This document shows, piece after piece, positions 1 through 64,000 of a DNA stretch of 64,000 nt (its first letter is position 1; each line of letters begins with the position of its first letter). A program made the position numbers and the translations under genes. The DNA is from a virus. The stretch is taken from positions 54,191-118,190 of IMG/VR virus record IMGVR_UViG_3300037882_001492; one strand, written 5' to 3'. Under the pieces are notes generated by a model that was not told the origin of the DNA, did not search any database, and worked only from the letters and a program-made list of their open reading frames with translations.

Positions 1-736
1 ACTGTTTTGACGAATTAGAAAATTGATATGATGATTTTATCAAACACCCATCCGTGTCAATTAGACCGGCCAACAATTCTAATCTATTTTTTCTAGAGTT
101 TATTAAATATTGTTTTGGAATAAATTTATTTTTACAAGAAACTTTATAAAGTTTATAAAATTTAAGTTTTTCAATAATCGGGTTTTTAGATGGGCCGGAA
201 TTAGGTTCAAGCCCTGCACTATATGTGCTGGCTTTACTTCCTTGTTTTCCGTATGCATTAATGTGCAGTTTTTCCTCCCCAACACTAAGACAATAATTAG
301 AAAAATATTCCCTAATTTCTTCGTCCATAGTTATAATCCTTGGAGTTTTTAAAAGGGAACCGTCCCCTAACATCGCTCCAATAAAGTAAGGCTCTAATAA
401 AACTTCCGCATGTGGAAACTCTACCTCACTTCTATACAAATTATAATCATATTTCTCTAAATCATATAATGAATCATAATCTTTAACTTTAATTGTTAAA
501 AATTCTTCTCGCTTCTTAAGACGATTAGTTTTTAAGTGCAGCAAATGGTCTGTGGTTACTGTTATTTCTTTCCCATTCTTAGGAATTATTTTAACCATTT
601 CACTTTTACCGCGAAATAACTTTATAACATTTCTTTCTTTAGAGTCCGGTCCCATTAATTTATCCCCAAGTTCTACATCCTCAACATTTTTTATAGAACC
701 GTCAAACATCAAAACTTTAGTACCAGATGCGTAACA
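1..736 (-). other. intein with LAGLIDADG homing endonuclease, C-terminal part outside window
   Basis: The intein begins at Cys codon 736-734 (CYASGTKVLMFDGS, a typical block A, close to the start of VMA-type inteins), followed by VEDVELGDKLMGPD and a block B TxxH motif (TVTTDHLL). The first endonuclease motif FIGAMLGDG lies near 390-360 and the second, LAGLIDTDG, at 73-47. About 245 residues are visible; blocks F and G and the C-extein junction are to the left of the window. The endonuclease motifs are intact, so the element may still be able to home. Insertion follows the conserved SDIKVAE stretch of the host glycosyltransferase, so splicing is needed to restore the donor-binding region. Confidence 0.88.
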
Positions 737-1645
737 TTCTGCAACTTTGATATCGGATTTTGAATCGTTAAAGAAATTATATTGTAATGGGGCAATAGCA
801 ATATCAATATTACTATAGAAGATGCCATACTTATCAATCGGTTGCGCCCAAAAGATTTCTACATTTGATCGTTTAGATCCAGCAGTTAGAATCTTTTGGT
901 AATTGTCCCAAACATCACTTTGCCAATCTTTTTTAGCACCAGGAGGAAAAAAAGGTCTTCCAAAGAAATTCCATTTAACTTTTTCAGGTCCAACTAACTG
1001 ATTTACAGCCAGCATTGTACCTTTAAATTCTTTTACATCTTCCTCATGGTGGATTCCGCCTACCCAACCAATTCTAACGGGTTTAGACTGATTCTTTGGT
1101 GCATTCCAATTCGGAAGGTTGTAATCAATAGCATTTTTAAGGATCGCTAAGGCACCAGATTTAATATAAGGTTTTACTCGCTCAGCAAACTTTCTTTGAG
1201 TTACAGTAACAAGATTTGAATGCTCATAAAGTAATTTAGTTAATTCGTCTAATTTCTTTTCTTTATAGGCAGCATAATGTCTATGCCCTTCGTATAAATC
1301 AGTAAGTAAATCATCTGTATCAAAATGATGGATTTTGCCTCTCTTTCTAGTTTCGTCTAATAATTGAACATTATATTGTGGTCCGAAATCGTGAATATTG
1401 CAAGTAAACACAATATCAGCCCATTCAATATCGGGAACTTTACTATCTGGATTTACAAAGATTTGAGTTCCTTCACCTTGCCGCCACTCTAAAGGATTTT
1501 TATTGAAGCGAACTTCGATATAATCAGATAGAGCTTCCTGTATTTTTTTACATGGAATAATAACCCGATATTGAGCGCACCCCCCTTCATTCGGAGGAAC
1601 AGCTAATAGGCGTAATTTTCTTGGAAGTTTAGGTAAATCTTGCAT
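1..1645 (-). CDS. GT-B (GT4-like) glycosyltransferase interrupted by an intein, partial
   Basis: The reading frame starts at ATG 1645 and stays open to the left edge (548 codons seen). Residues 1-303 are a GT-B-type glycosyltransferase: a Rossmann-like second half with IGWVGGIHH near residue 200 and the donor-site run SNIDIAIAPL followed by SKSDIKVAE, the usual GT4 'FN-x-SK-x-x-IKxxE' region. Residue 304 is a Cys that starts an intein instead of the expected YAAxGxPVV. The rest of the enzyme must lie beyond the window. It may glycosylate phage DNA, a virion protein or a host surface sugar; the sequence does not say which. It follows gp32 and a terminator whose U-tract touches this ATG; no Shine-Dalgarno is visible. 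I translated the frame by hand and found no stop. Confidence 0.8.
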   Translation of the reverse strand, partial: MQDLPKLPRKLRLLAVPPNEGGCAQYRVIIPCKKIQEALSDYIEVRFNKNPLEWRQGEGTQIFVNPDSKVPDIEWADIVFTCNIHDFGPQYNVQLLDETRKRGKIHHFDTDDLLTDLYEGHRHYAAYKEKKLDELTKLLYEHSNLVTVTQRKFAERVKPYIKSGALAILKNAIDYNLPNWNAPKNQSKPVRIGWVGGIHHEEDVKEFKGTMLAVNQLVGPEKVKWNFFGRPFFPPGAKKDWQSDVWDNYQKILTAGSKRSNVEIFWAQPIDKYGIFYSNIDIAIAPLQYNFFNDSKSDIKVAECYASGTKVLMFDGSIKNVEDVELGDKLMGPDSKERNVIKLFRGKSEMVKIIPKNGKEITVTTDHLLHLKTNRLKKREEFLTIKVKDYDSLYDLEKYDYNLYRSEVEFPHAEVLLEPYFIGAMLGDGSLLKTPRIITMDEEIREYFSNYCLSVGEEKLHINAYGKQGSKASTYSAGLEPNSGPSKNPIIEKLKFYKLYKVSCKNKFIPKQYLINSRKNRLELLAGLIDTDGCLIKSSYQFSNSSKQ

Positions 1646-1683
1646 AAAAAAAATAGGGGAGACTCTTTGTTAAAATCTCCCCT
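1646..1683 (-). terminator. intrinsic terminator after gp32, U-tract abutting next start codon
   Basis: On the minus strand an 8-bp stem AGGGGAGA / TCTCCCCT (1676-1683 with 1655-1662, written on the plus strand) with a 13-nt loop is followed by A and eight T. The T-run (1646-1653) ends exactly at the ATG of the glycosyltransferase (1645). It should end most transcripts of the highly expressed SSB gene and leaves no room for a ribosome binding site for the next gene. Confidence 0.85.
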
Positions 1684-1699
1684 CAAAACCATCAAAATC

Positions 1700-2509
1700 T
1701 TAGGCTTCCATGTCGTCCAAGGACTCAGAAAATTCTTGGTCATCAGACCCGACAGCAGCCGCAGCAGCGGATACAGGAGCCGCAATTCCCAACATTTCAG
1801 CCCTATATTGGTCCCTCTTGGCATCAGCCACCGCTCTAACCTCTTCAAAGGCAGGAAGTTTAATCAAAACACTTAAATCGTGTCTTTGAGCAAGGATATT
1901 AGCAATCTCTTCTTCGCTTTCCGCTAACGGAGTAGATTTAATTCTAAACGAAGATTTATCGTAATTATTGTAACCAGCGACCTTTTCCATTTTCAGGTTA
2001 AAGTCCCATCCCTTTTCAGTATCGAAAATATAAGTCTCTCCGTTACCAAAATCTTCGTCAAACATTCCATCAAGAATCTTTTGGAAGATTTTAACTCCTT
2101 GGCTAAGGATTTTGACTTTTGAATCTCTACGATCATAGACATTGAAATAGTAGCGATCAGATGCGCCTAAGCCATTCTTGAATAAGAAATCTCGTTTTGC
2201 TTCTCCAGCAGGAGTTTCTTTTCCATCGTTATTGATATCTTTCCAGATTTCAAAATATAGTTCGCACAGAGGGCATTTTTCATCATGCTTTCTCAAGCAA
2301 TGAAAGTTATTCTCTCCGACTTTGTGAATTGCAGTTTCAGCGTAAAATTGTTCGGGATTTGGATTTCCAGGAAGAATTCTCAAGGAAGCAGATTCTTTCT
2401 CCCCGATTTGAACGAAATTCTCAAGGAAGTTTCCGCCCGAACCTTTGTTTGCAAGTTTCTCTTTCTTCTTTCGAAGTTCTTCCATAAAGTTAGGTGTTAG
2501 TTTAGCCAT
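1700..2509 (-). CDS. gp32: gp32-like single-stranded DNA-binding protein
   Basis: 269 residues, close to T4 gp32 (301). It coats ssDNA at the replication fork and during recombination. The N-terminal 20 residues are basic (LAST-like cooperativity region in the family). A zinc site is visible as H62-x8-C71-x7-C79-x2-C82, the same order as His-Cys-Cys-Cys in T4 gp32. The extreme C-terminus is acidic (SDDQEFSESLDDMEA), the usual protein-interaction tail of SSBs. ATG 2509 lies 1 nt after the stop of the UvsY-like gene, and gp32, UvsY and helicase in tandem form a recombination/replication group. A strong terminator follows. Assignment rests on zinc site, tail, size and context. Confidence 0.9.
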   Translation of the reverse strand: MAKLTPNFMEELRKKKEKLANKGSGGNFLENFVQIGEKESASLRILPGNPNPEQFYAETAIHKVGENNFHCLRKHDEKCPLCELYFEIWKDINNDGKETPAGEAKRDFLFKNGLGASDRYYFNVYDRRDSKVKILSQGVKIFQKILDGMFDEDFGNGETYIFDTEKGWDFNLKMEKVAGYNNYDKSSFRIKSTPLAESEEEIANILAQRHDLSVLIKLPAFEEVRAVADAKRDQYRAEMLGIAAPVSAAAAAVGSDDQEFSESLDDMEA

Positions 2510-2510
2510 G

Positions 2511-2948
2511 TTAAGTTGTTAATTTGATTTCAGCCCTTCTGTTACTGCTGGCCTGAACAAGCATATCTTTTAATGTCTCGACTGAGGCATATAAATTTTT
2601 ACATAGGAAAAAACGATATTCCTCTGTAAGTAACCCTCTGTAAGATTCTTTTACTTTAGGGTCAAGGATAGACAACGATTCTAATTTAGCATCACTAAGT
2701 TTAGAAGAAGAAGATTTAATGGCATCAGCCTTAATCTGCGACACAATCTCATCATGATCTATTCGTCTTGAGTCATAACGATTCTTAGCATATGCAAGAA
2801 CCGCACCAAGAAATGCATGATAAGCAGCGACTTCTGTAATTCGTTTATCTAAGGTTTCTTCATTGAAAGATAACAAGTTAGTGATTAAAGTCTCATAACG
2901 ATCTTCAATGTTGGTATAGAAGTTTTTGTAGGTTTCGATAGGTAGCAT
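2511..2948 (-). CDS. putative UvsY-like recombination mediator
   Basis: 145 residues, near the length of T4 UvsY (137), predicted largely helical, with a basic mid-part (KNRYDSRRIDHDEIVSQIKADAIK) and a C-terminal region EEYRFFLCKNLYASVETLKDM that resembles the UvsY C-terminus in layout. UvsY loads the UvsX recombinase on gp32-covered ssDNA. Here the gene sits directly before gp32, a fitting place. There is no decisive motif; the name is an inference from size, predicted fold and neighbours. A helicase-loader (gp59-like) or unrelated helical protein is possible. No UvsX/RecA is in the window. Confidence 0.45.
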   Translation of the reverse strand: MLPIETYKNFYTNIEDRYETLITNLLSFNEETLDKRITEVAAYHAFLGAVLAYAKNRYDSRRIDHDEIVSQIKADAIKSSSSKLSDAKLESLSILDPKVKESYRGLLTEEYRFFLCKNLYASVETLKDMLVQASSNRRAEIKLTT

Positions 2949-2950
2949 AG

Positions 2951-3316
2951 TTATTGGGTTATAATATTATAGTGTTTATTTCGGGATTTACAAAATTCAT
3001 AGTAGGAATTGAAATTTTCGCGGTAAACAAAGAAGTAAGTTTCGTCAGTTGAGTTGATTAAATGTTCTACAAGTCGCGGGTAAGTATAAGTATCTATGTC
3101 TGATCTTGTGAAAAGAAAACAAGCAATACCCCGTTGTTTACAAATTTTTTCTATCTGTTTAAAATATGGTCCTTTCGCAATCAATACGATTTTGTAATGT
3201 GATGGAATCTGATTAACCAGATACGATACATTCTCTTTCGTCGGATATGAGTCAGACAGGATAATACTCACCAACTTAGAAGTATAAGAATCGAAATGAA
3301 GTTTGTCTCTATGCAT
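2951..3316 (-). CDS. hypothetical protein
   Basis: 121 residues, not recognised. Alternating hydrophobic strands and helices (KLVSIILSD, YKIVLIAKG, GIACFLFTR, TYFFVYRE) suggest a small alpha/beta Rossmann-like or TOPRIM-like fold without visible catalytic residues. ATG 3316 overlaps the stop of the helicase gene by 8 nt (ATGCATAG), so it is probably translated by coupling, and it lies between helicase and UvsY-like genes. A role in replication or recombination is only suggested by position. Confidence 0.7.
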   Translation of the reverse strand: MHRDKLHFDSYTSKLVSIILSDSYPTKENVSYLVNQIPSHYKIVLIAKGPYFKQIEKICKQRGIACFLFTRSDIDTYTYPRLVEHLINSTDETYFFVYRENFNSYYEFCKSRNKHYNIITQ

Positions 3317-4607
3317 CTTGCATCACCATTTTACTTGCTTCAATTTTAATGTTATGGACAAACTTAGAAACCCCATTTCTGTTTTTGATAATAAACAATC
3401 TAGCTTTTCCTTCTTCTTTCTCTGCTGTAGTTTGATTGATCGAGAAGATAAACTCACATGGACGAAGCTTGCCATACGAATCTCCGACTTCTCTTTCAGT
3501 AATAATAGTAACCTTGTGGGCTTCTCTATTAGTTTGTGTTGCGGTCCAAACTAACATTCTAGATTGAATCGCTAATCCTCTTAGATGTTCAACGGTATCT
3601 TGTTGAGCCTCATAAGTGGCTTTTTCACCTTCGGACATTAAATCAAGGTAATCAATAATCAATACATCAGGAACAAAATTCTCATAGTTTTTCAACTGTT
3701 GCAGGTATGCCCTAAGTTGAGACATTGATAAACATTTGGTCGGAAACTGTTTAACTTTAATCTTACCTAATGGGAATCCTTTCGTTTCAATAAGTTTGTT
3801 GTTAATTAATGACAGACGATATTTAATGTCCGATACGCGATTCTTTAACTCTGTTATGGGAATTCGTGTGAAACAAGAGTCTATGCGTTGTTCGATTCTA
3901 TCTTCACTCATTTCCAAAGAAATATAAGCAACATTCAAACCTTCTTTTGCCGACTCTACTGCTTGATTAACAAGATAGATTGATTTACCTACTCCTGTTG
4001 GTGCAATTACCATTGCAATCTCACCACGACCAAATCCACCTTCATCTAACTGTTCATTAAGTTTCTCAAATGGTGTGCGTCCAATACAATTTTTAGTGCT
4101 TGTAAGACGCTGGTATCGTGATTCAAAATCCTCCCCATAATATGAACCTAATTCAAGGGAACGGCCAACTTGTAAAGCGGCGGAAACCCTTTCTCTAACT
4201 TTCTCGTAATGACCAGAATTTACTAGTTCAACAGATCCGATTAGGGCTTCTACCATCGCTTGCTTTTGAGCAAACTTCTCTACTTTATCTAAGAGATATT
4301 CTTTAGTAGAGTTAGCAGAAACATCAGTTGAATTAATGCTAGTAAGTTCTTGACGATAATCACCTAAAAACTCTTTTTCAGTCAATAAAGGTTTTAGGTC
4401 TTCAATGATTTGTGAATCGTCAGGTAAAGCACGATACTTATAGTAATAATCTCTAATTACTCTAAAGATTTTAGCATGAACATCTGATTCAAAATATTCT
4501 GGCTTTAACATTGCCAAAATTTGAGTCAAATAATCAATATCCGCCTTGCATAGGAACAGAATTGATCTTTGAATCCCTTCTTCGAAATCTAATGTGTCTT
4601 TAGTCAT
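3309..4607 (-). CDS. gp41: replicative DNA helicase, DnaB/gp41 family
   Basis: 432 residues, the size of the DnaB/T4 gp41 class. The N-terminal helical domain (1-150; FLCKADIDYLTQIL, a DnaB-N-like start) leads to a RecA-type ATPase core: Walker A APTGVGKS at 202-209, the YISLEM box at 228-233, and Walker B VLIIDYLDL at about 315-322. It unwinds the duplex 5'-3' as a hexamer and should act with the TOPRIM primase at 59193-60098. ATG 4607 shares its A with the dUTPase stop (TAATG). The stop is TAG, which shows that TAG normally terminates in this phage. Confidence 0.93.
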   Translation of the reverse strand: MTKDTLDFEEGIQRSILFLCKADIDYLTQILAMLKPEYFESDVHAKIFRVIRDYYYKYRALPDDSQIIEDLKPLLTEKEFLGDYRQELTSINSTDVSANSTKEYLLDKVEKFAQKQAMVEALIGSVELVNSGHYEKVRERVSAALQVGRSLELGSYYGEDFESRYQRLTSTKNCIGRTPFEKLNEQLDEGGFGRGEIAMVIAPTGVGKSIYLVNQAVESAKEGLNVAYISLEMSEDRIEQRIDSCFTRIPITELKNRVSDIKYRLSLINNKLIETKGFPLGKIKVKQFPTKCLSMSQLRAYLQQLKNYENFVPDVLIIDYLDLMSEGEKATYEAQQDTVEHLRGLAIQSRMLVWTATQTNREAHKVTIITEREVGDSYGKLRPCEFIFSINQTTAEKEEGKARLFIIKNRNGVSKFVHNIKIEASKMVMQDA

Positions 4608-5146
4608 TAATTACCTGTTGAACCAAATCCCCCGGTTCCTCTCATATTATACCCTGCTTCCTTCGCTACCATAAGATCAAAATCCTCTTTACAAAAATAA
4701 ACGCCAGCTAAAGGTTCAAGCGTTTTTGGAATCATTTGTGCAATTCTTTCTCTTGCTTGAATTGTAATAACTTCGTTTGTGCAATTTCTGATTGCAAGTA
4801 TTACTTCACCTCTATAATCAGAGTCAATAATTCCAACTCCATTTGCGAGGGATAAACCTTTTTTACCCCAAGACGATCTAATGAATACTTCAAAGTAATA
4901 TCCTTGCGGTGGTTTGATAAAAGTTCCTGTTGAAACTATAGCAATTCTTCCAGGCTCAACTTGAATTGTATTCATCGAAATTAAATCAAATCCCGCAGAT
5001 CCAGGAGTTGCTTTTTTTAAAACTGGCCCTGTGTATTGGAAACATTTAATCGTTAATTCCTTAATTTCAACCTTATCAATATCAGGATATTTTTCTTCAA
5101 TTTCTGCAATATACTGCATTTTCTGTAAAGGGGTTAAATTATCCAT
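4607..5146 (-). CDS. dut: dUTP diphosphatase (trimeric dUTPase)
   Basis: 179 residues, slightly longer than usual because of a 40-residue N-terminal helical extension. All five trimeric dUTPase motifs are present in order: I PGSAGFDL (48-55), II RSSWGKKGL (90-98), III GIIDSDYRGEV (105-115, catalytic Asp), IV RERIAQM (132-138) and V RGTGGFGSTG (169-178, phosphate-binding arm). It hydrolyses dUTP to dUMP and keeps uracil out of phage DNA. The family A polymerase region also carries a UDG-like domain, so uracil handling may be a theme of this phage. It overlaps the upstream gene by 8 nt. Confidence 0.96.
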   Translation of the reverse strand: MDNLTPLQKMQYIAEIEEKYPDIDKVEIKELTIKCFQYTGPVLKKATPGSAGFDLISMNTIQVEPGRIAIVSTGTFIKPPQGYYFEVFIRSSWGKKGLSLANGVGIIDSDYRGEVILAIRNCTNEVITIQARERIAQMIPKTLEPLAGVYFCKEDFDLMVAKEAGYNMRGTGGFGSTGN

Positions 5147-5630
5147 TTGGTCTTTTTCCTAAAGTTGTTATTGTTTTATCAATGTTCTCTTCAACTGCTT
5201 TCGCAACATTTTGGGAGCGTTTAATTCTTTCGTGTACTTCTTTTCCTTTTACTCGTTTCAAAGTACCTTCCTGCTCAAAATATTCATAATCCATTTCATA
5301 TTTGGAATAAGGTGAAATTCCTTTCTTACCTTCTAATATTTCTTGTGAGTTTTTAATCTCTGCTTGCTGAATTTCCTTTGTATAGGATTTTCTACTTTCA
5401 ACAGATCGAAACACTCGTTCTCTGAAATCTGATGACCTTGCTTGGCATAGAAACTTACCGAAACTAAGTTCCGCCAATTTACCACATTCAGGACATTCAG
5501 CATTAGCCGGAACTGTTAAAGGTGGTTCATCAAAATCCACTATGAATTTGTGTGGAATCATCGAACATTCATCGTTCTCACACCAAAAGTAGAATTTAGT
5601 TTGAATGAAATTTTCTTCTCCTGCTTTCAT
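5139..5630 (-). CDS. zinc-ribbon protein of unknown function
   Basis: 163 residues from ATG 5630, whose A is shared with the stop of the upstream gene (TAATG). A TTG six bases further up is in frame but would lie inside that gene. A zinc-ribbon-like pair of knuckles is visible near the N-terminus: CENDEC (about 12-17) and CPEC (about 44-47). The rest is charged and helical (repeated E/K/Y-rich stretch at 80-150) and may be a coiled coil. The family is not recognised; the location between RNR and dUTPase suggests DNA metabolism or a transcription-related adaptor. Confidence 0.75.
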   Translation of the reverse strand: MKAGEENFIQTKFYFWCENDECSMIPHKFIVDFDEPPLTVPANAECPECGKLAELSFGKFLCQARSSDFRERVFRSVESRKSYTKEIQQAEIKNSQEILEGKKGISPYSKYEMDYEYFEQEGTLKRVKGKEVHERIKRSQNVAKAVEENIDKTITTLGKRPNG

Positions 5631-5929
5631 TAACAATCCTCTTCTTCGTTTCGTATCTTATCAGGAATTCCAACACATGATTCATTTACATAACTAAACT
5701 CATATTCTAGGTTAGAGCTACTATCTTGATTGTGTTTTCTATAACACAAAACCATGGGCATGTATTCTAAAAGAATTGCACCTTCAAGTCGTCTAAGAAT
5801 TTCATTAATTGCGGCAGTTCCGTATTCAGATGGGATATACCCGTCTTTATGTCTTTGTAATGTCCCGATAATTTCTAACAAAAGATTATCTTGTGTTAGT
5901 GGCCGTAAATAATTTACATTATTTTTCAT
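5630..5929 (-). CDS. hypothetical protein
   Basis: 99 residues, not recognised. It has a helical middle (YGTAAINEILRRLEGAILLEYMPMVL) and a charged acidic end (RNEEEDC). ATG 5929 starts 7 nt after the RNR stop, and its own stop shares a base with the next ATG, so it belongs to the RNR-dut translational chain. No motif that allows a functional guess. Confidence 0.65.
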   Translation of the reverse strand: MKNNVNYLRPLTQDNLLLEIIGTLQRHKDGYIPSEYGTAAINEILRRLEGAILLEYMPMVLCYRKHNQDSSSNLEYEFSYVNESCVGIPDKIRNEEEDC

Positions 5930-5935
5930 ATTTTA

Positions 5936-8900
5936 TTATAATTCACAAACCCCATTTTTGCAAGTGTCCACAGAATCTACTACATCGACCAACTCACCTT
6001 CGATAATTAACTTGTCCAAGTCAACGGTTGCTGGATCAATTCTAGTAAGTGGTTCGTTTCCTCTGCTTCCTGCTTTATAGAAAGTGAAGCCTTTAATATC
6101 AGCAGCATAAGTAGTTAAAGTCTCTTGAATTTCGGGAGTCATTGTAAATGTCTCTGGTAGATTACAAGTTTTTGATACGGCTGAATCAATGAATTGTTGA
6201 ATAGTGGCTTGCATTTTAATGTGTTCTTCGGGAGTAACATCGTATGCACCGACTACATGTTCAACATTCTTTCCTTTCAAGTAAAGGTATTTAAACAACG
6301 GATCAACTACGATCTTTTCATTCCACACACTTCCAACCGTAGTGCGCCATCTACGCTTATAAATCGGAGAAAATATAGGCTCAATTCCTGTTGAAACCCC
6401 AAGCACCATTGCCGTACTTCCAGTAGGAGGAACAGTTAGTAATACCGCGTTTCTTAATCCGTTTAGTCTAATTTCTGTTCTAAGTCTAGCCGGTAAGGTT
6501 TTAAAATACTTCTCTTTTCTGAGTTTAGACCAATCATAAGCCTCAAACGAACCTTTATGTCTAGCCAAATTCATAGATGCTTTATAGGCCTCATATCGAA
6601 TAGTTTGAAACAGCCTTTCAGTAAACTCCAAACATGCCTCGCTACCATAACGATAACCGGCTTTAATTAGCATATAATGAAATCCCATTACCCCTAATCC
6701 AATTCTACGACTTCGAATACCGGCTTCTTTACATTCTGGAATTGGAAAATGGTTTGCCGTTAAAACATCATCTAAAAATCTAACACCGATTCTAACAGTT
6801 CGTGCAAGCTTTTTCCAATCTATTTCTCCATCATCAGATACCATATTAGATAAATTAATATTTCCTAAACAACAGTTCGAATATGCAGGTAATGGAATTT
6901 CGCCACAATTTGATGTAAAACCATATTCTGTTAAAAATGTATGGGTATTGTCGTCAACGGTTATATCATAAACATCTTCATAAATCTCTGTAGCTTCAAC
7001 ATTAACAATTCTAAGATAATCTTTCTCTGTTTTTAGTTGTTGATTCACGATGGTTTGCAAAGCTTCGTGTTTTCTCAAATGCGTAAGTGATAATTTTGTG
7101 CCTAATTTTTTCGATTGAGCTTCACAAATATTCACATCGTAGCGAACAAAACTCTTTCCATTTAATAATGAAATAGACTTTCTAACTTGACAAGACACTC
7201 CGATACATCGAAGCAGTTTTTTAACATCAAACGCCAACTTTTCATGGCAAGTAGTTAAATTTACATAATTGCCACTATTTTTAGAGTCAGTTTTTCGAAT
7301 ACAAACATGACCGTCAGAAGAAAACAACCCATCCAAATAACCTAAAATAAAATCCTCTGATGCTGTCCAGATACATTCTGGAAGTCCATTCTTTTTACCT
7401 CTATGGCCGAGACTATAAAAATAATCACAAAATTCTTTTGAATTCACATACAATTCATAGCAGCCTTTATTTAATCTTAAACGAGAGATATTTTTTTTCC
7501 TGGAATTAACAAAATCAGCCACAATATTCGCAATACCGTTTTCTGAATCTTCCTGAGAAAAAATAAACCCATAATAAGGACCGTTCCGTTTGTGGATTCC
7601 AGACCACCCATCGCCGTAATTCCACCCCAAAACAAAACCTTCTTCGTATGTTAGTGTAGATTTTTTATTTCCAAAATGTGGAGATACGGGATGATAAATC
7701 AAATCTCCTATCTGGAGGTCAGAAGTTTCCTTTTTTCTTAAATCTCCACAGTCAATTGAAATTTTATTATCTCGCTTACAATTAATATTTCTTGTAATTA
7801 TAGGCCATTTATGGTCAGGAGTGCAAAAGACTTCTGATTTATCATTAAATGTAATTTTATATAATTGTTTATTAATTCCTGATTTAAAAACTTTACACGA
7901 AACTAATTCCCCTTTGTAGTTAACCACTTTCGTATAAGGGGTAGTTTCGGCAAGGTCTTTTATTTTAAACCATCCATTTTCAGAATACACTAGCGTATCC
8001 CAACGAAGAGACGGGTTTGTTTGTTGCATAGTCTCGAAATAAGATACATTAGTATGAGAATTAGCGAAATCTAAATTATAGATTCCAGGTTCCCCACACT
8101 CAGTAGCGTTTTTCAAAATACTATGCCACAAATCTTTAGCTTTTAATACGGTTTGAACTGGATCTTCGAAAGTATCTTTGAAATGTTTTACATAGTGAAA
8201 CTTAGCAACTCCCAAAGCATCTTCGGCGGTTTTAGCAACTACTTTAATACGATCATTGCCTAGTTCAGAAATTCTATTAATTTCAAAAACATAATATCGG
8301 ACATGCCTTCCACCAAAGGTAAAATACCACTCCTCATCTTTATGAACCGCTTCCATAAATCTATCTGTAATTGCAACAGAAATATTGAAATTAGTCAGTT
8401 CTTTGCGGTCTAATTTTACATTCAGAAACTCTAATAGATCAGGATGAGTGATATTTAAAATACTCATAAGGGCGACCCTGCGGCTCCGTCCGGCCATTAC
8501 ATGGTTACCGATTTCATTAATCATTTTCATAACAGAAATAGAACCCGGAGCAGAGTATTTAATATTTTGAATATCTTCCCCTTTTGGTCTAATTTCACTA
8601 AAGTTTAGACCCACACCGCCTCCACCACATGAAATCTTATACATGTCGGAAATTGTTTTTCCAATACTGTCAATATTGTCGTTTGGAGTTAACGCATAAC
8701 AATTCAACATATTGTTATTCAATCTCCCGGCACCAAATAGAATTCTACCTCCTGGACAGAAATCACCTGAATTTATAGCATCGTAGAACTTCCTTTCGTG
8801 AACTTCTCGTTCTTCTAAAGGTTCCGCCATCGCAACCGTTTTTGCAACTCGCTTGGCACAATCTTTCCATTCTTCTTCACCAGGAAAAGCATATTTGTCT

Positions 8901-8950
8901 TTGAATATTGTTTCTGCCAGACTTCCTGGTTGTATAACATAATTACTCAT
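5936..8950 (-). CDS. nrdJ: class II (adenosylcobalamin-dependent) ribonucleotide reductase containing an intein
   Basis: 1004 residues, of which 636 are extein. N-extein 1-313: FCPGGRILFGAGR, NCYALTP (redox Cys) and GGGGVGLNFSEIRPKG, a pattern typical of class II enzymes. C-extein 682-1004 starts CGEIPLPAYSNCCLGNINL and ends in a CKNGVCEL tail with the redox Cys pair. The joined exteins read TNP-CGE, the radical-site N-x-C-x-E motif. No class I small subunit is nearby, which fits a B12 enzyme. It reduces ribonucleotides to deoxyribonucleotides for phage replication. ATG 8950 overlaps the GroES-like gene by 8 nt, and both share the promoter at 9294-9322. The class assignment rests on motif style. 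Confidence 0.92.
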   Translation of the reverse strand: MSNYVIQPGSLAETIFKDKYAFPGEEEWKDCAKRVAKTVAMAEPLEEREVHERKFYDAINSGDFCPGGRILFGAGRLNNNMLNCYALTPNDNIDSIGKTISDMYKISCGGGGVGLNFSEIRPKGEDIQNIKYSAPGSISVMKMINEIGNHVMAGRSRRVALMSILNITHPDLLEFLNVKLDRKELTNFNISVAITDRFMEAVHKDEEWYFTFGGRHVRYYVFEINRISELGNDRIKVVAKTAEDALGVAKFHYVKHFKDTFEDPVQTVLKAKDLWHSILKNATECGEPGIYNLDFANSHTNVSYFETMQQTNPSLRWDTLVYSENGWFKIKDLAETTPYTKVVNYKGELVSCKVFKSGINKQLYKITFNDKSEVFCTPDHKWPIITRNINCKRDNKISIDCGDLRKKETSDLQIGDLIYHPVSPHFGNKKSTLTYEEGFVLGWNYGDGWSGIHKRNGPYYGFIFSQEDSENGIANIVADFVNSRKKNISRLRLNKGCYELYVNSKEFCDYFYSLGHRGKKNGLPECIWTASEDFILGYLDGLFSSDGHVCIRKTDSKNSGNYVNLTTCHEKLAFDVKKLLRCIGVSCQVRKSISLLNGKSFVRYDVNICEAQSKKLGTKLSLTHLRKHEALQTIVNQQLKTEKDYLRIVNVEATEIYEDVYDITVDDNTHTFLTEYGFTSNCGEIPLPAYSNCCLGNINLSNMVSDDGEIDWKKLARTVRIGVRFLDDVLTANHFPIPECKEAGIRSRRIGLGVMGFHYMLIKAGYRYGSEACLEFTERLFQTIRYEAYKASMNLARHKGSFEAYDWSKLRKEKYFKTLPARLRTEIRLNGLRNAVLLTVPPTGSTAMVLGVSTGIEPIFSPIYKRRWRTTVGSVWNEKIVVDPLFKYLYLKGKNVEHVVGAYDVTPEEHIKMQATIQQFIDSAVSKTCNLPETFTMTPEIQETLTTYAADIKGFTFYKAGSRGNEPLTRIDPATVDLDKLIIEGELVDVVDSVDTCKNGVCEL
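6908..8011 (-). other. intein in RNR with LAGLIDADG-type homing endonuclease
   Basis: 368 residues (314-681 of the ORF). It starts with Ser (SLRWDTLVYSENG) rather than the common Cys, has block B TPDH (TxxH), a first endonuclease motif FVLGWNYGDGW, a second FILGYLDGLFSSDGHV, block F YDITVDDNTHTFLTEYGF and block G ending TSN, followed by +1 Cys. The residue before the terminal Asn is Ser, not the usual His. The insertion point TNP/CGE is a known hot spot in RNR genes. The +1 nucleophile is also the radical Cys of the enzyme, so unspliced protein should be inactive. Confidence 0.95.
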
Positions 8951-9272
8951 TTACTTCTGCAAGCTCCGGTATATTTGGTAACTCTACATCAGTAATAACC
9001 GCATAAACATCATCATCGAAAAGAACAACCCAATTTGGATCTAATCTTCGTGTTTGGAATCGTCTGATAGCATTTCCTTCAAAGGTAATTAAACTTCCAA
9101 CTTTAATTGCTGGATTACATTTCTCACCTACAGATAATACAACCGCTTCTCCAATATGTTTATCTAATTCAGAATCAGGAAGTGCGATCCCTACTGACGA
9201 TTTAAAATTGCTTGCATGTCTGTTTTGTAAAACTCTGACAACAAGCCTGTTTCCAATTGCTTGAATTTCCAT
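8943..9272 (-). CDS. gp31: GroES-like co-chaperonin (gp31-like)
   Basis: 109 residues, the size of GroES (97) and T4 gp31 (111). The pattern follows the GroES fold: NRLVVRVLQN at 8-17, a mobile-loop-like stretch with SVGIALPDSE (26-35), GEAVVLSVGEK (41-51), then KVGSLITFEGNAI (57-69) and a C-terminal VYAVITDVEL strand. T4 gp31 replaces GroES so that host GroEL can fold the capsid protein gp23. No groEL is in the window, so host GroEL is presumably used. It is the first gene after a good promoter (9294-9322) and overlaps the RNR start. The main uncertainty is the weak sequence signature typical for this diverged family. Confidence 0.75.
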   Translation of the reverse strand: MEIQAIGNRLVVRVLQNRHASNFKSSVGIALPDSELDKHIGEAVVLSVGEKCNPAIKVGSLITFEGNAIRRFQTRRLDPNWVVLFDDDVYAVITDVELPNIPELAEVNE

Positions 9273-9293
9273 GTGTTTATATCTAGTCTAATT

Positions 9294-9322
9294 ATTATAC
9301 ATCCGACAGAGAATTTCTGTAA
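9294..9322 (-). promoter_or_regulatory. sigma70-like promoter for GroES-like/RNR operon
   Basis: On the minus strand TTACAG (9322-9317), 17 nt, TATAAT (9299-9294). Predicted transcription start is near 9287, about 15 nt before ATG 9272. It is placed directly after the gp46 terminator and opens the operon running to gp32. Confidence 0.7.
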
Positions 9323-9331
9323 CGGTTTCTG

Positions 9332-9357
9332 AAAAATTGCAGTATTTAGGGTGCAAT
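9332..9357 (-). terminator. probable intrinsic terminator after gp46
   Basis: On the minus strand ATTGCA (9357-9352), a 10-nt loop CCCTAAATAC, TGCAAT (9341-9336), then four T. The stem is short and AT-rich, so termination may be partial. The loop carries the CTAAATA sequence also seen before several late genes. It lies 3 nt after the gp46 stop. Confidence 0.5.
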
Positions 9358-9360
9358 ATC

Positions 9361-10965
9361 CTATGAAGCGTGTAATTTTGTTACACCTTCGCGTTTCTCT
9401 ACTAAAATAATATTGCTCTCATCTTCTAACAAAGAATTGAGTTCGTCATTGTGAGTAATGACAATAATCTTCTTATCCTTAGCAAGCGTATCAAAGATTT
9501 CAACTAAACCTTGGACACCAATACTGTCTAATGAATCTGCGACTTCATCAAAGAAGATCACATTAGATTTGTTCTTTCCAGTAAAGAGAAGTAAGTCATT
9601 TAATGCTAACATTACTGCTAAGTTTACTCTCTTCTTCTCACCGCCAGACAAGTTTTTGAATTCAGTTTCGGCTTCTCCGATATAGATTAACTCTTCAAGC
9701 TTTTCGTTAAAGAACAAAGCCAAAGAGTTATTACTAAGTTGTTTTAAATACTTGTTAACAGAGTCGTTGAAGAAGTCTAAGATATTGACAATAACAAACT
9801 GAATAATACCTTGCTCTGAAAACACTTGTTCCCAATATTTAAGTAACTCATATTCAGTTGCTAAGTCTAACGCCTCTTTAGAGAGTTGATCGTATCTTGC
9901 TTGCTGTTCAACAAGTTGTTCCGAAAAAATAGATTCTTGACTTTGAAAATCTTTAATTTTCTCAACTAATTCAAAGTCTTGGACTGTAATTGGGATTTCA
10001 AGTCCTTCAAGTTCTTTAAGGAGAATATTTCTTTCCTTTTTCTTTTGATGTTCTTCTTCGGTAAGATGTGCAATCTTTTCTCTAGCATTTGTGAGAAGTC
10101 TTTCATTGACGGCAAAGCCACAGTTTTCACACTTTTCTTTTTCAAGTTTCTTAAGTTCCTCGTTAAAATAATGTAATTCGTTATGAATACGAGAGATTTG
10201 AGTCCCAAGGCTTGATTCTAAACTAATAACTTCACTACGCTTTCTTTCCATTTCTTGAATTTGTGAAATAGAATGATTCTTAATGAAATCCTTAGATTTA
10301 GGATCAGAGAAAATCTTATTCGCTGTTTGAATTGATTTTCTTGCAAAGTTAAGTTTGTCTTTTAACTTTGTATTAGATTGTCCAATCTCGTCCACTAAAA
10401 CTTGTTTAGCTTTGAGATTAGTTGTAGTTTCTGCTTTCTTTACTTTAATACTATCACGCTTCTCAAAAATCTGTTTAAGGTTTAAGAAGTTTTGAATGAT
10501 CTTTCTCTTTTGTTCAGGGGTTGCAGAAAGAAATCCAGTTTCATTTGCTTGCCCATGAACCATAGACATTAGAAACAATTCAGGAGTTATGTTAAGATAA
10601 TCAAATAACCATGCTTTTGTTTCTTCCATGTTTTCACCAACATGGTCTTTACCATCAATTATTACAGAAAGTTTAGGTGGGTTTTTATGTCTTTCAATGA
10701 TAACATTTCCATTAACTTGCATTGTAACTCTGCATTTCTTATCAATACGAGTATTGGAGATATTGGTAGCCTTTCTGATTGTCTTGCCAGATAAGCACCA
10801 ATAAATAGCCTCAATAATTGCACTTTTCCCTGCACCATTCGATCCAATTGGATCGGTGTCATGGTTGATACCTTTTATCCGCGTAATGGGCGCTAGAGCG
10901 TCAAAATTCAGATAAATCTCACCAACTGAGAATAAACCTTCTATTTTAATCCAGTTTATTTGCAT
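9361..10965 (-). CDS. gp46: recombination nuclease ATPase subunit, gp46/SbcC/Rad50 family
   Basis: 534 residues (T4 gp46: 560). Walker A GSNGAGKS at 41-48, two long coiled-coil arms around a zinc-hook CENC at 279-282, ABC signature NLSGGEKKR at 438-446 and Walker B VIFFDE at 469-474. With gp47 it forms the Mre11/Rad50-type complex that resects ends for recombination-dependent replication. ATG 10965 follows the stop of a short interrupted ORF by less than one codon, and gp47 lies just upstream, so the pair is co-transcribed. All motifs are intact. Confidence 0.95.
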   Translation of the reverse strand: MQINWIKIEGLFSVGEIYLNFDALAPITRIKGINHDTDPIGSNGAGKSAIIEAIYWCLSGKTIRKATNISNTRIDKKCRVTMQVNGNVIIERHKNPPKLSVIIDGKDHVGENMEETKAWLFDYLNITPELFLMSMVHGQANETGFLSATPEQKRKIIQNFLNLKQIFEKRDSIKVKKAETTTNLKAKQVLVDEIGQSNTKLKDKLNFARKSIQTANKIFSDPKSKDFIKNHSISQIQEMERKRSEVISLESSLGTQISRIHNELHYFNEELKKLEKEKCENCGFAVNERLLTNAREKIAHLTEEEHQKKKERNILLKELEGLEIPITVQDFELVEKIKDFQSQESIFSEQLVEQQARYDQLSKEALDLATEYELLKYWEQVFSEQGIIQFVIVNILDFFNDSVNKYLKQLSNNSLALFFNEKLEELIYIGEAETEFKNLSGGEKKRVNLAVMLALNDLLLFTGKNKSNVIFFDEVADSLDSIGVQGLVEIFDTLAKDKKIIVITHNDELNSLLEDESNIILVEKREGVTKLHAS

Positions 10966-11151
10966 TTATAGTTCATCAGGGCAATCTTGACAATGCATAT
11001 TTGGTTCTAATCCACCGGGATTATAATATATAATTCCATTAGGATGACCTTTAATACGGCACATTAAATGACTAAAACTTGTTAAGTCTTTAAACAAATA
11101 TTGATGCCACTAAATTGAAAACCATCTATAAGGGTCTAATTTCCTTTTCAT
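10966..11151 (-). pseudogene. small conserved-looking ORF interrupted by an in-frame TAG
   Basis: Reading from ATG 11151 gives 13 residues (MKRKLDPYRWFSI), a TAG at 11112-11110, and then 47 more codons in the same frame to TAA at 10968-10966. The second part includes MCRIKGHPNGIIYYNPGGLE and ends PNMHCQDCPDEL with a CxxC knuckle. The part after the TAG looks like real protein, and the part before it (DPYRW) fits as the start of the same small protein. ATG 11151 overlaps the gp47 end and TAA abuts gp46, so the frame fills the gap between them exactly. Alternatives: a functional shorter protein from TTG 11097 or ATG 11064, occasional TAG readthrough, a recent nonsense mutation, or a sequence error. 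Confidence 0.55.
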
Positions 11152-12145
11152 AATATTCTAATAACAAATCTGTTGTATAAGATTCAGGTTTAAGTAGCAC
11201 ATACTCCTTAACCAAATCATCAATCTGTTTACCTGTCATATCTCTAACAGTAACTAAGTTGTTTTCATCGGCTAAACTTGCTTCGGTTTTAACAGCAAAC
11301 TCAAGATGGTTTACTGAATATTTGGAAGTGAATTGGTCATAAAGTTTACTTTCGACAGCGACTTTAAACTTATCAACTTCCACGCGGACCAATAAGAAAA
11401 ATTGATTTGGTGAAAACTTCTTTAAGAGTTCTTCGATTTCTTCGTAAGAACCCCTAATATGTCTAATACCAAAGTTAATTACTTTCTTGTTAATCTGTTT
11501 GATTGTTCTATCGTGGATAAGAATCTCATGGAGATACTTATCTGAGTTTGCTTCTCCGAATGAGATTGAATATTGAGTTCCAAGAACATAACTTTTTCCA
11601 CTCTCGATTGGAGTGTGTAAATGTCCCATAAAACAATAACGGTCTTTAATGTGTTGCTTTGTAATTAAAGACTCGTATGCTCTACCTCTAACAGCAACAC
11701 ATCCTGCATAACCCCAATGTCCGAAAACTGGAAGATTAGGGTATTGCTTTAAGTCTCTTAAAATAAGTTCTTCGGATTCGTAGTGTGGGCTAAACAAAAA
11801 ATCCACGCCGCAAATATTAACAATCTCAGCGCCTTTAACTACTTTAACTTTTTCATTTTGAAATAAATCTAATACTGTATCAGTAGTGTCGGACTTCGAA
11901 ACAGTATCGTGATTTCCTCTATTTACAATGATTCTCTTGGCTTTAAGATTGTCTAATAAACTTTTAAATGCAAGTAATTCAGTCGCCCTGGGGCTTCTTT
12001 TATGGAAAATGTCTCCATTGATTACAACTGCGTTTGGTCGTTTGTCATTTACAAGTTTTAAAAGCGTTTTAATTTGTGCATCTAAAAATCCAACTACATA
12101 GTCAGACCTAAGATGAATATCAGTTAAGACAATTATTGATTCCAA
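11126..12145 (-). CDS. gp47: recombination nuclease subunit, gp47/SbcD/Mre11 family
   Basis: 339 residues, identical in size to T4 gp47. Metallophosphoesterase motifs in order: DIHL (D9, H11), GDIFH (D45), RGNHD (77-80), GHWG and GHLH (about 175). It provides the exo/endonuclease of the gp46/47 complex. The start is TTG at 12145 (TTGGAATCAATAATT), as the next ATG is far downstream and would remove the first metal motif. It overlaps the following small interrupted ORF. The stop is TAG. No Shine-Dalgarno is visible before the TTG. Confidence 0.95.
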   Translation of the reverse strand: MESIIVLTDIHLRSDYVVGFLDAQIKTLLKLVNDKRPNAVVINGDIFHKRSPRATELLAFKSLLDNLKAKRIIVNRGNHDTVSKSDTTDTVLDLFQNEKVKVVKGAEIVNICGVDFLFSPHYESEELILRDLKQYPNLPVFGHWGYAGCVAVRGRAYESLITKQHIKDRYCFMGHLHTPIESGKSYVLGTQYSISFGEANSDKYLHEILIHDRTIKQINKKVINFGIRHIRGSYEEIEELLKKFSPNQFFLLVRVEVDKFKVAVESKLYDQFTSKYSVNHLEFAVKTEASLADENNLVTVRDMTGKQIDDLVKEYVLLKPESYTTDLLLEYYEKEIRPL

Positions 12146-12147
12146 AA

Positions 12148-12342
12148 TTATTTAAATACAAATTTATACCCCCCGCATTTTTTGTCGGGGATTTTTTTAA
12201 TTCGAACACCATTTGATAAACATTCTTCACAAAGATGATATGAAGTCTCTTCTTGGCTACATCCGTACTTTAAACTAAATTTATCTGAACCTATAGCACA
12301 AGCAATATTGCAACAATCACAAATATAAGTAATTTTTCTCAT
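12148..12342 (-). CDS. small zinc-finger-like protein
   Basis: 64 residues with two CxxC knuckles: CDCC (9-12, with C14) and CEEC (38-41), which suggests a single zinc-binding ribbon. The rest is basic (KKIPDKKCGGYKFVFK). ATG 12342 overlaps the stop of the polymerase ORF as ATGA, so it is translated by coupling, and it ends 2 nt before gp47. Not recognised beyond the zinc pattern; an accessory role near polymerase and nuclease is only positional inference. Confidence 0.7.
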   Translation of the reverse strand: MRKITYICDCCNIACAIGSDKFSLKYGCSQEETSYHLCEECLSNGVRIKKIPDKKCGGYKFVFK

Positions 12343-13916
12343 AGTAGTAATTTATCGAGATTAGAGACTTTATCATTTACGAATTCAACATGAGTGCCAC
12401 TTCCAAATGATTTTCCTACCTCTATATCTATGGTGAACGGAACATCAAAATCAATTCCAAATACCTTGTTATAGTATGATAGATCAGTCATGCCTTTTCT
12501 GATAATATAAATTGCCTTTTCCAAATTTTCAGGAGTGACTTGACCTTCATACGAGTCATGTACATTCGCTAAGGTTTCAAGATCAATACCTGTTTTCTCA
12601 ATAAGACGATTAATACGATAAGTTGCTGTTACCAACATATCAGATACCGGACTTTGAATCTTAAAGTTTACACCTTGTCTTAATGCTCGCTCTCTATATT
12701 TAATATTCGGGCTATAGACATTCAATAAATGGCGTTTACGGCCAAACAAGGATTCTGCATATCCGTCTTTGCCTACTTGCTCTCTTGTAGCATTGATCCA
12801 GTTCACCACGCCAGGAAAGGCTTTAAAGTATTGTTGGAAAACTTGCTTACAGAATGCTTTAGGTTTCTTAGATACTAAAGAAAGTTTAGAAGGTCCGCCA
12901 CCATAGACAATCAAGAATGAGATTGATTTAGCAATTTGTCTTTCTTCCTTTGTAATCTCTGAGACTGGTTTCTTGAACACAAGAGAAGCAGTAAATTTAT
13001 GTAAGTCTTCTCCTGATAAAAATGCTGAAATAAGATTCTTGTCTCGACATTGATACGCCAACATTCTCAATTCAGCAGTAGAGAAATCTGCTGCAATAAA
13101 CAACTTACCTTCATCTGAAATGAACAGGTTTCTAAGGTTGACCGGATCTTCGTCATCTACTCTTGGAAGAGTATGGAATCCAACACCTTTTAATTGAGTT
13201 TTGTTAACTAACTTAGAAGTCTTTTTAGTAATCTTCTGCTCTTTAATTTTAACAGTTGTATTAGAGCATGAAAGACGACCAGTTACTACTACAGAGAAGT
13301 TATAACTAGGATGATTTCTATTCTTTCCATTCCACTTGATTGTTTTTTTAATATTGGTGACATAAGTGGAATATTGTTTATCGCGCTTTCTGAACTTTAG
13401 CAAACATTCCAAGAATGGAATTGCTTTCTCTTCTAATTCAGTTCTAGAATCTTGTGCGGCTAATTTTGCTAACAGGGTTTGGCATACTTTAGCATCTGTT
13501 GATGGCATTGTACTTTTAGGATTAAATCTAGTTGGAGTTAGATCAAATCCTGCCGAAGTAAACAACACTACGATTAAATCTTTAGGTGACTTAATATTAA
13601 TGTCTGGAATTGGGCTTAAAGTCATGCATTCTTTCTCTAAGTCTATAAGCATCTGACTGAGTTGTTTATCTAACTCATCCAATGCTTTCTCATCAATTCG
13701 CATTCCACGATATTCCATCGCTCCAAAGTCCATAAGAACTGGTGCGAGAACTGCATCATAGATTTTAGGCCTACCTTCTTTTGTTAAGTCAGCTTCAATC
13801 TTATCAAATACCCTTAAGGTAAAATCACAGTCCAATGCATTACCAAGAGCTAATTTGTCTAATGACAAATTAGCCCAATCAACGCATTCTAGGTCTTTTT
13901 TACTTACTGTAAGCAT
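12339..13916 (-). CDS. polA: family A DNA polymerase, polymerase part
   Basis: 525 residues. The start carries an ExoIII-like segment (NALDCDFTLRVFD, 26-38) that belongs to the 3'-5' exonuclease domain of the upstream ORF. The polymerase core is complete: TGRLSC (212-217), motif A AADFSTAELRML (275-286), motif B RQIAKSISFLIVYGG (326-340) and motif C NVHDSYE (451-457, HDS instead of the common HDE). Motif A has the usual two-metal Asp. The ORF is in the same frame as the upstream ORF, separated only by TAA and AAC, so it looks like the second half of a split enzyme, perhaps translated by restart at ATG 13916. T4 itself uses a family B enzyme. Confidence 0.94.
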   Translation of the reverse strand: MLTVSKKDLECVDWANLSLDKLALGNALDCDFTLRVFDKIEADLTKEGRPKIYDAVLAPVLMDFGAMEYRGMRIDEKALDELDKQLSQMLIDLEKECMTLSPIPDINIKSPKDLIVVLFTSAGFDLTPTRFNPKSTMPSTDAKVCQTLLAKLAAQDSRTELEEKAIPFLECLLKFRKRDKQYSTYVTNIKKTIKWNGKNRNHPSYNFSVVVTGRLSCSNTTVKIKEQKITKKTSKLVNKTQLKGVGFHTLPRVDDEDPVNLRNLFISDEGKLFIAADFSTAELRMLAYQCRDKNLISAFLSGEDLHKFTASLVFKKPVSEITKEERQIAKSISFLIVYGGGPSKLSLVSKKPKAFCKQVFQQYFKAFPGVVNWINATREQVGKDGYAESLFGRKRHLLNVYSPNIKYRERALRQGVNFKIQSPVSDMLVTATYRINRLIEKTGIDLETLANVHDSYEGQVTPENLEKAIYIIRKGMTDLSYYNKVFGIDFDVPFTIDIEVGKSFGSGTHVEFVNDKVSNLDKLLL

Positions 13917-13919
13917 GTT

Positions 13920-14912
13920 TTAATACTCTTGTAACTCTTTCGGGTAATACATTTTAACAATTTCACTCAACGCATGACCTCTGTTTTCGTCAAGAAGGGC
14001 ATGGAGTAATTGTACATCGTGTACATTATTATACGCCGTAATCCCCTCATTCATAAGGAATTTCTGATCGAACTTAGGATTGGCGAGGATCTTTTTAATG
14101 GAGCGATCTTCTAATAAGCGTTTAATCAAACCTTTAATCTCTTCTAAATCTTTATCGGAATAAGGAGATTCGAAATGTTTAAACGGAACTACGAAAGCAC
14201 TATACGGCTTATATGATGCTCCAAAGCAAGTAATTTTATCTGTATGGAAGTCTAATCCGGTTGTCTCTAAGTCAACAGAAACTTTTTCTGCTTTAAAACA
14301 TTGTTCGAACTCCTTCCGAACTTCTTCCATAGTCATACAGGTCTTATAGGAAGATTCACCGGGTTTGTTCATTCCAAGAATAACTTTGTTATAAGCATTA
14401 GTTAAATCTTCAACAAAGATTCGTCTAACTGTTGGTTCTAAATAAACAACAGTTGGATGCAGGGATGGGATAACGCTAATTTGTTTTCCACCAGTTTCAA
14501 TAAAGAATTCTTTTCCACGCTTGTTATAAATCCCACTCTTCTTAAGAACAGACAAACAAGCAGAATTCCCTAATGGAATAATAAGTTTTGGATTGACGAC
14601 ATTAATTAATGCCTCAACCTCTTCTCTATAAGCACGAACTTCATTATCAGTTAAAATCTCTTCATTAACATCAGCAAACGGAACTGCTGAAATCCATTCG
14701 TAATCACAATCAATTGAAGTCCTCTTGAGTAAAGACTTAACAACAGAATGCGCTTCTTCGGCAAACGGATAATATTGACCTGACTCATACCAATCAAACA
14801 TTGATGTTACCACAAATAGAACATCAACCTGTTTGAGTTTATTGAAGGTTACCCGTGTGTATTTAAATTTAAGCGGATCAGTTTCCGAAGAAATAGTAGA
14901 AATTTCTTGCAT
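13920..14912 (-). CDS. UDG-like domain fused to DnaQ-like 3'-5' exonuclease (N-terminal part of split DNA polymerase)
   Basis: 330 residues. Residues 1-180 resemble the family 4-type uracil-DNA glycosylase fold: GQYYPFAEEAH (45-55), PKLIIPLGNSAC (108-119), KRGKEF (131-136) and IPSLHPTVV (148-156, the HP motif). Residues 205-330 hold exonuclease motif I VDLETTGLD (213-221; D214, E216) and motif II ANPKFDQKF (277-285). Motif III is missing and is found at the start of the next ORF. It ends ELQEY-TAA. It should give proofreading and perhaps uracil sensing to the polymerase. It starts at ATG 14912, opposite the sigma gene, with AAGGGA 9-14 nt upstream. The UDG domain may be catalytically inactive, since the N-terminal GEAPG motif is not obvious. 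Confidence 0.85.
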   Translation of the reverse strand: MQEISTISSETDPLKFKYTRVTFNKLKQVDVLFVVTSMFDWYESGQYYPFAEEAHSVVKSLLKRTSIDCDYEWISAVPFADVNEEILTDNEVRAYREEVEALINVVNPKLIIPLGNSACLSVLKKSGIYNKRGKEFFIETGGKQISVIPSLHPTVVYLEPTVRRIFVEDLTNAYNKVILGMNKPGESSYKTCMTMEEVRKEFEQCFKAEKVSVDLETTGLDFHTDKITCFGASYKPYSAFVVPFKHFESPYSDKDLEEIKGLIKRLLEDRSIKKILANPKFDQKFLMNEGITAYNNVHDVQLLHALLDENRGHALSEIVKMYYPKELQEY

Positions 14913-14935
14913 TAATAAGGTTCCCTTACTATAAT
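14907..14935 (+). promoter_or_regulatory. sigma70-like promoter for the gp55-like gene
   Basis: TTGCAT (14907-14912), 17 nt, TATAAT (14930-14935). Predicted start near 14942, which lies after ATG 14939 but before ATG 14951 and so decides for the later start codon. The -35 overlaps the polymerase start codon on the other strand. Confidence 0.65.
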
Positions 14936-14957
14936 AGAATGGTTAGGGGAATGACAA
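14929..14957 (-). promoter_or_regulatory. candidate promoter for polymerase operon
   Basis: On the minus strand TTGTCA (14957-14952) is followed after 15-17 nt by TATTATAG (14936-14929). It overlaps the plus-strand promoter of the sigma gene, so the two may compete. ATG 14912 lies about 17 nt after the -10 box. Confidence 0.45.
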
Positions 14958-15325
14958 AAAAGAAAAAACATTACTTAAATAATAAGCGATTCGAAGAAGT
15001 AATATTCGGGTACCAAAAAGATAAAGCTGCATATGAGGATGAACTAGTTGAGATGTTCACACTCTTATATACGAATGTTTTTATGACATTTAAGTTTAAT
15101 GTTGATAAAGACGACGCATATCAAGAGTGTTTTATTCTATTTGCAAAAGTATTAGATAAGTTTACACCGGACAAAGGATCTGCTTTCAATTATTTTACAA
15201 CAGTTCTGTTAAATCATCTGCGTTACATTTACACTAAAAATAAGAAATACAACCAAAAGATTCTAGAGTATAGAAAAGAAATGGGTGATATTGATATTAA
15301 CTTAGATTTTACCGATGAAATTTAA
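14951..15325 (+). CDS. gp55-like late sigma factor (putative)
   Basis: 124 residues from ATG 14951 (128 from ATG 14939, which would precede the predicted transcript start). The middle, DDAYQECFILFAKVLDKF then TPDKGSAFNYF, matches the region 2 pattern of sigma factors (D-x-x-Q-E-x-x-x-x-L-x-x-A-x-x-x-F-D-x-x-K-G), and size and layout fit minimal T4 gp55-type sigmas that lack region 4. It would direct RNA polymerase to late promoters, here possibly the CTAAATA boxes. It is alone on the plus strand between two minus-strand blocks. The N-terminus is basic (TKKKKHY). It could also be a more general sigma-like regulator. Confidence 0.7.
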   Translation: MTKKKKHYLNNKRFEEVIFGYQKDKAAYEDELVEMFTLLYTNVFMTFKFNVDKDDAYQECFILFAKVLDKFTPDKGSAFNYFTTVLLNHLRYIYTKNKKYNQKILEYRKEMGDIDINLDFTDEI

Positions 15326-15330
15326 ATTAA

Positions 15331-15567
15331 TTATTTAGTAAATTCTTTAATAAGAACTGTTGTGTATAAATCATCTTGATGTTTATTTTTAATTTCCTCA
15401 GCTTCTTCTAAAGTTTTAGCTTTTCCAAGAAAGCAATACGCATGACGGCCAAAATGGGCAGTTCGTGTTTGTCTAAGAATTGCAAATTTATAAATTGCTT
15501 TATCGTATCCAATCAAAAGCATTCCTAAATCTTTGCAATAAACTGAATCGTTCTCTTTAATTCTCAT
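15331..15567 (-). CDS. hypothetical protein
   Basis: 78 residues, not recognised. It reads as a small alpha/beta protein (YCKDLGMLLIGYDKAIYKFAIL, then an EEAEEIKNKH helix). It overlaps the upstream thioredoxin-like gene by 11 nt and ends 6 nt from the convergent sigma gene. No motif. Confidence 0.6.
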   Translation of the reverse strand: MRIKENDSVYCKDLGMLLIGYDKAIYKFAILRQTRTAHFGRHAYCFLGKAKTLEEAEEIKNKHQDDLYTTVLIKEFTK

Positions 15568-15874
15568 TAAAATGATTGTAGATTGAAGGGTATTCTGTTA
15601 TAATAGAAACTCGTCCGTTGACTACTCTCATAAGTGCTGGTGCTACTGTTACAGAAAAGGTTCCCCATAATTCAGGGAAATCAGACGCACTAATAACATA
15701 TAAAATATTATCTCTATTTGGAAATCTAGCGGCCCATTTTTCTGCTTGGATTAACATTTTTTTGCAGTAATCGTCATGGTCTGAAATCATCAGAACATCA
15801 AATGTTTTTCCCTTGCGTTTCTTTAGAAGAAGTTTTGCTTCTTCGGGATCAGAAATTCTTTCTATGTCTCTCAT
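15557..15874 (-). CDS. thioredoxin-fold-like protein (putative)
   Basis: 105 residues. A central strand FDVLMISDHDDYC followed by a helix, then NILYVISASDFPELW and FSVTVAPALMRVVNG, resembles the thioredoxin layout with a cis-Pro loop (VAPALM). Only a single Cys stands where CxxC is expected (DDYCKKM), so a redox role is uncertain. Overlaps neighbours by 1 and 11 nt. A fold-level guess; it may be only a structural homologue. Confidence 0.5.
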   Translation of the reverse strand: MRDIERISDPEEAKLLLKKRKGKTFDVLMISDHDDYCKKMLIQAEKWAARFPNRDNILYVISASDFPELWGTFSVTVAPALMRVVNGRVSIITEYPSIYNHFNEN

Positions 15875-16263
15875 TAAATTACTTCTTCGAAAATTTCTGT
15901 GCCATCAGCCAATACTTGTCCGTTAAATTTATAATCTCTTTCATATTTTAGAAATTCCATTTTAGGTACACCGAAATCTTTTTGAAGATTATGTATTGTT
16001 TTGTGGCGAACATAACAACTACGAAATCCATTCGTGCAACGCATAACAGAAATCGGTTTTGATTCCAAACCATCAGCCGATCTTAAAATAATAGATTTAG
16101 TTTGTGGGACAGATTGTGCTATTAATTCTTCTCTTCTAATGTCTTGGAGTTCCCCAAGTACCTCACTATAGGTAGCCGCACGATCAAACAGTTTGCGTTC
16201 AAAAGAGTCACTAATTTTATGCTTTAAAAAATCATGCATTCTTTGATATGAATTATGTTTCAT
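15874..16263 (-). CDS. hypothetical protein
   Basis: 129 residues, not recognised. A helical, basic N-terminal half (MKHNSYQRMHDFLKHKISDS, later LGELQDIRREEL) is followed by a more strand-rich part with two Cys (MRCTNGFRSCYVRHK). It overlaps both neighbours by one base (stop/start coupling), so it is part of the operon starting at 16634. Confidence 0.65.
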   Translation of the reverse strand: MKHNSYQRMHDFLKHKISDSFERKLFDRAATYSEVLGELQDIRREELIAQSVPQTKSIILRSADGLESKPISVMRCTNGFRSCYVRHKTIHNLQKDFGVPKMEFLKYERDYKFNGQVLADGTEIFEEVI

Positions 16264-16634
16264 TACGAACTAGCCTCCATTTGTTCTACTTTCTCTGATG
16301 ATTCTTCGGCCATTACAGCATTTGCTTTGGCTTTAATTTCTTCTAAGGCTCTCTTCATTTCTTCTGAAATTGATGCAAGACCTCGCATAAAGATTTGACG
16401 CATTAAATCATCGCTAGATGCAATGTCTTTAAAAGCCTCTTTAATGAAATTAAATTGTTCCGTCCCTTGTTTGTCTAGTTTTAAATAAATTTTCATTCTT
16501 CTATCGGTTTTTGTTTTACTTGTAAAGGTTAATTGATTGATATCAATTTTTTGCATCTGTTCAGATTTATCTGCTAATTTCAGCATTGTGTCCGACAGAT
16601 ATTCTAGTAACTCTTTTTTCTGTGCCGAATCCAT
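16263..16634 (-). CDS. hypothetical helical protein
   Basis: 123 residues, strongly helical and charged, with a short strand-rich part (INQLTFTSKTKTDRRMKIYLKL) and an acidic end (EESSEKVEQMEASS). First gene of the four-gene operon 16634-15331. AGGAAG lies 7 nt before ATG 16634, but it falls between the -10 box and the predicted transcript start. No known family. Confidence 0.65.
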   Translation of the reverse strand: MDSAQKKELLEYLSDTMLKLADKSEQMQKIDINQLTFTSKTKTDRRMKIYLKLDKQGTEQFNFIKEAFKDIASSDDLMRQIFMRGLASISEEMKRALEEIKAKANAVMAEESSEKVEQMEASS

Positions 16635-16647
16635 TGTGGTTCTTCCT

Positions 16648-16676
16648 ATTATACTAGCCCATAGAAATTTTCAAAA
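16648..16676 (-). promoter_or_regulatory. promoter of the four-gene operon 16634-15331
   Basis: On the minus strand TTTTGA (16676-16671), 17 nt, TATAAT (16653-16648). Predicted start near 16641, giving a leader of only about 7 nt before ATG 16634. Confidence 0.55.
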
Positions 16677-16699
16677 AAATTCGATAGGAAAACTATAAT
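16670..16699 (+). promoter_or_regulatory. promoter of the resolvase-like gene, probably leaderless transcript
   Basis: TTCAAA (16670-16675), 18 nt, TATAAT (16694-16699). The -10 box ends 6 nt before ATG 16706, so the transcript is expected to begin at or next to the start codon. Confidence 0.5.
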
Positions 16700-16705
16700 A
16701 CTGTA

Positions 16706-17242
16706 ATGGATCTTGATAAATTATTAGAGGATAAAGAGTTTGGAAGAAAGAAACGAGTCAACTCAAAACAAAAGGGAAGTAGATTTGAGCGTGATATTGT
16801 AAAATTCTTAAATGAACGCTTTGGCAATTACGGCAAATTTGCACGAACACCAGGAAGCGGCGCATTCGCAACAACGCATGATCTTCCAGACCATATTATC
16901 TTGCATGAAGATATTATCGCTCCTAAGAACTTCCAGTTTCTCATTGAATGTAAAAATGGTTATGACTTAGACCTAACTGATTTATTTAATTTTAACTCGC
17001 AACTTTACAAGTGGATTCAAAAACTTGAAGCCAAAAGTTTTGAAAACGCTCAGAAATGGTGTATAATATATAAAAAGAATAGAAATAAGAAAGTAATAAT
17101 TACTAATAAAGAAGTAAAAGAAGAATATACACCTATTACTATAGTAACATTAAATTCAAAGGACTTAGTTAATACTTGCTTCCTCTATGAGTTTGATGAA
17201 TTTTTCAATCTTCCTGATAGTACCTTCTTTAACTTTAGTTAG
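16706..17242 (+). CDS. PD-(D/E)xK nuclease, Hjc-type Holliday junction resolvase-like
   Basis: 178 residues. The pattern KGSRFERDIVKFL (23-35, catalytic Glu helix), ARTPGSGAFA (46-55), LPDHIIL (about 60-66, motif Asp) and FLIECKNGYD (about 78-87, ExK) is that of the archaeal Hjc / phage resolvase branch of PD-(D/E)xK nucleases. It probably cuts branched recombination or packaging intermediates, replacing T4 gp49. The last 78 nt overlap, tail to tail, the end of the 824-residue gene on the other strand. No alternative Met is close, so ATG 16706 is kept in spite of the near absent leader. Confidence 0.75.
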   Translation: MDLDKLLEDKEFGRKKRVNSKQKGSRFERDIVKFLNERFGNYGKFARTPGSGAFATTHDLPDHIILHEDIIAPKNFQFLIECKNGYDLDLTDLFNFNSQLYKWIQKLEAKSFENAQKWCIIYKKNRNKKVIITNKEVKEEYTPITIVTLNSKDLVNTCFLYEFDEFFNLPDSTFFNFS

Positions 17243-19639
17243 TTTACTTTGTTCTCTAATAGAGATTCCATCTTTTTCTAAGAAATCTTTTTCTAAACGA
17301 AGACCAATTCTAACTCGTCTATCTGCATCATCACCTTTAGCAGAAACATCAATATAGCCAACTTTCTTTTTACTATTACGATCAATGAATTGGATTTGAT
17401 TAAATGCATCTGATCCTGCCATTTCTACATCACAATCATCAATAAGAGATTTCATTATAGTATGATTAGTTGTCATTACAGATTCTTGTGGAGTAATAGA
17501 CCACATTAATTCATTCTCTAAAGTCATACTACCGGCAAGTAAGTCAGAGTAAGCAAAAGACTTAAGTAGAGATTTGTCTTTTTGAACCATTACTGCACGA
17601 ACAAACCTAAAGAGACTTTGTTTAGTTTGTTCAATTTTATTGTAATCCGATGAGAACTTAATGGCATTGACTTTCTTTTCAATCTCATTCCATTCCTGTT
17701 TCATATCAATGTCAGGGCCAACCATTCTTTCAATTCTTGTCTTAAAACTTTCGTAAGAAAGCTGATTTGAAGTTTTTGGATTTAAGTGAGAGATTGGCTT
17801 AAAGACATTTTCTACCATGCCGGTAATATAGGAATTTATTTCAGATCCTTTTTTGGCTGCGGATTTGAACTGTTTATTTTCAATCTTCGAAGACATGTAT
17901 TCAAGCATTTGTTCTCTTTCATCGTGCTTTCTCTGAGCCTCTGGTGTTTTATGTTGAGAATCCAAATAGAGTGCAGGATTATAAGATACAGAGATATTTG
18001 TTCCTCCCATATCAAGTCGTGCATTCGATGAATAGGTTTTCAAAGAAACTGGGATATTTTCACCGTCGAAATCCAATCCGAAATTATCTTTTAAGTAAGA
18101 ATTGAATTTCATTGAATCTTCTGGATTCGAGAAGTTAATTACAAAGTCGTCTTTCTTATTAGCGGTTGAAGTTCCACCAGTATGTTCAGCAGAGAGATTT
18201 GCAGGATCAACACCAGCTTTCTTCAAATGAGACAGCATTAGATTGACATTTCGATTCAAATATTGAGCGTGAGCAATTACAGGATTATCCAATTCAGTAC
18301 CAGTTAATCCTTCTTGAATTAACGAGATAGTTTCAAAGGGATCTTCGTCAGATAAAATACCGGCAGTAGGTAATTGATTTTTGATCGTATCAGCAAAGTC
18401 AAATACACCTTTGATGTAGTTTTCTAATTCTTCTGTTGCTGCTGCTAATTCATCTTGATTTTCTGCTGCTTTAGCAAATGCAGCATTGAATAATGCAGCC
18501 ATGATTTTCTCATTGACAACTGCAAGTTTTCTATTCAATGCATTTCCGTCTTGTGCAAACGAGCGTTGAAGTAATGGTTTTGAATAACTTCCATCAACTT
18601 TCTTCTCAACAACTTTTAAAAGAGCTTCACATAATGGTTGGGTGTATTCACCAAAGGAAATTCCATATTGTGCGTTTGCTTGTTTTCCATCGAACTTTAA
18701 CAAAGCATCATACAATTCTGGCATTGCAGTAAAATCCCCGTTTCGTCTTCCAAAGTAAATTCCTTTAGAAGATCCAGTAGCGTTTTCAGCAAAACCCCTA
18801 TCTCTAGCAGTAATGCAAGTTAGTAATTGTTTGATTTCAGGAGTTAGTGATTTACTATCAACATATTTCTGTCCTTTCTCATCAACTTGAATCTCTCTAA
18901 CTAAACCAATAAGTTTTAGATGTGCTTCTAATAATTCTTGTTGAACAAGTGGAGATAAGGTTGGATTTGCTCCGTCTCTTAAACTTCTTTTAAACTCAAG
19001 AATGTTTGTACTTGCACTCGACATTCCAGGATCTCCTGTTATTAAATCTACTAATTTACTAACTTCAATTCCAGGAACTACTTTATCACAAGTTCTCTTA
19101 TAAACTTCCATATCTTCTGGATCAACCATAAACGGTTCCCATAGATTTTGGATTGCTCCTAATGCAGCATCAAAAGCGGTCTTTGGTGCCATTGGATCTT
19201 CCTCTGCTGCTTGTGCTGCTTTATATGGATTTTCAGCCGTAGAACCGCCTAGCGTGTCTCCTTCGACTCCCGCGTCCCTTCCGATCAGTTCTTTCAGGTA
19301 CGCGATAAAAACATCAACTAATGCCGCGTCAATCGAGGCTGGAACAGGTCTGCCCCCATTCCCCATCTTCATAAACATTATTTTACCAGAAGGTGTAGAA
19401 CCGCGCGTTGGTTTTTGTCCTTGTCTAAAATACGGAACATACAAAGCAGCGGTTTGAGCGTTAGTTTTCCAAGAGTTATTTTCAAAGTTCTTTAGAAGGG
19501 TAACTCTATCTTGTGCTTTTGTTGCAGGCCAAGCCGGTAATCCAGGTCTTAGTCTATTAACATTAACTCCTTGAAAAATCTCTGATTCTTCAATTACTTT
19601 CTTGGAATTAACAAACTTTCTAACGCTTTCAATGGACAT
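17165..19639 (-). CDS. large protein of unknown function downstream of the tail tube gene
   Basis: 824 residues from ATG 19639 (MSIESVRKF). An ATG at 19675 is in frame, but that stretch is the terminator hairpin and is unlikely to be coding. Not recognised. Mostly helical, rich in Ala/Glu/Lys, with an N-terminal part containing Pro/Gly loops (FRQGQKPTRGSTPSGK), a long helical middle and a C-terminal region DRRVRIGLRLEKDFLE. No membrane segments. It stands where T4 has the portal gene (after gp19), but no portal signature was seen. It might be a virion, internal or assembly protein. Its expression depends on readthrough of the terminator that abuts its start codon. Confidence 0.8.
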   Translation of the reverse strand: MSIESVRKFVNSKKVIEESEIFQGVNVNRLRPGLPAWPATKAQDRVTLLKNFENNSWKTNAQTAALYVPYFRQGQKPTRGSTPSGKIMFMKMGNGGRPVPASIDAALVDVFIAYLKELIGRDAGVEGDTLGGSTAENPYKAAQAAEEDPMAPKTAFDAALGAIQNLWEPFMVDPEDMEVYKRTCDKVVPGIEVSKLVDLITGDPGMSSASTNILEFKRSLRDGANPTLSPLVQQELLEAHLKLIGLVREIQVDEKGQKYVDSKSLTPEIKQLLTCITARDRGFAENATGSSKGIYFGRRNGDFTAMPELYDALLKFDGKQANAQYGISFGEYTQPLCEALLKVVEKKVDGSYSKPLLQRSFAQDGNALNRKLAVVNEKIMAALFNAAFAKAAENQDELAAATEELENYIKGVFDFADTIKNQLPTAGILSDEDPFETISLIQEGLTGTELDNPVIAHAQYLNRNVNLMLSHLKKAGVDPANLSAEHTGGTSTANKKDDFVINFSNPEDSMKFNSYLKDNFGLDFDGENIPVSLKTYSSNARLDMGGTNISVSYNPALYLDSQHKTPEAQRKHDEREQMLEYMSSKIENKQFKSAAKKGSEINSYITGMVENVFKPISHLNPKTSNQLSYESFKTRIERMVGPDIDMKQEWNEIEKKVNAIKFSSDYNKIEQTKQSLFRFVRAVMVQKDKSLLKSFAYSDLLAGSMTLENELMWSITPQESVMTTNHTIMKSLIDDCDVEMAGSDAFNQIQFIDRNSKKKVGYIDVSAKGDDADRRVRIGLRLEKDFLEKDGISIREQSKLTKVKEGTIRKIEKFIKLIEEASIN

Positions 19640-19669
19640 AAAAAAACCCCTCTCTTTATTTAGAGAGGG
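19640..19669 (-). terminator. intrinsic terminator after tail tube gene, U-tract abutting next start codon
   Basis: On the minus strand CCCTCTCT (19669-19662), loop AAATAA, AGAGAGGG (19655-19648), then G and seven T ending directly at ATG 19639. An 8-bp perfect stem with strong U-tract. The same architecture as at 1646-1683. Confidence 0.9.
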
Positions 19670-19686
19670 ATTCACACAAAGAACAA

Positions 19687-20352
19687 TTAGTTAATTCCAC
19701 CAATACCGTCAAATAGTTTGTCAAAAATGTTATCTTCGATTCGATATTGTGCAATAAAGTCATATTTGAAAGTCATTTCAATTGTTGACATTTCGTTAGT
19801 TGAATAATTGAATTCTGATGTTTTCCAAGACTTAGGCCAAGCACCATAAAGTTTAATTTCAAGTTTAGGGTTTCTGTGGTGGTCTAGTTGAATAAGTGAA
19901 ATAGTTCTTTTGAATTGGTCAGGAATTACAACAGGAGCCGAGTGAACACCGTAGATAGGATCATAAGTAGTTCTCATCCAAGTAAACAACAGTTTTGCGG
20001 CATCGCCTTTGATTAAGTTATCAAATGAAATTACACACTCTTCTGTAGTTGCTTTGCCTGGGAAGAACATTCTATCGTTTACACGATCTACAACAATTTC
20101 TTCTACTGTATATCCTAATTGAGAAACAGATTTAACTGCCATTGACAGAACATCTGAACCATCAGTTAAACCTAAAGAATTATCAATAGTTCCAAGCAAT
20201 CCCGCAAGATTAGGAACTCGTAAAATCCAAGAATACGCTCTAAAAGAATCGTATTGATGGGTTAGTCTATGTCCGTCTGTTATTGAAATGTCTAAAGCAC
20301 GATCTTGTTGTTTTAGAATTTCATTTACGGCTGCGTCGGAATTTAAAGGCAT
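19687..20352 (-). CDS. gp19: tail tube protein, gp19 family
   Basis: 221 residues (T4 gp19: 163). It forms the inner tube of the contractile tail. The layout YSWILRVPNL, then RMFFPGKATTEECVISFDN, IYGVHSAPVVIPDQFKRTISL and a final TIEMTFKYDF strand matches the beta-barrel of myoviral tube proteins. It directly follows the sheath gene, as in T4. A CTAAATA box lies 6 nt before ATG 20352, and a strong terminator follows, which fits high-level expression. Confidence 0.9.
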   Translation of the reverse strand: MPLNSDAAVNEILKQQDRALDISITDGHRLTHQYDSFRAYSWILRVPNLAGLLGTIDNSLGLTDGSDVLSMAVKSVSQLGYTVEEIVVDRVNDRMFFPGKATTEECVISFDNLIKGDAAKLLFTWMRTTYDPIYGVHSAPVVIPDQFKRTISLIQLDHHRNPKLEIKLYGAWPKSWKTSEFNYSTNEMSTIEMTFKYDFIAQYRIEDNIFDKLFDGIGGIN

Positions 20353-20358
20353 TTCTTA

Positions 20359-20365
20359 TATTTAG
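20359..20365 (-). promoter_or_regulatory. CTAAATA box before tail tube gene (candidate late promoter)
   Basis: CTAAATA followed by 6 nt and ATG 20352, located between the sheath stop and the tube start. The same box at nearly the same distance precedes the genes starting at 28979, 58035 and 61056. Confidence 0.4.
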
Positions 20366-20368
20366 AGA

Positions 20369-22627
20369 TTATAGGATAATCTTACCTGTTTGGTTAGTGA
20401 AGTTCAATTCGAAATTGATTTCTTCCGCTGCTTTTGTAGGAGTTACAATGATTCGGCACCACAGTTCCCCTCTGTCAACTCTAGCAGGAGTGTTTACAGA
20501 TTCATCACACAAGATTGTGTATTTTCTAATATCTCGCTTCGATTTTAATTCGGCAAGATATGGATTGATTGTTGCAATGATTTGCGACCACAAGATAGGA
20601 TCGTTTGGTTTGAATACAAACTGACGGCCGACTCTTAGCAATACTTTAGAAAGAGAAATTAATCCGTTTCTTACATTGATTCGATCTAAAGCGGTACTTG
20701 CTCTTTGAGTGTCTTTTTGACCCCAAACTACAATTCCATCTCGATCAAATTTCATAATTGGGTTAATTACGGCATCGTATAGAATTCCACCGTTTCCAGC
20801 AACTTTAACTTCTGTATCTGTTGCTCTAGTAACTTTACCGTTTTCAATACCGGCAGGGATCGCCCAATCTGTATCGCGTCTGATTTTTGAAAGAAGTTGA
20901 ATGTATGCCGCTACGATTGCAGGATCGTAATAACGATCTACTCCTGCAAATCTATCGAACATTTCAACCCACGGCCAATACACATCTACATAAGTGTTAT
21001 TAAGTGCCGCAGTTCTTCCGTCTCCCAAACCATTTACCCAAGCAACGGCTCTTTGTTCAGAGTTTAATCCTTCGGGCGGTGAAATGATGGCATTGAATCT
21101 GCCCGTTTCGCTGGCAACTGTGGCAAGTTCATTTTGAACTTGTTGAGCAGTAATTCCAGGAACAATAGCAAGATCAACCGAAAGATTAGGATCTCGTAAT
21201 GCTTGAATTCCAGTTTGAGAAGCTTGGCTTCCGATTAGTGCATTTAAGATATCGGAATCTGTTACAGAGCCATCTTCGTCAGCCACATCCCCGTTTACAC
21301 CACCAGCAAAACTGTATGTGCCAGGAATAAGTTTACCGAAGATTAAGGTTTGCATTGCAGCACTTTCTTCTCTAGAGGCTCTTGCAGTAAATGTCGAACC
21401 CCAAGCAGCGGGAACAGAAACTACAGAAGTTGCAGCGAATCCACCACCAGAATCAATCGAGCCAAAGCGAGCATAGTAGTAATCAGAAGTATTTCTATCA
21501 CCATAATCATAAATGTTTAAAGTATCAAGAACCCAACCCGATCCACCTGATAGATCGTCTACAAAGGCTACTTTATATGCTTCTCTAGTTGCACCATCAG
21601 AGTTGATTTGAACGGTTACATCTTTACCTTTGTTTGCCGCAACAATAGCTTGCATACCATAAGTTTTGAAACCATCTCTTGTTGAGGAAGTTACATAATT
21701 GTAACCCGCACCAGGATGTAGCGATTCAAGGTTGAACACGCCCGCACTTGCATTACCAGAAAGTAAAGTATTGCCCACAGACGAGCAAGCACTTGTCATT
21801 TGCCCAACATAAGCACCTGTATTTGCTAACCATCCAGCAGTTCCAGTAAGCATAGTGTATGCCACACCGGGAGTTCCAAACAATCTAATGTTGTTTCCGT
21901 TTCCGCTAAAATAACTTGCAGAAGCTTGTGCTAAAATTTGCGCTTGAGAAGGAGTCGAAATTACACCAAGCGAATATTCAACTGGTCTTCCACCACCACC
22001 TGCGGCGTACCCTGTTCCACCAACAGCGGAGAACAGAGAAACATTTCCGCCGTATCCAGACACATTCATTGTGCAAGCAGATCCAGCATAATTACTTACA
22101 AAGTAACCTAGCGAATCAGAAGCACTTACGAAACTGAATGGGGCTTCGGAAGGAAGGAAGGTATCAACAGCGGTTTTAATCGCTCCGATTGGGTTGCTTC
22201 CCGAAGGTGTAGCAACGAAATAAGGTTCAGAGTTTACAGCAACTCCATCTTGGTTTGCAATATTGATAAAGAAAGCGTGAGAGTAATTTGATTGGATTCC
22301 AGACACCCCAACGAAAGGAGAAGTTCCAACTAGTAAATTACCTTTTGCTTCTTCTTGCATCGGAGAAGCGCATCTAATGTAATACAGTTGATTTGTGATT
22401 GCAAGTAATTCATGTAACGCAAGCAACCCTTGTCCACCTGTATAGCGGGTAGGATCACCAAAAATAGCATCGGCTCTTTCTGACGATTGAATTAAAGTAG
22501 CCTCGCCTACCGGACCTTTTGACGCAAATCCGATAATTGCCGCTGCTTGGTTATTATCAGACGGAACATAGTCCGATTGATCGTTTACTTGAATATAAAC
22601 CCCAGGTCCGTTTTTATTTAAAGCCAT
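20369..22627 (-). CDS. gp18: tail sheath protein, gp18 family
   Basis: 752 residues (T4 gp18: 659). The N-terminal PGVYIQVNDQSDYV and AAIIGFASKGPVGEATLI with the ERADAIFGDP segment are the sheath handshake domain; the C-terminus (WSQIIATINPYLAEL, DIRKYTILCDES, GELWCRIIVTPTKAAEEINFELNF) is the conserved sheath core. A protruding middle part (about 170-400) is rich in Gly/Ser/Ala and likely surface exposed. It contracts during injection. Neighbours are gp15-like and gp19. Confidence 0.96.
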   Translation of the reverse strand: MALNKNGPGVYIQVNDQSDYVPSDNNQAAAIIGFASKGPVGEATLIQSSERADAIFGDPTRYTGGQGLLALHELLAITNQLYYIRCASPMQEEAKGNLLVGTSPFVGVSGIQSNYSHAFFINIANQDGVAVNSEPYFVATPSGSNPIGAIKTAVDTFLPSEAPFSFVSASDSLGYFVSNYAGSACTMNVSGYGGNVSLFSAVGGTGYAAGGGGRPVEYSLGVISTPSQAQILAQASASYFSGNGNNIRLFGTPGVAYTMLTGTAGWLANTGAYVGQMTSACSSVGNTLLSGNASAGVFNLESLHPGAGYNYVTSSTRDGFKTYGMQAIVAANKGKDVTVQINSDGATREAYKVAFVDDLSGGSGWVLDTLNIYDYGDRNTSDYYYARFGSIDSGGGFAATSVVSVPAAWGSTFTARASREESAAMQTLIFGKLIPGTYSFAGGVNGDVADEDGSVTDSDILNALIGSQASQTGIQALRDPNLSVDLAIVPGITAQQVQNELATVASETGRFNAIISPPEGLNSEQRAVAWVNGLGDGRTAALNNTYVDVYWPWVEMFDRFAGVDRYYDPAIVAAYIQLLSKIRRDTDWAIPAGIENGKVTRATDTEVKVAGNGGILYDAVINPIMKFDRDGIVVWGQKDTQRASTALDRINVRNGLISLSKVLLRVGRQFVFKPNDPILWSQIIATINPYLAELKSKRDIRKYTILCDESVNTPARVDRGELWCRIIVTPTKAAEEINFELNFTNQTGKIIL

Positions 22628-22630
22628 TTG

Positions 22631-22870
22631 TTATTCTATAACCTCTTTTACTGAAATTTGATTTCTCTTCTCTAACTCCGAGAAAGCATTCGATCTTTTG
22701 AATCCATACGGAAGTTTAACCGAACCTTTAGCAGTTAGAAGATAATGCTCCCATTTTGAGTTAATTTCTACAATTAATTCTTTTGATACCCATGAACGGT
22801 TTGTAACAACATAAAACCTTTCTTTAGATTTTAATAAATTGTTCTTCAAACTCTGTTTTGGTTTAAGCAT
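22631..22870 (-). CDS. hypothetical protein between sheath and gp15
   Basis: 79 residues, basic, not recognised (MLKPKQSLKNNLLKSKERFY). ATG 22870 has AGGAT 4-8 nt upstream and ends 3 nt before the sheath start, so it is in the tail operon. Could be a small tail-completion or assembly factor; nothing in the sequence is decisive. Confidence 0.6.
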   Translation of the reverse strand: MLKPKQSLKNNLLKSKERFYVVTNRSWVSKELIVEINSKWEHYLLTAKGSVKLPYGFKRSNAFSELEKRNQISVKEVIE

Positions 22871-22919
22871 TTTAATCCTATTTTATATACGCTAAACCAA
22901 AAACCATAAGGAAATATTT

Positions 22920-23672
22920 TTAAGTCTTCAAAACAAAATTGATTTCTTGAATTTTTCCTGAACTTGTAAGCATATAGTGTTTTTGCGGAATATACCCTTC
23001 AACGCTAATAATACAAGACTTTACCAACATTCTCTCGTCTTTTGAAGGAACTACTTTAACACTTTCATCTGACCAATCAATTAAATGAGAATGAGTGGAA
23101 TTTCCAAAACTTGTTCCAAGCACTAAAAATGGGGAAAACAACAACTCTACCTGCTCGACTAGTTGAGCAAGGTCTTCCACATACTTTGCTAAAACACTAA
23201 CTCTGACAGTTAAATCTACGGCTTTTGGTGCCTTAGAAATGACCCTTTGTGCGCGTCTAGCAATCGGATCAAAATAAGTGTAGTTTGTTACTTGGAAATC
23301 TGGTCTGCGTCTAGGTAAAGAGGCTTCAATATCTTCTACTGTAAACGAAATACAAGGAAGTGTTAAATTTCTTGTCTGAAAGGTTTCTACAATCGCTCTT
23401 TCACCGCCAGCATAGAACACAGAAAGATTAGTATTTAACTTATTCTCTTTTCCAATAACAAATAAATTACTTTTTAAAACATCTCTCAGTTTGGAAGTAT
23501 ACTCTCGTTGAAAGTCTGGTACATCCTTACTATAGCGTTCTAGTTCTTCAATCTGTTTTTTTAGAAAAGAATAAAGATAAGCATCACGATGAATATTTTT
23601 ATCGAAAGCAAATGTAGCAGACACCGGAAAAGCGCCTGTTTCCAACGGGATTGTCGTATTGATTTCACTCAT
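22920..23672 (-). CDS. gp15: tail sheath terminator/stabiliser, gp15-like
   Basis: 250 residues (T4 gp15: 272). The central pattern LTLPCISFTVEDIEAS and YFDPIARRAQRV corresponds to the 'PxIS(F)E ... YDPxRK' core of gp15 proteins; a long helix (VEDLAQLVEQVELLFSPF) follows. gp15 caps the tube and sheath and joins the tail to the neck. Its start overlaps the neck gene stop, and the sheath lies downstream. The long N-terminal helical part (KNIHRDAYLYSFLKKQIEEL) is somewhat unusual. Family naming is inferred from pattern and position. Confidence 0.7.
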   Translation of the reverse strand: MSEINTTIPLETGAFPVSATFAFDKNIHRDAYLYSFLKKQIEELERYSKDVPDFQREYTSKLRDVLKSNLFVIGKENKLNTNLSVFYAGGERAIVETFQTRNLTLPCISFTVEDIEASLPRRRPDFQVTNYTYFDPIARRAQRVISKAPKAVDLTVRVSVLAKYVEDLAQLVEQVELLFSPFLVLGTSFGNSTHSHLIDWSDESVKVVPSKDERMLVKSCIISVEGYIPQKHYMLTSSGKIQEINFVLKT

Positions 23673-24556
23673 TAAAACATTGTAAAGGGTTGCGGCGGTT
23701 CTTCAATCTCACTCATTAACTCTTCGTTAAGAAGCTGTAATTCCGCTACACCTTCGTCATACATCTCTTTTCCATCTAATTGAGCGCCACCTTCCGGTGA
23801 TGGAAGGCTTTTAAATTTCTTTCTGATATTACCTAAGTTTTTCTTACAATATGCAAGAGCATATCTTTGAATCCAGCCAACATAAAATGGGTGAAGTTTT
23901 TCCAAATCTAATGCTCTAAATTGAACAATAACTTCTTCACCGTCTCCTGATCTTGGAGTAGGAGTAATCATTAAGAACTCTCCATTGACAATTTCAAAAG
24001 AACCGTCTCGTCCGAGAATCTTTCTAATAGTTTCTAAGTGCATTTGCATAATAAGCAAATCACTAATCATCATATCGTTGAACAAGAAGTTGTCTTGGAA
24101 ATACTTAATGAAGAAGTCCATTTCTAAAGTATCGGCTTGTTGCGCGATTGTTAATAGATTCTTCTTGTATACCGCATAAACAAAGTTGTTTATCATAAAT
24201 TGTGGTAATTTATATAAATTAACTCCATTTACTGTCGTGAAAGTCGCAAACTGATTGCACCATAACGGAGCATGATAATCCATCTTAGAAATTGCTTTAT
24301 CAATCGCCAAATAAATCTGATAGTCTGTTAATTCAACTTTAATAATTGGATACCCTAATTCTGCTTTAATTTGATCCCTAATGATTCCATAGAATCCAGA
24401 GAATTCCATTTGACCAGCAAAACGCTTTCTATTTAAAGTTTCATAGAAATCAACACCGTTAAAGATTGTTGACGAAGTATGAAACCTATTAGAGTCACCT
24501 AAATTGGTTCCAGCAGTTGTTCCCCATGAAGTATGGGGTTGGACATATGTTGCCAT
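23672..24556 (-). CDS. gp13: neck / head completion protein, gp13-like
   Basis: 294 residues (T4 gp13: 309). The segment AELGYPIIKVELTDYQIYLAI is the typical gp13 start helix, followed by a beta-sandwich part and the stretch RALDLEKLHPFYVGWIQRYALAYCK. The neck protein binds the portal after packaging and connects to the tail through gp15. No separate gp14 was found. TATAAT stands only 2 nt before ATG 24556, but no clear -35 is visible. The gene follows a strong terminator after the capsid gene. Confidence 0.75.
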   Translation of the reverse strand: MATYVQPHTSWGTTAGTNLGDSNRFHTSSTIFNGVDFYETLNRKRFAGQMEFSGFYGIIRDQIKAELGYPIIKVELTDYQIYLAIDKAISKMDYHAPLWCNQFATFTTVNGVNLYKLPQFMINNFVYAVYKKNLLTIAQQADTLEMDFFIKYFQDNFLFNDMMISDLLIMQMHLETIRKILGRDGSFEIVNGEFLMITPTPRSGDGEEVIVQFRALDLEKLHPFYVGWIQRYALAYCKKNLGNIRKKFKSLPSPEGGAQLDGKEMYDEGVAELQLLNEELMSEIEEPPQPFTMF

Positions 24557-24583
24557 AAATTATATACTAGTCCATAAAACTAA

Positions 24584-24613
24584 AGAAGCCTAGCATTTAC
24601 ACGCTAGGCTTCT
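24584..24613 (-). terminator. strong terminator after the major capsid gene
   Basis: An 11-bp perfect stem AGAAGCCTAGC / GCTAGGCTTCT with an 8-nt loop, followed on the minus strand by TTAGTTTT. On the plus strand the stem is followed by TTTAC only, so termination is for the minus-strand capsid transcript. Confidence 0.85.
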
Positions 24614-24636
24614 TTTACATTAGTTATTTAAACTAA

Positions 24637-26157
24637 TTAGCTTCTAAGAACTTGACCGAACGGAGTTGTTAAGTAGTTCGAATTCGCACCAATTACTCTG
24701 ATGATTCTGTAGAACTTCGATTCAGGAGTTACCGCTGTTTTGCCGTAGCGAGTAAGTAATCCTTTTCTTGGTTGGAAATCCTCAGGGTTAGTGATTGTTG
24801 GTCCCATTTGCAGCGGAATGTAAGGGCAGTAAATTACTCCTGCTTCCATTTCGTTGTTTCCTTTGTAACCCATCAGAATTTCGTCTTCTGGATACAGAGG
24901 ATCAATGTACACATCGAATTGACCTAACCATTTTCCTTTATACAGGATGTTTGTACCAAGTGTACCAGCCTCTTTCGATTCGATACCTCCTTCCAGTTTA
25001 GCAGCCGAATGCATGATTGCGGCCATGAAAGGAGAAGTTACAATCCAGTTACCCGGACCTCTTAAAGTAGTTTTGTAAATGTGCTGCGAAGCAAAGTTTA
25101 CCACACCAAGTAAGTTAGCGTACACATGTCCGATATGCTGTGGAGCAAATCCTAGAGCAGTTGTAGCAAAGTCAATCAGGAAAATGTTTCTTTCGGTACC
25201 ACTTGGGTTAGTTCCCAAAGTAGTCGCTGCGCTGTTAGCCGGATCTAATTCATACAAATACTTTCCACCTGTGAAGTCAATGCCGTCACTTGGGAAGTTA
25301 TTTGCGTTAGCCATATCAAGATAGCCGCGTTTAAATCCACCTACCGAACCAATATCATATGCAAGCGAACGCACATCTTCAATAAGTTCTCTGTCAATTT
25401 CTAGACGGACTTCGGAAGTTAACAGCGAAGTTAATTCACGCTCCAAATCTAAGTTATGATAAGCCTTAAGGTCTTGCTGTGCTTCGATTGTCCATAGCGC
25501 ACGGAACTTACGAGTTCTAGCGTTAACAGATTGCGTTTCGATATGAAGTGCAATTTCAGGAATGTTGCTTCCGCTCAAAACTTCACCAGCAGAGACAGAC
25601 CAAGGAGCATTATAACCAGCAGCAGTACCGCTAGGCCATCCAGCGATTCTACCACCTACTGTTGAAGAAGGGGGTAGATAATCTCCACCAATTTGTGTTA
25701 GTGAGCTAAAAGATTTCGATCCTGCACCCGCAGTATCAGTACTTGCTTCAAGCGCACCAATATTACCGTTTGGACCAGCTTCCATACCTCCATAAATCAT
25801 GTTGTATTTGCTGTAAACAGTTTGGTGAACACCGTTGTGTGATCTACGGTGACCCAGGTAAAATACTTGGGAAACCGGCCCTTGCATCGGTTGAGTACCG
25901 ACAATCTTGTTGGCGATTAATTGAGGGAAAATCCTACGAACGATTGGGAATGAAAACTTTTGGAAGGTACCTAACTGACCTACATGTGTAGCCTCAGTTA
26001 AAGGAATACCAGCTTCCGCTCTTTCATGGATAATGCTTCTCGCTTGGTTCTCAAGCAGGATAGCAGTATTTTCCAGAACAGTCTGGTTATCAATACCTCT
26101 TAAGATTTTTCCCCATTTTTTGACCAATTGGTCCATTTTCTTTTTATCGTGTTTCAT
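24637..26157 (-). CDS. gp23: major capsid protein, gp23 family
   Basis: 506 residues (T4 gp23: 521). HK97-fold protein of T4 type: the N-terminal helical part (to about residue 55) is the region normally removed by the gp21 protease; FPIVRRIFPQLIANKIVGTQPMQGP is the conserved start of the mature core. The C-terminus has LLTRYGKTAVTPESKFYRII, conserved in gp23. It forms the hexamers of the head. It follows scaffold and protease genes as in T4 and ends in a strong terminator. It probably needs the GroES-like protein for folding. Confidence 0.96.
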   Translation of the reverse strand: MKHDKKKMDQLVKKWGKILRGIDNQTVLENTAILLENQARSIIHERAEAGIPLTEATHVGQLGTFQKFSFPIVRRIFPQLIANKIVGTQPMQGPVSQVFYLGHRRSHNGVHQTVYSKYNMIYGGMEAGPNGNIGALEASTDTAGAGSKSFSSLTQIGGDYLPPSSTVGGRIAGWPSGTAAGYNAPWSVSAGEVLSGSNIPEIALHIETQSVNARTRKFRALWTIEAQQDLKAYHNLDLERELTSLLTSEVRLEIDRELIEDVRSLAYDIGSVGGFKRGYLDMANANNFPSDGIDFTGGKYLYELDPANSAATTLGTNPSGTERNIFLIDFATTALGFAPQHIGHVYANLLGVVNFASQHIYKTTLRGPGNWIVTSPFMAAIMHSAAKLEGGIESKEAGTLGTNILYKGKWLGQFDVYIDPLYPEDEILMGYKGNNEMEAGVIYCPYIPLQMGPTITNPEDFQPRKGLLTRYGKTAVTPESKFYRIIRVIGANSNYLTTPFGQVLRS

Positions 26158-26169
26158 GGGTTTTCTTTA

Positions 26170-26751
26170 TTAATCTAAATTTTTATTGAATGACATAACC
26201 TCTTCTGTTAAGAAGGGGTTAGTCCCAAAATCCGCATCATCATCAGATGCATTATCGTTTAAATTTTGGGCGACGATTACGGCTTTTCCACTAAAGTTTT
26301 TGCGTAAAGCCTTCGCATTTTCTTGAACTTGTTTAAGAAGTTCTTTATTTTTGCGCTCTAATGCTTTGTTATCTTTCGAAAGATTTTCAATAACTTCTCT
26401 CGCTTCTTGGATAACACCAACCATTTCTTCTTTTTCAGTTAAAAGAACATTGGTTTTTTCAGCGACCGCTTCATCAAGATGAATGCTTTCACCGATCTGT
26501 GGCTTAATAGCATTTACAATAAGTTGTAAAGTTTTCTCGGCTTCTGTTTTAGCATTAGCCTTGGCTGATTCACAAAGAGTATCGTATTGTTCTTTAAGAT
26601 AGACAGAAACCTGACGGCTCAATTTATCTTTGAAAACTTTAACTTCACTATCAATTTGTGATTCAAGCAACTGAACAATTTCAATTACAGCTTCGGCTGA
26701 AAAACCTTCCGGTAACAGCGCAATAAGCTTTTCTTTCAGTTTCTTATTCAT
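26170..26751 (-). CDS. gp22: prohead core scaffold, gp22-like
   Basis: 193 residues from ATG 26751 (a TTG two codons upstream is also in frame). Strongly helical, charged and coiled-coil-rich (KELLKQVQENAKAL and similar), with no globular domain, as in T4 gp22 (269). It lies between the protease and the capsid gene, the position of gene 22 in T4. The scaffold is degraded by gp21 during maturation. The name rests mainly on position and composition. Confidence 0.8.
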   Translation of the reverse strand: MNKKLKEKLIALLPEGFSAEAVIEIVQLLESQIDSEVKVFKDKLSRQVSVYLKEQYDTLCESAKANAKTEAEKTLQLIVNAIKPQIGESIHLDEAVAEKTNVLLTEKEEMVGVIQEAREVIENLSKDNKALERKNKELLKQVQENAKALRKNFSGKAVIVAQNLNDNASDDDADFGTNPFLTEEVMSFNKNLD

Positions 26752-26796
26752 AATCAAGTATATCTATGTTGTGGAAAAAGTGTATCTCAACTTTTT

Positions 26797-27405
26797 TTAT
26801 TTTCTATTCTTAATAGCAAATTTCAAGGCTGCAATAAAAGCTTCTTCTTTCTTTGCGGCCTCTAAACCTTTCTCAATGATTAAGGTTGACTCCTGAACCA
26901 TTTCAGGAATTGCAGACGAGAAAGATGGATCGGCAACGAAATCCCAACATTTAATTCTAAGATTATCGCCTACTTGATATTTCCCTTCTTGCAATGGAAT
27001 TAGATTCCCTGTCGCTCTAGAAGAAACTCCTACTTTAATACCTTCTTTAATAAGGTCTTTTACAATTCTTCCAGCATGAGTGTCCATTACAGCGAACTCA
27101 CCATAAACTTTATTACCTTCCATCCAAACTTTAGTTAATTTGTTGGCAGCGTTTTTAAGATTGATTGTAGGAGTATTAGGATGATCCAGTTCCCCTGTTA
27201 AATATCCTTCTTCGCTGATAATTTTAGAAAGTCTTTTAATTTCTGCCTCTAAGATTTTCTTAGGATAGATTCTATTGTTCTTATTTAAAACATCGGCTTC
27301 GGAAATCAATCCACGAAGAACCAAAGGTCCATCTTCTTTCTTACCTTCGGAGATAACTTCTTCCAATCCAAAGAAGTTCCAAAAATCATTTAATAGATTA
27401 CTCAT
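26797..27405 (-). CDS. gp21: prohead maturation protease, gp21 family
   Basis: 202 residues (T4 gp21: 212). Serine protease of the herpes/T4 prohead type: NRIYPKKILEAEI (44-56), GELDHPNTP (71-79, catalytic His75), MDTHAGRIVKDL (107-118) and GVSSRATGN (126-134, catalytic Ser). It cleaves scaffold and gp23. Start overlaps the preceding gene by 8 nt; scaffold and capsid genes follow. Confidence 0.93.
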   Translation of the reverse strand: MSNLLNDFWNFFGLEEVISEGKKEDGPLVLRGLISEADVLNKNNRIYPKKILEAEIKRLSKIISEEGYLTGELDHPNTPTINLKNAANKLTKVWMEGNKVYGEFAVMDTHAGRIVKDLIKEGIKVGVSSRATGNLIPLQEGKYQVGDNLRIKCWDFVADPSFSSAIPEMVQESTLIIEKGLEAAKKEEAFIAALKFAIKNRK

Positions 27406-27856
27406 ATTGTTTTAGTCGAGTTAATAAATCTGATTTAGCTTTTTTAACCTTTTTCTTCGGCTTTAAAGTAATCTTTTTAGGAGCTTTCTTTCCTGGCCCT
27501 GCCATATTAACTCCAATGGTTCCACAGGTTGTCATTTCTAAAACTTTAGAAATGATCTTTTTTGCTCTTTCCAGAACTTGAATTTCTTCTTCTGTTAGAA
27601 GTTTTGAATATTGAGTTTTATGTTTTGGAGCAGGCTTTTCTTCCTTACTCTCTCCAATAAAGAATTCAGGAACTTCAACATTAGATAAATCAGGAACATA
27701 GCGATGTTCAGGTGCTAAGTCATCTTCTTTAGAAGCGGCAAGTTTCGAGAGGGGTTTTTCAATAAACCCCTCTTCGTCTGTGATTCCGTGTTCTGTGAGA
27801 ATATCCCAAGCCGCTGATGAAATAGACCCTTCTTCAATATCTGGATCGTCATTCAT
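27398..27856 (-). CDS. putative prohead core / head protein
   Basis: 152 residues. An acidic N-terminal half and a very basic C-terminal tail (GKKAPKKITLKPKKKVKKAK) fit a small head or DNA-binding internal protein, comparable in place to T4 gp67/gp68 which precede gene 21. Overlaps gp21 by 8 nt and follows the acidic protein by 3 nt. No recognised family. Confidence 0.65.
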   Translation of the reverse strand: MNDDPDIEEGSISSAAWDILTEHGITDEEGFIEKPLSKLAASKEDDLAPEHRYVPDLSNVEVPEFFIGESKEEKPAPKHKTQYSKLLTEEEIQVLERAKKIISKVLEMTTCGTIGVNMAGPGKKAPKKITLKPKKKVKKAKSDLLTRLKQYE

Positions 27857-27859
27857 AGT

Positions 27860-28423
27860 TTACAGCTCCTTTAGAAACAATACTCCGTCAGCGTCATCTT
27901 CGTCTTCAACCATTTCAAGTTCCCCATCTTCATTTTCAGATACGGAAAGTGTAAGGTCGGCATCTTCTTCATTGTCAACGACTTCGTATTCAATACCATC
28001 AATTTCGACAGTAGCAGTTTCATCATTGTCACCTTCGTTTTCTTCCGACTCAACTAGCTTTACATAAACTTCACCAGTTGTTTCATCAAGACTGATTTCA
28101 TCCGAAAGAACATAAACTTGTTCGTCAATTTCTACTGTCTTAACGGGTTCGATTTCTTCTTGATTTAACGATTCAAAGATATTAGAATCCAATTCGAAAA
28201 TACGAGCGTACATATCGCCTTCTTCCGAAGTGATTACTTCGCTAGAAATTCCGAATAAGTATCCATCGTTTTCATAGAAATGTTCTGGTGCTTTTTCATT
28301 TTTCTCATCACCATTAACAAGTTCAGCTTCTTCTTGAGACGATTCGATTAAAGCGCCAACGAAAGAGTCAACAACTTCGCCATTTTCATTTAGAAAATTT
28401 TTCATTTTATTTTTAAGGGTCAT
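27860..28423 (-). CDS. very acidic protein, possible head core component
   Basis: 187 residues, dominated by Asp and Glu (for example EENEGDNDETATVEIDG and EDEDDADGVLF). Three related blocks of about 35-45 residues each begin with a strand (YLFGISSEV, QVYVLSDEI, IEYEVVDNE) and end in an acidic turn, so it may be an internal repeat of a small beta-unit. Overlaps the membrane protein gene by 11 nt. In the head operon; a core or electrostatic DNA-mimic role is conceivable but unproven. Confidence 0.65.
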   Translation of the reverse strand: MTLKNKMKNFLNENGEVVDSFVGALIESSQEEAELVNGDEKNEKAPEHFYENDGYLFGISSEVITSEEGDMYARIFELDSNIFESLNQEEIEPVKTVEIDEQVYVLSDEISLDETTGEVYVKLVESEENEGDNDETATVEIDGIEYEVVDNEEDADLTLSVSENEDGELEMVEDEDDADGVLFLKEL

Positions 28424-28661
28424 TCCTTAACCCTAACTTATCTATTACTTTAGTTAATGTCTCTTCTAATTTATTTGTTCTTTGGTAAGTTTCTTCCGCC
28501 CATTTTTTAGGTGCGGCGTTTCCAGCAATAAACCTAATCGCTTTTCCAAACCATTTTCTGCCTTTCTTAAATAACAAAGGAAGACCAAAGATTAACAATA
28601 TTATGTAAAAGACATATTTTAAAAATGTTTTAAAGATGCTTTCAATCCATGAAGATTTCAC
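28413..28661 (-). CDS. small membrane protein
   Basis: 82 residues with one clear membrane segment (FLKYVFYIILLIFGLPLLF, about 13-31) followed by basic residues (KKGRKWFGK), so the C-terminus is probably cytoplasmic. GTG start at 28661. It lies between the lipoprotein and the head genes. It could be a lysis, exclusion or membrane-docking protein; the positive charges after the segment speak against an i-spanin. Confidence 0.7.
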   Translation of the reverse strand: MKSSWIESIFKTFLKYVFYIILLIFGLPLLFKKGRKWFGKAIRFIAGNAAPKKWAEETYQRTNKLEETLTKVIDKLGLRNDP

Positions 28662-28676
28662 TTCGGATTTAAGAAC

Positions 28677-28979
28677 CTACCCTATTTTTTCATTAAAAGT
28701 ATCTGTTCTTGGAGCGGATGTATTAGTATAAATTACTGGATTTTGTGAAGTCGGATCAACATATACAACAGTAATTTCCTGTTCTGGTTCTGGATCGGGC
28801 ATAAAAGCATCCGCGGCTACATCGCCAATCATCGCTCCACCTATTGCGCCAATTGGACCCCCTAAAGACCCAACTGCGGCCCCGGCACCCACAAAGGCAG
28901 TTTGAGCCATATTGTTTCGTATTTGTGCAGAACAGCCTACAGAAAACAATAAAGTTAAAAATAATAAAATTGCCTTCAC
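28677..28979 (-). CDS. Gly-zipper lipoprotein
   Basis: 100 residues. Signal peptide with lipobox-like LFSVGC (Cys16), then AQIRNNMAQTAF and a glycine-zipper stretch VGAGAAVGSLGGPIGAIGGA of small residues, followed by a Pro/Asp/Thr-rich tail. Predicted to be anchored in a membrane (a Gram-negative type signal). GTG start at 28979 with a CTAAATA box 4 nt upstream. Possible roles: superinfection exclusion or lysis; it pairs with the membrane protein 16 nt downstream. Confidence 0.75.
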   Translation of the reverse strand: MKAILLFLTLLFSVGCSAQIRNNMAQTAFVGAGAAVGSLGGPIGAIGGAMIGDVAADAFMPDPEPEQEITVVYVDPTSQNPVIYTNTSAPRTDTFNEKIG

Positions 28980-28983
28980 ATAT

Positions 28984-28990
28984 TATTTAG
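28984..28990 (-). promoter_or_regulatory. CTAAATA box before lipoprotein gene (candidate late promoter)
   Basis: CTAAATA, 4 nt, GTG 28979. It overlaps the end of the upstream gene. It would start the transcript leading through the head genes. Confidence 0.4.
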
Positions 28991-30651
28991 TAAAATACAC
29001 CAATAACATAGGCTTTACATTGAACCGGATCGGATGAATCAGGTAAACCTTGAATTTGATATCTTAAATTAAATAACATGGAATCCAAATCTAAGTCAAC
29101 AGGCATAAAAGTTATTGAAGACTGTCTACCAACAACCCACGCCGACAAATCTGCAACCTCGTAATATACATTTATAGAGGGTTTTGTAACTTTTGTAATT
29201 AATCTCACAGAAGAATTATTGCTTCCTCCTGCTTTTAAATAAACATCTAAACGAACAACTAAACCACGAATCTTAGTAAGATCAATCGTTTCTGAATTAA
29301 AACTCGTATATGGAATTTCAATATTCAAATCTAAATCAGAAGTTCCCCGATAAGTAAATTCTGTTGTCTGCCCTCCCATAGCGGAATCAATTAAAAAGAT
29401 TGGTCCGGCCCTATCAAACAAATATGTTCCAATAGGCAAATCATCCTCTAATTTACTTATTCTTCCTTCATGGTTCCCTGGTGCAACAAGACCTGAACCT
29501 TTTACAATAGAGTTTCTTAAAGTCGCATAATCGGGATCAAGTCGAGTTAAAAATCTGTTTTTGATAGACGGTCTGTAAGAAACTGCGACCGCCTGTCTTT
29601 CATCAAAGGTCAGTTCAGCGGTTCTGAAAAATGGACGAATATCCATTAAATTTTCGGCGGGAATAAACCCCCCTTCAATATGACCAAAAGGTGTTAATAC
29701 ATATGCGATAGGCAAACAGAAAACACCTCTTTCAGCAAGTTGGGTTTGCGCCCATTCTGCTAATTGATCTTGGTCAGGAATATCAAAATCTTGAATTTCG
29801 AAACTATTGATTGGATCGTTTACCAAATCAATTGGTCGCCATTCATAGTTTTTAATATCTTCAACGGCAGGAATAGTTGTGTAACGAAGTTTATCTTCAA
29901 TTCCAGTAACTCCACCTTTCTTTTCATCTATAACATCAATTTCGTTAATGTCCTTAGATTGTTGATGAACTGTTCCCCCAACCAAATCTTCTCCGGTTTC
30001 GAATCTCTGTCCTGCTTTTCTACTTTCCGAGACATTGGCAGGGAAATCCAAGAAATAACCACCCTTAATCAGCCCCAGTTTCGGTTTAGCATTATCTTGA
30101 TCTTCGGCTGGATAGGCTTCTATGAAAAGCAAGTCCAAACGATATACAGGAGTTTTATTAGAACCTGTATCACCGCCCGGATAATCTTCTTGTGTAAAAG
30201 AAGGTATTGTAATATTTGGATCAATATTATTTTCTTGTAAGAGACGGACTAAAGCAGTTCTTCCAACGCCTCCTACTTTATCAGGATGATTTAAACCATA
30301 AGCAGAATCTTCTGGTTGGGCTTTAACATCGCCTCTTGAAAGTTCTCCTTGTTCACCTTTATTTTGTCTTTCCCCTAATCCTGTATAACGATCCGAAGGT
30401 GTATTGACTCTTGCAATAAAGTTTCCTGGTTTAACAAAAACTTTACCAGGAGACGACTCGCTAACATAAGGTTTTAAATCACCAAATAACTCCCGACCTG
30501 ATAAAGAATCAATTTGTGCCTTTAGTTGGTCTAGTTGAAATTGTAAGATTTCGTCATTTGTTAACAAATCTTTTAAAGGCAAGTTTTGAACTTGGTAATA
30601 AAAAGGATCAGATGGTAAATAAAATCTGATATTTGTAGTGACTCTGCTCAT
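28987..30651 (-). CDS. virion structural protein, probably tail fibre or baseplate associated
   Basis: 554 residues, not recognised. The N-terminal 70 residues include a short coiled coil (DEILQFQLDQLKAQIDSL), often a trimerisation or attachment part, followed by mostly beta-rich sequence and a C-terminal region that may be a jelly-roll (INVYYEVADLSAWVVG, ITFMPVDLDLDSM). Stop/start overlap with the beta-helix protein upstream. Last gene of the long tail/adhesin block. Confidence 0.7.
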   Translation of the reverse strand: MSRVTTNIRFYLPSDPFYYQVQNLPLKDLLTNDEILQFQLDQLKAQIDSLSGRELFGDLKPYVSESSPGKVFVKPGNFIARVNTPSDRYTGLGERQNKGEQGELSRGDVKAQPEDSAYGLNHPDKVGGVGRTALVRLLQENNIDPNITIPSFTQEDYPGGDTGSNKTPVYRLDLLFIEAYPAEDQDNAKPKLGLIKGGYFLDFPANVSESRKAGQRFETGEDLVGGTVHQQSKDINEIDVIDEKKGGVTGIEDKLRYTTIPAVEDIKNYEWRPIDLVNDPINSFEIQDFDIPDQDQLAEWAQTQLAERGVFCLPIAYVLTPFGHIEGGFIPAENLMDIRPFFRTAELTFDERQAVAVSYRPSIKNRFLTRLDPDYATLRNSIVKGSGLVAPGNHEGRISKLEDDLPIGTYLFDRAGPIFLIDSAMGGQTTEFTYRGTSDLDLNIEIPYTSFNSETIDLTKIRGLVVRLDVYLKAGGSNNSSVRLITKVTKPSINVYYEVADLSAWVVGRQSSITFMPVDLDLDSMLFNLRYQIQGLPDSSDPVQCKAYVIGVFY

Positions 30652-33600
30652 TATAGTAATTTATCTAGTTCGAATAAGTTAAGGGATCTGACCCCTACTC
30701 CGAAAGTGCTATCAGCCAAATGTCCGTCTCGTCCTTCACCGCCACCGTCAACCCTAGAACGATAAACCGATAATCCATTTACTTTCTTTAATGAAAGCTG
30801 TTTAGCGTTAGAAAAAATGTGCAATCCAGTTTCATCTAAGAAGTTTCTCATATATCCTTGCCATTCCATATGTAAAGGCGGAATTGAGAATGACGGGATA
30901 GCGGAAATCGAAACCGTGCTACTTGTTGAGTATTTAGCTGCAAGATACGCTGCTATTTCAGGAGCGATAGTTGCAGGAACACCAGCACCAGGAGCGGGAA
31001 TACCCCATCCAAAAATATCTTCAAAGGCACTTAAAGAAAGTCCAGAGATATCATTTCCTCCGTCAAGACCAATAATGCGTCTAAATGTATCCGATCCAGC
31101 AACCGAAGAAGCATCCATTACGAACATCATGTAACCTTGAGCATTAACTTGGTCAATAGGATAGCCTCCGGTGTCGCGTCCAATCGTAATATTTCCATTA
31201 GATTGATGATCTGCCGATACAGCAAACATTGATTTCAAGTCACCTCTATGACCTAGCATTAAACGATAAACACCCTGGTTTCTCCACGCATTATCGTTAT
31301 TATAGGTTGTCGCAGCACCGTACAGTCCAAAGTAATCTAGTGCTACACCGTTAGCCCATTTTCCAGCAGGTCCATGATATCCGTTAATTTCACAGATTCC
31401 TTTTGGATCACCGAAATTCAATCTCACATTAGACATGTGAATACGAGAAGTATCCGCAATATTCCAGATTTGAATCTGTGTTCCGATAGCAGACGGTGTG
31501 AAGTAGTCATTACACGGATCAGGATATCTTCCATAACCACTAATGTTATAACTGTGTTGTGCTAAAGCAGGATCAGAAATTGTAATTTTACCAGGAGATC
31601 CACCTGTATCAAATAAAGGTTTATTAGTATATGGATCGGTTCCTGCTGCTATCGCTCCGAAGTTTGTGTACCCTACAGAACTTAGAACAGAGACAGTTGG
31701 TCCTGGTTCAGATCCATAAGTTTCTAGTCCAGATCCAAGATAACTATAAATTACTCCTGAACATGAAGATGCCGGAACTGAATATAGGAAGTTAGTCATA
31801 TCAACATCAACATAACTATTTCCTACTGCGCGCAATACCATTCCACCTGCACAAATTGAAGAAGCACTTCCTGATGCGATTAATCTAGAACTTCTAGTAA
31901 ATGGAGTTGATCCGTCGGCTTCAAAGAATCCGCTCGCCGCTAATGCAGAAGTGAATGGATTAGGATAGAATTGAATATAACTATCTTGGTTGACGCTCTG
32001 CCAGATCGAACTTAAATCAGAGTCTTGGAAAGCGCCTGTATTCTTTCTTGGGAAGTTTGTTGTCGCTTCGCCAGACACAGTTCCTCCTAAGTTTTTGAAA
32101 ACGATTCCAGAGTTTTTACTTGCAATTAAACAAGCTCTTGTTGAGTGTAATTCGATCTTAGTTTGGTTACCAGATTCAGTTAGTCCGTATTTGAAAGTCT
32201 CTGGAATGAAATCTCCATCAGTTGTAGGAGTTTGGAAACTTACAATGGAGTTTTCCTCTACGAGAATTGGGACTCCAAAGCGAGAAACTTTTGTTGGACC
32301 TGTGATTTCAATTTCAGAATTTCCAACAGCAGCGAACGCAGCCGATTGCCACGAATCTACTAATCCAGCAACAGAGAAATCGCCTGCCGAGTCGGGTATC
32401 ATGCTTGCAACGGTACTTGAGCGTTTAGTTCCTCTTAAAGCGAGTTTCGAATTATTCGAAACATATGCGATCTTACCTTTAACGGGAGCGTTTGCCGAAG
32501 TTGCGAAACAGGCATTTACCAACTCGACAAAAGAACTATCAGAGATTCTAATAGAAGGAAGATCAAACAATGTTCCTGTATTAGATCCGTGGTTAGTCAT
32601 TGCAGACGCATAAGTAGCCGCATTTTCGTGACCTCCCCATGAACCAATATAGTCAGGAATTGAAGACAATCCTGTATAGTAAGGTTTAATATATGATCCC
32701 TTAGTTGCATATAAGTTAATACCATTTTGCGATACATGGTATGCAACTTTAGTTCCATCAGGGATTTGCGCGCTGATTTCATCACAACGGTAACCATAAG
32801 TGATTTGGGAATTTCTTAATTCAATGCCTTTTTCTTGGTTATCGTCTACAGTAAATTGCGGAGTGTTTATTGTGCTGTCTTCTAAGACAATACCGTTCTT
32901 ATTATTAAACGCATCCAATCGGCCAAGATAGTTACATTGTGATTGTTGGAAATGAATTCCTGTTTTAGTGTTTTGAAAACTTTGAAGAATACCAGTTGTT
33001 AAGTCTGTTCCACCGCCGTTTGCTTTTCCAGTCTCTTTTCTAGTTCCACCAGAAATAACGGATTTTAATGCTCTAATACCAACATCACAACGACTAGCAG
33101 CAACTAGGAATTTGTTGAAATTAGTGTCAGCAGTTACACCTAATGGGGTATCCAAGAACTCTAAATTAGAATTAATCAAATCAATACCTGCGCCATCAAT
33201 TGTTGAAGTGCGGCTACCGTCTGAATTTCTAGCGTAAATTCTATGGGCGATAAGACTTCCAAGAACGCCTACAGTAGAATTTTGAATTTTAATACCAGCT
33301 TTTTGTGTTCTTATTGCACCACAGTTCTCTAATAATATTTCAGATCCGGCGATATCAAATCCGTTTGCTGTAGAATGAATTAGTCCAGTCGAAGTATCGT
33401 CACTTTGAGCGCCGTCAACTAAAATTCCATCTAATTTGATCTTACCGTAACAGTTTCGAATCTTAACGGCACTACAGAAGTTTCCATAAATATTACCTAC
33501 AACCACATCTGCTGCTGCAATAACATCTCTTGCTGTCTCTAATGAGTCGCCTGTTCCCGCCTTTTGTTTAGCATTTAAATCGTAGTCAGCAATTGAGTTA

Positions 33601-34307
33601 TCGTTTGCAGAAGTATAAACAGCGCAATCAATAAAGTCATTAGAAGCGTTTGCTAAAGTAAAACCTAGTGCAAACTGAATTCTATCAGTTTCTTCTTCGG
33701 TATCTGGCCGTTTAGCAAATATGAATCTCCCCGAACTTGCTGTAAAATTTGAGTTATCAAATAAGAGATTTCCTACTCTTGTTGAACTTGCTTCATTATG
33801 GAAATATGACTTCGCGTAATTAGAAGTAATCCTTGTTAATGAAGGAACCGATCCAGCAGGAGAATGAGAAGCGTTTCCTACAGTTTCGACAACTCCTGAA
33901 CTTTCAAAGAAATGCAGCTTATTCTTAATGTGTAAGGCACCATTATCCCCAATTGTTGTAATACCGTCTAATTGAAGAGTCCCTAAATTACCATAATCAC
34001 AAATTTCTACAAATAAAGGGAAAGTTAATCTTTGTGGAATACGCCGAACAATATCGTCCCAATTATCATAAACTCCAATTGAATGATCTGCTGTTGACGA
34101 AAGAGTTAAGGTTGTGGGTTGATTTTCATCGCCAGGATATCCTAAAAACTGTCTTAAAAGATCGGTTCTTAAAAACAATTTAATTAAAGGAACATTGTCT
34201 TTTTCATAATTATAAAACGAACTTGCATCATGCAAGTACGATGATTCATAATCTGTTAAAAGAATATTAGAACCACTAGAGAGATTAAAATTGTTTAAAT
34301 TAGTCAT
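30651..34307 (-). CDS. large beta-helix tail fibre / tailspike-like protein
   Basis: 1218 residues. Residues about 110-800 show repeated short strands with Asn/Gly/Ser turns (for example GIRALKSVISGG, TGIHFQQSQCNYLG, NGIVLEDSTINTP, KGIELRNSQITYG), the look of a right-handed parallel beta-helix as in tailspikes and pectate lyases. The N-terminus (NLSSGSNILLTDYESSYLHDASSF) is probably the attachment part. It may bind or cut surface glycans; no catalytic residues can be named. Confidence 0.75.
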   Translation of the reverse strand: MTNLNNFNLSSGSNILLTDYESSYLHDASSFYNYEKDNVPLIKLFLRTDLLRQFLGYPGDENQPTTLTLSSTADHSIGVYDNWDDIVRRIPQRLTFPLFVEICDYGNLGTLQLDGITTIGDNGALHIKNKLHFFESSGVVETVGNASHSPAGSVPSLTRITSNYAKSYFHNEASSTRVGNLLFDNSNFTASSGRFIFAKRPDTEEETDRIQFALGFTLANASNDFIDCAVYTSANDNSIADYDLNAKQKAGTGDSLETARDVIAAADVVVGNIYGNFCSAVKIRNCYGKIKLDGILVDGAQSDDTSTGLIHSTANGFDIAGSEILLENCGAIRTQKAGIKIQNSTVGVLGSLIAHRIYARNSDGSRTSTIDGAGIDLINSNLEFLDTPLGVTADTNFNKFLVAASRCDVGIRALKSVISGGTRKETGKANGGGTDLTTGILQSFQNTKTGIHFQQSQCNYLGRLDAFNNKNGIVLEDSTINTPQFTVDDNQEKGIELRNSQITYGYRCDEISAQIPDGTKVAYHVSQNGINLYATKGSYIKPYYTGLSSIPDYIGSWGGHENAATYASAMTNHGSNTGTLFDLPSIRISDSSFVELVNACFATSANAPVKGKIAYVSNNSKLALRGTKRSSTVASMIPDSAGDFSVAGLVDSWQSAAFAAVGNSEIEITGPTKVSRFGVPILVEENSIVSFQTPTTDGDFIPETFKYGLTESGNQTKIELHSTRACLIASKNSGIVFKNLGGTVSGEATTNFPRKNTGAFQDSDLSSIWQSVNQDSYIQFYPNPFTSALAASGFFEADGSTPFTRSSRLIASGSASSICAGGMVLRAVGNSYVDVDMTNFLYSVPASSCSGVIYSYLGSGLETYGSEPGPTVSVLSSVGYTNFGAIAAGTDPYTNKPLFDTGGSPGKITISDPALAQHSYNISGYGRYPDPCNDYFTPSAIGTQIQIWNIADTSRIHMSNVRLNFGDPKGICEINGYHGPAGKWANGVALDYFGLYGAATTYNNDNAWRNQGVYRLMLGHRGDLKSMFAVSADHQSNGNITIGRDTGGYPIDQVNAQGYMMFVMDASSVAGSDTFRRIIGLDGGNDISGLSLSAFEDIFGWGIPAPGAGVPATIAPEIAAYLAAKYSTSSTVSISAIPSFSIPPLHMEWQGYMRNFLDETGLHIFSNAKQLSLKKVNGLSVYRSRVDGGGEGRDGHLADSTFGVGVRSLNLFELDKLL

Positions 34308-34310
34308 TGG

Positions 34311-34892
34311 TTAAAATTCAATTGTCCACACGATATGCAAAGCATATTCATTAGTTTTAGCAAGTTCAGTAAATTGTCTATATGCACATAAATATGCTCT
34401 AGCAGGGCTTGTTTGTTCGGGGTTTCTGCTAAACAATCCAACTTCATCAATTCCAAGACCATTCCCTGCATTTTCATCTAAAATAAGTCTCCAACGACAT
34501 TTTCTTGAAGAAACTTTATCAATATAAGCTTGAGGGATTTCCGCAAATGCTTGATTTGTATAAACTGTTCCTGATGCTGTTAAACTTTGCGTTACCAAAC
34601 CAAGAAAACCACTTCCATATTGGGCAAAGGTTAAAGCATTACCTAAACGCCCATTGCTGGAAACTTGCAGTCCGGCTGCCCCACCAGTACCAACTTGAAA
34701 TAAATTTATTTGGAAATTAAATATATTTGATTCTGAGGAAGCAGCAAAGGCTCCGGCAACCGTAGCACCCATCCCACTACAAACCACATTCGCCTCATCA
34801 AATACTTTTTCTATTCGACCATTTTTAAACACTTTAAAAATCTCTAAGTGTCCTTTGTAATCTTGATAATTTTCTTGAAAAGTCTTATTCAT
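34311..34892 (-). CDS. small structural protein sharing ends with its giant neighbour
   Basis: 193 residues. The N-terminus (GHLEIFKVFKNG, ANVVCSGMGATV) and the C-terminus (ALHIVWTIEF) resemble those of the 1540-residue protein encoded just upstream (GKVEIFEHIGDS, SNLIVDGAMETV; ITIVWTIDF). It appears to be a compact version of the same fold, a probable fibre-tip or baseplate adaptor domain. ATG 34892 overlaps the stop of that gene by one base. Confidence 0.7.
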   Translation of the reverse strand: MNKTFQENYQDYKGHLEIFKVFKNGRIEKVFDEANVVCSGMGATVAGAFAASSESNIFNFQINLFQVGTGGAAGLQVSSNGRLGNALTFAQYGSGFLGLVTQSLTASGTVYTNQAFAEIPQAYIDKVSSRKCRWRLILDENAGNGLGIDEVGLFSRNPEQTSPARAYLCAYRQFTELAKTNEYALHIVWTIEF

Positions 34893-37800
34893 TAGAAGTC
34901 AATTGTCCATACAATTGTTATAAAGTTTGAAGCCGGGTTAATTTGCAATCCGCCTGGGAAAAACACCTTCTTAGCAAACAGTCGAAAAACAGGTTCATAA
35001 TTGCTTAAATCACTAGTGTTATATAGACTTGATTGGTATAAAGCGCCGTCCCACACAATACTTAAATTGATATTATTTTTTAACGGAAACGATGTGCGGT
35101 AATGAGATAGAGCAGAAACCGAAGAGAAATTATGCTCAATAATTGTTGAAATACCGCCAGTTGTTTTTTGCAATATTACATCATCTAAAAGAAGATAAGG
35201 AATTTCATTAGAAATTGGATCTCTTTCCCCCCTAATTTTAAATAAAACACTATCATATCCTTTTCCTGATGCTGTAAAAGAGATTGCTTGTGATTCCCAT
35301 TGTGTATTTTTTGGCAATGGCACTTCGTTGAAATTATCACTTACAATACTTGCGTATCTTGAATTAGTTTTATAAAGAAAAGATAATTGATAAGAAGTTC
35401 CAGAAACAGCCCATCCGTTAGGATTAACTCTTCCAGGTACAGAACTGAAATTTGTATGGAAATAACAGTTTCCAGTTCGTTTTCCGGCAGCAGCCAATAC
35501 CTTAGAATTTCTTAAAGGATAAGGCGCGTCAACAGGAGACGCTTTATAAGTTCCAGGTCCGCCGTAATTACTTTGTAAAGTGTCAGGACTTCCAGAATAG
35601 AGGAACGGAGGTCCGCCTAATCCTTCTTCGGAACCTAGTTTACGGGCTGTTTGTTCATAATCCAGCGTCCACAATCCGGCTGCACCGATTCCGCCGTAGC
35701 GACTATTAAGAAAATGCCACTCTTCCTTAGTGAGAGTCAAAATGTACTTAATCTGCCTATCAACAAGAGGATTTACAGCAGACACTATTAAACCAGCACT
35801 TGAATCATAGATCGTTTGTGCGTTTGGATGAGTCTTGGTTTGCCTCAAAATAAATCCATTTGGAGTAATTACACCGTATTGATTTAGGTTTCCATAAGCA
35901 GAAACATAGCCGGTTCCAGACCAGATTTCTAGACCACTACCAGGAAGATAAGCACCTTTGTAAATTGCTTCTTCAAAAGATTGATAATCTTGTGGTTTTA
36001 AATAATATTCTTCAATCCTGTTTTCAAAATGTCCAATTGACGATAGTGTAGGAGTTTGAACAAATTTATCAACCGGATTTGGAAATTCAGGGAAAACAGA
36101 CGAAGCATCGGCTAATGTAGTCAGTTCATAGAATCTTAAATTATTGAGAACTAATCTACTGTCCCCTAGTGGTACAATTGAAAAGAGTGCTGTAATTTTA
36201 TCAAAATCTCTTCGATCATATGGAAGAGTTATAGTAGGAGACACCCAGTTTTCTACTGGTGTTGAATTTGCAACATTGTATGGGAACGATCCTATTCTAT
36301 AGGTTCCTGACAAATCAGAACTTGAAACATTACCTAAATACGGTTTGAATTTATTATCAACTGTATCCCAAATAAGTATTTTTCCATCAGTTTTCGAATA
36401 AATTAAACTAGCGTATAATGCCGTATTGTTTCCTAAATCGTTTACATAATCTATTGAGAATTTAAATTTGTTCGATACTAAGTCTAAGTTCTTAACTGGA
36501 ACTGTGTATGAAACTAACCCTGGGACCGTATTAGCAGTTCCCGCAGAATAACTTATACCTTTGATTCCAGAGACAGCAAAGTTACCAAACACAGGTTTTG
36601 TTGTGTGCGGAGAAGAAGAAAGCCCTAATATCCATCCGTTTTCAAAATCACTCTTTATCCAATACTTTGCTAAATTCTCAGAAGTTGGAATATGGACTTC
36701 GGCAATACTTTCTGGTCCATTATAAGAACCTAGAGCTAAATCTACTAAACCGATCTTCTTAAATAACGCTCCTGGTCCTGATTTGTGGAAGATGAAAATA
36801 TCATAAGTACTATCCAAGGTCGCTCCGGTCGGAATAGTACCTAATCCAAAATCATTGCTTTCAAAGTTAGCGTTGAATTGATTTTGACCGTAAATCGGAA
36901 TAACGGTTTGAGAATCGGTCGTAGCAGAAAATTCAATTAATGCATTTGGAACATATGGTTCCATCATTGAACCAAGTAGACTTCCATTTAGGGAAGACAG
37001 TATCCAATTACCGTTTCCGTTATAATAAGCAACACCAGTTCTACCGCTTTGTTCAAACCATTCTGTGTTATCTAATGGATAGTAAGTTCCATTAAGTCTC
37101 CAATCCCAAATATAAGTTTCTTCACTTAAAGTTGGGAACATTGACTCTTCTCTTTTTCCAAAAGTTTGAAGAACTAGTGCACCATAATACGAAGTTGGAA
37201 TTACATAATTTAAAATCTGGCTTCCAATGACTCTGAAAGTAAATTCAGACTCTTCTTCCATGTCAATTGTGTAATCACCCGACGACGCATAAAGAATTGG
37301 AGGAACAATATTTCTTTCAAATAGTTCAAATTTTCTTGTAGTGAAATTATACCATAAGTGTTTATCTGAATTATTTCTCGCTCTAAAATAGATGGCTAGA
37401 TGTGGTCTTTCTTCAACACTTTCTGGTTTAAACAAATTCCATGACATTGTATGAACGCCAGAATCACACGGAACAAATAATCTAATTCCGCTTGTTTGGA
37501 ATTCACCATCATACTTAACACATTTAAATGTTATGTCGTAGTCTTCTCTATTCTCATCATTACTTAATGGCGAAGCGTATGCGGACACGCTCGTATAAGG
37601 GTTTAAATATTTTAAATAACCAATATAGGCAGATTTATTATTAACGGGCGGTTCGTCTAATTTCATCAAACCTGCTATTGCCATTAAATTAGTTTCGTTG
37701 GAACCGTTTACATTATTGAAAGCTTTATGTGCTACGAGTAAATTAAAGACCGAAGTTCCACTTAAGCTGTGTGCGTCAATTACTAGGTTATAAGCCTTGT

Positions 37801-39514
37801 CAGGGTTTATGCCGTTGAATTTAGAACCAATGAATACATTATTAGCGTAAGTTGTCCCTGTGATCGAATGTGCAGCATTTCCAGATAAAATTATTCCAGG
37901 CTCGGCTTCAAACGATGGCAACATAATAGACCCGCTTAAAGTATTTGCAAAACCATATTCCCATCCAGGCAAAGATGCAAAGGACAGATTCTTTAAGATA
38001 TATGTGTTGAATGCGGAACCTGTTCCGTTTCCTTTAAAGAAGATTTCAAATAAGGAATCGTATTTATCCCCTAACGGAATCATAACGCTATAGCGTTTAA
38101 ACTGTCCTGGATGATCCTTACCGGCCACTAGCGGAATATTTGTTCCCCACGCCTCTGCAACGGTGTTAGCCGTTCCACTAAAGGCAAAATATTCATTCGT
38201 CGTTATATCTTTTAATTCTACATTAAAGCCTTGAGCGCCAGAAGATGCTTGAAACAAATCGAATTCCAAGAACAAAAATGGCTTATATCCCCCGGCCTTT
38301 TCAGAGAAATAATCTAAGAAGGTACTCTTAATAAAATCAGGGGCGACAAAAACTTGGGAGATAGAAGCGGCACCGCTTCCAGTTAAAGACGATGCTACTA
38401 ATTTAACTCCATACGAATTTCCCTCAAACGAACTTAAAGAAACATACCCTAATCCAGATAATTCAATTTCTGGATTTGTGGAATTTAACAGAGGGGATAT
38501 TACTTTCCATCCTTTAATAGTTTTTAAGTTTAATGAATTAGCCAGTTCACCGTTAAACGAAGACAGGGTTAAATCAGCAAAGAAATCAAAATTAGAGTTA
38601 TGTAACCAAGAGTTTTTATCTTTGAACTCTGGATTTTGTAGTGAATAAGTATCAGCGTTCAAAACTGTTACTTTTGTAATCTCTGCCAACTCAGTTGTTA
38701 ACAGGTTGTTAACAGGCATTCTAATTAGGATTTTATATTGTAAATCTAATGATTGAGGGACAAACGCTGCATCAATTTGATTGTATGGGTTATCGAATAA
38801 CAGCGATACTTTACCTAACGGGTCCAGAGTTAGTGGAACAAAATGTTCACCAACATCAAATATTTTAGTGTTGAAGTTAAAGTATTGGAATCCTCCTTTA
38901 CCACCAAAACTTGCTTTTGTAGTAATGACGGCAACTTCAACGGTTCCGCTTCCCTCAAACTCTAGACAATAATCTTTACCAAACTTAAATGGAACTTGTG
39001 ATTCAAAAGTAGTGGTTGCACGACCGTTGGGTTTTTTAACTGTAAGTGCAAACTCGTCTTGTTCAATAACAGGATCAAATGCCTTCGAATATAGAGCAAA
39101 TTCATCTGGATAAATTGATGTTACAAAAGAAACAAAGCCGTCTTGACTATATCGGCTTGATCTCCCAGTTTGCCCGAAAGTTGCAAAACTATCTGGAACC
39201 GTATGCAAAACATGAATTCCAGAGCCGTCTCCTGAGACATTTAGATAGTGAGTTCCAGAAGCGTGAATATATCTAACTCCGTCTCTAGAATCCTTTACTT
39301 TTAAATTGTATTGCGGTGGGCCTAATGAAATCGCTTGAACAGTATACGAGGAAACAGCATTAAGTGAAACCGAACTTATTGACGATGGTGCAGTTCTATG
39401 TGTTAAAATATCAACAACAGTTTCCATCGCTCCATCAACGATTAAATTGGATTCTTCTTTAATTAATTGTAAAGAATCCCCAATATGTTCAAAAATCTCA
39501 ACTTTGCCTTTCAT
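34892..39514 (-). CDS. giant adhesin-like virion protein
   Basis: 1540 residues. First about 60 and last about 12 residues match the small protein downstream; between them lie about 1400 residues of beta-rich sequence with several carbohydrate-binding-like repeats of the type 'SFEGNSYGVKLVASSL...GAASISQVF' and 'ISFTASGKGYDSVLFKIRGE', each probably a jelly-roll module. No enzyme motif was recognised. It likely recognises the host surface. Starts one base after the Tail_P2_I fusion stop/start overlap. Confidence 0.75.
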   Translation of the reverse strand: MKGKVEIFEHIGDSLQLIKEESNLIVDGAMETVVDILTHRTAPSSISSVSLNAVSSYTVQAISLGPPQYNLKVKDSRDGVRYIHASGTHYLNVSGDGSGIHVLHTVPDSFATFGQTGRSSRYSQDGFVSFVTSIYPDEFALYSKAFDPVIEQDEFALTVKKPNGRATTTFESQVPFKFGKDYCLEFEGSGTVEVAVITTKASFGGKGGFQYFNFNTKIFDVGEHFVPLTLDPLGKVSLLFDNPYNQIDAAFVPQSLDLQYKILIRMPVNNLLTTELAEITKVTVLNADTYSLQNPEFKDKNSWLHNSNFDFFADLTLSSFNGELANSLNLKTIKGWKVISPLLNSTNPEIELSGLGYVSLSSFEGNSYGVKLVASSLTGSGAASISQVFVAPDFIKSTFLDYFSEKAGGYKPFLFLEFDLFQASSGAQGFNVELKDITTNEYFAFSGTANTVAEAWGTNIPLVAGKDHPGQFKRYSVMIPLGDKYDSLFEIFFKGNGTGSAFNTYILKNLSFASLPGWEYGFANTLSGSIMLPSFEAEPGIILSGNAAHSITGTTYANNVFIGSKFNGINPDKAYNLVIDAHSLSGTSVFNLLVAHKAFNNVNGSNETNLMAIAGLMKLDEPPVNNKSAYIGYLKYLNPYTSVSAYASPLSNDENREDYDITFKCVKYDGEFQTSGIRLFVPCDSGVHTMSWNLFKPESVEERPHLAIYFRARNNSDKHLWYNFTTRKFELFERNIVPPILYASSGDYTIDMEEESEFTFRVIGSQILNYVIPTSYYGALVLQTFGKREESMFPTLSEETYIWDWRLNGTYYPLDNTEWFEQSGRTGVAYYNGNGNWILSSLNGSLLGSMMEPYVPNALIEFSATTDSQTVIPIYGQNQFNANFESNDFGLGTIPTGATLDSTYDIFIFHKSGPGALFKKIGLVDLALGSYNGPESIAEVHIPTSENLAKYWIKSDFENGWILGLSSSPHTTKPVFGNFAVSGIKGISYSAGTANTVPGLVSYTVPVKNLDLVSNKFKFSIDYVNDLGNNTALYASLIYSKTDGKILIWDTVDNKFKPYLGNVSSSDLSGTYRIGSFPYNVANSTPVENWVSPTITLPYDRRDFDKITALFSIVPLGDSRLVLNNLRFYELTTLADASSVFPEFPNPVDKFVQTPTLSSIGHFENRIEEYYLKPQDYQSFEEAIYKGAYLPGSGLEIWSGTGYVSAYGNLNQYGVITPNGFILRQTKTHPNAQTIYDSSAGLIVSAVNPLVDRQIKYILTLTKEEWHFLNSRYGGIGAAGLWTLDYEQTARKLGSEEGLGGPPFLYSGSPDTLQSNYGGPGTYKASPVDAPYPLRNSKVLAAAGKRTGNCYFHTNFSSVPGRVNPNGWAVSGTSYQLSFLYKTNSRYASIVSDNFNEVPLPKNTQWESQAISFTASGKGYDSVLFKIRGERDPISNEIPYLLLDDVILQKTTGGISTIIEHNFSSVSALSHYRTSFPLKNNINLSIVWDGALYQSSLYNTSDLSNYEPVFRLFAKKVFFPGGLQINPASNFITIVWTIDF

Positions 39515-42500
39515 TAAATTTCGTAAATTGTTAGTCCGCCTGAATTAGCATTTGAATAAGTTCCACCGTATTGTTCTAAATAAACTTCTCTGGAACCCCC
39601 ATCAGAACCCACACCAAAAGACTCTGAAATTGCAGAATTTCTAGAAATAACAGTATCTTTAAATATAGTAAACACGGCCATTAAAGCATTTGCTTCTTCC
39701 TTAGTATAGTTAGTGTTTACGCTGCCATATTTTAAATCTCTCAACTTAACATATTCAAATCTAACCGATGGGCGGTATAGATCGTTCGAAACATTCCAAT
39801 ATTCAAAAATCGGTTGGATTTCAATATAATACGCTGAATGCATTCCATGAACATTTAAGTATCGCGGCTCCATTAGCAACTTTCTAGTTTTCAAATCTAA
39901 TGGACCATATTCATTCAAAGTATGAACATTAAACTTTATTTCTGTTTCCCCATCTTCTAAAACAAATTCTTTGTAGTATGTGTTATACTTCCCTTTCTCT
40001 AGTAACATCCAACGATTGCGCTTGAAATCAAAGATGAAGCGGTCAGATTTATTGTAATCACATAAATAAGGTCTATCTGGTGTATAGACTCGTACACGGA
40101 ATCTGTTTAATCCTTTTCCTGAAATAGACGAATATGATTGACTGTTAACTTTTATTACACATTCAAAAGTACGATTTGATAATAAAGTATTCTCGTTTGT
40201 CTTTGTTAAAAATACATCGCGCAAGAAAGCAGATTTAGTGCTTCCTGATGCTGAGATGCCAACACCTAAGTTGTAAGAATCTGAAATATCAAAAGTAGGA
40301 TCAATTTTAATTACAGGAGGGACTACGGGAACCCAATCAGCAACATTCCCGTTAATAGCCGACGCTCTATAAGAACCGGATGCGCTAGTTACCCATGTTG
40401 AATTATAGAAATCATAATAACGATTTCTTTCGTTATTGTACAGAAAGTATCCAATTGCGCCAGATGCATCTGGAGCATAACCGTTCGAACTGATTTGATA
40501 AAAATCTCCTGGGATAAGGTTATGAATATGATCGCTTATCGCTCTGGCACCGTTTAACGAACTGAACCCAACAGTCGAATCTACAAATTTTAGAGCGCGA
40601 TACGATCCTTCAATATCTTTCGAATTAATTGAAGTAATACCGCTTAATTGTAGTGGCGTTACACTTCCGATAAGTTTCCAATAAGAAACAGAGGAAGTTT
40701 GTGAATTACTCAATAGGTTTTCATCTGTTGGACGATTAAAGAATCTTGGATTTCTAACTAAGAATTCATTTCGAACGAACGGCAATCTTATTTTCACTTG
40801 ATCTTCAACAGGAATATTGTCCTTTCCACCAAAGAAAGTTATGCCAGAAATATCTGCTAATTGTTCTCTATGGCATCCGGTAACAGGAACCGAAGACATA
40901 TCCGCTACAATAACAGTAGTTGTATTCTCTTTAGCAATGACTTCAATACCAGATAGTTGACTTTTGTTTGCAAAGAAAACCTTGTTCTGCTCATCGAAAT
41001 CTAATTTAGATAAATAAGACCCCCAACCATTTCTCCACACTAATCCTTTTCTAGTGATTTCTCGCAATTGATTGTCGTGAGTGCGGTAAGAATGCCCTGG
41101 TGTAATACCGTTAGACCCAAAGATAAAAGCATATTCAGGAGAGTCAAGTTTTTCAGATTCCCCTTTATAAGCGAACTGACCGGAAGTTTCATTGTTTCCA
41201 GCAATACCGCTAAACTCAAAATTATAATTAAAGACTAGTGGGCCAAACGCATGATTTAATGAATGGAACGAGTTTCCATTAATGTTTCCTTCAAACAAAC
41301 GATAACTGTCAATCCATAAATTGAATAAATCTCTAAAAGAAATTCCCTCAATGAAGTCCAAATCAAATCTTAAATAAGTTGAATCGCTCTGTCCTCTGCG
41401 TAATAAATAATCTACAATGGCTTTGTAGAATGATCCGGTTGCTAAAACCGCTCTTGGTGAATACAATGAGCCTGATGCATTATCGTCAACTCCCATAAAC
41501 AACATTACAGATGAAACTGGAATTCCCATGAATGTTGAACTAGGAGCAGCAAAACTAATGGTATTGCTTTCTACAACAGGAGAGTTTGAAGTGTCATAAA
41601 CTCCGCTCAATGCTACTGATAACGGACTTATAAAGTGTTGTCCAGAGAAATTAAACCCTAAAGGAATATATTGGGAGGTATTTCTTAGACTTCCTAATGA
41701 CGAAGTATAAAAATAAGTCGGAGTAGGAATTGCTTTACCTCCAAAGTTATAACCTTCACCCGATACAACATATCTAAAATTTCTTCTTCTTGTTGCCTTT
41801 CTATCAATATCAATTCCACCATACTCCTCCCAAAAGGAAGTATTTGGTTTCATTAAATACCGACCACTTTCTTTTGCGTATTTTAAATCAACAGAGCTTA
41901 AATAATCTCCTACTCCACTAGTTCCCAACCATGCTTGAGTTTTTAATGATGGTAATAGGGTTGTGTTGGATTCTGTGAGAGTTTTATATAAATCAAAAGA
42001 AATACTTTCAACATACCCGTAATATGCATCATCAATTGAAAGTTTTAGTATTAGTCTACCTAGTGCATGAAAAGGTAAGAACTCTGCCATAGTAATAGAG
42101 ATATTAGAGATTCGATCTGGTGTAAGAGCATTCGCGCCTAACAAATCAAAATCCATTGCCGAAGTTTCAAGTACGACAAAGATATTGGATGATCTACTGT
42201 TCCAATAATCTAGAACTGATAATTGCTCAGAAGTTCCAGAAGTTAGAAGATTTCCTTTATTGAAAGGTTCTTCTAGGGATGAAGTAAAGAATTTAAACTT
42301 ATTGTTATAACCAAAATAGAACACTTCATCCGAAGTCCCAATTCCAGTTTTCTCTTTAATGTAATCAATAAGAGAATCGGCTGCTGATTCAGAAACTCCA
42401 TAATTTCTACCACTATTACATCCAGTTAAAATCTTTCGTAACTCGTCTAAAACTTCTAGACTTAAAAAAGAAGTGTCATAGAAGCGTTGATTTTCCCATG

Positions 42501-43314
42501 GTGGAATTGCTACAATCGCAGTTACTCTTGATTCATAACCTTTTCCAGTTACGCCGACTCCGTTCTTAATCCAACCTGTAAATCCTTCTTGAAGTGACTG
42601 GTAGTGTTCAGTTTCGGTATAATGAACACCGTTAATTTTGATAAATTTAAACTTTCTATCAAGTTCTTCTAAGATCGCGTCAACAGCAAAGCGCACATTA
42701 TAATCGTGAATATTGCTAATATTATAAACTAAGTCAGAATTTTTTTGGCCGTTCTTTAAAAATTCAATTAAAGTATAGTAGTCTTGGCAAACATTTGATT
42801 CTGTTTTAAGAATATAATAAAGAAGAAATGGAAAGTAGGATTCGTAACTCTCTTTAACACTTGTTCGTGGATCAAAGGAAGAATAACTTTTGGGAAAGAC
42901 ATATGAAAGAGCATTTATTAAACTTTCTTTTGTGCCTTTCTGTTTATATAAATATACCGCCTGTCTAAGTTGTGCTCTCCATGCTGTAACATCCCCCCCA
43001 ATATAAGTCCAACCTATCATATGTCCTAAATATTCTAAGAATTGTGGGGGGCATTTATCAATATCCAACAATTCAGCTAAATTACTGATAATTTCATCAA
43101 CATCGTATAGAGCATAAGATAAAGCTTTAAGAAACTTTAAAGTATCAGAAGTTTGTTCGGTTTTGTTTGGTACAAAACCACTTGTATCTAAAAGATAATG
43201 TAGCCCACTAATAACTGTAGATTCACTCTGTCCTGGTTCATAATATAAATCAATATACGAACGAAGACAATTAAGCCGGTCTATCCCTGATGAAGATTCA
43301 ATTAAAAGTGTCAT
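39514..43314 (-). CDS. Tail_P2_I-like baseplate protein with giant C-terminal extension
   Basis: 1266 residues. Residues about 55-130 match the P2 gpI family: LLDIDKCPPQFLEYLGHMIGW, then WRAQLRQAVYLYKQKGTKESL. Such proteins sit at the baseplate edge and hold the fibres. In P2 the whole protein has about 180 residues; here more than 1000 residues of mixed, beta-rich sequence follow, including a C-terminal part rich in aromatic strands. It follows gp25, gp6 and the glycosidase-like gene, the P2 W-J-I order. Confidence 0.8.
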   Translation of the reverse strand: MTLLIESSSGIDRLNCLRSYIDLYYEPGQSESTVISGLHYLLDTSGFVPNKTEQTSDTLKFLKALSYALYDVDEIISNLAELLDIDKCPPQFLEYLGHMIGWTYIGGDVTAWRAQLRQAVYLYKQKGTKESLINALSYVFPKSYSSFDPRTSVKESYESYFPFLLYYILKTESNVCQDYYTLIEFLKNGQKNSDLVYNISNIHDYNVRFAVDAILEELDRKFKFIKINGVHYTETEHYQSLQEGFTGWIKNGVGVTGKGYESRVTAIVAIPPWENQRFYDTSFLSLEVLDELRKILTGCNSGRNYGVSESAADSLIDYIKEKTGIGTSDEVFYFGYNNKFKFFTSSLEEPFNKGNLLTSGTSEQLSVLDYWNSRSSNIFVVLETSAMDFDLLGANALTPDRISNISITMAEFLPFHALGRLILKLSIDDAYYGYVESISFDLYKTLTESNTTLLPSLKTQAWLGTSGVGDYLSSVDLKYAKESGRYLMKPNTSFWEEYGGIDIDRKATRRRNFRYVVSGEGYNFGGKAIPTPTYFYTSSLGSLRNTSQYIPLGFNFSGQHFISPLSVALSGVYDTSNSPVVESNTISFAAPSSTFMGIPVSSVMLFMGVDDNASGSLYSPRAVLATGSFYKAIVDYLLRRGQSDSTYLRFDLDFIEGISFRDLFNLWIDSYRLFEGNINGNSFHSLNHAFGPLVFNYNFEFSGIAGNNETSGQFAYKGESEKLDSPEYAFIFGSNGITPGHSYRTHDNQLREITRKGLVWRNGWGSYLSKLDFDEQNKVFFANKSQLSGIEVIAKENTTTVIVADMSSVPVTGCHREQLADISGITFFGGKDNIPVEDQVKIRLPFVRNEFLVRNPRFFNRPTDENLLSNSQTSSVSYWKLIGSVTPLQLSGITSINSKDIEGSYRALKFVDSTVGFSSLNGARAISDHIHNLIPGDFYQISSNGYAPDASGAIGYFLYNNERNRYYDFYNSTWVTSASGSYRASAINGNVADWVPVVPPVIKIDPTFDISDSYNLGVGISASGSTKSAFLRDVFLTKTNENTLLSNRTFECVIKVNSQSYSSISGKGLNRFRVRVYTPDRPYLCDYNKSDRFIFDFKRNRWMLLEKGKYNTYYKEFVLEDGETEIKFNVHTLNEYGPLDLKTRKLLMEPRYLNVHGMHSAYYIEIQPIFEYWNVSNDLYRPSVRFEYVKLRDLKYGSVNTNYTKEEANALMAVFTIFKDTVISRNSAISESFGVGSDGGSREVYLEQYGGTYSNANSGGLTIYEI

Positions 43315-43326
43315 TAAATATATTTA

Positions 43327-46050
43327 TTAGTCAGATTCTAAAATAAGCAATACCATTGAATTTGGTGTCAAGACAACTGAAAGTGCATTTTGCGCTAAAC
43401 TCAAATCAGCAATGCCTTTTCCTTCCGCAAGAGGTTTATATTGTCCGGCAGTTCCAAACCCATAATTTTTTCCACTCGGATTAATTCCTAAATCAATAGC
43501 ATCATATCGAGCTTGTTGATGAGCAGGATTACTATTAGCTTGATAATCTGTTCTTAAACGAGAATAAGAAGAATTGGCATCATTAACATTAAATTCAGGT
43601 AACAGTACAGGTCTGTTATTAGATTTGTCTAATAAATATTGAGAAAGAATTCTCTTAGGAACAAAATTAGAATCAAAATTAATCGTTAATTGTGTATTAA
43701 ACGCAGCACCGTTCATGTATCCTGTTAAACTTTCCTTTGCCCCGGACACAGAAGTATGCCATGTTGGATTGTTTGAAGAAAAACTTGAATAAGATGTAGG
43801 CCCATTATTTATTACCCATGTATGCTGTGAAGACATTAATAATAGTAAATCCTCTATTGTCAACGCCCTTCCTGCAAACAATGGAATTGTGTTATATGGA
43901 TCTTGACATTTCAAATTAAGAGTATACGATCTGAGAAATTCTGACCCCCAAGATTTGTGCTTGCTGTTATTGCTAGAGTTAATTGAACCATTAATAACAA
44001 CATCGGCCCCTTGCCCTATTGCGGAAGTAAATTGCCCAAGAACAGCACTAGATTCGAAATTTGCAAAAGCAATATAATCTAAGTAAAAATCTGAAAAATA
44101 CGCACTTGTCTGATTTCGATCCGAAAGGTTCTCTGATGTTAAAGGAGCATTAATTAACAATAATTTCATTTGGTTACCATTAATACTACCTATGCAGTTT
44201 GTATGCCATGACAGCGAAGAAGTTGTTGCGCTTCTAGTTCTTTGAATAATCCCGCTGCCGTCAACAGATCTTAGTAACATTTGTTTTGCCCACCAATTAG
44301 GTTTAGGCGCACCAGACACTAAAAATAACCCAGGCGACTTTCCTGACCAGTTATCTGAATATTGAACATTTGGGTTATTGAAATTTTTATCATGGATAAA
44401 ATAAACTTGGCTTGGAACATCTCTATAAATCATAGAAATATCGTTTGCTGCTAAACAAACAGCGCCGCGATTATCATCACATTCAGGGGTTATGGAATTA
44501 GGATTATCATTATTTACAGCAAAGAAATTAATATTATATTCATCGTGATCTATTTTCATTAACGCACTATTTGACAATCCCGCGCTCCCGGCCATATTTT
44601 TGATTTTCTGGTCAATTTGGAAAAGCTCCCACATGCTACCATTTCGTTGATATGAATGCACCCCAATTGTACTAGGTTGAAAATTTTGAGATACGCACTC
44701 AGAAAAATATGGCTCCCACCAAATATCTTTTCTATAATTAGAAAAACCTCCCGGACCAAGCTTAGGAACAGAAATTCCAGATAACACTAATAATTCTTTA
44801 ACTCTTCGTAAAGCAGAAACATTCCATTGGGCAAAACCCACAGCCGTCCCACCAATATTTTCCCATCCTATATCTGCTTCGTTATCCAAAGAAAAACTAT
44901 CTATATCATATCCTGGATAAGAAATTGATGTAGATCCAACAGTAATTGAAGAAGGGGATCTGAAACTTGACGCTATTAAATGAGCAATTGAACTTGCTAT
45001 GCTTTCTATATTACTATGATACCCTTGTTGTGTATAGGCAGCCTCAGCCTGAGAAAGAGTTGAGAAGGTTATTTTAACTTTATATCCTAAGCTTTTTGCT
45101 CTGTGTATGAAATATAAAAGCTCAGCATTTACATTTATTCTCGGAACAATAGAAGCGGCAGTTGTTCTGAAAAACTTGCTATGAACATAAGAAGAAGCGA
45201 CACATGCAATATCGTGGGGCGCAGAGACGGCTCTGAAATATCTATGTAACGCGGAAACTTGTTCCCCCTCTCCACCATCAATACCGTGAACACCTAAAAC
45301 ATTACTACGCAAAGCCGAAGTTAATAGATTTCCAGCATCAATGTTAAATACTATTTGAATAGTATTAGCAACAGGATCAATAATTTTTGTTGGTGATCTA
45401 AATTCAGCCGGGAGATAAGTATTTAAACTATCAACTACTTCTCGGTTATTAAAAATATGTTCAAATAATACTTTAACCGCCTCATTTTCGTTAAATTCTT
45501 GTCCATACCAAATCGCACTAGCGACATAAGGTATCAAGATCGAAGAAAGATACTCAGTTGTTCCAGGGTATCCTGTTGTGTTTAAAAGATATAAAGCTCC
45601 TAATGAGCTTACCATATCGAGTTCAACGGACGATACAGTTCCTAAGGGGGAATACGGTTCATCCATAGCAGAACTAGCAAAGTCATCGTCAATATCATTT
45701 AAAGAGAAAGCAGGAAACGCCGTACTGGATAGATATGATACAAACTCTTCATAGTTTTTAAAATCATTATAAGTTTTTCCTAAACGCTTTAATACTTTTT
45801 CATAAAATAGTGACGGTCCGACCTTGGTTCCTCTGTTTGCAGGAATAAAATATGGGATAAGACCCGATGCAGAAGTATTATTAGCGGATAGAAAATTGTT
45901 TATATCCCTAACTGCTAAAACAGTCTTACCGACAATTGCGTATGCCAAATCTTCTTTTGTTTCTGTTTCCTCGCTAATAAGAAAAGCAGGAATAGCATTT
46001 TTCACAATTTCAATATAGTTGTGCTTGAAAACATTGTTTTTCTTAACCAT
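43327..46050 (-). CDS. virion protein with putative clan GH-A glycosidase domain
   Basis: 907 residues. Residues about 230-600 look like a (beta/alpha)8 glycosidase of clan GH-A (GH39/GH79-like): FSLDNEADIGWEN with E391 as candidate acid/base, PKLGPGGFSN, IGVHSYQRNG (H465) and LMKIDHDEYNINF with E504 as candidate nucleophile, then APKPNWWAKQMLLRS, a run common after the barrel in these families. Residues 1-220 are probably the virion attachment part, and 600-907 further beta-domains. Likely cleaves host surface polysaccharide. Encoded between gp6 and the gpI-like gene. The domain call comes from motif spacing only. Confidence 0.6.
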   Translation of the reverse strand: MVKKNNVFKHNYIEIVKNAIPAFLISEETETKEDLAYAIVGKTVLAVRDINNFLSANNTSASGLIPYFIPANRGTKVGPSLFYEKVLKRLGKTYNDFKNYEEFVSYLSSTAFPAFSLNDIDDDFASSAMDEPYSPLGTVSSVELDMVSSLGALYLLNTTGYPGTTEYLSSILIPYVASAIWYGQEFNENEAVKVLFEHIFNNREVVDSLNTYLPAEFRSPTKIIDPVANTIQIVFNIDAGNLLTSALRSNVLGVHGIDGGEGEQVSALHRYFRAVSAPHDIACVASSYVHSKFFRTTAASIVPRINVNAELLYFIHRAKSLGYKVKITFSTLSQAEAAYTQQGYHSNIESIASSIAHLIASSFRSPSSITVGSTSISYPGYDIDSFSLDNEADIGWENIGGTAVGFAQWNVSALRRVKELLVLSGISVPKLGPGGFSNYRKDIWWEPYFSECVSQNFQPSTIGVHSYQRNGSMWELFQIDQKIKNMAGSAGLSNSALMKIDHDEYNINFFAVNNDNPNSITPECDDNRGAVCLAANDISMIYRDVPSQVYFIHDKNFNNPNVQYSDNWSGKSPGLFLVSGAPKPNWWAKQMLLRSVDGSGIIQRTRSATTSSLSWHTNCIGSINGNQMKLLLINAPLTSENLSDRNQTSAYFSDFYLDYIAFANFESSAVLGQFTSAIGQGADVVINGSINSSNNSKHKSWGSEFLRSYTLNLKCQDPYNTIPLFAGRALTIEDLLLLMSSQHTWVINNGPTSYSSFSSNNPTWHTSVSGAKESLTGYMNGAAFNTQLTINFDSNFVPKRILSQYLLDKSNNRPVLLPEFNVNDANSSYSRLRTDYQANSNPAHQQARYDAIDLGINPSGKNYGFGTAGQYKPLAEGKGIADLSLAQNALSVVLTPNSMVLLILESD

Positions 46051-47699
46051 TAAATATACTCCACATTAATTTCATAGTTGTTAATTTGGATAATTTCATT
46101 GAAATTTACAATAACATCATTTTTCAAATTATCAATTGTTGTAAATCGAATTTCTGGAACTTTAAGTATGTAGCGCACTAAATCTTGAATTCCAAATGCT
46201 TGTCCAAAATCTCTACGATCAGAACTAAAAAACTGTTCGATTCGTGTTCCTGCTTTTCGTTTGATATCTTCGATATATGATTTTTTTGATTTATCAACAT
46301 GGATTGTTAAAACTAAATCAAGAGTTCGGATCAAACCGTCCACAATAGTTAAATCAACAGTTTCCATTTTGTATTGATTTAAATAAGTAAGAAGCTCTCC
46401 CTTATAACCTAAAGATGCTCGTTCTAAATGATTTTCTGTCGCCTTACCTAAAACATAAATATCAATCATGTTCCCGCCAGCACCAGACCGTCTAACCGCT
46501 GGAACGCATTTACCAGATTTACCAGCCTGACTTACGAAGTTTTCTACAAGAGCAACATAGTCTTTTCCTGTTACTGCTCTATATTGAGAAGCAAAAACAT
46601 ATGGTGCATATCTCTTAGCATGATCTATCGTTTCAGCGTTTGCACCACCAGTTGCTACAGTTAAGTTTGTAACTCTGAAAGTAACTGGTGTGGTTCCGTT
46701 CTTATACCCAGGAACCGAAACAGAGATAGCGTTTTTAATAATGTTTCCTCTTTCCCCCCCGCCTGTTCTATAGAAGACTTTGAAAGATCCTGTTGCTGGT
46801 GGTAAGGCTCCCTTTACGCCGTTTCCAAAGGTAAGAGTTACAGAATAATCCGAATCATAAGTAGATTGGAAAACATACTCTGCGCCGGAGGCTAGAGCAA
46901 TATTTGGAATTTGGCTATAAACATTACCATCACTTGCAGATACAAAAATACTTCCTTCAATTATTGAAGGAGTTGCGATTTTAATTGTTTGAATAATTTC
47001 ATCAGGAGAAAAAGATCCTTCTAATGTTTTATGCACTCCTTCTAATAAAACTAAATTTTGAAATCTATCTTCCTCAGTACTTAAATAAGAATCTATAAGC
47101 TCCAAACTTGCTACGCTCCCAGGAGAAGCTAAATCAATTTTACCATTTGTTAAATTCACTTTATACAAAGTAAAAGATAGAGGTTTTCCGTCTTTAGGAG
47201 AATTAACAGTAATTGTTCTACTTGTTTCTGGAATAGTAGCTGTATCCCCTAAAGTAAAAGTTGTATTGTCAAAATAAACTTCCGCCGTTGCTTTAGATGC
47301 AATTGGACCTTTTAATGAAATTCCAAGATTCGAAAGAATTAATCGAACTGATTCAATATTTTGTGCTGTCTTCAAAAATCTTTCGTTTGCTAAGAAATCT
47401 CCTTTGAACGAAAGAATAGCAGCAAAATACGCGAACAACTCAACAAACATCATTCCTAAATCAGATTGAATGAAGTTGTTGTATTTCTCTCCATATACGG
47501 TTTTAATATAGTTTAAGAAAGCGACTTTAAAATCATCGAAATCGTTTTCTGAATACGAGATAAGTTCCGCTCTATCATCAGCAGGAATGGTTGCTAATTT
47601 TAAGAAATCAGATTGAATATTACCGTCGAATGCCGAAGCATTATAGACAGGAGGAATTGGTGCTTCGGGAGCAGTTTGACTAGTTATCGGGAGAGGCAT
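46050..47699 (-). CDS. gp6: baseplate wedge protein, gp6 / Baseplate_J family
   Basis: 549 residues (T4 gp6: 660). The N-terminal part SDLGMMFVELFAYFAAILSFKGDFLANE is the conserved gp6/gpJ helix bundle; the middle (VTLTFGNGVKGALPP, FKVFYRTGGGERGN) and the C-terminal DLVRYILKVPEI segment follow the Baseplate_J pattern. It forms the wedge ring with gp25, whose gene overlaps by 20 nt just upstream. Confidence 0.92.
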   Translation of the reverse strand: MPLPITSQTAPEAPIPPVYNASAFDGNIQSDFLKLATIPADDRAELISYSENDFDDFKVAFLNYIKTVYGEKYNNFIQSDLGMMFVELFAYFAAILSFKGDFLANERFLKTAQNIESVRLILSNLGISLKGPIASKATAEVYFDNTTFTLGDTATIPETSRTITVNSPKDGKPLSFTLYKVNLTNGKIDLASPGSVASLELIDSYLSTEEDRFQNLVLLEGVHKTLEGSFSPDEIIQTIKIATPSIIEGSIFVSASDGNVYSQIPNIALASGAEYVFQSTYDSDYSVTLTFGNGVKGALPPATGSFKVFYRTGGGERGNIIKNAISVSVPGYKNGTTPVTFRVTNLTVATGGANAETIDHAKRYAPYVFASQYRAVTGKDYVALVENFVSQAGKSGKCVPAVRRSGAGGNMIDIYVLGKATENHLERASLGYKGELLTYLNQYKMETVDLTIVDGLIRTLDLVLTIHVDKSKKSYIEDIKRKAGTRIEQFFSSDRRDFGQAFGIQDLVRYILKVPEIRFTTIDNLKNDVIVNFNEIIQINNYEINVEYI

Positions 47700-48129
47700 T
47701 GATAAATATCTGTACTAAACTTTGTACTTCTGGTGTATCTTTAAATTCAACTAAAACTTGAATTTGTAGTTGACTTGTTTCAAAATCGTTTTCGGTAGGG
47801 ACCGGAGAGCCAGTTCTAACTTGTAATAGATTTACCCTAGGTTCGTATAAAGCAAACAATTCTCGAATTTCTGCTTCAATCTCTGCATGTGTTACTTGAT
47901 CTAATTTTGAAAATAAGCGTTGTCTTGTAGTTGTTCCGAAATCTGGATACATGACTCTTTCGCCTTTCTGAGTCTTTATCATTTGGATAATGCCTTGTTT
48001 TATAGCGTTTTCGTTATATACCGAGGCAAACACACCACCTAAACTATCGGCGTCTAAAGGAAAAGAAAGTCCTTTTATCTCGTTTCGTTTAGAAAGAGAG
48101 ATATACTTTAATTCGACTCTGTATGCCAT
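47680..48129 (-). CDS. gp25: baseplate wedge protein, gp25 / gpW family
   Basis: 149 residues (T4 gp25: 132). NAIKQGIIQMIKTQKGERVMYPDFGTT is the hallmark of the GPW/gp25 family, followed by EAEIRELFALYEPRV. It starts the sheath and links it to the wedge. Overlaps gp6 by 20 nt and shares one base with the upstream gene. Confidence 0.95.
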   Translation of the reverse strand: MAYRVELKYISLSKRNEIKGLSFPLDADSLGGVFASVYNENAIKQGIIQMIKTQKGERVMYPDFGTTTRQRLFSKLDQVTHAEIEAEIRELFALYEPRVNLLQVRTGSPVPTENDFETSQLQIQVLVEFKDTPEVQSLVQIFINASPDN

Positions 48130-51101
48130 TAGTTTAGACGAATGTTCTTAAAGAACGCTTTTTGAGCATTATAATTCTTTACAACTTCTGAAATATTTAG
48201 TGGTCTGTTATAGAATTTTACACTTCCTACGAAACCATCTAAACCGCTTCTAGGAATCTTTCTATTGACTCCTGAATAAGAATCGCCGCCTAATCCTGGT
48301 AAATGTTGTCCAGCAATTGATCCAGAAGCGTCTAATGCTCCGGTCCAATAAGAATCATTAGTGTTAGATCCCAAAAATCCTAAAGGAGTTAAATTACCAA
48401 CCTTTTGCTCAACAAGGTTATTTCGTTTGATTGTATCAGTAAATCCGCCTCCGATTATCCAAGGGGTGAATATTGGGGTTCCAGGACTAGGATTTGCAAG
48501 TCCTTCGTGTAAACTCTCCGAATAAGGTGTCACATTTCCTTTAACCCCTAAACTGTTAAGATACAAATTATCAGAGTTTGTTGTAGGACTTGGAATTTCT
48601 AATTTATCGCCTGGGTTTGTATTGAAGCAAACTGATAGAGAACTTGTTGCTAGAAGTTCTGAATCTAAATACACAGCGATAGAGTTTTGTTTATAGTCAA
48701 ACTTAAATACAAAGTGGTTTACTTCGCCGCTAACACTTAAAATTGTCTTACCGGAAGGTGTGGCAAATGAGGGAGAAATCTCCATACCTAGCCGCGTCTT
48801 GGTAGCGGTTCTAGGTGCGTTTCCTTGGACTTTTTCAGCCAGGGCGACCGATGGACCCCATTTGCCTGTAGGATCGTTCTGTGAGACAGTCGGCCAGATT
48901 CCGAGCCTCAAATCCGAACTTTGAAAGGTTTCAGATTGGACCGAAGGATTGACCGCAAACCCAACTAACATTCCATGAACTTTAATATAATCTTGTTCTT
49001 TAAAGTTTGAATTTTCATTTATAACTTTTGATGCGGTAATTGGTTGAGTTGAATTTAATACTTTTCCTGCTCCTGTATTTTCATTACCGAAAAGGATTCG
49101 ATAGCGATGAGTGCTTTCCATTCCAGTTAATAAAGTAGGAATGTGAACCCAAGACTCTAAAGTGAAACCGTTTTCATTATAAGTTAAATCTAAAATTGGA
49201 TTTGCACCCATAAATAGTTTACCATCTTTAAAATTATTAGGCAAACGAAGATAACTTCCTTTTTCTAAATTATTGTACCAAGGATCAGGACTTTCAGATA
49301 ACTCTGCATTATATAAAGTTCCTCCCATGTAGGCAAAACCTACACCTGACGGAAACACTTGTGTTAACGATGGAGAAACTAGTTTAGCATTCAAACCTAC
49401 AGAAGTTTTCGCATCATTTGTCATTGCGTATAAAGTTCCATTAGGAGCAGTAATTTGTCCATCGAGGAAATTATACATCGCTATTAAACCGTCCGAAACC
49501 ACATCATCTGTAATAGACTTAATAAATGGAGCTACCGATGAAACATGTGGGCTTCCGCTTGTATGAATAAATGATCCAACGCCATCTTTCGTGATTGAAA
49601 AATCTTGGATAAACAGAGTATTTTGTTTAAGTGATTTGACATACTTCGTCTTAATTGGAAGAACTACATCATTTACATCCCCGGACTGTAGAGAAATTTC
49701 TTTCTGCGATTCAATAGTTGGAATTAAACCAGTACCTTTCAAGAAAGAGAAATCATTAATCGGAATTATCGGTATTATTTCATAAATAACTTTTTCATTA
49801 TTTTGAACAATAAAGGCATAAATTAAATCGTCCGTAACTTGCCATTGCGTTGTAAAGGGTAATTGAGGAATTAATAATTTTTCTATATAATCTTCTGTCC
49901 GAAGTAGAATACTGTTTTCCCCTAATGGAAAATCACTATTAGTTAAAACATACTTTCCAAACAACCCCGCTAACTGTAATTGCTTCTTTCTTTTTCTAAG
50001 CTTAACATCGTAACTCTCAGCAATTGCTGTTACAGAACGATGACTATTTAAGATAAAAGAACTGGATACCGCATAACCAGAGGCAATCAGTTCGTTGATT
50101 TGAGACGAGACAATTCCAATATGTTTGGATTTATCTTGTTCAATATTCTCTAAGACTTTATCAATTTCATACAGTTTTTCAACAGTTGAGTTTGTTTCTA
50201 AGTAGTCTTCTGAAAATACAGTTTTAGAATACTCCTCCAAATCAAACTTATTATAATGAATACCTTTACCTCCTTTGTTTGGAGCCTGTGTGAGCTTCCA
50301 TGAATTAAAGAGTAATGAATCGGCTACAACTTCTGGAATCCCTCCATTACGAGAATCGTAGTATAAGCCAGTTTCGCTTAGAATAAACTTCCCGTCTGTT
50401 GAGATTGGTGGACCGACTAGATTAATCTCAAACAAAAGTTCAATAGTTTCATCTTTCTGACCTTTCTTTTGCGCTTCGTAGGCTTGGAGTGCTGCTTTAT
50501 TTGCTTTGATTGGTCTTACAATCTTGTTAGCAATAAAGTTTTGATGTTCAGTAATAGTGTTTAAATCACTTTCATCAAGTTCTACTGTTTCAAAAATTGA
50601 GTAATTTAATCTAGGTTCTTCTTCGGTTCCTTGCGCTCTCTTTTCTAATGTCGCTGTAATCTTACCAATATCTTCTAAAACCATCATAGCAACTGCCATT
50701 AAAGAACCATGTTCTGTTTGAGCCGAAATCAACTCTGCGGAATTCAATGCAACAGTAGTTCTAAACTCTGGATCATCTAAATTATCACTTAATGCCGATT
50801 CAATCTCTTCTAAAGTCGGCATGACAGTAGGCGGATTTTCAAATATATCTGCTGGATCAATGCCTTTTTCTTTAGCAACAACAAATGCATCTTTTTCTAG
50901 AGCAATAGGACCGTCCGTTAGTTTAGATTGTCCCCCGATCTTTGTTTTTCTAGACAAAAGATCAACTCTCGATTTCAACTCTCTGATTCTAGCATTAACG
51001 CTATTTAATTTTAAAGTAAGTTTATTTGATAGACCTGTCAATGAGGCACTTGAAAGAACCGTTAAAACCGAATCAGAAATAGGAGTATGAGAGTAATTCA
51101 T
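48129..51101 (-). CDS. baseplate-associated protein with LamG-like domain
   Basis: 990 residues. An N-terminal helical/coiled-coil part (NKLTLKLNSVNARIRELKSR) leads to a mixed region, then a concanavalin/LamG-like jelly-roll at about 640-990: NGFTLESWVHIPT, HFVFKFDYKQNSIAVYLDSE and DGFVGSVKFYNRPLN, the standard strand set of LamG-type lectin domains. It may bind sugars on the host surface. It is placed between the spike and gp25, where T4 has no such protein. Confidence 0.7.
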   Translation of the reverse strand: MNYSHTPISDSVLTVLSSASLTGLSNKLTLKLNSVNARIRELKSRVDLLSRKTKIGGQSKLTDGPIALEKDAFVVAKEKGIDPADIFENPPTVMPTLEEIESALSDNLDDPEFRTTVALNSAELISAQTEHGSLMAVAMMVLEDIGKITATLEKRAQGTEEEPRLNYSIFETVELDESDLNTITEHQNFIANKIVRPIKANKAALQAYEAQKKGQKDETIELLFEINLVGPPISTDGKFILSETGLYYDSRNGGIPEVVADSLLFNSWKLTQAPNKGGKGIHYNKFDLEEYSKTVFSEDYLETNSTVEKLYEIDKVLENIEQDKSKHIGIVSSQINELIASGYAVSSSFILNSHRSVTAIAESYDVKLRKRKKQLQLAGLFGKYVLTNSDFPLGENSILLRTEDYIEKLLIPQLPFTTQWQVTDDLIYAFIVQNNEKVIYEIIPIIPINDFSFLKGTGLIPTIESQKEISLQSGDVNDVVLPIKTKYVKSLKQNTLFIQDFSITKDGVGSFIHTSGSPHVSSVAPFIKSITDDVVSDGLIAMYNFLDGQITAPNGTLYAMTNDAKTSVGLNAKLVSPSLTQVFPSGVGFAYMGGTLYNAELSESPDPWYNNLEKGSYLRLPNNFKDGKLFMGANPILDLTYNENGFTLESWVHIPTLLTGMESTHRYRILFGNENTGAGKVLNSTQPITASKVINENSNFKEQDYIKVHGMLVGFAVNPSVQSETFQSSDLRLGIWPTVSQNDPTGKWGPSVALAEKVQGNAPRTATKTRLGMEISPSFATPSGKTILSVSGEVNHFVFKFDYKQNSIAVYLDSELLATSSLSVCFNTNPGDKLEIPSPTTNSDNLYLNSLGVKGNVTPYSESLHEGLANPSPGTPIFTPWIIGGGFTDTIKRNNLVEQKVGNLTPLGFLGSNTNDSYWTGALDASGSIAGQHLPGLGGDSYSGVNRKIPRSGLDGFVGSVKFYNRPLNISEVVKNYNAQKAFFKNIRLN

Positions 51102-52087
51102 TATAAGATCACCACCGCATTAAAACCATTGATTGATATTGAAGGGATTCTACCAAAGGTTGTGCCATCCACTTGAAACGGCACAACTACTTTATCCCAG
51201 GTAGTAATATTTATATTGAAACCTAGAATATCAACCTTACCAGCTTCATCTAAAGTAATATAAGATTTCTCTGTTCTAATCTTTATCGCCCCCTTTTCTA
51301 AGCATTCTATATTGATTTCTCCACCTCTATTGAATGTTTGAACAGAAACCACATCCCCGGTTTTTAAAGCAATTTTTTCTTTTGAAGAGAGTTCAATTTC
51401 ATTCTTACGACTCTTACTATCCGCATAAATCATAATGCGATTTCCTTGTTCGTCTATTAAACCTAAGCGATTTCCTGTAATATCTTCTAAAACTCCATCT
51501 GGTGATTCGGAAACAGAAGGTTCAATACCTTGAACTGGTTCTGCAATCTGATCTTCTAGAACAATAGTTTTTCCAGAAGCGGTTCTAATTTTAATACCTT
51601 GCTTATGGGTTTCGTCTGTTTGTTTATCTAATAAAGCAATCGAGTGTCCTTTTGGGGACTTCAAAATTACGGCTTGCGGAAGTCCATTTCCTTCATAAAC
51701 TTCTAAAGCATCAGGAATACCGTGGGAAGTAAAACTTTTCTGCGATAGGGCATTCTTTCCACCTACTTCACTTAAAGTATCATTTTTCCTAAGTTCTTCT
51801 TCCGTAAAGTCTTTTGGGTTAATGTTAACAGAAGTGTTCTCTGTTTTCGGATTAAAGATTGCTCCTAAGTAAACCCAATAATAATTATTTGGGTCAGTAT
51901 GAATCTTAGTAATTGCTACAATAGATCCTTTCCCAACCGGACCATAAAGACCTGCACCTGCACCACCAAAGGGAGTCATTGCATAACAAGAAAATGGAGC
52001 GGGTCCATTAATCTCTGTTTGCAGCACTTGAATAATGCCACCAGCGAATAAATCGTCTACTCCGACAACAGTTGCTTCATAAATCAT
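51101..52087 (-). CDS. gp5: baseplate spike protein, gp5/gpV-like without lysozyme domain
   Basis: 328 residues. N-terminal OB-fold-like part (TPFGGAGAGLYGPVGKGSIVAI, 38-59), followed by short repeats of 'GxxIxLxDxxxxxxIxI' type (GHSIALLDKQTDE, GIKIRTASGKTIVLED, GNRIMIYADS, EIELSSKEKIAL), the beta-helical needle of gp5/VgrG/gpV. Residues between 90 and 150 are too short for the lysozyme domain of T4 gp5. It forms the membrane-piercing tip, next to the hub gene. Confidence 0.85.
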   Translation of the reverse strand: MIYEATVVGVDDLFAGGIIQVLQTEINGPAPFSCYAMTPFGGAGAGLYGPVGKGSIVAITKIHTDPNNYYWVYLGAIFNPKTENTSVNINPKDFTEEELRKNDTLSEVGGKNALSQKSFTSHGIPDALEVYEGNGLPQAVILKSPKGHSIALLDKQTDETHKQGIKIRTASGKTIVLEDQIAEPVQGIEPSVSESPDGVLEDITGNRLGLIDEQGNRIMIYADSKSRKNEIELSSKEKIALKTGDVVSVQTFNRGGEINIECLEKGAIKIRTEKSYITLDEAGKVDILGFNINITTWDKVVVPFQVDGTTFGRIPSISINGFNAVVIL

Positions 52088-54708
52088 TATAGTAAAGTTT
52101 TTGTGTCATAATAAGGCATTCTGGTTATATTTAAATTAGTTAAATAACCAGCCGAAGATATAGTATGTGTATAGCCTAAGATTTTATAAATCCCACTCGC
52201 CCAATGTGACTCTCTCGTTCTTGTATCTAAGATTTTTAAGTTAACAGTTCTATGGGATATGTCGAATACGAAGTTAGAAAGTTCAGGAATACCGACAGTT
52301 TCAATTGACATGGAAAAAGGATACTTGTATAACAAAGACGCTAATCTAGCGTTATAGAAGTTAAATTTTCCTTTTATAAAATTATCTAATTTATCTTGTT
52401 TGACGGAATAATGTGAAAGAGTGTTAGATTGTTTTGACACTAACGATCCGTTAATTGCCGTATACCCAAATTTCTTTATAGGGTCTGTGTCTGTAAATAA
52501 ATCCTGAAACACGGGGCTATTGATAACAGAAATATATTGCTGAGCAAAATCGCTGTTAAAAATAACTTTCAATTCTTCCCCATACTTATTCGATCTAACA
52601 TCGGAATAAAAAGTATTGGTATAGTTTATTAATTCAGCATAATTTTCTGTCTCTTTACTTTCTAGAAGTTTACCTGCTTCATATTTGAATTCAAATTGAG
52701 GGGGAGTGTAAGAGGATATAAGACCGTGTGGAATACTGTCTAAAAACAATTTAGTAACTTGTTTAAAGGTTCTTGCTACACCATTATCATTGAATAGTTC
52801 ATATATTGAAGTTAAAGTTTTATTTTCAACCGCTACTCTTGCTTTGGCAAAAAGAAGGTCTTGATTCAATTCAATCTTAGTTATAATATTTCTACTAGAC
52901 TCATAACCAAACTCTAGATTTAAAGTATCTTGAGTGGTCAACTCTTTAAAAGATTGAATTTGATGGTCCGGTGAATTGAATAATGTTGCACCAATGATAG
53001 TTCTCATTCTAGAGCGTGGAGCAATAAAGAGAACTGTTGAACTTTCAGTTACAGAATCAGCAATTGCAGATGACATTCTTTTCTTTTCATCGGAAGACAA
53101 GGCAGCATACGGAACCACAAACATTCCAAGCAAGTGATCTTCCACGCCTTCATAAACTCCCACAAATGCGTTAATGTCTTCAAGGAGAGCAGTTATAGAA
53201 CTCTTAGAACTTTCAAAGGTTGATTTGGAAAAAGAGATTTCAACAAAGATTGAATCAATTATTTCTATTTCTTCGTCGTCTCGCTCTGATACAAAACTGT
53301 TCAACTCTTTGTCTGCTTCAACGACTTGACGGTTTGCTCTATCAACATGCGTAGCTATTGAATTTAAGATTTTTCTAATTTCTATAATCGAATCAGTTAA
53401 AAGAGCCACATATAAAGTTTGTTCGGAATTTAAGTAATACGAATCCGCTAAAGCTTTATTAGGGTGCTTTTCCTCAACTAAAAGTTTGCCATCTTCATAT
53501 GACGGAGTTTTAAAACTTGGTCTAAAATAAACAATTCCAAGCTGTAACATTCTCTCATCAATATTTAATGAACCAGGACTTTGGATTATTCCATCATTAA
53601 CTGTTCCAACAGATACATCGTTTCTTTTTCCAGTATTGTCATATCCTACTTCAAATATTTCACCAGAGATAGGAATATCTAAGCTTGCAATAGGTTTCGT
53701 TGTTATTCTAGCCGCTAACGCATTAACAAAACTTGGGAGATTAGTTAAAATATTAGCAGCGGTTTCTAAAGTAACTCTAGAAACTTCAACTTGTTTTGTT
53801 TTAACCCCATATGAAAATCCAATTCCTAATTCTTCAAAAATAAGTTTATATGCTAATAAATGATGAATCTTCGAAGGAGTCTTAGTTTTTTCAAACGATC
53901 CCCAAATAGGAGGAATTAGATTTTCAGTTATTGAAATTTCACCCAATCCATTTGCGAACTCTCTAGTTCGATATTGACTATCAAGTTCAACCCCTGCTTT
54001 ACTTAGTGCTAGAATAAGATCGTCTTCCGAAGTATTCTCTCCCGCTAATTGTGCGGCAATAGTAACTTGAAGACGATTAAGTAAGTTTGCTACTTCCGAC
54101 GAATTAACTAAATCAACAAACGGATAAGATGTTTCAAACCCTTTTGCCATTTCCCCTATAATCTCAGAAACCAAGTCTGAAATAGGGCGCAATCTATTTT
54201 TACCATCTAAGCAATTAATAATAGTGGTTTTGACAGCCCCCAATCCTTCCGCTGTTTGTAAGTCTTTTCTGCTATTAGTTAAAGCATCAACAAAAGTCAA
54301 AGAAACTTCTCTTTCTCCTGGCGCATTGAAATTATAATTAATCGCAGTTAAATACGCTGGAATGATTCTAGAAAGACCATCGGACTCTTTATTACCATAT
54401 CCCCATCGAATATAATACAGTAGGTCGTTACCACTAATTGAATCACTTGATTTGTCTTGGATGCGACCGTCTTCAAAGATAAGAGAATAATACTTTAAAT
54501 AGGTCTTCTCAAATTTCGAACTTGGATTAATAAGACGAATAACGATTTCATATGTTCCAGAGTCTTGACCATTCAATTCATATTCAAAACCTAAGAATGA
54601 ATTCCGTAAATCAAATGGATCGTTGTAATTAGACAGATTTTCTAAGTCGGAATATTTCTGACTCAAAAATACCTGAACTACGCGACCATCTTTTAGAGCT
54701 TTAACCAT
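52087..54708 (-). CDS. baseplate hub protein, gp27/gpD-like
   Basis: 873 residues, about twice T4 gp27 (391). The start YELNGQDSGTYEIVIRLINPS is followed by SLTFVDALTN, as in hub proteins with two barrel domains; the middle (about 440-560) is helical and charged, and the C-terminus FKQV ... FDISHRTVNLKILDTRTRESHW then GIYKILGYTHTIS resembles gpD-type ends. It should carry the spike encoded just downstream and take up gp53/gp48. Inferred from position and patterns. Confidence 0.7.
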   Translation of the reverse strand: MVKALKDGRVVQVFLSQKYSDLENLSNYNDPFDLRNSFLGFEYELNGQDSGTYEIVIRLINPSSKFEKTYLKYYSLIFEDGRIQDKSSDSISGNDLLYYIRWGYGNKESDGLSRIIPAYLTAINYNFNAPGEREVSLTFVDALTNSRKDLQTAEGLGAVKTTIINCLDGKNRLRPISDLVSEIIGEMAKGFETSYPFVDLVNSSEVANLLNRLQVTIAAQLAGENTSEDDLILALSKAGVELDSQYRTREFANGLGEISITENLIPPIWGSFEKTKTPSKIHHLLAYKLIFEELGIGFSYGVKTKQVEVSRVTLETAANILTNLPSFVNALAARITTKPIASLDIPISGEIFEVGYDNTGKRNDVSVGTVNDGIIQSPGSLNIDERMLQLGIVYFRPSFKTPSYEDGKLLVEEKHPNKALADSYYLNSEQTLYVALLTDSIIEIRKILNSIATHVDRANRQVVEADKELNSFVSERDDEEIEIIDSIFVEISFSKSTFESSKSSITALLEDINAFVGVYEGVEDHLLGMFVVPYAALSSDEKKRMSSAIADSVTESSTVLFIAPRSRMRTIIGATLFNSPDHQIQSFKELTTQDTLNLEFGYESSRNIITKIELNQDLLFAKARVAVENKTLTSIYELFNDNGVARTFKQVTKLFLDSIPHGLISSYTPPQFEFKYEAGKLLESKETENYAELINYTNTFYSDVRSNKYGEELKVIFNSDFAQQYISVINSPVFQDLFTDTDPIKKFGYTAINGSLVSKQSNTLSHYSVKQDKLDNFIKGKFNFYNARLASLLYKYPFSMSIETVGIPELSNFVFDISHRTVNLKILDTRTRESHWASGIYKILGYTHTISSAGYLTNLNITRMPYYDTKTLL

Positions 54709-55010
54709 TAACTTAAGACTGGAATTTTTATCTCTTTATCTACTACTAAATCTGAAAAAGGATCAATAATGCCATTAAAAAGAATAATAAGCCACCAATA
54801 TCCTACATCACCGTATGCAGCATAGGAAAGCAAATCAGGTCTGTTTTGAACATCGTGATTTATTAGAGCAATTTTATACGGGATCGTTGGGAAAGTTTCA
54901 ATGAACGAAATATAATCAGGAGAAGAAACAATTGATAAATACTGTTTATCTTTATGTTGATAAATAAATTTCTTAAATTTCTCATACGGTGAATTGTGTT
55001 TAAAGTCCAT
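54708..55010 (-). CDS. gp53: baseplate wedge protein, gp53-like
   Basis: 100 residues (T4 gp53: 196). The stretch NRPDLLSYAAYGDVGYWWLI plus LFNGIIDPF is the hallmark of gp53/LysM-adjacent baseplate proteins, but only the core is present. It joins wedge and hub. One-base overlaps on both sides place it tightly in the baseplate operon. Confidence 0.85.
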   Translation of the reverse strand: MDFKHNSPYEKFKKFIYQHKDKQYLSIVSSPDYISFIETFPTIPYKIALINHDVQNRPDLLSYAAYGDVGYWWLIILFNGIIDPFSDLVVDKEIKIPVLS

Positions 55011-56002
55011 TATCGTTCATAAGTAAAAATATCGTCCCATCCTTTAGGGGAAGATTCGTTACTCGATTCTCCTAACGATTGCCTGAATTCTTCTGCTGTG
55101 ATTTTCAGACGAACAACTCTTGGGTACAAGGTTGTGTTATACCAACCAAGATCACCACGAAACTCCAAATCGTAATCCTTAACTATGCAAGGAACTTTAT
55201 CGTAAAGCGCACCGAACTTTAATTCAAAGGTTGGTGGTGCAAAAACACCATTCTTTTTACCTGATGAAGAAAGAACAGACGAACGAATAATATTAACAAA
55301 ATAATGAGCAAGAGTTTCAAAAGTTCTTATGATTTTAAGTCTTGGCGATTCTGTTAACCAATGTGCAGCAAACCCCCTTAATGCAAATAGGTTTTCTTGT
55401 GCATCTTCACCTAATGGAATTTCTTTATGTGCTGGCATTCTAGGCCCGTCACCAGGAGCCGAATCTGCTAAAACTAAAGTGTTTAAACGAGAACCGTCAT
55501 CTTTCTCTGGACCTTGTAATCTAAACTTATTGTTTGCCCCCGATTTATAGTCAGCGACGATAATCTTTCTTACCTGCTCAACCATTGCTGCCAACTCTAA
55601 TCGTTCGTTAAATGACAGCATTGAATTATAATTATCAAAAAACGATACGATATGTGGAATACTGAAATTGATTTCAATTGTTAGATTCTTAGCGCCAGTA
55701 TTGACATAAGTTCTAAACGGTTCATTTCTAAGAAGAATCTCATATTCTGCGTAATTTGCTTCTCTGGATTCTTTTATTACCGGATCTTCAAAGAATGGGA
55801 CTAAACGAGTTCTTGGAATTAAAGTTCCAGGAGTTGCGTCACCATAAATGAATTTCATATAGCCTCGTTGTTCCAAGGCTTTATCCATTCTAGGTAATGG
55901 GCTATCGCTTAAGAATTCATCATAGACAATATTTTCCTTGCCGCCAAAACCTAAAAAGTTTACAATGGCTTCTGTTCCCTGACGATAAATCGGATTAGGC
56001 AT
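55010..56002 (-). CDS. baseplate tail-tube cap protein, gp48/gp54-like
   Basis: 330 residues (T4 gp48: 364). The pattern APPTFELKFGALYDKVPCIV, a following 'DLGWYNTTLYPRVVRLKITAEE' type end and a long helix before it (NERLELAAMVEQVRKIIV) fit gp48/gp54 cap proteins that start tube polymerisation. It lies between tape measure and gp53. The N-terminus is not informative. Confidence 0.65.
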   Translation of the reverse strand: MPNPIYRQGTEAIVNFLGFGGKENIVYDEFLSDSPLPRMDKALEQRGYMKFIYGDATPGTLIPRTRLVPFFEDPVIKESREANYAEYEILLRNEPFRTYVNTGAKNLTIEINFSIPHIVSFFDNYNSMLSFNERLELAAMVEQVRKIIVADYKSGANNKFRLQGPEKDDGSRLNTLVLADSAPGDGPRMPAHKEIPLGEDAQENLFALRGFAAHWLTESPRLKIIRTFETLAHYFVNIIRSSVLSSSGKKNGVFAPPTFELKFGALYDKVPCIVKDYDLEFRGDLGWYNTTLYPRVVRLKITAEEFRQSLGESSNESSPKGWDDIFTYER

Positions 56003-57591
56003 TAGTTATTTGAATAAAGACTTGGTTTGATTTCTCTTGGAGGCCAAACAATCCCTCCACGATATTCCGTTTGTTTTTGTCCGGCGTTCTTCTTTAAAAC
56101 CATAAAAGAGCTTTTTGTATTATCAGCAATATCTCTAAAAATATCAATAGCGCCAATTTCTGATTGTTGGCGCATATTCTTTATCGTTTCTTCTAAATTT
56201 ATCTCTGGTCCAAATCTGTCCGAAGATAAAATTCCTTCGCTGCCTTTGCTATTTCTGATATTTGTTATGATTTCTTTAGCGCCACGATATGCCATTACCG
56301 TTGGATTTATGTTATAAAGAAACGAAATAATATCCCTAATCAAATTGATCACTTTTCCAATACTTTTTATTTCATCCCATATTCCAGTAAAAATAGGAAT
56401 CATGTGGTCGTTCCAAAAGGCTCTAATATTCTGCCAACCTCTTTCAAACGAACCTTGCATAGATTGAGCTACCGCTAAAAAATTATCCCAAGTAAGATTT
56501 TCCATTAACCAGTTGTGAATTGGTTTTAAATAATCAACAATACTTCTAATCCAACCGCTTATACGATCTGGACTTAAGTATTTGTACAAAATATCACCAA
56601 ACTTCTGAATTCCACTTACAATTTTAGGTTGGTAAGTTGTTAGAAGACTTGCAAGTTTCTGTGCTGCCATAGCAACATAAGGTAGAAACACTTGTACAAT
56701 CTGTCTCATGGATTCATTGATAGTTGCATAGAAATCCATTTGTGGTTTAGTTGCTCTTAATTCAGCATCAAACAACATAACCAATTCGTCTTGTTGAGCA
56801 ACAATCTCTCTAGCGGCAATTAGTTGATCGGCATCGAATCCTAATGCTTTTGACATTACATCATACATTGGGAATCCTTCACGACCTTGGACAAGAGGAT
56901 CTAACATATTGACCATGTTTTTAGACATAGCAACAATTTCCCTAATTCCAGCATCAGGACTTAAAACTCCACCACCAAGGACTTGCGAAGTCTTGAACGA
57001 TTGCAAAGTAGTACCAGCAAAGGTTCCTAGAAGTTTCTGAATTCCTGTATAGAATTGATCGCCTAATGCAGCGCCAGCGATTCTAACATTTCTTAAAAAT
57101 CCTTCCGAACCACCAGTTTTTTGAACTTGCATAACTTTCGAAACCTCAGAGAAAGATTTTTGAAGTTTTAACAAGTTTTGAGAGTTCCTATGCATTTCCT
57201 GAGAAAGTGCCATAGTCTCATCAAGAAGTTTGTTAGCCCCTTTTTCAGAAAGTTTTAAGACCTGAGTGTTAAATGCCATTTGATCTAACCATAATGACGA
57301 TCTAACATTTAATCTTTTTAACAAAGCAATTTGATCTACTTGTGCTTTTGTTAATTTATTTAAACCGGAATCCATTGCTTCGGTAAAGGTTTTAATACCT
57401 TCCGTGAATGTTAATCCTGTATTGTTTAAAATCTCAAATGGCTTTCTACTAAATAGAATTTGCTCTCTTCCGTAAGCAGCAAGATTTCTACCAAGTTCTT
57501 TAATTCCTGTTAAAAGACCATCACTTGCCTCAGTTTGTGCTGTGGTATTGTCGTGTAACGCCTCGATTAAATCTTGGAGATTTCCTTCCAT
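56002..57591 (-). CDS. gp29: tape measure protein, gp29-like
   Basis: 529 residues (T4 gp29: 590). Nearly all helical, with amphipathic and hydrophobic stretches (QIVQVFLPYVAMAAQKLASLL, 300-325; VINLIRDIISFLYNI, about 435-450) typical of tape measures that later enter the host membrane. Residue count would set a tail length close to T4. Located between the cap protein and a small structural gene. The assignment rests on composition, size and order. Confidence 0.8.
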   Translation of the reverse strand: MEGNLQDLIEALHDNTTAQTEASDGLLTGIKELGRNLAAYGREQILFSRKPFEILNNTGLTFTEGIKTFTEAMDSGLNKLTKAQVDQIALLKRLNVRSSLWLDQMAFNTQVLKLSEKGANKLLDETMALSQEMHRNSQNLLKLQKSFSEVSKVMQVQKTGGSEGFLRNVRIAGAALGDQFYTGIQKLLGTFAGTTLQSFKTSQVLGGGVLSPDAGIREIVAMSKNMVNMLDPLVQGREGFPMYDVMSKALGFDADQLIAAREIVAQQDELVMLFDAELRATKPQMDFYATINESMRQIVQVFLPYVAMAAQKLASLLTTYQPKIVSGIQKFGDILYKYLSPDRISGWIRSIVDYLKPIHNWLMENLTWDNFLAVAQSMQGSFERGWQNIRAFWNDHMIPIFTGIWDEIKSIGKVINLIRDIISFLYNINPTVMAYRGAKEIITNIRNSKGSEGILSSDRFGPEINLEETIKNMRQQSEIGAIDIFRDIADNTKSSFMVLKKNAGQKQTEYRGGIVWPPREIKPSLYSNN

Positions 57592-58035
57592 TTAAGTCAA
57601 TAACATATAGGCTTCGGGAGAAACTGGTCCTAACTGTAAGATTCTACTTACATGATAAAGTCTATAACTTATATAGAAAAGACCTAATTTCTTCGCTTCC
57701 TCCACAGGAAGATATGGAAGTTTACCATACTTATTAATAAGATAGTTTCTTATTCCAGGTGGCGTTAAAGTTAGATTTATGCCAGCCATATAGGTTCCCC
57801 ACGCTTTTGAAGTAGGGGAAGGTGGGAATCTAAAGAATGGACCGCCGCCGCCTCGACCAACTAATATTACAAAAGGGTGTGGATCTAGTACGGTTTCACC
57901 TTTATAAGTAAATTGGTACAAACAAGTTCCCGTAACTTTTTGAACATCCCTCGGATAAAATCTCTTTCCGAATGAAATTTTTGCTTGTTTTACAATAGAT
58001 AGTTGTTGACGATACCAACCTTCGGATAACTTCAT
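57592..58035 (-). CDS. small virion protein
   Basis: 147 residues. Contains an AGINLTLTPPGIRNYLIN segment after a beta-rich part (LYQFTYKGETVL, PHPFVILVG), similar in style to the small 'GxNLHYLPP' structural proteins of myoviruses, but the family is not certain. It is the first gene of the baseplate operon, with a CTAAATA box 5 nt before ATG 58035. Confidence 0.65.
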   Translation of the reverse strand: MKLSEGWYRQQLSIVKQAKISFGKRFYPRDVQKVTGTCLYQFTYKGETVLDPHPFVILVGRGGGGPFFRFPPSPTSKAWGTYMAGINLTLTPPGIRNYLINKYGKLPYLPVEEAKKLGLFYISYRLYHVSRILQLGPVSPEAYMLLT

Positions 58036-58040
58036 CCGTA

Positions 58041-58047
58041 TATTTAG
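58041..58047 (-). promoter_or_regulatory. CTAAATA box before baseplate operon (candidate late promoter)
   Basis: CTAAATA, 5 nt, ATG 58035. It lies in the 15-nt gap between divergent genes. It would drive the 29-kb tail/adhesin block down to about 28987. Confidence 0.45.
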
Positions 58048-58050
58048 GAT

Positions 58051-58323
58051 ATGAATTTAGATATTGAAATACTAGAATTTCTTGATGTAATTGAATATGT
58101 CACTTCTTCTCGCTTTAAGGAGAAATACCGACATCAGTACGGTTCTCATTTAATTCAACTGTTTCAACAAAAAATATTGGACGCTTTCCAAAAAAAGCGT
58201 CCAATAGCGTTAAATGACTTAGTAAAATTTTTAACAGTAAAACACAGCTATAAGCCTGAACTTGTTAAAGATTTCCTAAAAGAAGTGGATATTGAAATAC
58301 TTACCCCTTTCGTCTATTTTTAA
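58051..58323 (+). CDS. hypothetical protein
   Basis: 90 residues, helical, not recognised (RFKEKYRHQYGSHLIQLFQQ, LNDLVKFLTVKHSYKPELVK). Single short gene on the plus strand whose end overlaps the RecB-like gene by 23 nt tail to tail. Start ATG 58051, with no clear ribosome site. Confidence 0.6.
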   Translation: MNLDIEILEFLDVIEYVTSSRFKEKYRHQYGSHLIQLFQQKILDAFQKKRPIALNDLVKFLTVKHSYKPELVKDFLKEVDIEILTPFVYF

Positions 58324-59116
58324 GTTTCTCTTTATGTTCTTGAATGAGTTGCTCTTTTTCTAACATTGAGCGTTGAATTTCTTCCGCCGAAGCCCATAAA
58401 GGACAAATACCTTTATATTCACAACTTCCACACCAATCATTGATTCTAGGTTTCAAGTCTTCCTTTTTGGCTTTTCTGATTTCCCAAACCTTCTTTATAG
58501 TTTTTGATTTAAAGTTCTGTATGGAGTAATCGAAAAACTTAATCGGAACAATTTTATCCTGAACTGGATAATAATGAATAAACATGATATTGTTGTAAGG
58601 TTTATTCCATAACTTAGAGGCAACCATTACATACAACTGTGCCTGAAAGTCTTTGTTTAAATCACTTGAAGTTTTCGGGCGTTTAGAGGTCTTATAGTCA
58701 ATAAGGAGAATGTTGCCATTAGGGGCGCGAACTACACGGTCAATAATACCTACAGTCTTAAGACCGTCTGTAAACTCCGCTTCCCATTCAAACTCAACAC
58801 CAATTGTTTCTCCTTCAATTCGTTTGTTAAATTCTATGAAGTTAGTAATACATTTTAGAACTGTAGCAGGTGAATAACCTTCAAATTTATAATTTGCTCT
58901 CTCTTCTGCTGCAATTGACTTTAATGCTTCTTCCGTTAAGGTTTCTATTCCTCTCTCAAATATTCTATGAATATAGGAGCCAAACTGCATTGCGCTCTCC
59001 GAAGAATTTGGATTAAAGATTCCGGGCAGTTTATCAATATATTTTTTAGCAAACTTAAAAGGGCATTGTTCATAACTAGCCATTTTAGAAGCCGATAGGT
59101 TGTCAAAGTAAACCAT
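58301..59116 (-). CDS. RecB/Cas4-like PD-(D/E)xK nuclease with four-Cys cluster
   Basis: 271 residues from ATG 59116 (MVYFDN), which has AAGGGAGA 10 nt upstream; a more upstream ATG (59194) would overlap the primase start. SASKMASYEQCPF (8-20) is the usual start of RecB-family nucleases, GNILLIDYKTSKR carries the catalytic D-x-K, and FQAQLYVMVASKLW is motif QxxxY. C18 with CGSCEYKGIC (229, 232, 238) gives the four Cys of AddB/Cas4-type iron-sulphur nucleases. Probably 5' end processing in recombination. Confidence 0.88.
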   Translation of the reverse strand: MVYFDNLSASKMASYEQCPFKFAKKYIDKLPGIFNPNSSESAMQFGSYIHRIFERGIETLTEEALKSIAAEERANYKFEGYSPATVLKCITNFIEFNKRIEGETIGVEFEWEAEFTDGLKTVGIIDRVVRAPNGNILLIDYKTSKRPKTSSDLNKDFQAQLYVMVASKLWNKPYNNIMFIHYYPVQDKIVPIKFFDYSIQNFKSKTIKKVWEIRKAKKEDLKPRINDWCGSCEYKGICPLWASAEEIQRSMLEKEQLIQEHKEKLKNRRKG

Positions 59117-59126
59117 GAATTTTCCG

Positions 59127-59141
59127 TCTCCCTTTATAATA
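59127..59141 (-). promoter_or_regulatory. -10-like box and Shine-Dalgarno of the RecB-like gene
   Basis: On the minus strand TATTAT (59141-59136), then AAGGGAGA (59134-59127), 10 nt, ATG 59116. This is one of the few good Shine-Dalgarno sequences and decides the start codon. No convincing -35 was found. The plus strand at the same place reads TATAATAGAAT, as before the sigma gene. Confidence 0.5.
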
Positions 59142-59192
59142 GAATACTTGTCCGAGAAATTTTCAGAAAATAAACAGACAGAAAAAGAATTC

Positions 59193-60098
59193 ATGGTAAA
59201 TTCTGTCTTCGTGGACGATCATAAGTTCCATATGTCTATTAATAAGGAGACAGGACTTTGGAGAGACTTTAAGAGTGGAGAAACCGGAAACTTTGTACAC
59301 TTAGTTGCAATCGTAGAAAACATCGGTTACAAAGAAGCAGAGTTCTATTTGCTTAAGAAACTATCAAAAGATCACTTTATTCTTATTGATGTTTTAAGAG
59401 AGAAGAATAAAACAAAGTATGAGTTAAGCCAAACCACTAACTCACTAAACCACTACAAGAATGATTTTCTTCCAATTAGAGAAGAAATGAAAATGTGGGG
59501 AAATCCGATTTACATTAAGGCAGTTGAGGAACTTGAAAAGCGTAAAATCAATTATACGAACAAAACCTTCTATGTCGCTTATCAAGGTCGTTTCGTCAAT
59601 CGTTTAATTCTTCCTTATGAAAAGAATGGAAATCTTCATTTCTTTCAAGGACGAGCCTTAACTGAATATGCTAAACCAAAATACTTGAATCCGTCAAGCA
59701 AAGACGGCATTAAAGCAAGCGATGTTCTTTATCCGTTCAATACGCAGAAATCCTATGTGATTCTAACAGAAGGAGTTTTCGATGCTATTTCGTTACAGGA
59801 GCAAGGATTAAATGCCACTTGTGTTAATGGGGCTTTAATTAGTTTAAGCCAAGCATCCCAAATCAAAACTAAGAAAGTTATTCTTGCCTTTGATGGAGAC
59901 GATGCTGGTCGAGTAGGGGTTTTAAAAAGCAAGAAGGTTTTAGATAATTTAGGAATTAAAAGCTTTTATGTGTCACCGCCGCCGACTTTTAAAGATTGGA
60001 ATGAAGCGCATCAAAAAGACTTCGATCTACGAGCCTATTTCAAATCCGAAACTAAATCCTTTCTATCTTGGTATATTAGAAACGCTATTGTATCGTGA
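59193..60098 (+). CDS. DNA primase with TOPRIM domain (DnaG/gp61 type)
   Basis: 301 residues from ATG 59193. An ATG at 59115 is in frame but overlaps the start of the divergent gene. Residues 1-50 (ETGLWRDFKSGETGNFVHLVA) resemble the CHC2 zinc-binding fold without its cysteines. The RNA polymerase core is at 125-165, and TOPRIM motifs are VILTEGVFDAIS (189-200, E193) and LAFDGDDAGR (231-240, D234 and D236). It makes RNA primers with the helicase at 3309-4607. Its end overlaps the next gene by 14 nt tail to tail. Confidence 0.88.
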   Translation: MVNSVFVDDHKFHMSINKETGLWRDFKSGETGNFVHLVAIVENIGYKEAEFYLLKKLSKDHFILIDVLREKNKTKYELSQTTNSLNHYKNDFLPIREEMKMWGNPIYIKAVEELEKRKINYTNKTFYVAYQGRFVNRLILPYEKNGNLHFFQGRALTEYAKPKYLNPSSKDGIKASDVLYPFNTQKSYVILTEGVFDAISLQEQGLNATCVNGALISLSQASQIKTKKVILAFDGDDAGRVGVLKSKKVLDNLGIKSFYVSPPPTFKDWNEAHQKDFDLRAYFKSETKSFLSWYIRNAIVS

Positions 60099-61056
60099 AA
60101 TAGAATCTAGGTGAATAGATTGTTTCAGTCAATAAGGTAAACTTAAGATCAACCACATACACGCCTCTGATTGGACCGAATCCGTCGTTATTAGTTAAGG
60201 TCGCTAGAATCGCTGTATCAAACGAGAACAATACATCATCAGTCGCAGTAATCTCCACTAAACCAGAAGTATCAGAGAAACCCGAAACTTCTGGAAAGTT
60301 AGCAAATGCAGGGTCGTCGTTTGCTTTGCGAATTCTTATTGCGGCATTCTGAATTATTGAATCGCGGAATATGTTTTTAATAGATTCTGAAATATTTCTA
60401 TTGACGACAACAATATCATTAATAAATTTCAGATTGACTTTTTCACCGTATTGGATCTTAGTAGGTTCAAATCTTGTAGTAACTTTAGTTAATACTGGCT
60501 CTGCTAATCCAATGATGTTGTTTAGGTGTAAAGTAAACGATTGGATATAGGTTTTAACTCCGCCACCGTTAGCGTGTTGGATTGTCCAAATATCGAAGTA
60601 ATTTCCAGTCTGTAGGCCTGACGATGGGATGGAGATAACTCCACCTGATAAATTAAGACCAGAAGCCCCTGGCACTAAAAAGACAGAGAATTGACCGGCA
60701 ATTCCAGCCTTGTTTCGATAGATTCCACTAACGGAGTTTGTTGCTCCTGTAAATAAGGAAGGCGCTAGCAAACCGTTACCACTAAAATTAAAGACCATTA
60801 AATCGTTTGCAGACGAATTAAGTAATCCATAGTTTGTTGAATTAGCGTCTAAATCAAGAAACTTCTCTGGTAAACCATTTGTGACATATGGAAACTCCGC
60901 ACTTGACGCTGTAGTGTCTTTAAAGATTGTTACCGAAGAAACTGAATACGGATCAACATAAGATCCGTTTTGAATATAGAATAAGTCTAGTTTAACCCTA
61001 TCTTCGGTTGAAGGGCGGTTCTTTCTAGGAACTACAGAAATGCCATTAAAATCCAT
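60085..61056 (-). CDS. virion structural protein (putative)
   Basis: 323 residues, beta-rich with no membrane segment. The start FNGISVVPRKNRPSTEDRVK and the end VYVVDLKFTLLTETIYSPRFYF suggest a virion protein with immunoglobulin-like or jelly-roll domains. Not recognised. CTAAATA 6 nt before ATG 61056 and a position after the gp26-like gene point to late expression. Confidence 0.65.
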   Translation of the reverse strand: MDFNGISVVPRKNRPSTEDRVKLDLFYIQNGSYVDPYSVSSVTIFKDTTASSAEFPYVTNGLPEKFLDLDANSTNYGLLNSSANDLMVFNFSGNGLLAPSLFTGATNSVSGIYRNKAGIAGQFSVFLVPGASGLNLSGGVISIPSSGLQTGNYFDIWTIQHANGGGVKTYIQSFTLHLNNIIGLAEPVLTKVTTRFEPTKIQYGEKVNLKFINDIVVVNRNISESIKNIFRDSIIQNAAIRIRKANDDPAFANFPEVSGFSDTSGLVEITATDDVLFSFDTAILATLTNNDGFGPIRGVYVVDLKFTLLTETIYSPRFYFTIQ

Positions 61057-61061
61057 TTATA

Positions 61062-61226
61062 TTATTTAGTTTGTTTGTTCATTTCATTTAATATTTCAAT
61101 TAACTCTAATCTTTCTTTAAAAGTAAGTTCTTTAATAAAATCGAATGAAATCTCGGCTCTCAAAAATTGGGATATTTGGACAAAAAGTGCTTTTCGATTT
61201 AAGCAGTTACCAATATCCCTTACATA
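61062..61226 (-). CDS. 54-codon extension of the gp26-like gene in the -1 frame
   Basis: The frame is open from just after a TGA near 61250 to TAA at 61064-61062 and has no ATG, GTG or TTG before residue 22. The reading after the shift begins YVRDIGNCLNRKALFVQ and ends in a charged helix FKERLELIEILNEMNKQTK. The gp26-like frame has the heptamer A-AAT-TTT immediately before ATG-TAA, so a -1 slip would give a 314-residue fusion (260 + 54). Alternatives: a short protein from TTG in FLRAEI (about 33 residues) or a non-standard ATT start. Confidence 0.55.
   Translation of the reverse strand, partial: YVRDIGNCLNRKALFVQISQFLRAEISFDFIKELTFKERLELIEILNEMNKQTK
61063..61069 (-). promoter_or_regulatory. 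CTAAATA box before 61056 gene (candidate late promoter)
   Basis: CTAAATA, 6 nt (ATATAA), ATG 61056. It overlaps the TAA of the extension ORF. Confidence 0.4.
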
Positions 61227-62005
61227 AAATTTGAGTTTAACTCAAGTCTTGTAGTATTATCTTTCTTACAACTTTGACAGGAATAAATGAATTTGTTCTG
61301 CAAACCATAAGAGTCATCGAAAATTGCTTTTGAAAGAAGTAATGCTTCTGATGCTTTAAGGTTAAGAACCAACTTTTCAATTAAAGTTGTGTTCTCTGCC
61401 AAAGTGAAGGTTTTCCCTCCTTTACTTACGGATACGATAAAACGATATAAGTTCTCTAAGAAACTTGTTTCAGTTGTGAAATACTGCTCATCGTTTGCCA
61501 GAGCGCATCTAAACTTAATTTCCACTTCGGATTGTGGTAAAGTTATTGTACCGTAAAACGATTCCATTGGAGTCGGTCTATAATTGACAGGAACTTCACT
61601 AAGTTTCAAAGTAATCTTATTAGAGGTCTTACAGTAGTTACAAGCTGATTCTAATACATATTCGTCTCCAATACTTAATTCTCTGATTTTAAATAATAAG
61701 AACAGTTTATCAGGAATTGTTAGGGCGCGGGGTTCTTTATGACCTTCAACGCATGAGCGAAGCATTTGTTCAACGGCTTCACTTGATTTGTCTTTGTTAG
61801 AAAGAATTCTTGTGAATTCAATTTCGTCTTTGACTTTTAATGGTCTGACATTAACAGTTCCATTACATTCGTATTTTGAATAAAGAACTGGACTATTTGA
61901 TGGTAGTTTAAAGGACTGATATCCGATTTTAGCCTCGCCTAGCAGAAACTTCAAATCGTCTTCAATGGAGGCGACCGGGATATTTGCGGTATTAATTTCG
62001 CTCAT
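61220..62005 (-). CDS. gp26: baseplate hub protein, gp26-like (T4_baseplate family)
   Basis: 261 residues (T4 gp26: 208). A central part with CNYCKT (about 129-134) and CQSCKK (about 244-249) gives two CxxC knuckles for zinc; LTIPDKLFLLFKIRELSIGD precedes the first, a pattern typical of T4_baseplate proteins. It should act in hub assembly. ATG 62005 faces UvsW on the other strand. Its last codons contain a slippery heptamer, see the -1 extension. The zero-frame stop is TAA at 61220-61222. Confidence 0.8.
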   Translation of the reverse strand: MSEINTANIPVASIEDDLKFLLGEAKIGYQSFKLPSNSPVLYSKYECNGTVNVRPLKVKDEIEFTRILSNKDKSSEAVEQMLRSCVEGHKEPRALTIPDKLFLLFKIRELSIGDEYVLESACNYCKTSNKITLKLSEVPVNYRPTPMESFYGTITLPQSEVEIKFRCALANDEQYFTTETSFLENLYRFIVSVSKGGKTFTLAENTTLIEKLVLNLKASEALLLSKAIFDDSYGLQNKFIYSCQSCKKDNTTRLELNSNFM

Positions 62006-62046
62006 ATTTCGTATGTATTATCCCAATACTAGAAAATACATATGAA

Positions 62047-63417
62047 GTGGTTACAATTAAACTTACGGGAATCGAGGGCGTTCTAGAATGCTCTGATTCT
62101 ACTGTTTTCAAAGCAATTTGTGACAAATACACTAAAACAGTTCCAGGAGCCTATTATGCTAAGCGAGCAACAAAGTTCAAAGGGTGGGATGGGAAAAAGG
62201 AATTCATTAGTTCTAAAACAGGCAAATTTGGAATTGGACTTCTTCCTTATTTAGAAGCGGATTTAAAAAGAGCCGAAATTCCATACAATGTTATAAACAA
62301 CATTAAGGAACTTCCTCTTGAGAAAGTTATAATTCCAACTTTAGAATTACGAGACTACCAGCAGAAGATGTATGAAACATTTATGCAAGAGCGTAGATGT
62401 ATAATTCAACTTCCTACTGCGGCTGGTAAAACTGCAATTTTAGCATATATGTTAAAAACTTTGGAAAACTACCATGGTGTAGTGTTCTTTAATAGAAGAT
62501 CCTTAGTCGAACAAACCTATACTTATTTAAAGAAATACGGAATTGATGTTGGAATCTGTATGGGAAACGATTACATTCAAAAGCCCATAATGCTTTGCAC
62601 TTCTCAATCTGTAGAAAAGATTCTTCATTCACATTTAAATACGGCAAAGTTCATAATGTTTGATGAGGTACACGAATTCTGCAAAGGAAAACTTACAAGT
62701 GCAATTTTGAAAGGATTTAAGAACGCAAGTGTTAGAGTAGGTTTAACAGCAACGGTTCCACAAGAACCTTATCATAAGTTAACCCTTGTTTCTCACTTAG
62801 GTCAAATTTACAATGACTACTCGGCTAGCGACCTGATTAAGCAGGGGAAACTGGTAAATCCGAAAATTTCTTTTATAAAGCTGCCCGATTCCTCTACAAT
62901 ATCTGACCTACATATATCTTATCAAGAACTGTATAATAAATTTATAGTTAACTGCAACAAAAGAAATACTTTAATTAAAGATTTAGTAAACAAAATAAAG
63001 ACTAAAAACAATAAAGCTAAAATACTACTTTTAGTTCAATCATTAAATCACATGCAGAAATTAAAAGAACTTTTGCCTGACGCTTTAACGATACAGGGTA
63101 ATGACGATATTACAGCACGAAAGAAAGCAATTAAGGAATTTCAAACTTCTGAATCTGCAATCCTGATTGGAACTGTAATTTTGCAAACAGGAATCAATAT
63201 TCCAGAAATTACTCACTTTATTAATTGTCGTGGATTAAAATCCGACATTCCAACAATCCAGGCTTTAGGTCGTGCTTTGCGTACTCACGAAACTAAGTCG
63301 GAAGTTTTCATCTACGATATCTTCAATCAAGAAGGAATACTGTTGCAGCATTCAAAGAAGAGATTACGCATTTACAAGAAACTAAAATTTCAAATTAAAA
63401 TTTATGAAGGAAGCTAA
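62047..63417 (+). CDS. uvsW: UvsW-type SF2 helicase
   Basis: 456 residues (T4 UvsW: 503). N-terminal about 90 residues, then motif Ia LRDYQQKMYE (101-110), Walker A LPTAAGKT (122-129), motif II DEVH (206-209), motif III GLTATVPQ, and motif VI QALGRALRTH near 415. UvsW unwinds R-loops and branched DNA and switches T4 from origin to recombination replication. Start is GTG at 62047; an ATG 5 nt upstream is in another frame. The last codons overlap the next gene by 14 nt. Confidence 0.94.
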   Translation: MVTIKLTGIEGVLECSDSTVFKAICDKYTKTVPGAYYAKRATKFKGWDGKKEFISSKTGKFGIGLLPYLEADLKRAEIPYNVINNIKELPLEKVIIPTLELRDYQQKMYETFMQERRCIIQLPTAAGKTAILAYMLKTLENYHGVVFFNRRSLVEQTYTYLKKYGIDVGICMGNDYIQKPIMLCTSQSVEKILHSHLNTAKFIMFDEVHEFCKGKLTSAILKGFKNASVRVGLTATVPQEPYHKLTLVSHLGQIYNDYSASDLIKQGKLVNPKISFIKLPDSSTISDLHISYQELYNKFIVNCNKRNTLIKDLVNKIKTKNNKAKILLLVQSLNHMQKLKELLPDALTIQGNDDITARKKAIKEFQTSESAILIGTVILQTGINIPEITHFINCRGLKSDIPTIQALGRALRTHETKSEVFIYDIFNQEGILLQHSKKRLRIYKKLKFQIKIYEGS

Positions 63418-63634
63418 AGAAAGTATCGAAAAGGCGTTATTCTTAAGTGAAGAAGAAATTGCTCAATTAAAGCATTTGAAAGACAAATTAATTGCTCATA
63501 TTGATAAACCTAACTTGAATGGAAACTTCATCTTATCGTTAGATAATATTATAACTGAACTACTGTTTCTACGAAACAGAAAGACTCAGACTTTAATTAA
63601 CTTAATTAAGCAAGGTTACTTAGACGAAGATTAA
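63404..63634 (+). CDS. hypothetical helical protein
   Basis: 76 residues, helical and charged, not recognised (SEEEIAQLKHLKDKLIAH). ATG 63404 overlaps the UvsW end by 14 nt and the stop overlaps the convergent gene by 4 nt. Could be a UvsW partner (T4 has the small gene uvsW.1 after uvsW), but no sequence support was found. Confidence 0.6.
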   Translation: MKEAKESIEKALFLSEEEIAQLKHLKDKLIAHIDKPNLNGNFILSLDNIITELLFLRNRKTQTLINLIKQGYLDED

Positions 63635-64000
63635 TCTTTAGTTAAATCATCGAACTTACGAAGAAGTTCTTCTAAACCGTCTCTTGACAAAGGTGCAGGA
63701 TCAGTTTCCTCATCTTCAACAACTTCTTCATCATCTTCCGGTTCTTCTTCTTCACCTACGGTATTTTTATCGTCTTTCTTGCCGAAGGGGAATTTGCCTT
63801 TTTCAGCCTTCTTACCTTTCCCAAAGGGCATCCCTTTACCCTTCTTTTTCTCAGGATTTTCAGGCTCATCGCCATCTTCGGACTCATCTTCGTCATCTGA
63901 CTCGTCCTCACCGCCTTCGTCGTCTTTAGGAGGGAATTTCCCACCTTTTTCATCTTTACCTTTTTTATCTTTAGTATCGTTGCCTTTCTTAACTTTCTTA
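63631..64000 (-). CDS. charged low-complexity protein, C-terminal part only
   Basis: The frame is open across the right edge; the 122 residues seen are mostly Lys, Gly, Asp, Glu. Basic runs (KKKGKGMPFGKGKK, KGKFPFGKKDD) alternate with acidic runs (ESDDEDESEDGDE, EEEEPEDDEEVVEDEE), and GKFPF/GKFPP-type units are repeated. A short helix RDGLEELLRKFDD ends the protein. Function unknown; the composition suggests a disordered tail of a virion or regulatory protein. Confidence 0.7.
   Translation of the reverse strand, partial: KKVKKGNDTKDKKGKDEKGGKFPPKDDEGGEDESDDEDESEDGDEPENPEKKKGKGMPFGKGKKAEKGKFPFGKKDDKNTVGEEEEPEDDEEVVEDEETDPAPLSRDGLEELLRKFDDLTKD

Follow-up and report, generated by a model that had tools for sequence, protein, structure and literature searches.

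Genomic context of the gp26-like locus

The window analysed here (64,000 nt) comes from a 118-kb contig of an uncultured phage and contains T4-like structural genes for a gp23-type capsid protein, a sheath protein and baseplate wedge proteins. Near one end, a gp26-like gene on the minus strand is followed by an extension in the -1 frame, with these features at and around the junction:

61220..62005, minus strand: gp26-like zero-frame open reading frame, 261 aa (PF12322, phrog_150, AF2 model), putative short tail assembly chaperone (TAC-N, G-like)
61231..61245, minus strand: inverted repeat TTGAGTT-A-AACTCAA, overlapping the heptamer (MFE -4.3 kcal/mol, z = -1.55)
61226..61232, minus strand: slippery heptamer A_AAT_TTT (AAATTTT), in frame; relatives have T_TTT_TT[T/C] at the homologous position
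61220..61225, minus strand: 6-nt spacer ATGTAA from the heptamer to the stem-loop, including the zero-frame stop
61062..61226, minus strand: -1 frame extension, 54 codons plus stop, predicted gp51-like C-terminal (T) domain of the long form (TAC-NC, GT-like)
61169..61219, minus strand: candidate stimulatory stem-loop with outer stem GGGATATT/AATATCCC (MFE -14.1 kcal/mol, z = -2.78)
56002..57591, minus strand: probable tape measure protein, 529 aa (weak match to phrog_167, tail length tape measure, E = 5e-4)

The 261-aa protein matched PF12322 (T4_baseplate) at E = 7e-21 and 75.3 bits, above the curated cut-off of 24.5, and phrog_150 at E = 2.1e-21, and it contains two CxxC zinc-ribbon-like motifs. 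Its AF2 model (pLDDT 87.7) had 63 matches at E ≤ 1e-3 in BFVD, many of them named as T4-like baseplate hub or gp26 proteins. A sequence search of solved structures gave no match; the top PDB fold match of the model, first among 350,542 chains, was the HK97 tail assembly chaperone 2OB9 (gp13), at a level that is not significant (E = 0.98, TMt 0.47).

The tape measure candidate, which would be the expected client of the chaperone, lies ~3.6 kb downstream of the gp26-like gene with other genes between. The product of the next gene downstream (60085..61056, minus strand; 323 aa) matched no family and may be a component of the tail or baseplate; in relatives L034-L041 the chaperone locus is followed directly by a gene whose product has the same conserved start (V[VI]PR[HK]NRP[ST]). 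Elsewhere in the window, the ribonucleotide reductase large subunit (1004 aa, 5936-8950, minus strand) is interrupted at residues ~329-673 by an intein that includes a LAGLIDADG domain (PF14890, PF14528), and a glycosyltransferase-like protein whose gene runs past the window edge (1-1645, minus strand) carries a Hint/homing-endonuclease-associated domain from residue ~300 (PF05203), probably also an intein.

A slippery heptamer and an open -1 frame at the gene end

The gp26-like gene ends CTT GAG TTA AAC TCA AAT TTT ATG TAA. An earlier note on this DNA, made from the letters alone, had proposed a programmed -1 frameshift here, and its reading of the site was borne out: A_AAT_TTT stands in frame two codons ahead of the stop, and after the slip the -1 frame has 54 more codons until it terminates at 61062. 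This frame opens five codons upstream of the zero-frame stop, and the junction of the predicted -1 product would read KF|YVRDIGNCLNRKALFVQISQFLRAEISFDFIKELTFKERLELIEILNEMNKQTK. The extension was also said to have no normal start near its beginning and to fill an otherwise empty gap of about 160 nt; the first ATG, GTG or TTG in its frame is indeed a TTG at codon 23 (61163), and the gap between the gp26-like gene and the next gene is 163 nt. The window has the arrangement of G/GT pairs, a -1 open reading frame that overlaps the short gene and has no start of its own.

How readily such an arrangement arises by chance was estimated from the phage itself. In-frame X_XXY_YYZ heptamers occurred at 0.0067 per codon in the window genes, which corresponds to about 4% for one heptamer in an overlap of ~7 codons. 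A heptamer in the -1 overlap together with a long -1 extension was present in only one of 46 window genes, the gp26-like one (53 codons, the next longest being 18 and 9). Stops in the -1 frame inside the phage's long genes occurred at 0.112 per codon, so that 53 open codons have P ~ 0.002, and none of the 1048 cases examined in these genes had a -1 open run that long. In a genome so rich in AT, in-frame heptamers are by themselves not unusual, whereas a 53-codon open -1 frame past a gene end is rare. Heptamer and extension together are not attributable to chance because the arrangement is conserved in relatives, as described below.

Two RNA structures lie close to the site. The inverted repeat to which the earlier note had drawn attention is present; however, its folding energy (listed above) does not look stimulatory, and it is probably incidental. 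A stronger stem-loop downstream had been missed. It begins 6 nt past the heptamer, a position typical of a frameshift stimulator; as few as 2 of 200 shuffles were equally stable, as were 3.2% of 60-mers on the minus strand, and its arm pair is the only such pair in the window. The stem-loop is not conserved in relatives, and neither a conserved downstream structure nor a Shine-Dalgarno-like stimulator was found in the nearest of them.

Conservation of the signal in related phages

The relatives were reached via the neighbouring helicase and then with a profile of the recovered gp26 genes; an alignment of 16 gp26 sequences spanning a wide range proved too diverse for scanning the collection. 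With the gp26-like protein of the window itself as query, a pattern search gave zero relatives and tblastn in GenBank phages gave two distant matches only. Counts for the window lineage refer to complete, distinct gp26-like loci (n = 26).

Alignment of the heptamer across related phages, a check that the earlier note had suggested, found a canonical heptamer conserved at the site in both groups. Within the window lineage, T_TTT_TT[T/C] stood at -19 from the stop in 25 of 26 loci, with G_TTT_TTT in the remaining one, and all 26 had a -1 extension of ~52-63 codons. RAEISFDFIKELTFKER of the window aligns with a core common to these extensions, [HR]C[GR]FSxxDVxxMTxxER, and the nearest relatives also share the gene order of a helicase on the plus strand and gp26, extension and next gene on the minus strand. 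Cyanophage-type loci carried T_TTT_TTC at exactly -13 in 80 of 80 cases (17 clusters at 70% amino acid identity), and in all of them the open -1 frame leads into a homologous domain of ~55 codons. The two Phe codons at the cyanophage-type heptamer never vary, although both codons are in use across the genes (TTT:TTC, 738:313) and both occur in each of the ten other columns of conserved Phe. T_TTT_TTC or T_TTT_TTT was likewise present in KVP40, VH7D, AS-szw, Moby, phiM12, OLIVR6, V45v66 and SRB7757, and in the jumbo phages 121Q, PA5oct, Phosso, Atu_ph07 and Vibrio 2.275. In XacN1 (L012 3300-3546), T_TTT_TTT precedes the gp26 stop by ~11 codons, with a -1 frame that stays open into the downstream open reading frame.

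The extension evolves as a protein in the -1 frame: between relatives L034 and L036 it differed at 11, 5 and 27 bases in codon positions 1, 2 and 3, with 21 synonymous and 10 nonsynonymous codons. On the basis of the relatives, the strongly preferred reading, first suggested in the earlier note, is that a programmed -1 frameshift fuses the extension to the gp26-like protein.

Alternatively, a sequencing or assembly indel, or decay of the gene, might have split one open reading frame, and the window does come from a virus contig known only from IMG/VR. The same break was nevertheless found in the same place, with both frames intact, in >100 independent contigs and isolate genomes. Sequencing error and a decayed gene were rejected given this identity across >100 records, and we consider the probability of either negligible.

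Slippage of the RNA polymerase rather than the ribosome might also produce a long form, and it is conceivable at the runs of 6-8 T present at the site in relatives. However, most relatives have exactly TTTTTTC, in phase with X_XXY_YYZ, and the AAATTTT of the window would be too short for efficient polymerase slippage; transcriptional slippage is accordingly highly improbable in our estimation.

The loci also bear on whether the extension could be a separate small protein (gp51), translated from a non-ATG start or by termination-reinitiation at the gp26 stop and never fused. A start codon for the extension lies ≤8 nt from the stop in 50 of 80 cyanophage-type loci, TAATG overlaps occur in KVP40, 121Q and 207E48.1, and separate gp51 genes are annotated in databases, all of which would suit such a protein. 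In the window, however, starting at the first canonical start (the TTG at codon 23) would cut the conserved domain, and 13 of 80 cyanophage-type loci, like many loci of the window lineage, have no ATG, GTG or TTG until 30-92 nt beyond the stop. Separate translation also leaves unexplained both the invariant TTT TTC heptamer and a -1 frame that is open through the site. We therefore regard a separate gp51 as very unlikely, if somewhat less so than polymerase slippage, and retain the programmed -1 frameshift.

Among the loci examined, only the window had A_AAT_TTT as its sole slippery site; the other holders of this heptamer (L035/L144, L021 and two cyanophage-type loci) also had a poly-T site. 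The window heptamer appears to be a drift variant of the site AAT TTT TT[T/C] present in L035 and L021.

The extension belongs to the gp51 family, and T4 differs

Searching the extension against phage proteins, as the earlier note had advised, succeeded only at the level of the family. The extension alone drew chance matches in tblastn and no significant match to phrog_634 (gp51), whereas a profile of 17 window-type extensions matched the small gp51 of cyanophages and their relatives (hhalign E = 1.6e-8, Prob 95.5); when searched singly, 7 of these homologous extensions also matched phrog_634. The link to gp51 runs through the relatives, and by these profile comparisons the extension belongs to the T4 gp51 C-terminal domain family (phrog_634).

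The earlier note had contrasted frameshifted tail assembly chaperones with a "gp26-like baseplate gene". This contrast was mistaken: T4 gp26 and gp51 are T4 tail assembly chaperones according to the passages of PMC10885494 and PMC12846349 that cite Vladimirov, Gautam & Davidson 2022 (PMID 34826709), and both are listed as hub assembly chaperones in PMC3004832. Some T4-like phages are described as having, rather than a frameshift, one short gene plus a second, longer gene that encodes a fusion, in the part of PMC10885494 that cites Vladimirov et al. 2022.

Comparison with T4 showed the same two domains in another arrangement. The short form of the window is gp26-like (PF12322) and its extension falls in the gp51 C-terminal domain family, as in T4; in contrast, T4 has two separate, divergently oriented genes without a slippery site, and the window has one locus and a -1 frame. 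T4 gp51 owes its greater length to an in-frame fusion: it combines a gp26-type domain (PF12322, residues 1-201) with a gp51 domain (phrog_634, residues 147-246). T4 gp26 and gp51 are related to each other (E = 2e-6), and the C-terminus of T4 gp51 is related to cyanophage gp51 (E = 4e-5). The end of T4 gene 26 reads GAG TTC TTT GAG TTA CTA TAA, in which TTC TTT replaces TTT TTC, so that the slippery site is absent in T4, where the second gene supplies the long form; it is also absent in EnA02, a close T4 relative. The gp26/gp51 pairs of cyanophages, KVP40 and jumbo T4-like phages, on the other hand, share with the window the two domains, the junction, the -1 frame and the position of the slippery site, and differ from it in having T_TTT_TT[T/C] instead of A_AAT_TTT and, in many cases, an ATG for gp51.

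Other arrangements at the same junction

Other arrangements were found in more distant branches. In the Gram-positive phages GXN1 (L005 3983-5000), SP-15 (L013 2501-3440) and LIS04 (L014 2501-3450), the extension that overlaps the gp26-like gene is in the +1 (or -2) frame; the three share xCC CGA TT[C/T] immediately ahead of the stop, and in each the tape measure gene directly adjoins the gp26-like locus. On comparison of these loci, the same chaperone appears to be made with the other direction of shift. In the Vibrio phages D531 (L029 1174-2130) and 207E48.1 (L033 1198-2102; Ackermannviridae), gp26 and gp51 are both retained and meet at a TAATG junction, but CTT TT[C/T] stands where others have the slippery heptamer, which suggests restart instead of frameshifting.

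Homologues that keep both parts in another form, named in the earlier note as potential evidence against a frameshift, thus do exist (the cyanophage-type loci with an ATG for the extension, these two Ackermannviridae-type loci without a canonical heptamer, and the second-gene fusion of T4). None of them is the window or one of its nearest relatives.

For the T4 superfamily as a whole, it is likely that a single-locus -1 frameshift from gp26 to gp51 is ancestral and near-universal. The two-gene state of T4 would then be a derived exception, reached by duplication and in-frame fusion with loss of the site; other branches would have turned to restart (Ackermannviridae, TAATG) or to a +1/-2 shift (SP-15, LIS04, GXN1), and the site of the window would be drifting to A_AAT_TTT.

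Proposed mechanism and comparison with known chaperone systems

We consider it very probable that this locus encodes the tail assembly chaperones of a contractile T4-like phage, a short form and a -1-frameshifted long form that make up a G/GT-like pair. The slippage, its rate and the function of the products are what we infer from the identity of the gene, the heptamer, the reading frames, their conservation and the homology of the extension to gp51; the chaperone role draws on homology and on the literature. Most ribosomes would stop at TAA and release the 261-aa gp26-like short form. A minority, with the Asn and Phe tRNAs on A_AAT_TTT, would slip back one base and pass the stop, perhaps with the downstream stem-loop as a candidate pausing element, giving a long form of ~315 aa with the 54-residue gp51-like domain.

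Lambda gpG/gpGT offers an analogy for the roles of the two products and shares with the window a short form and a -1 extension; a position just upstream of the tape measure gene is expected for such pairs, and in the window the tape measure candidate is downstream but not adjacent. No sequence similarity was seen between the two systems; the window has a T4-type fold with zinc-ribbon motifs, and its heptamer is A_AAT_TTT, whereas that of lambda is G_GGA_AAG. If the analogy holds, short forms would coat the tape measure protein and a few long forms would recruit tube or hub subunits via the C-terminal domain, and a fixed ratio of short to long forms would consequently matter. The lambda pair is among the frameshifted tail assembly chaperones (Xu, Hendrix & Duda 2004).

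Another parallel is the chaperone locus of Vandenendeviridae and Andersonviridae, which has a GTTTTT motif and a conserved -1 frameshift (PMC12846349). It resembles the arrangement proposed here for the window and its relatives in having a conserved -1 frameshift with a poly-T signal in a myovirus chaperone gene, and differs in belonging to another phage group. Since poly-T signals in T4-like phages are already cited as known by the authors of that paper, we regard the locus as another instance of an established mechanism. Potentially novel features are how widespread and invariant the signal is outside T4, and the A_AAT_TTT of the window.

Implications for gp26/gp51 annotation and subunit ratios

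The GenBank records of AS-szw (L027 1905-2073) and PA5oct (L009 3349-3580) lack the gp51 extension in their annotation, and across these two, Melnitz (L024 1896-2093) and OLIVR6 (L030 1845-2024) it is either unannotated or begun at an internal ATG and thereby truncated. The gp51 of cyanophages and vibriophages was noted in 2010 to be "truncated" by ~200 residues, without explanation (PMC3037559). The comparison made here explains this apparent truncation, their gp51 being the downstream part of a gene with a predicted frameshift, and exposes a systematic misannotation of gp26/gp51 in T4-like phages. It also identifies a putative tail assembly chaperone for a divergent, uncultured phage, and sets frameshifting, gene duplication and restart side by side as a natural comparison of the ways in which a virus fixes the ratio of its subunits.
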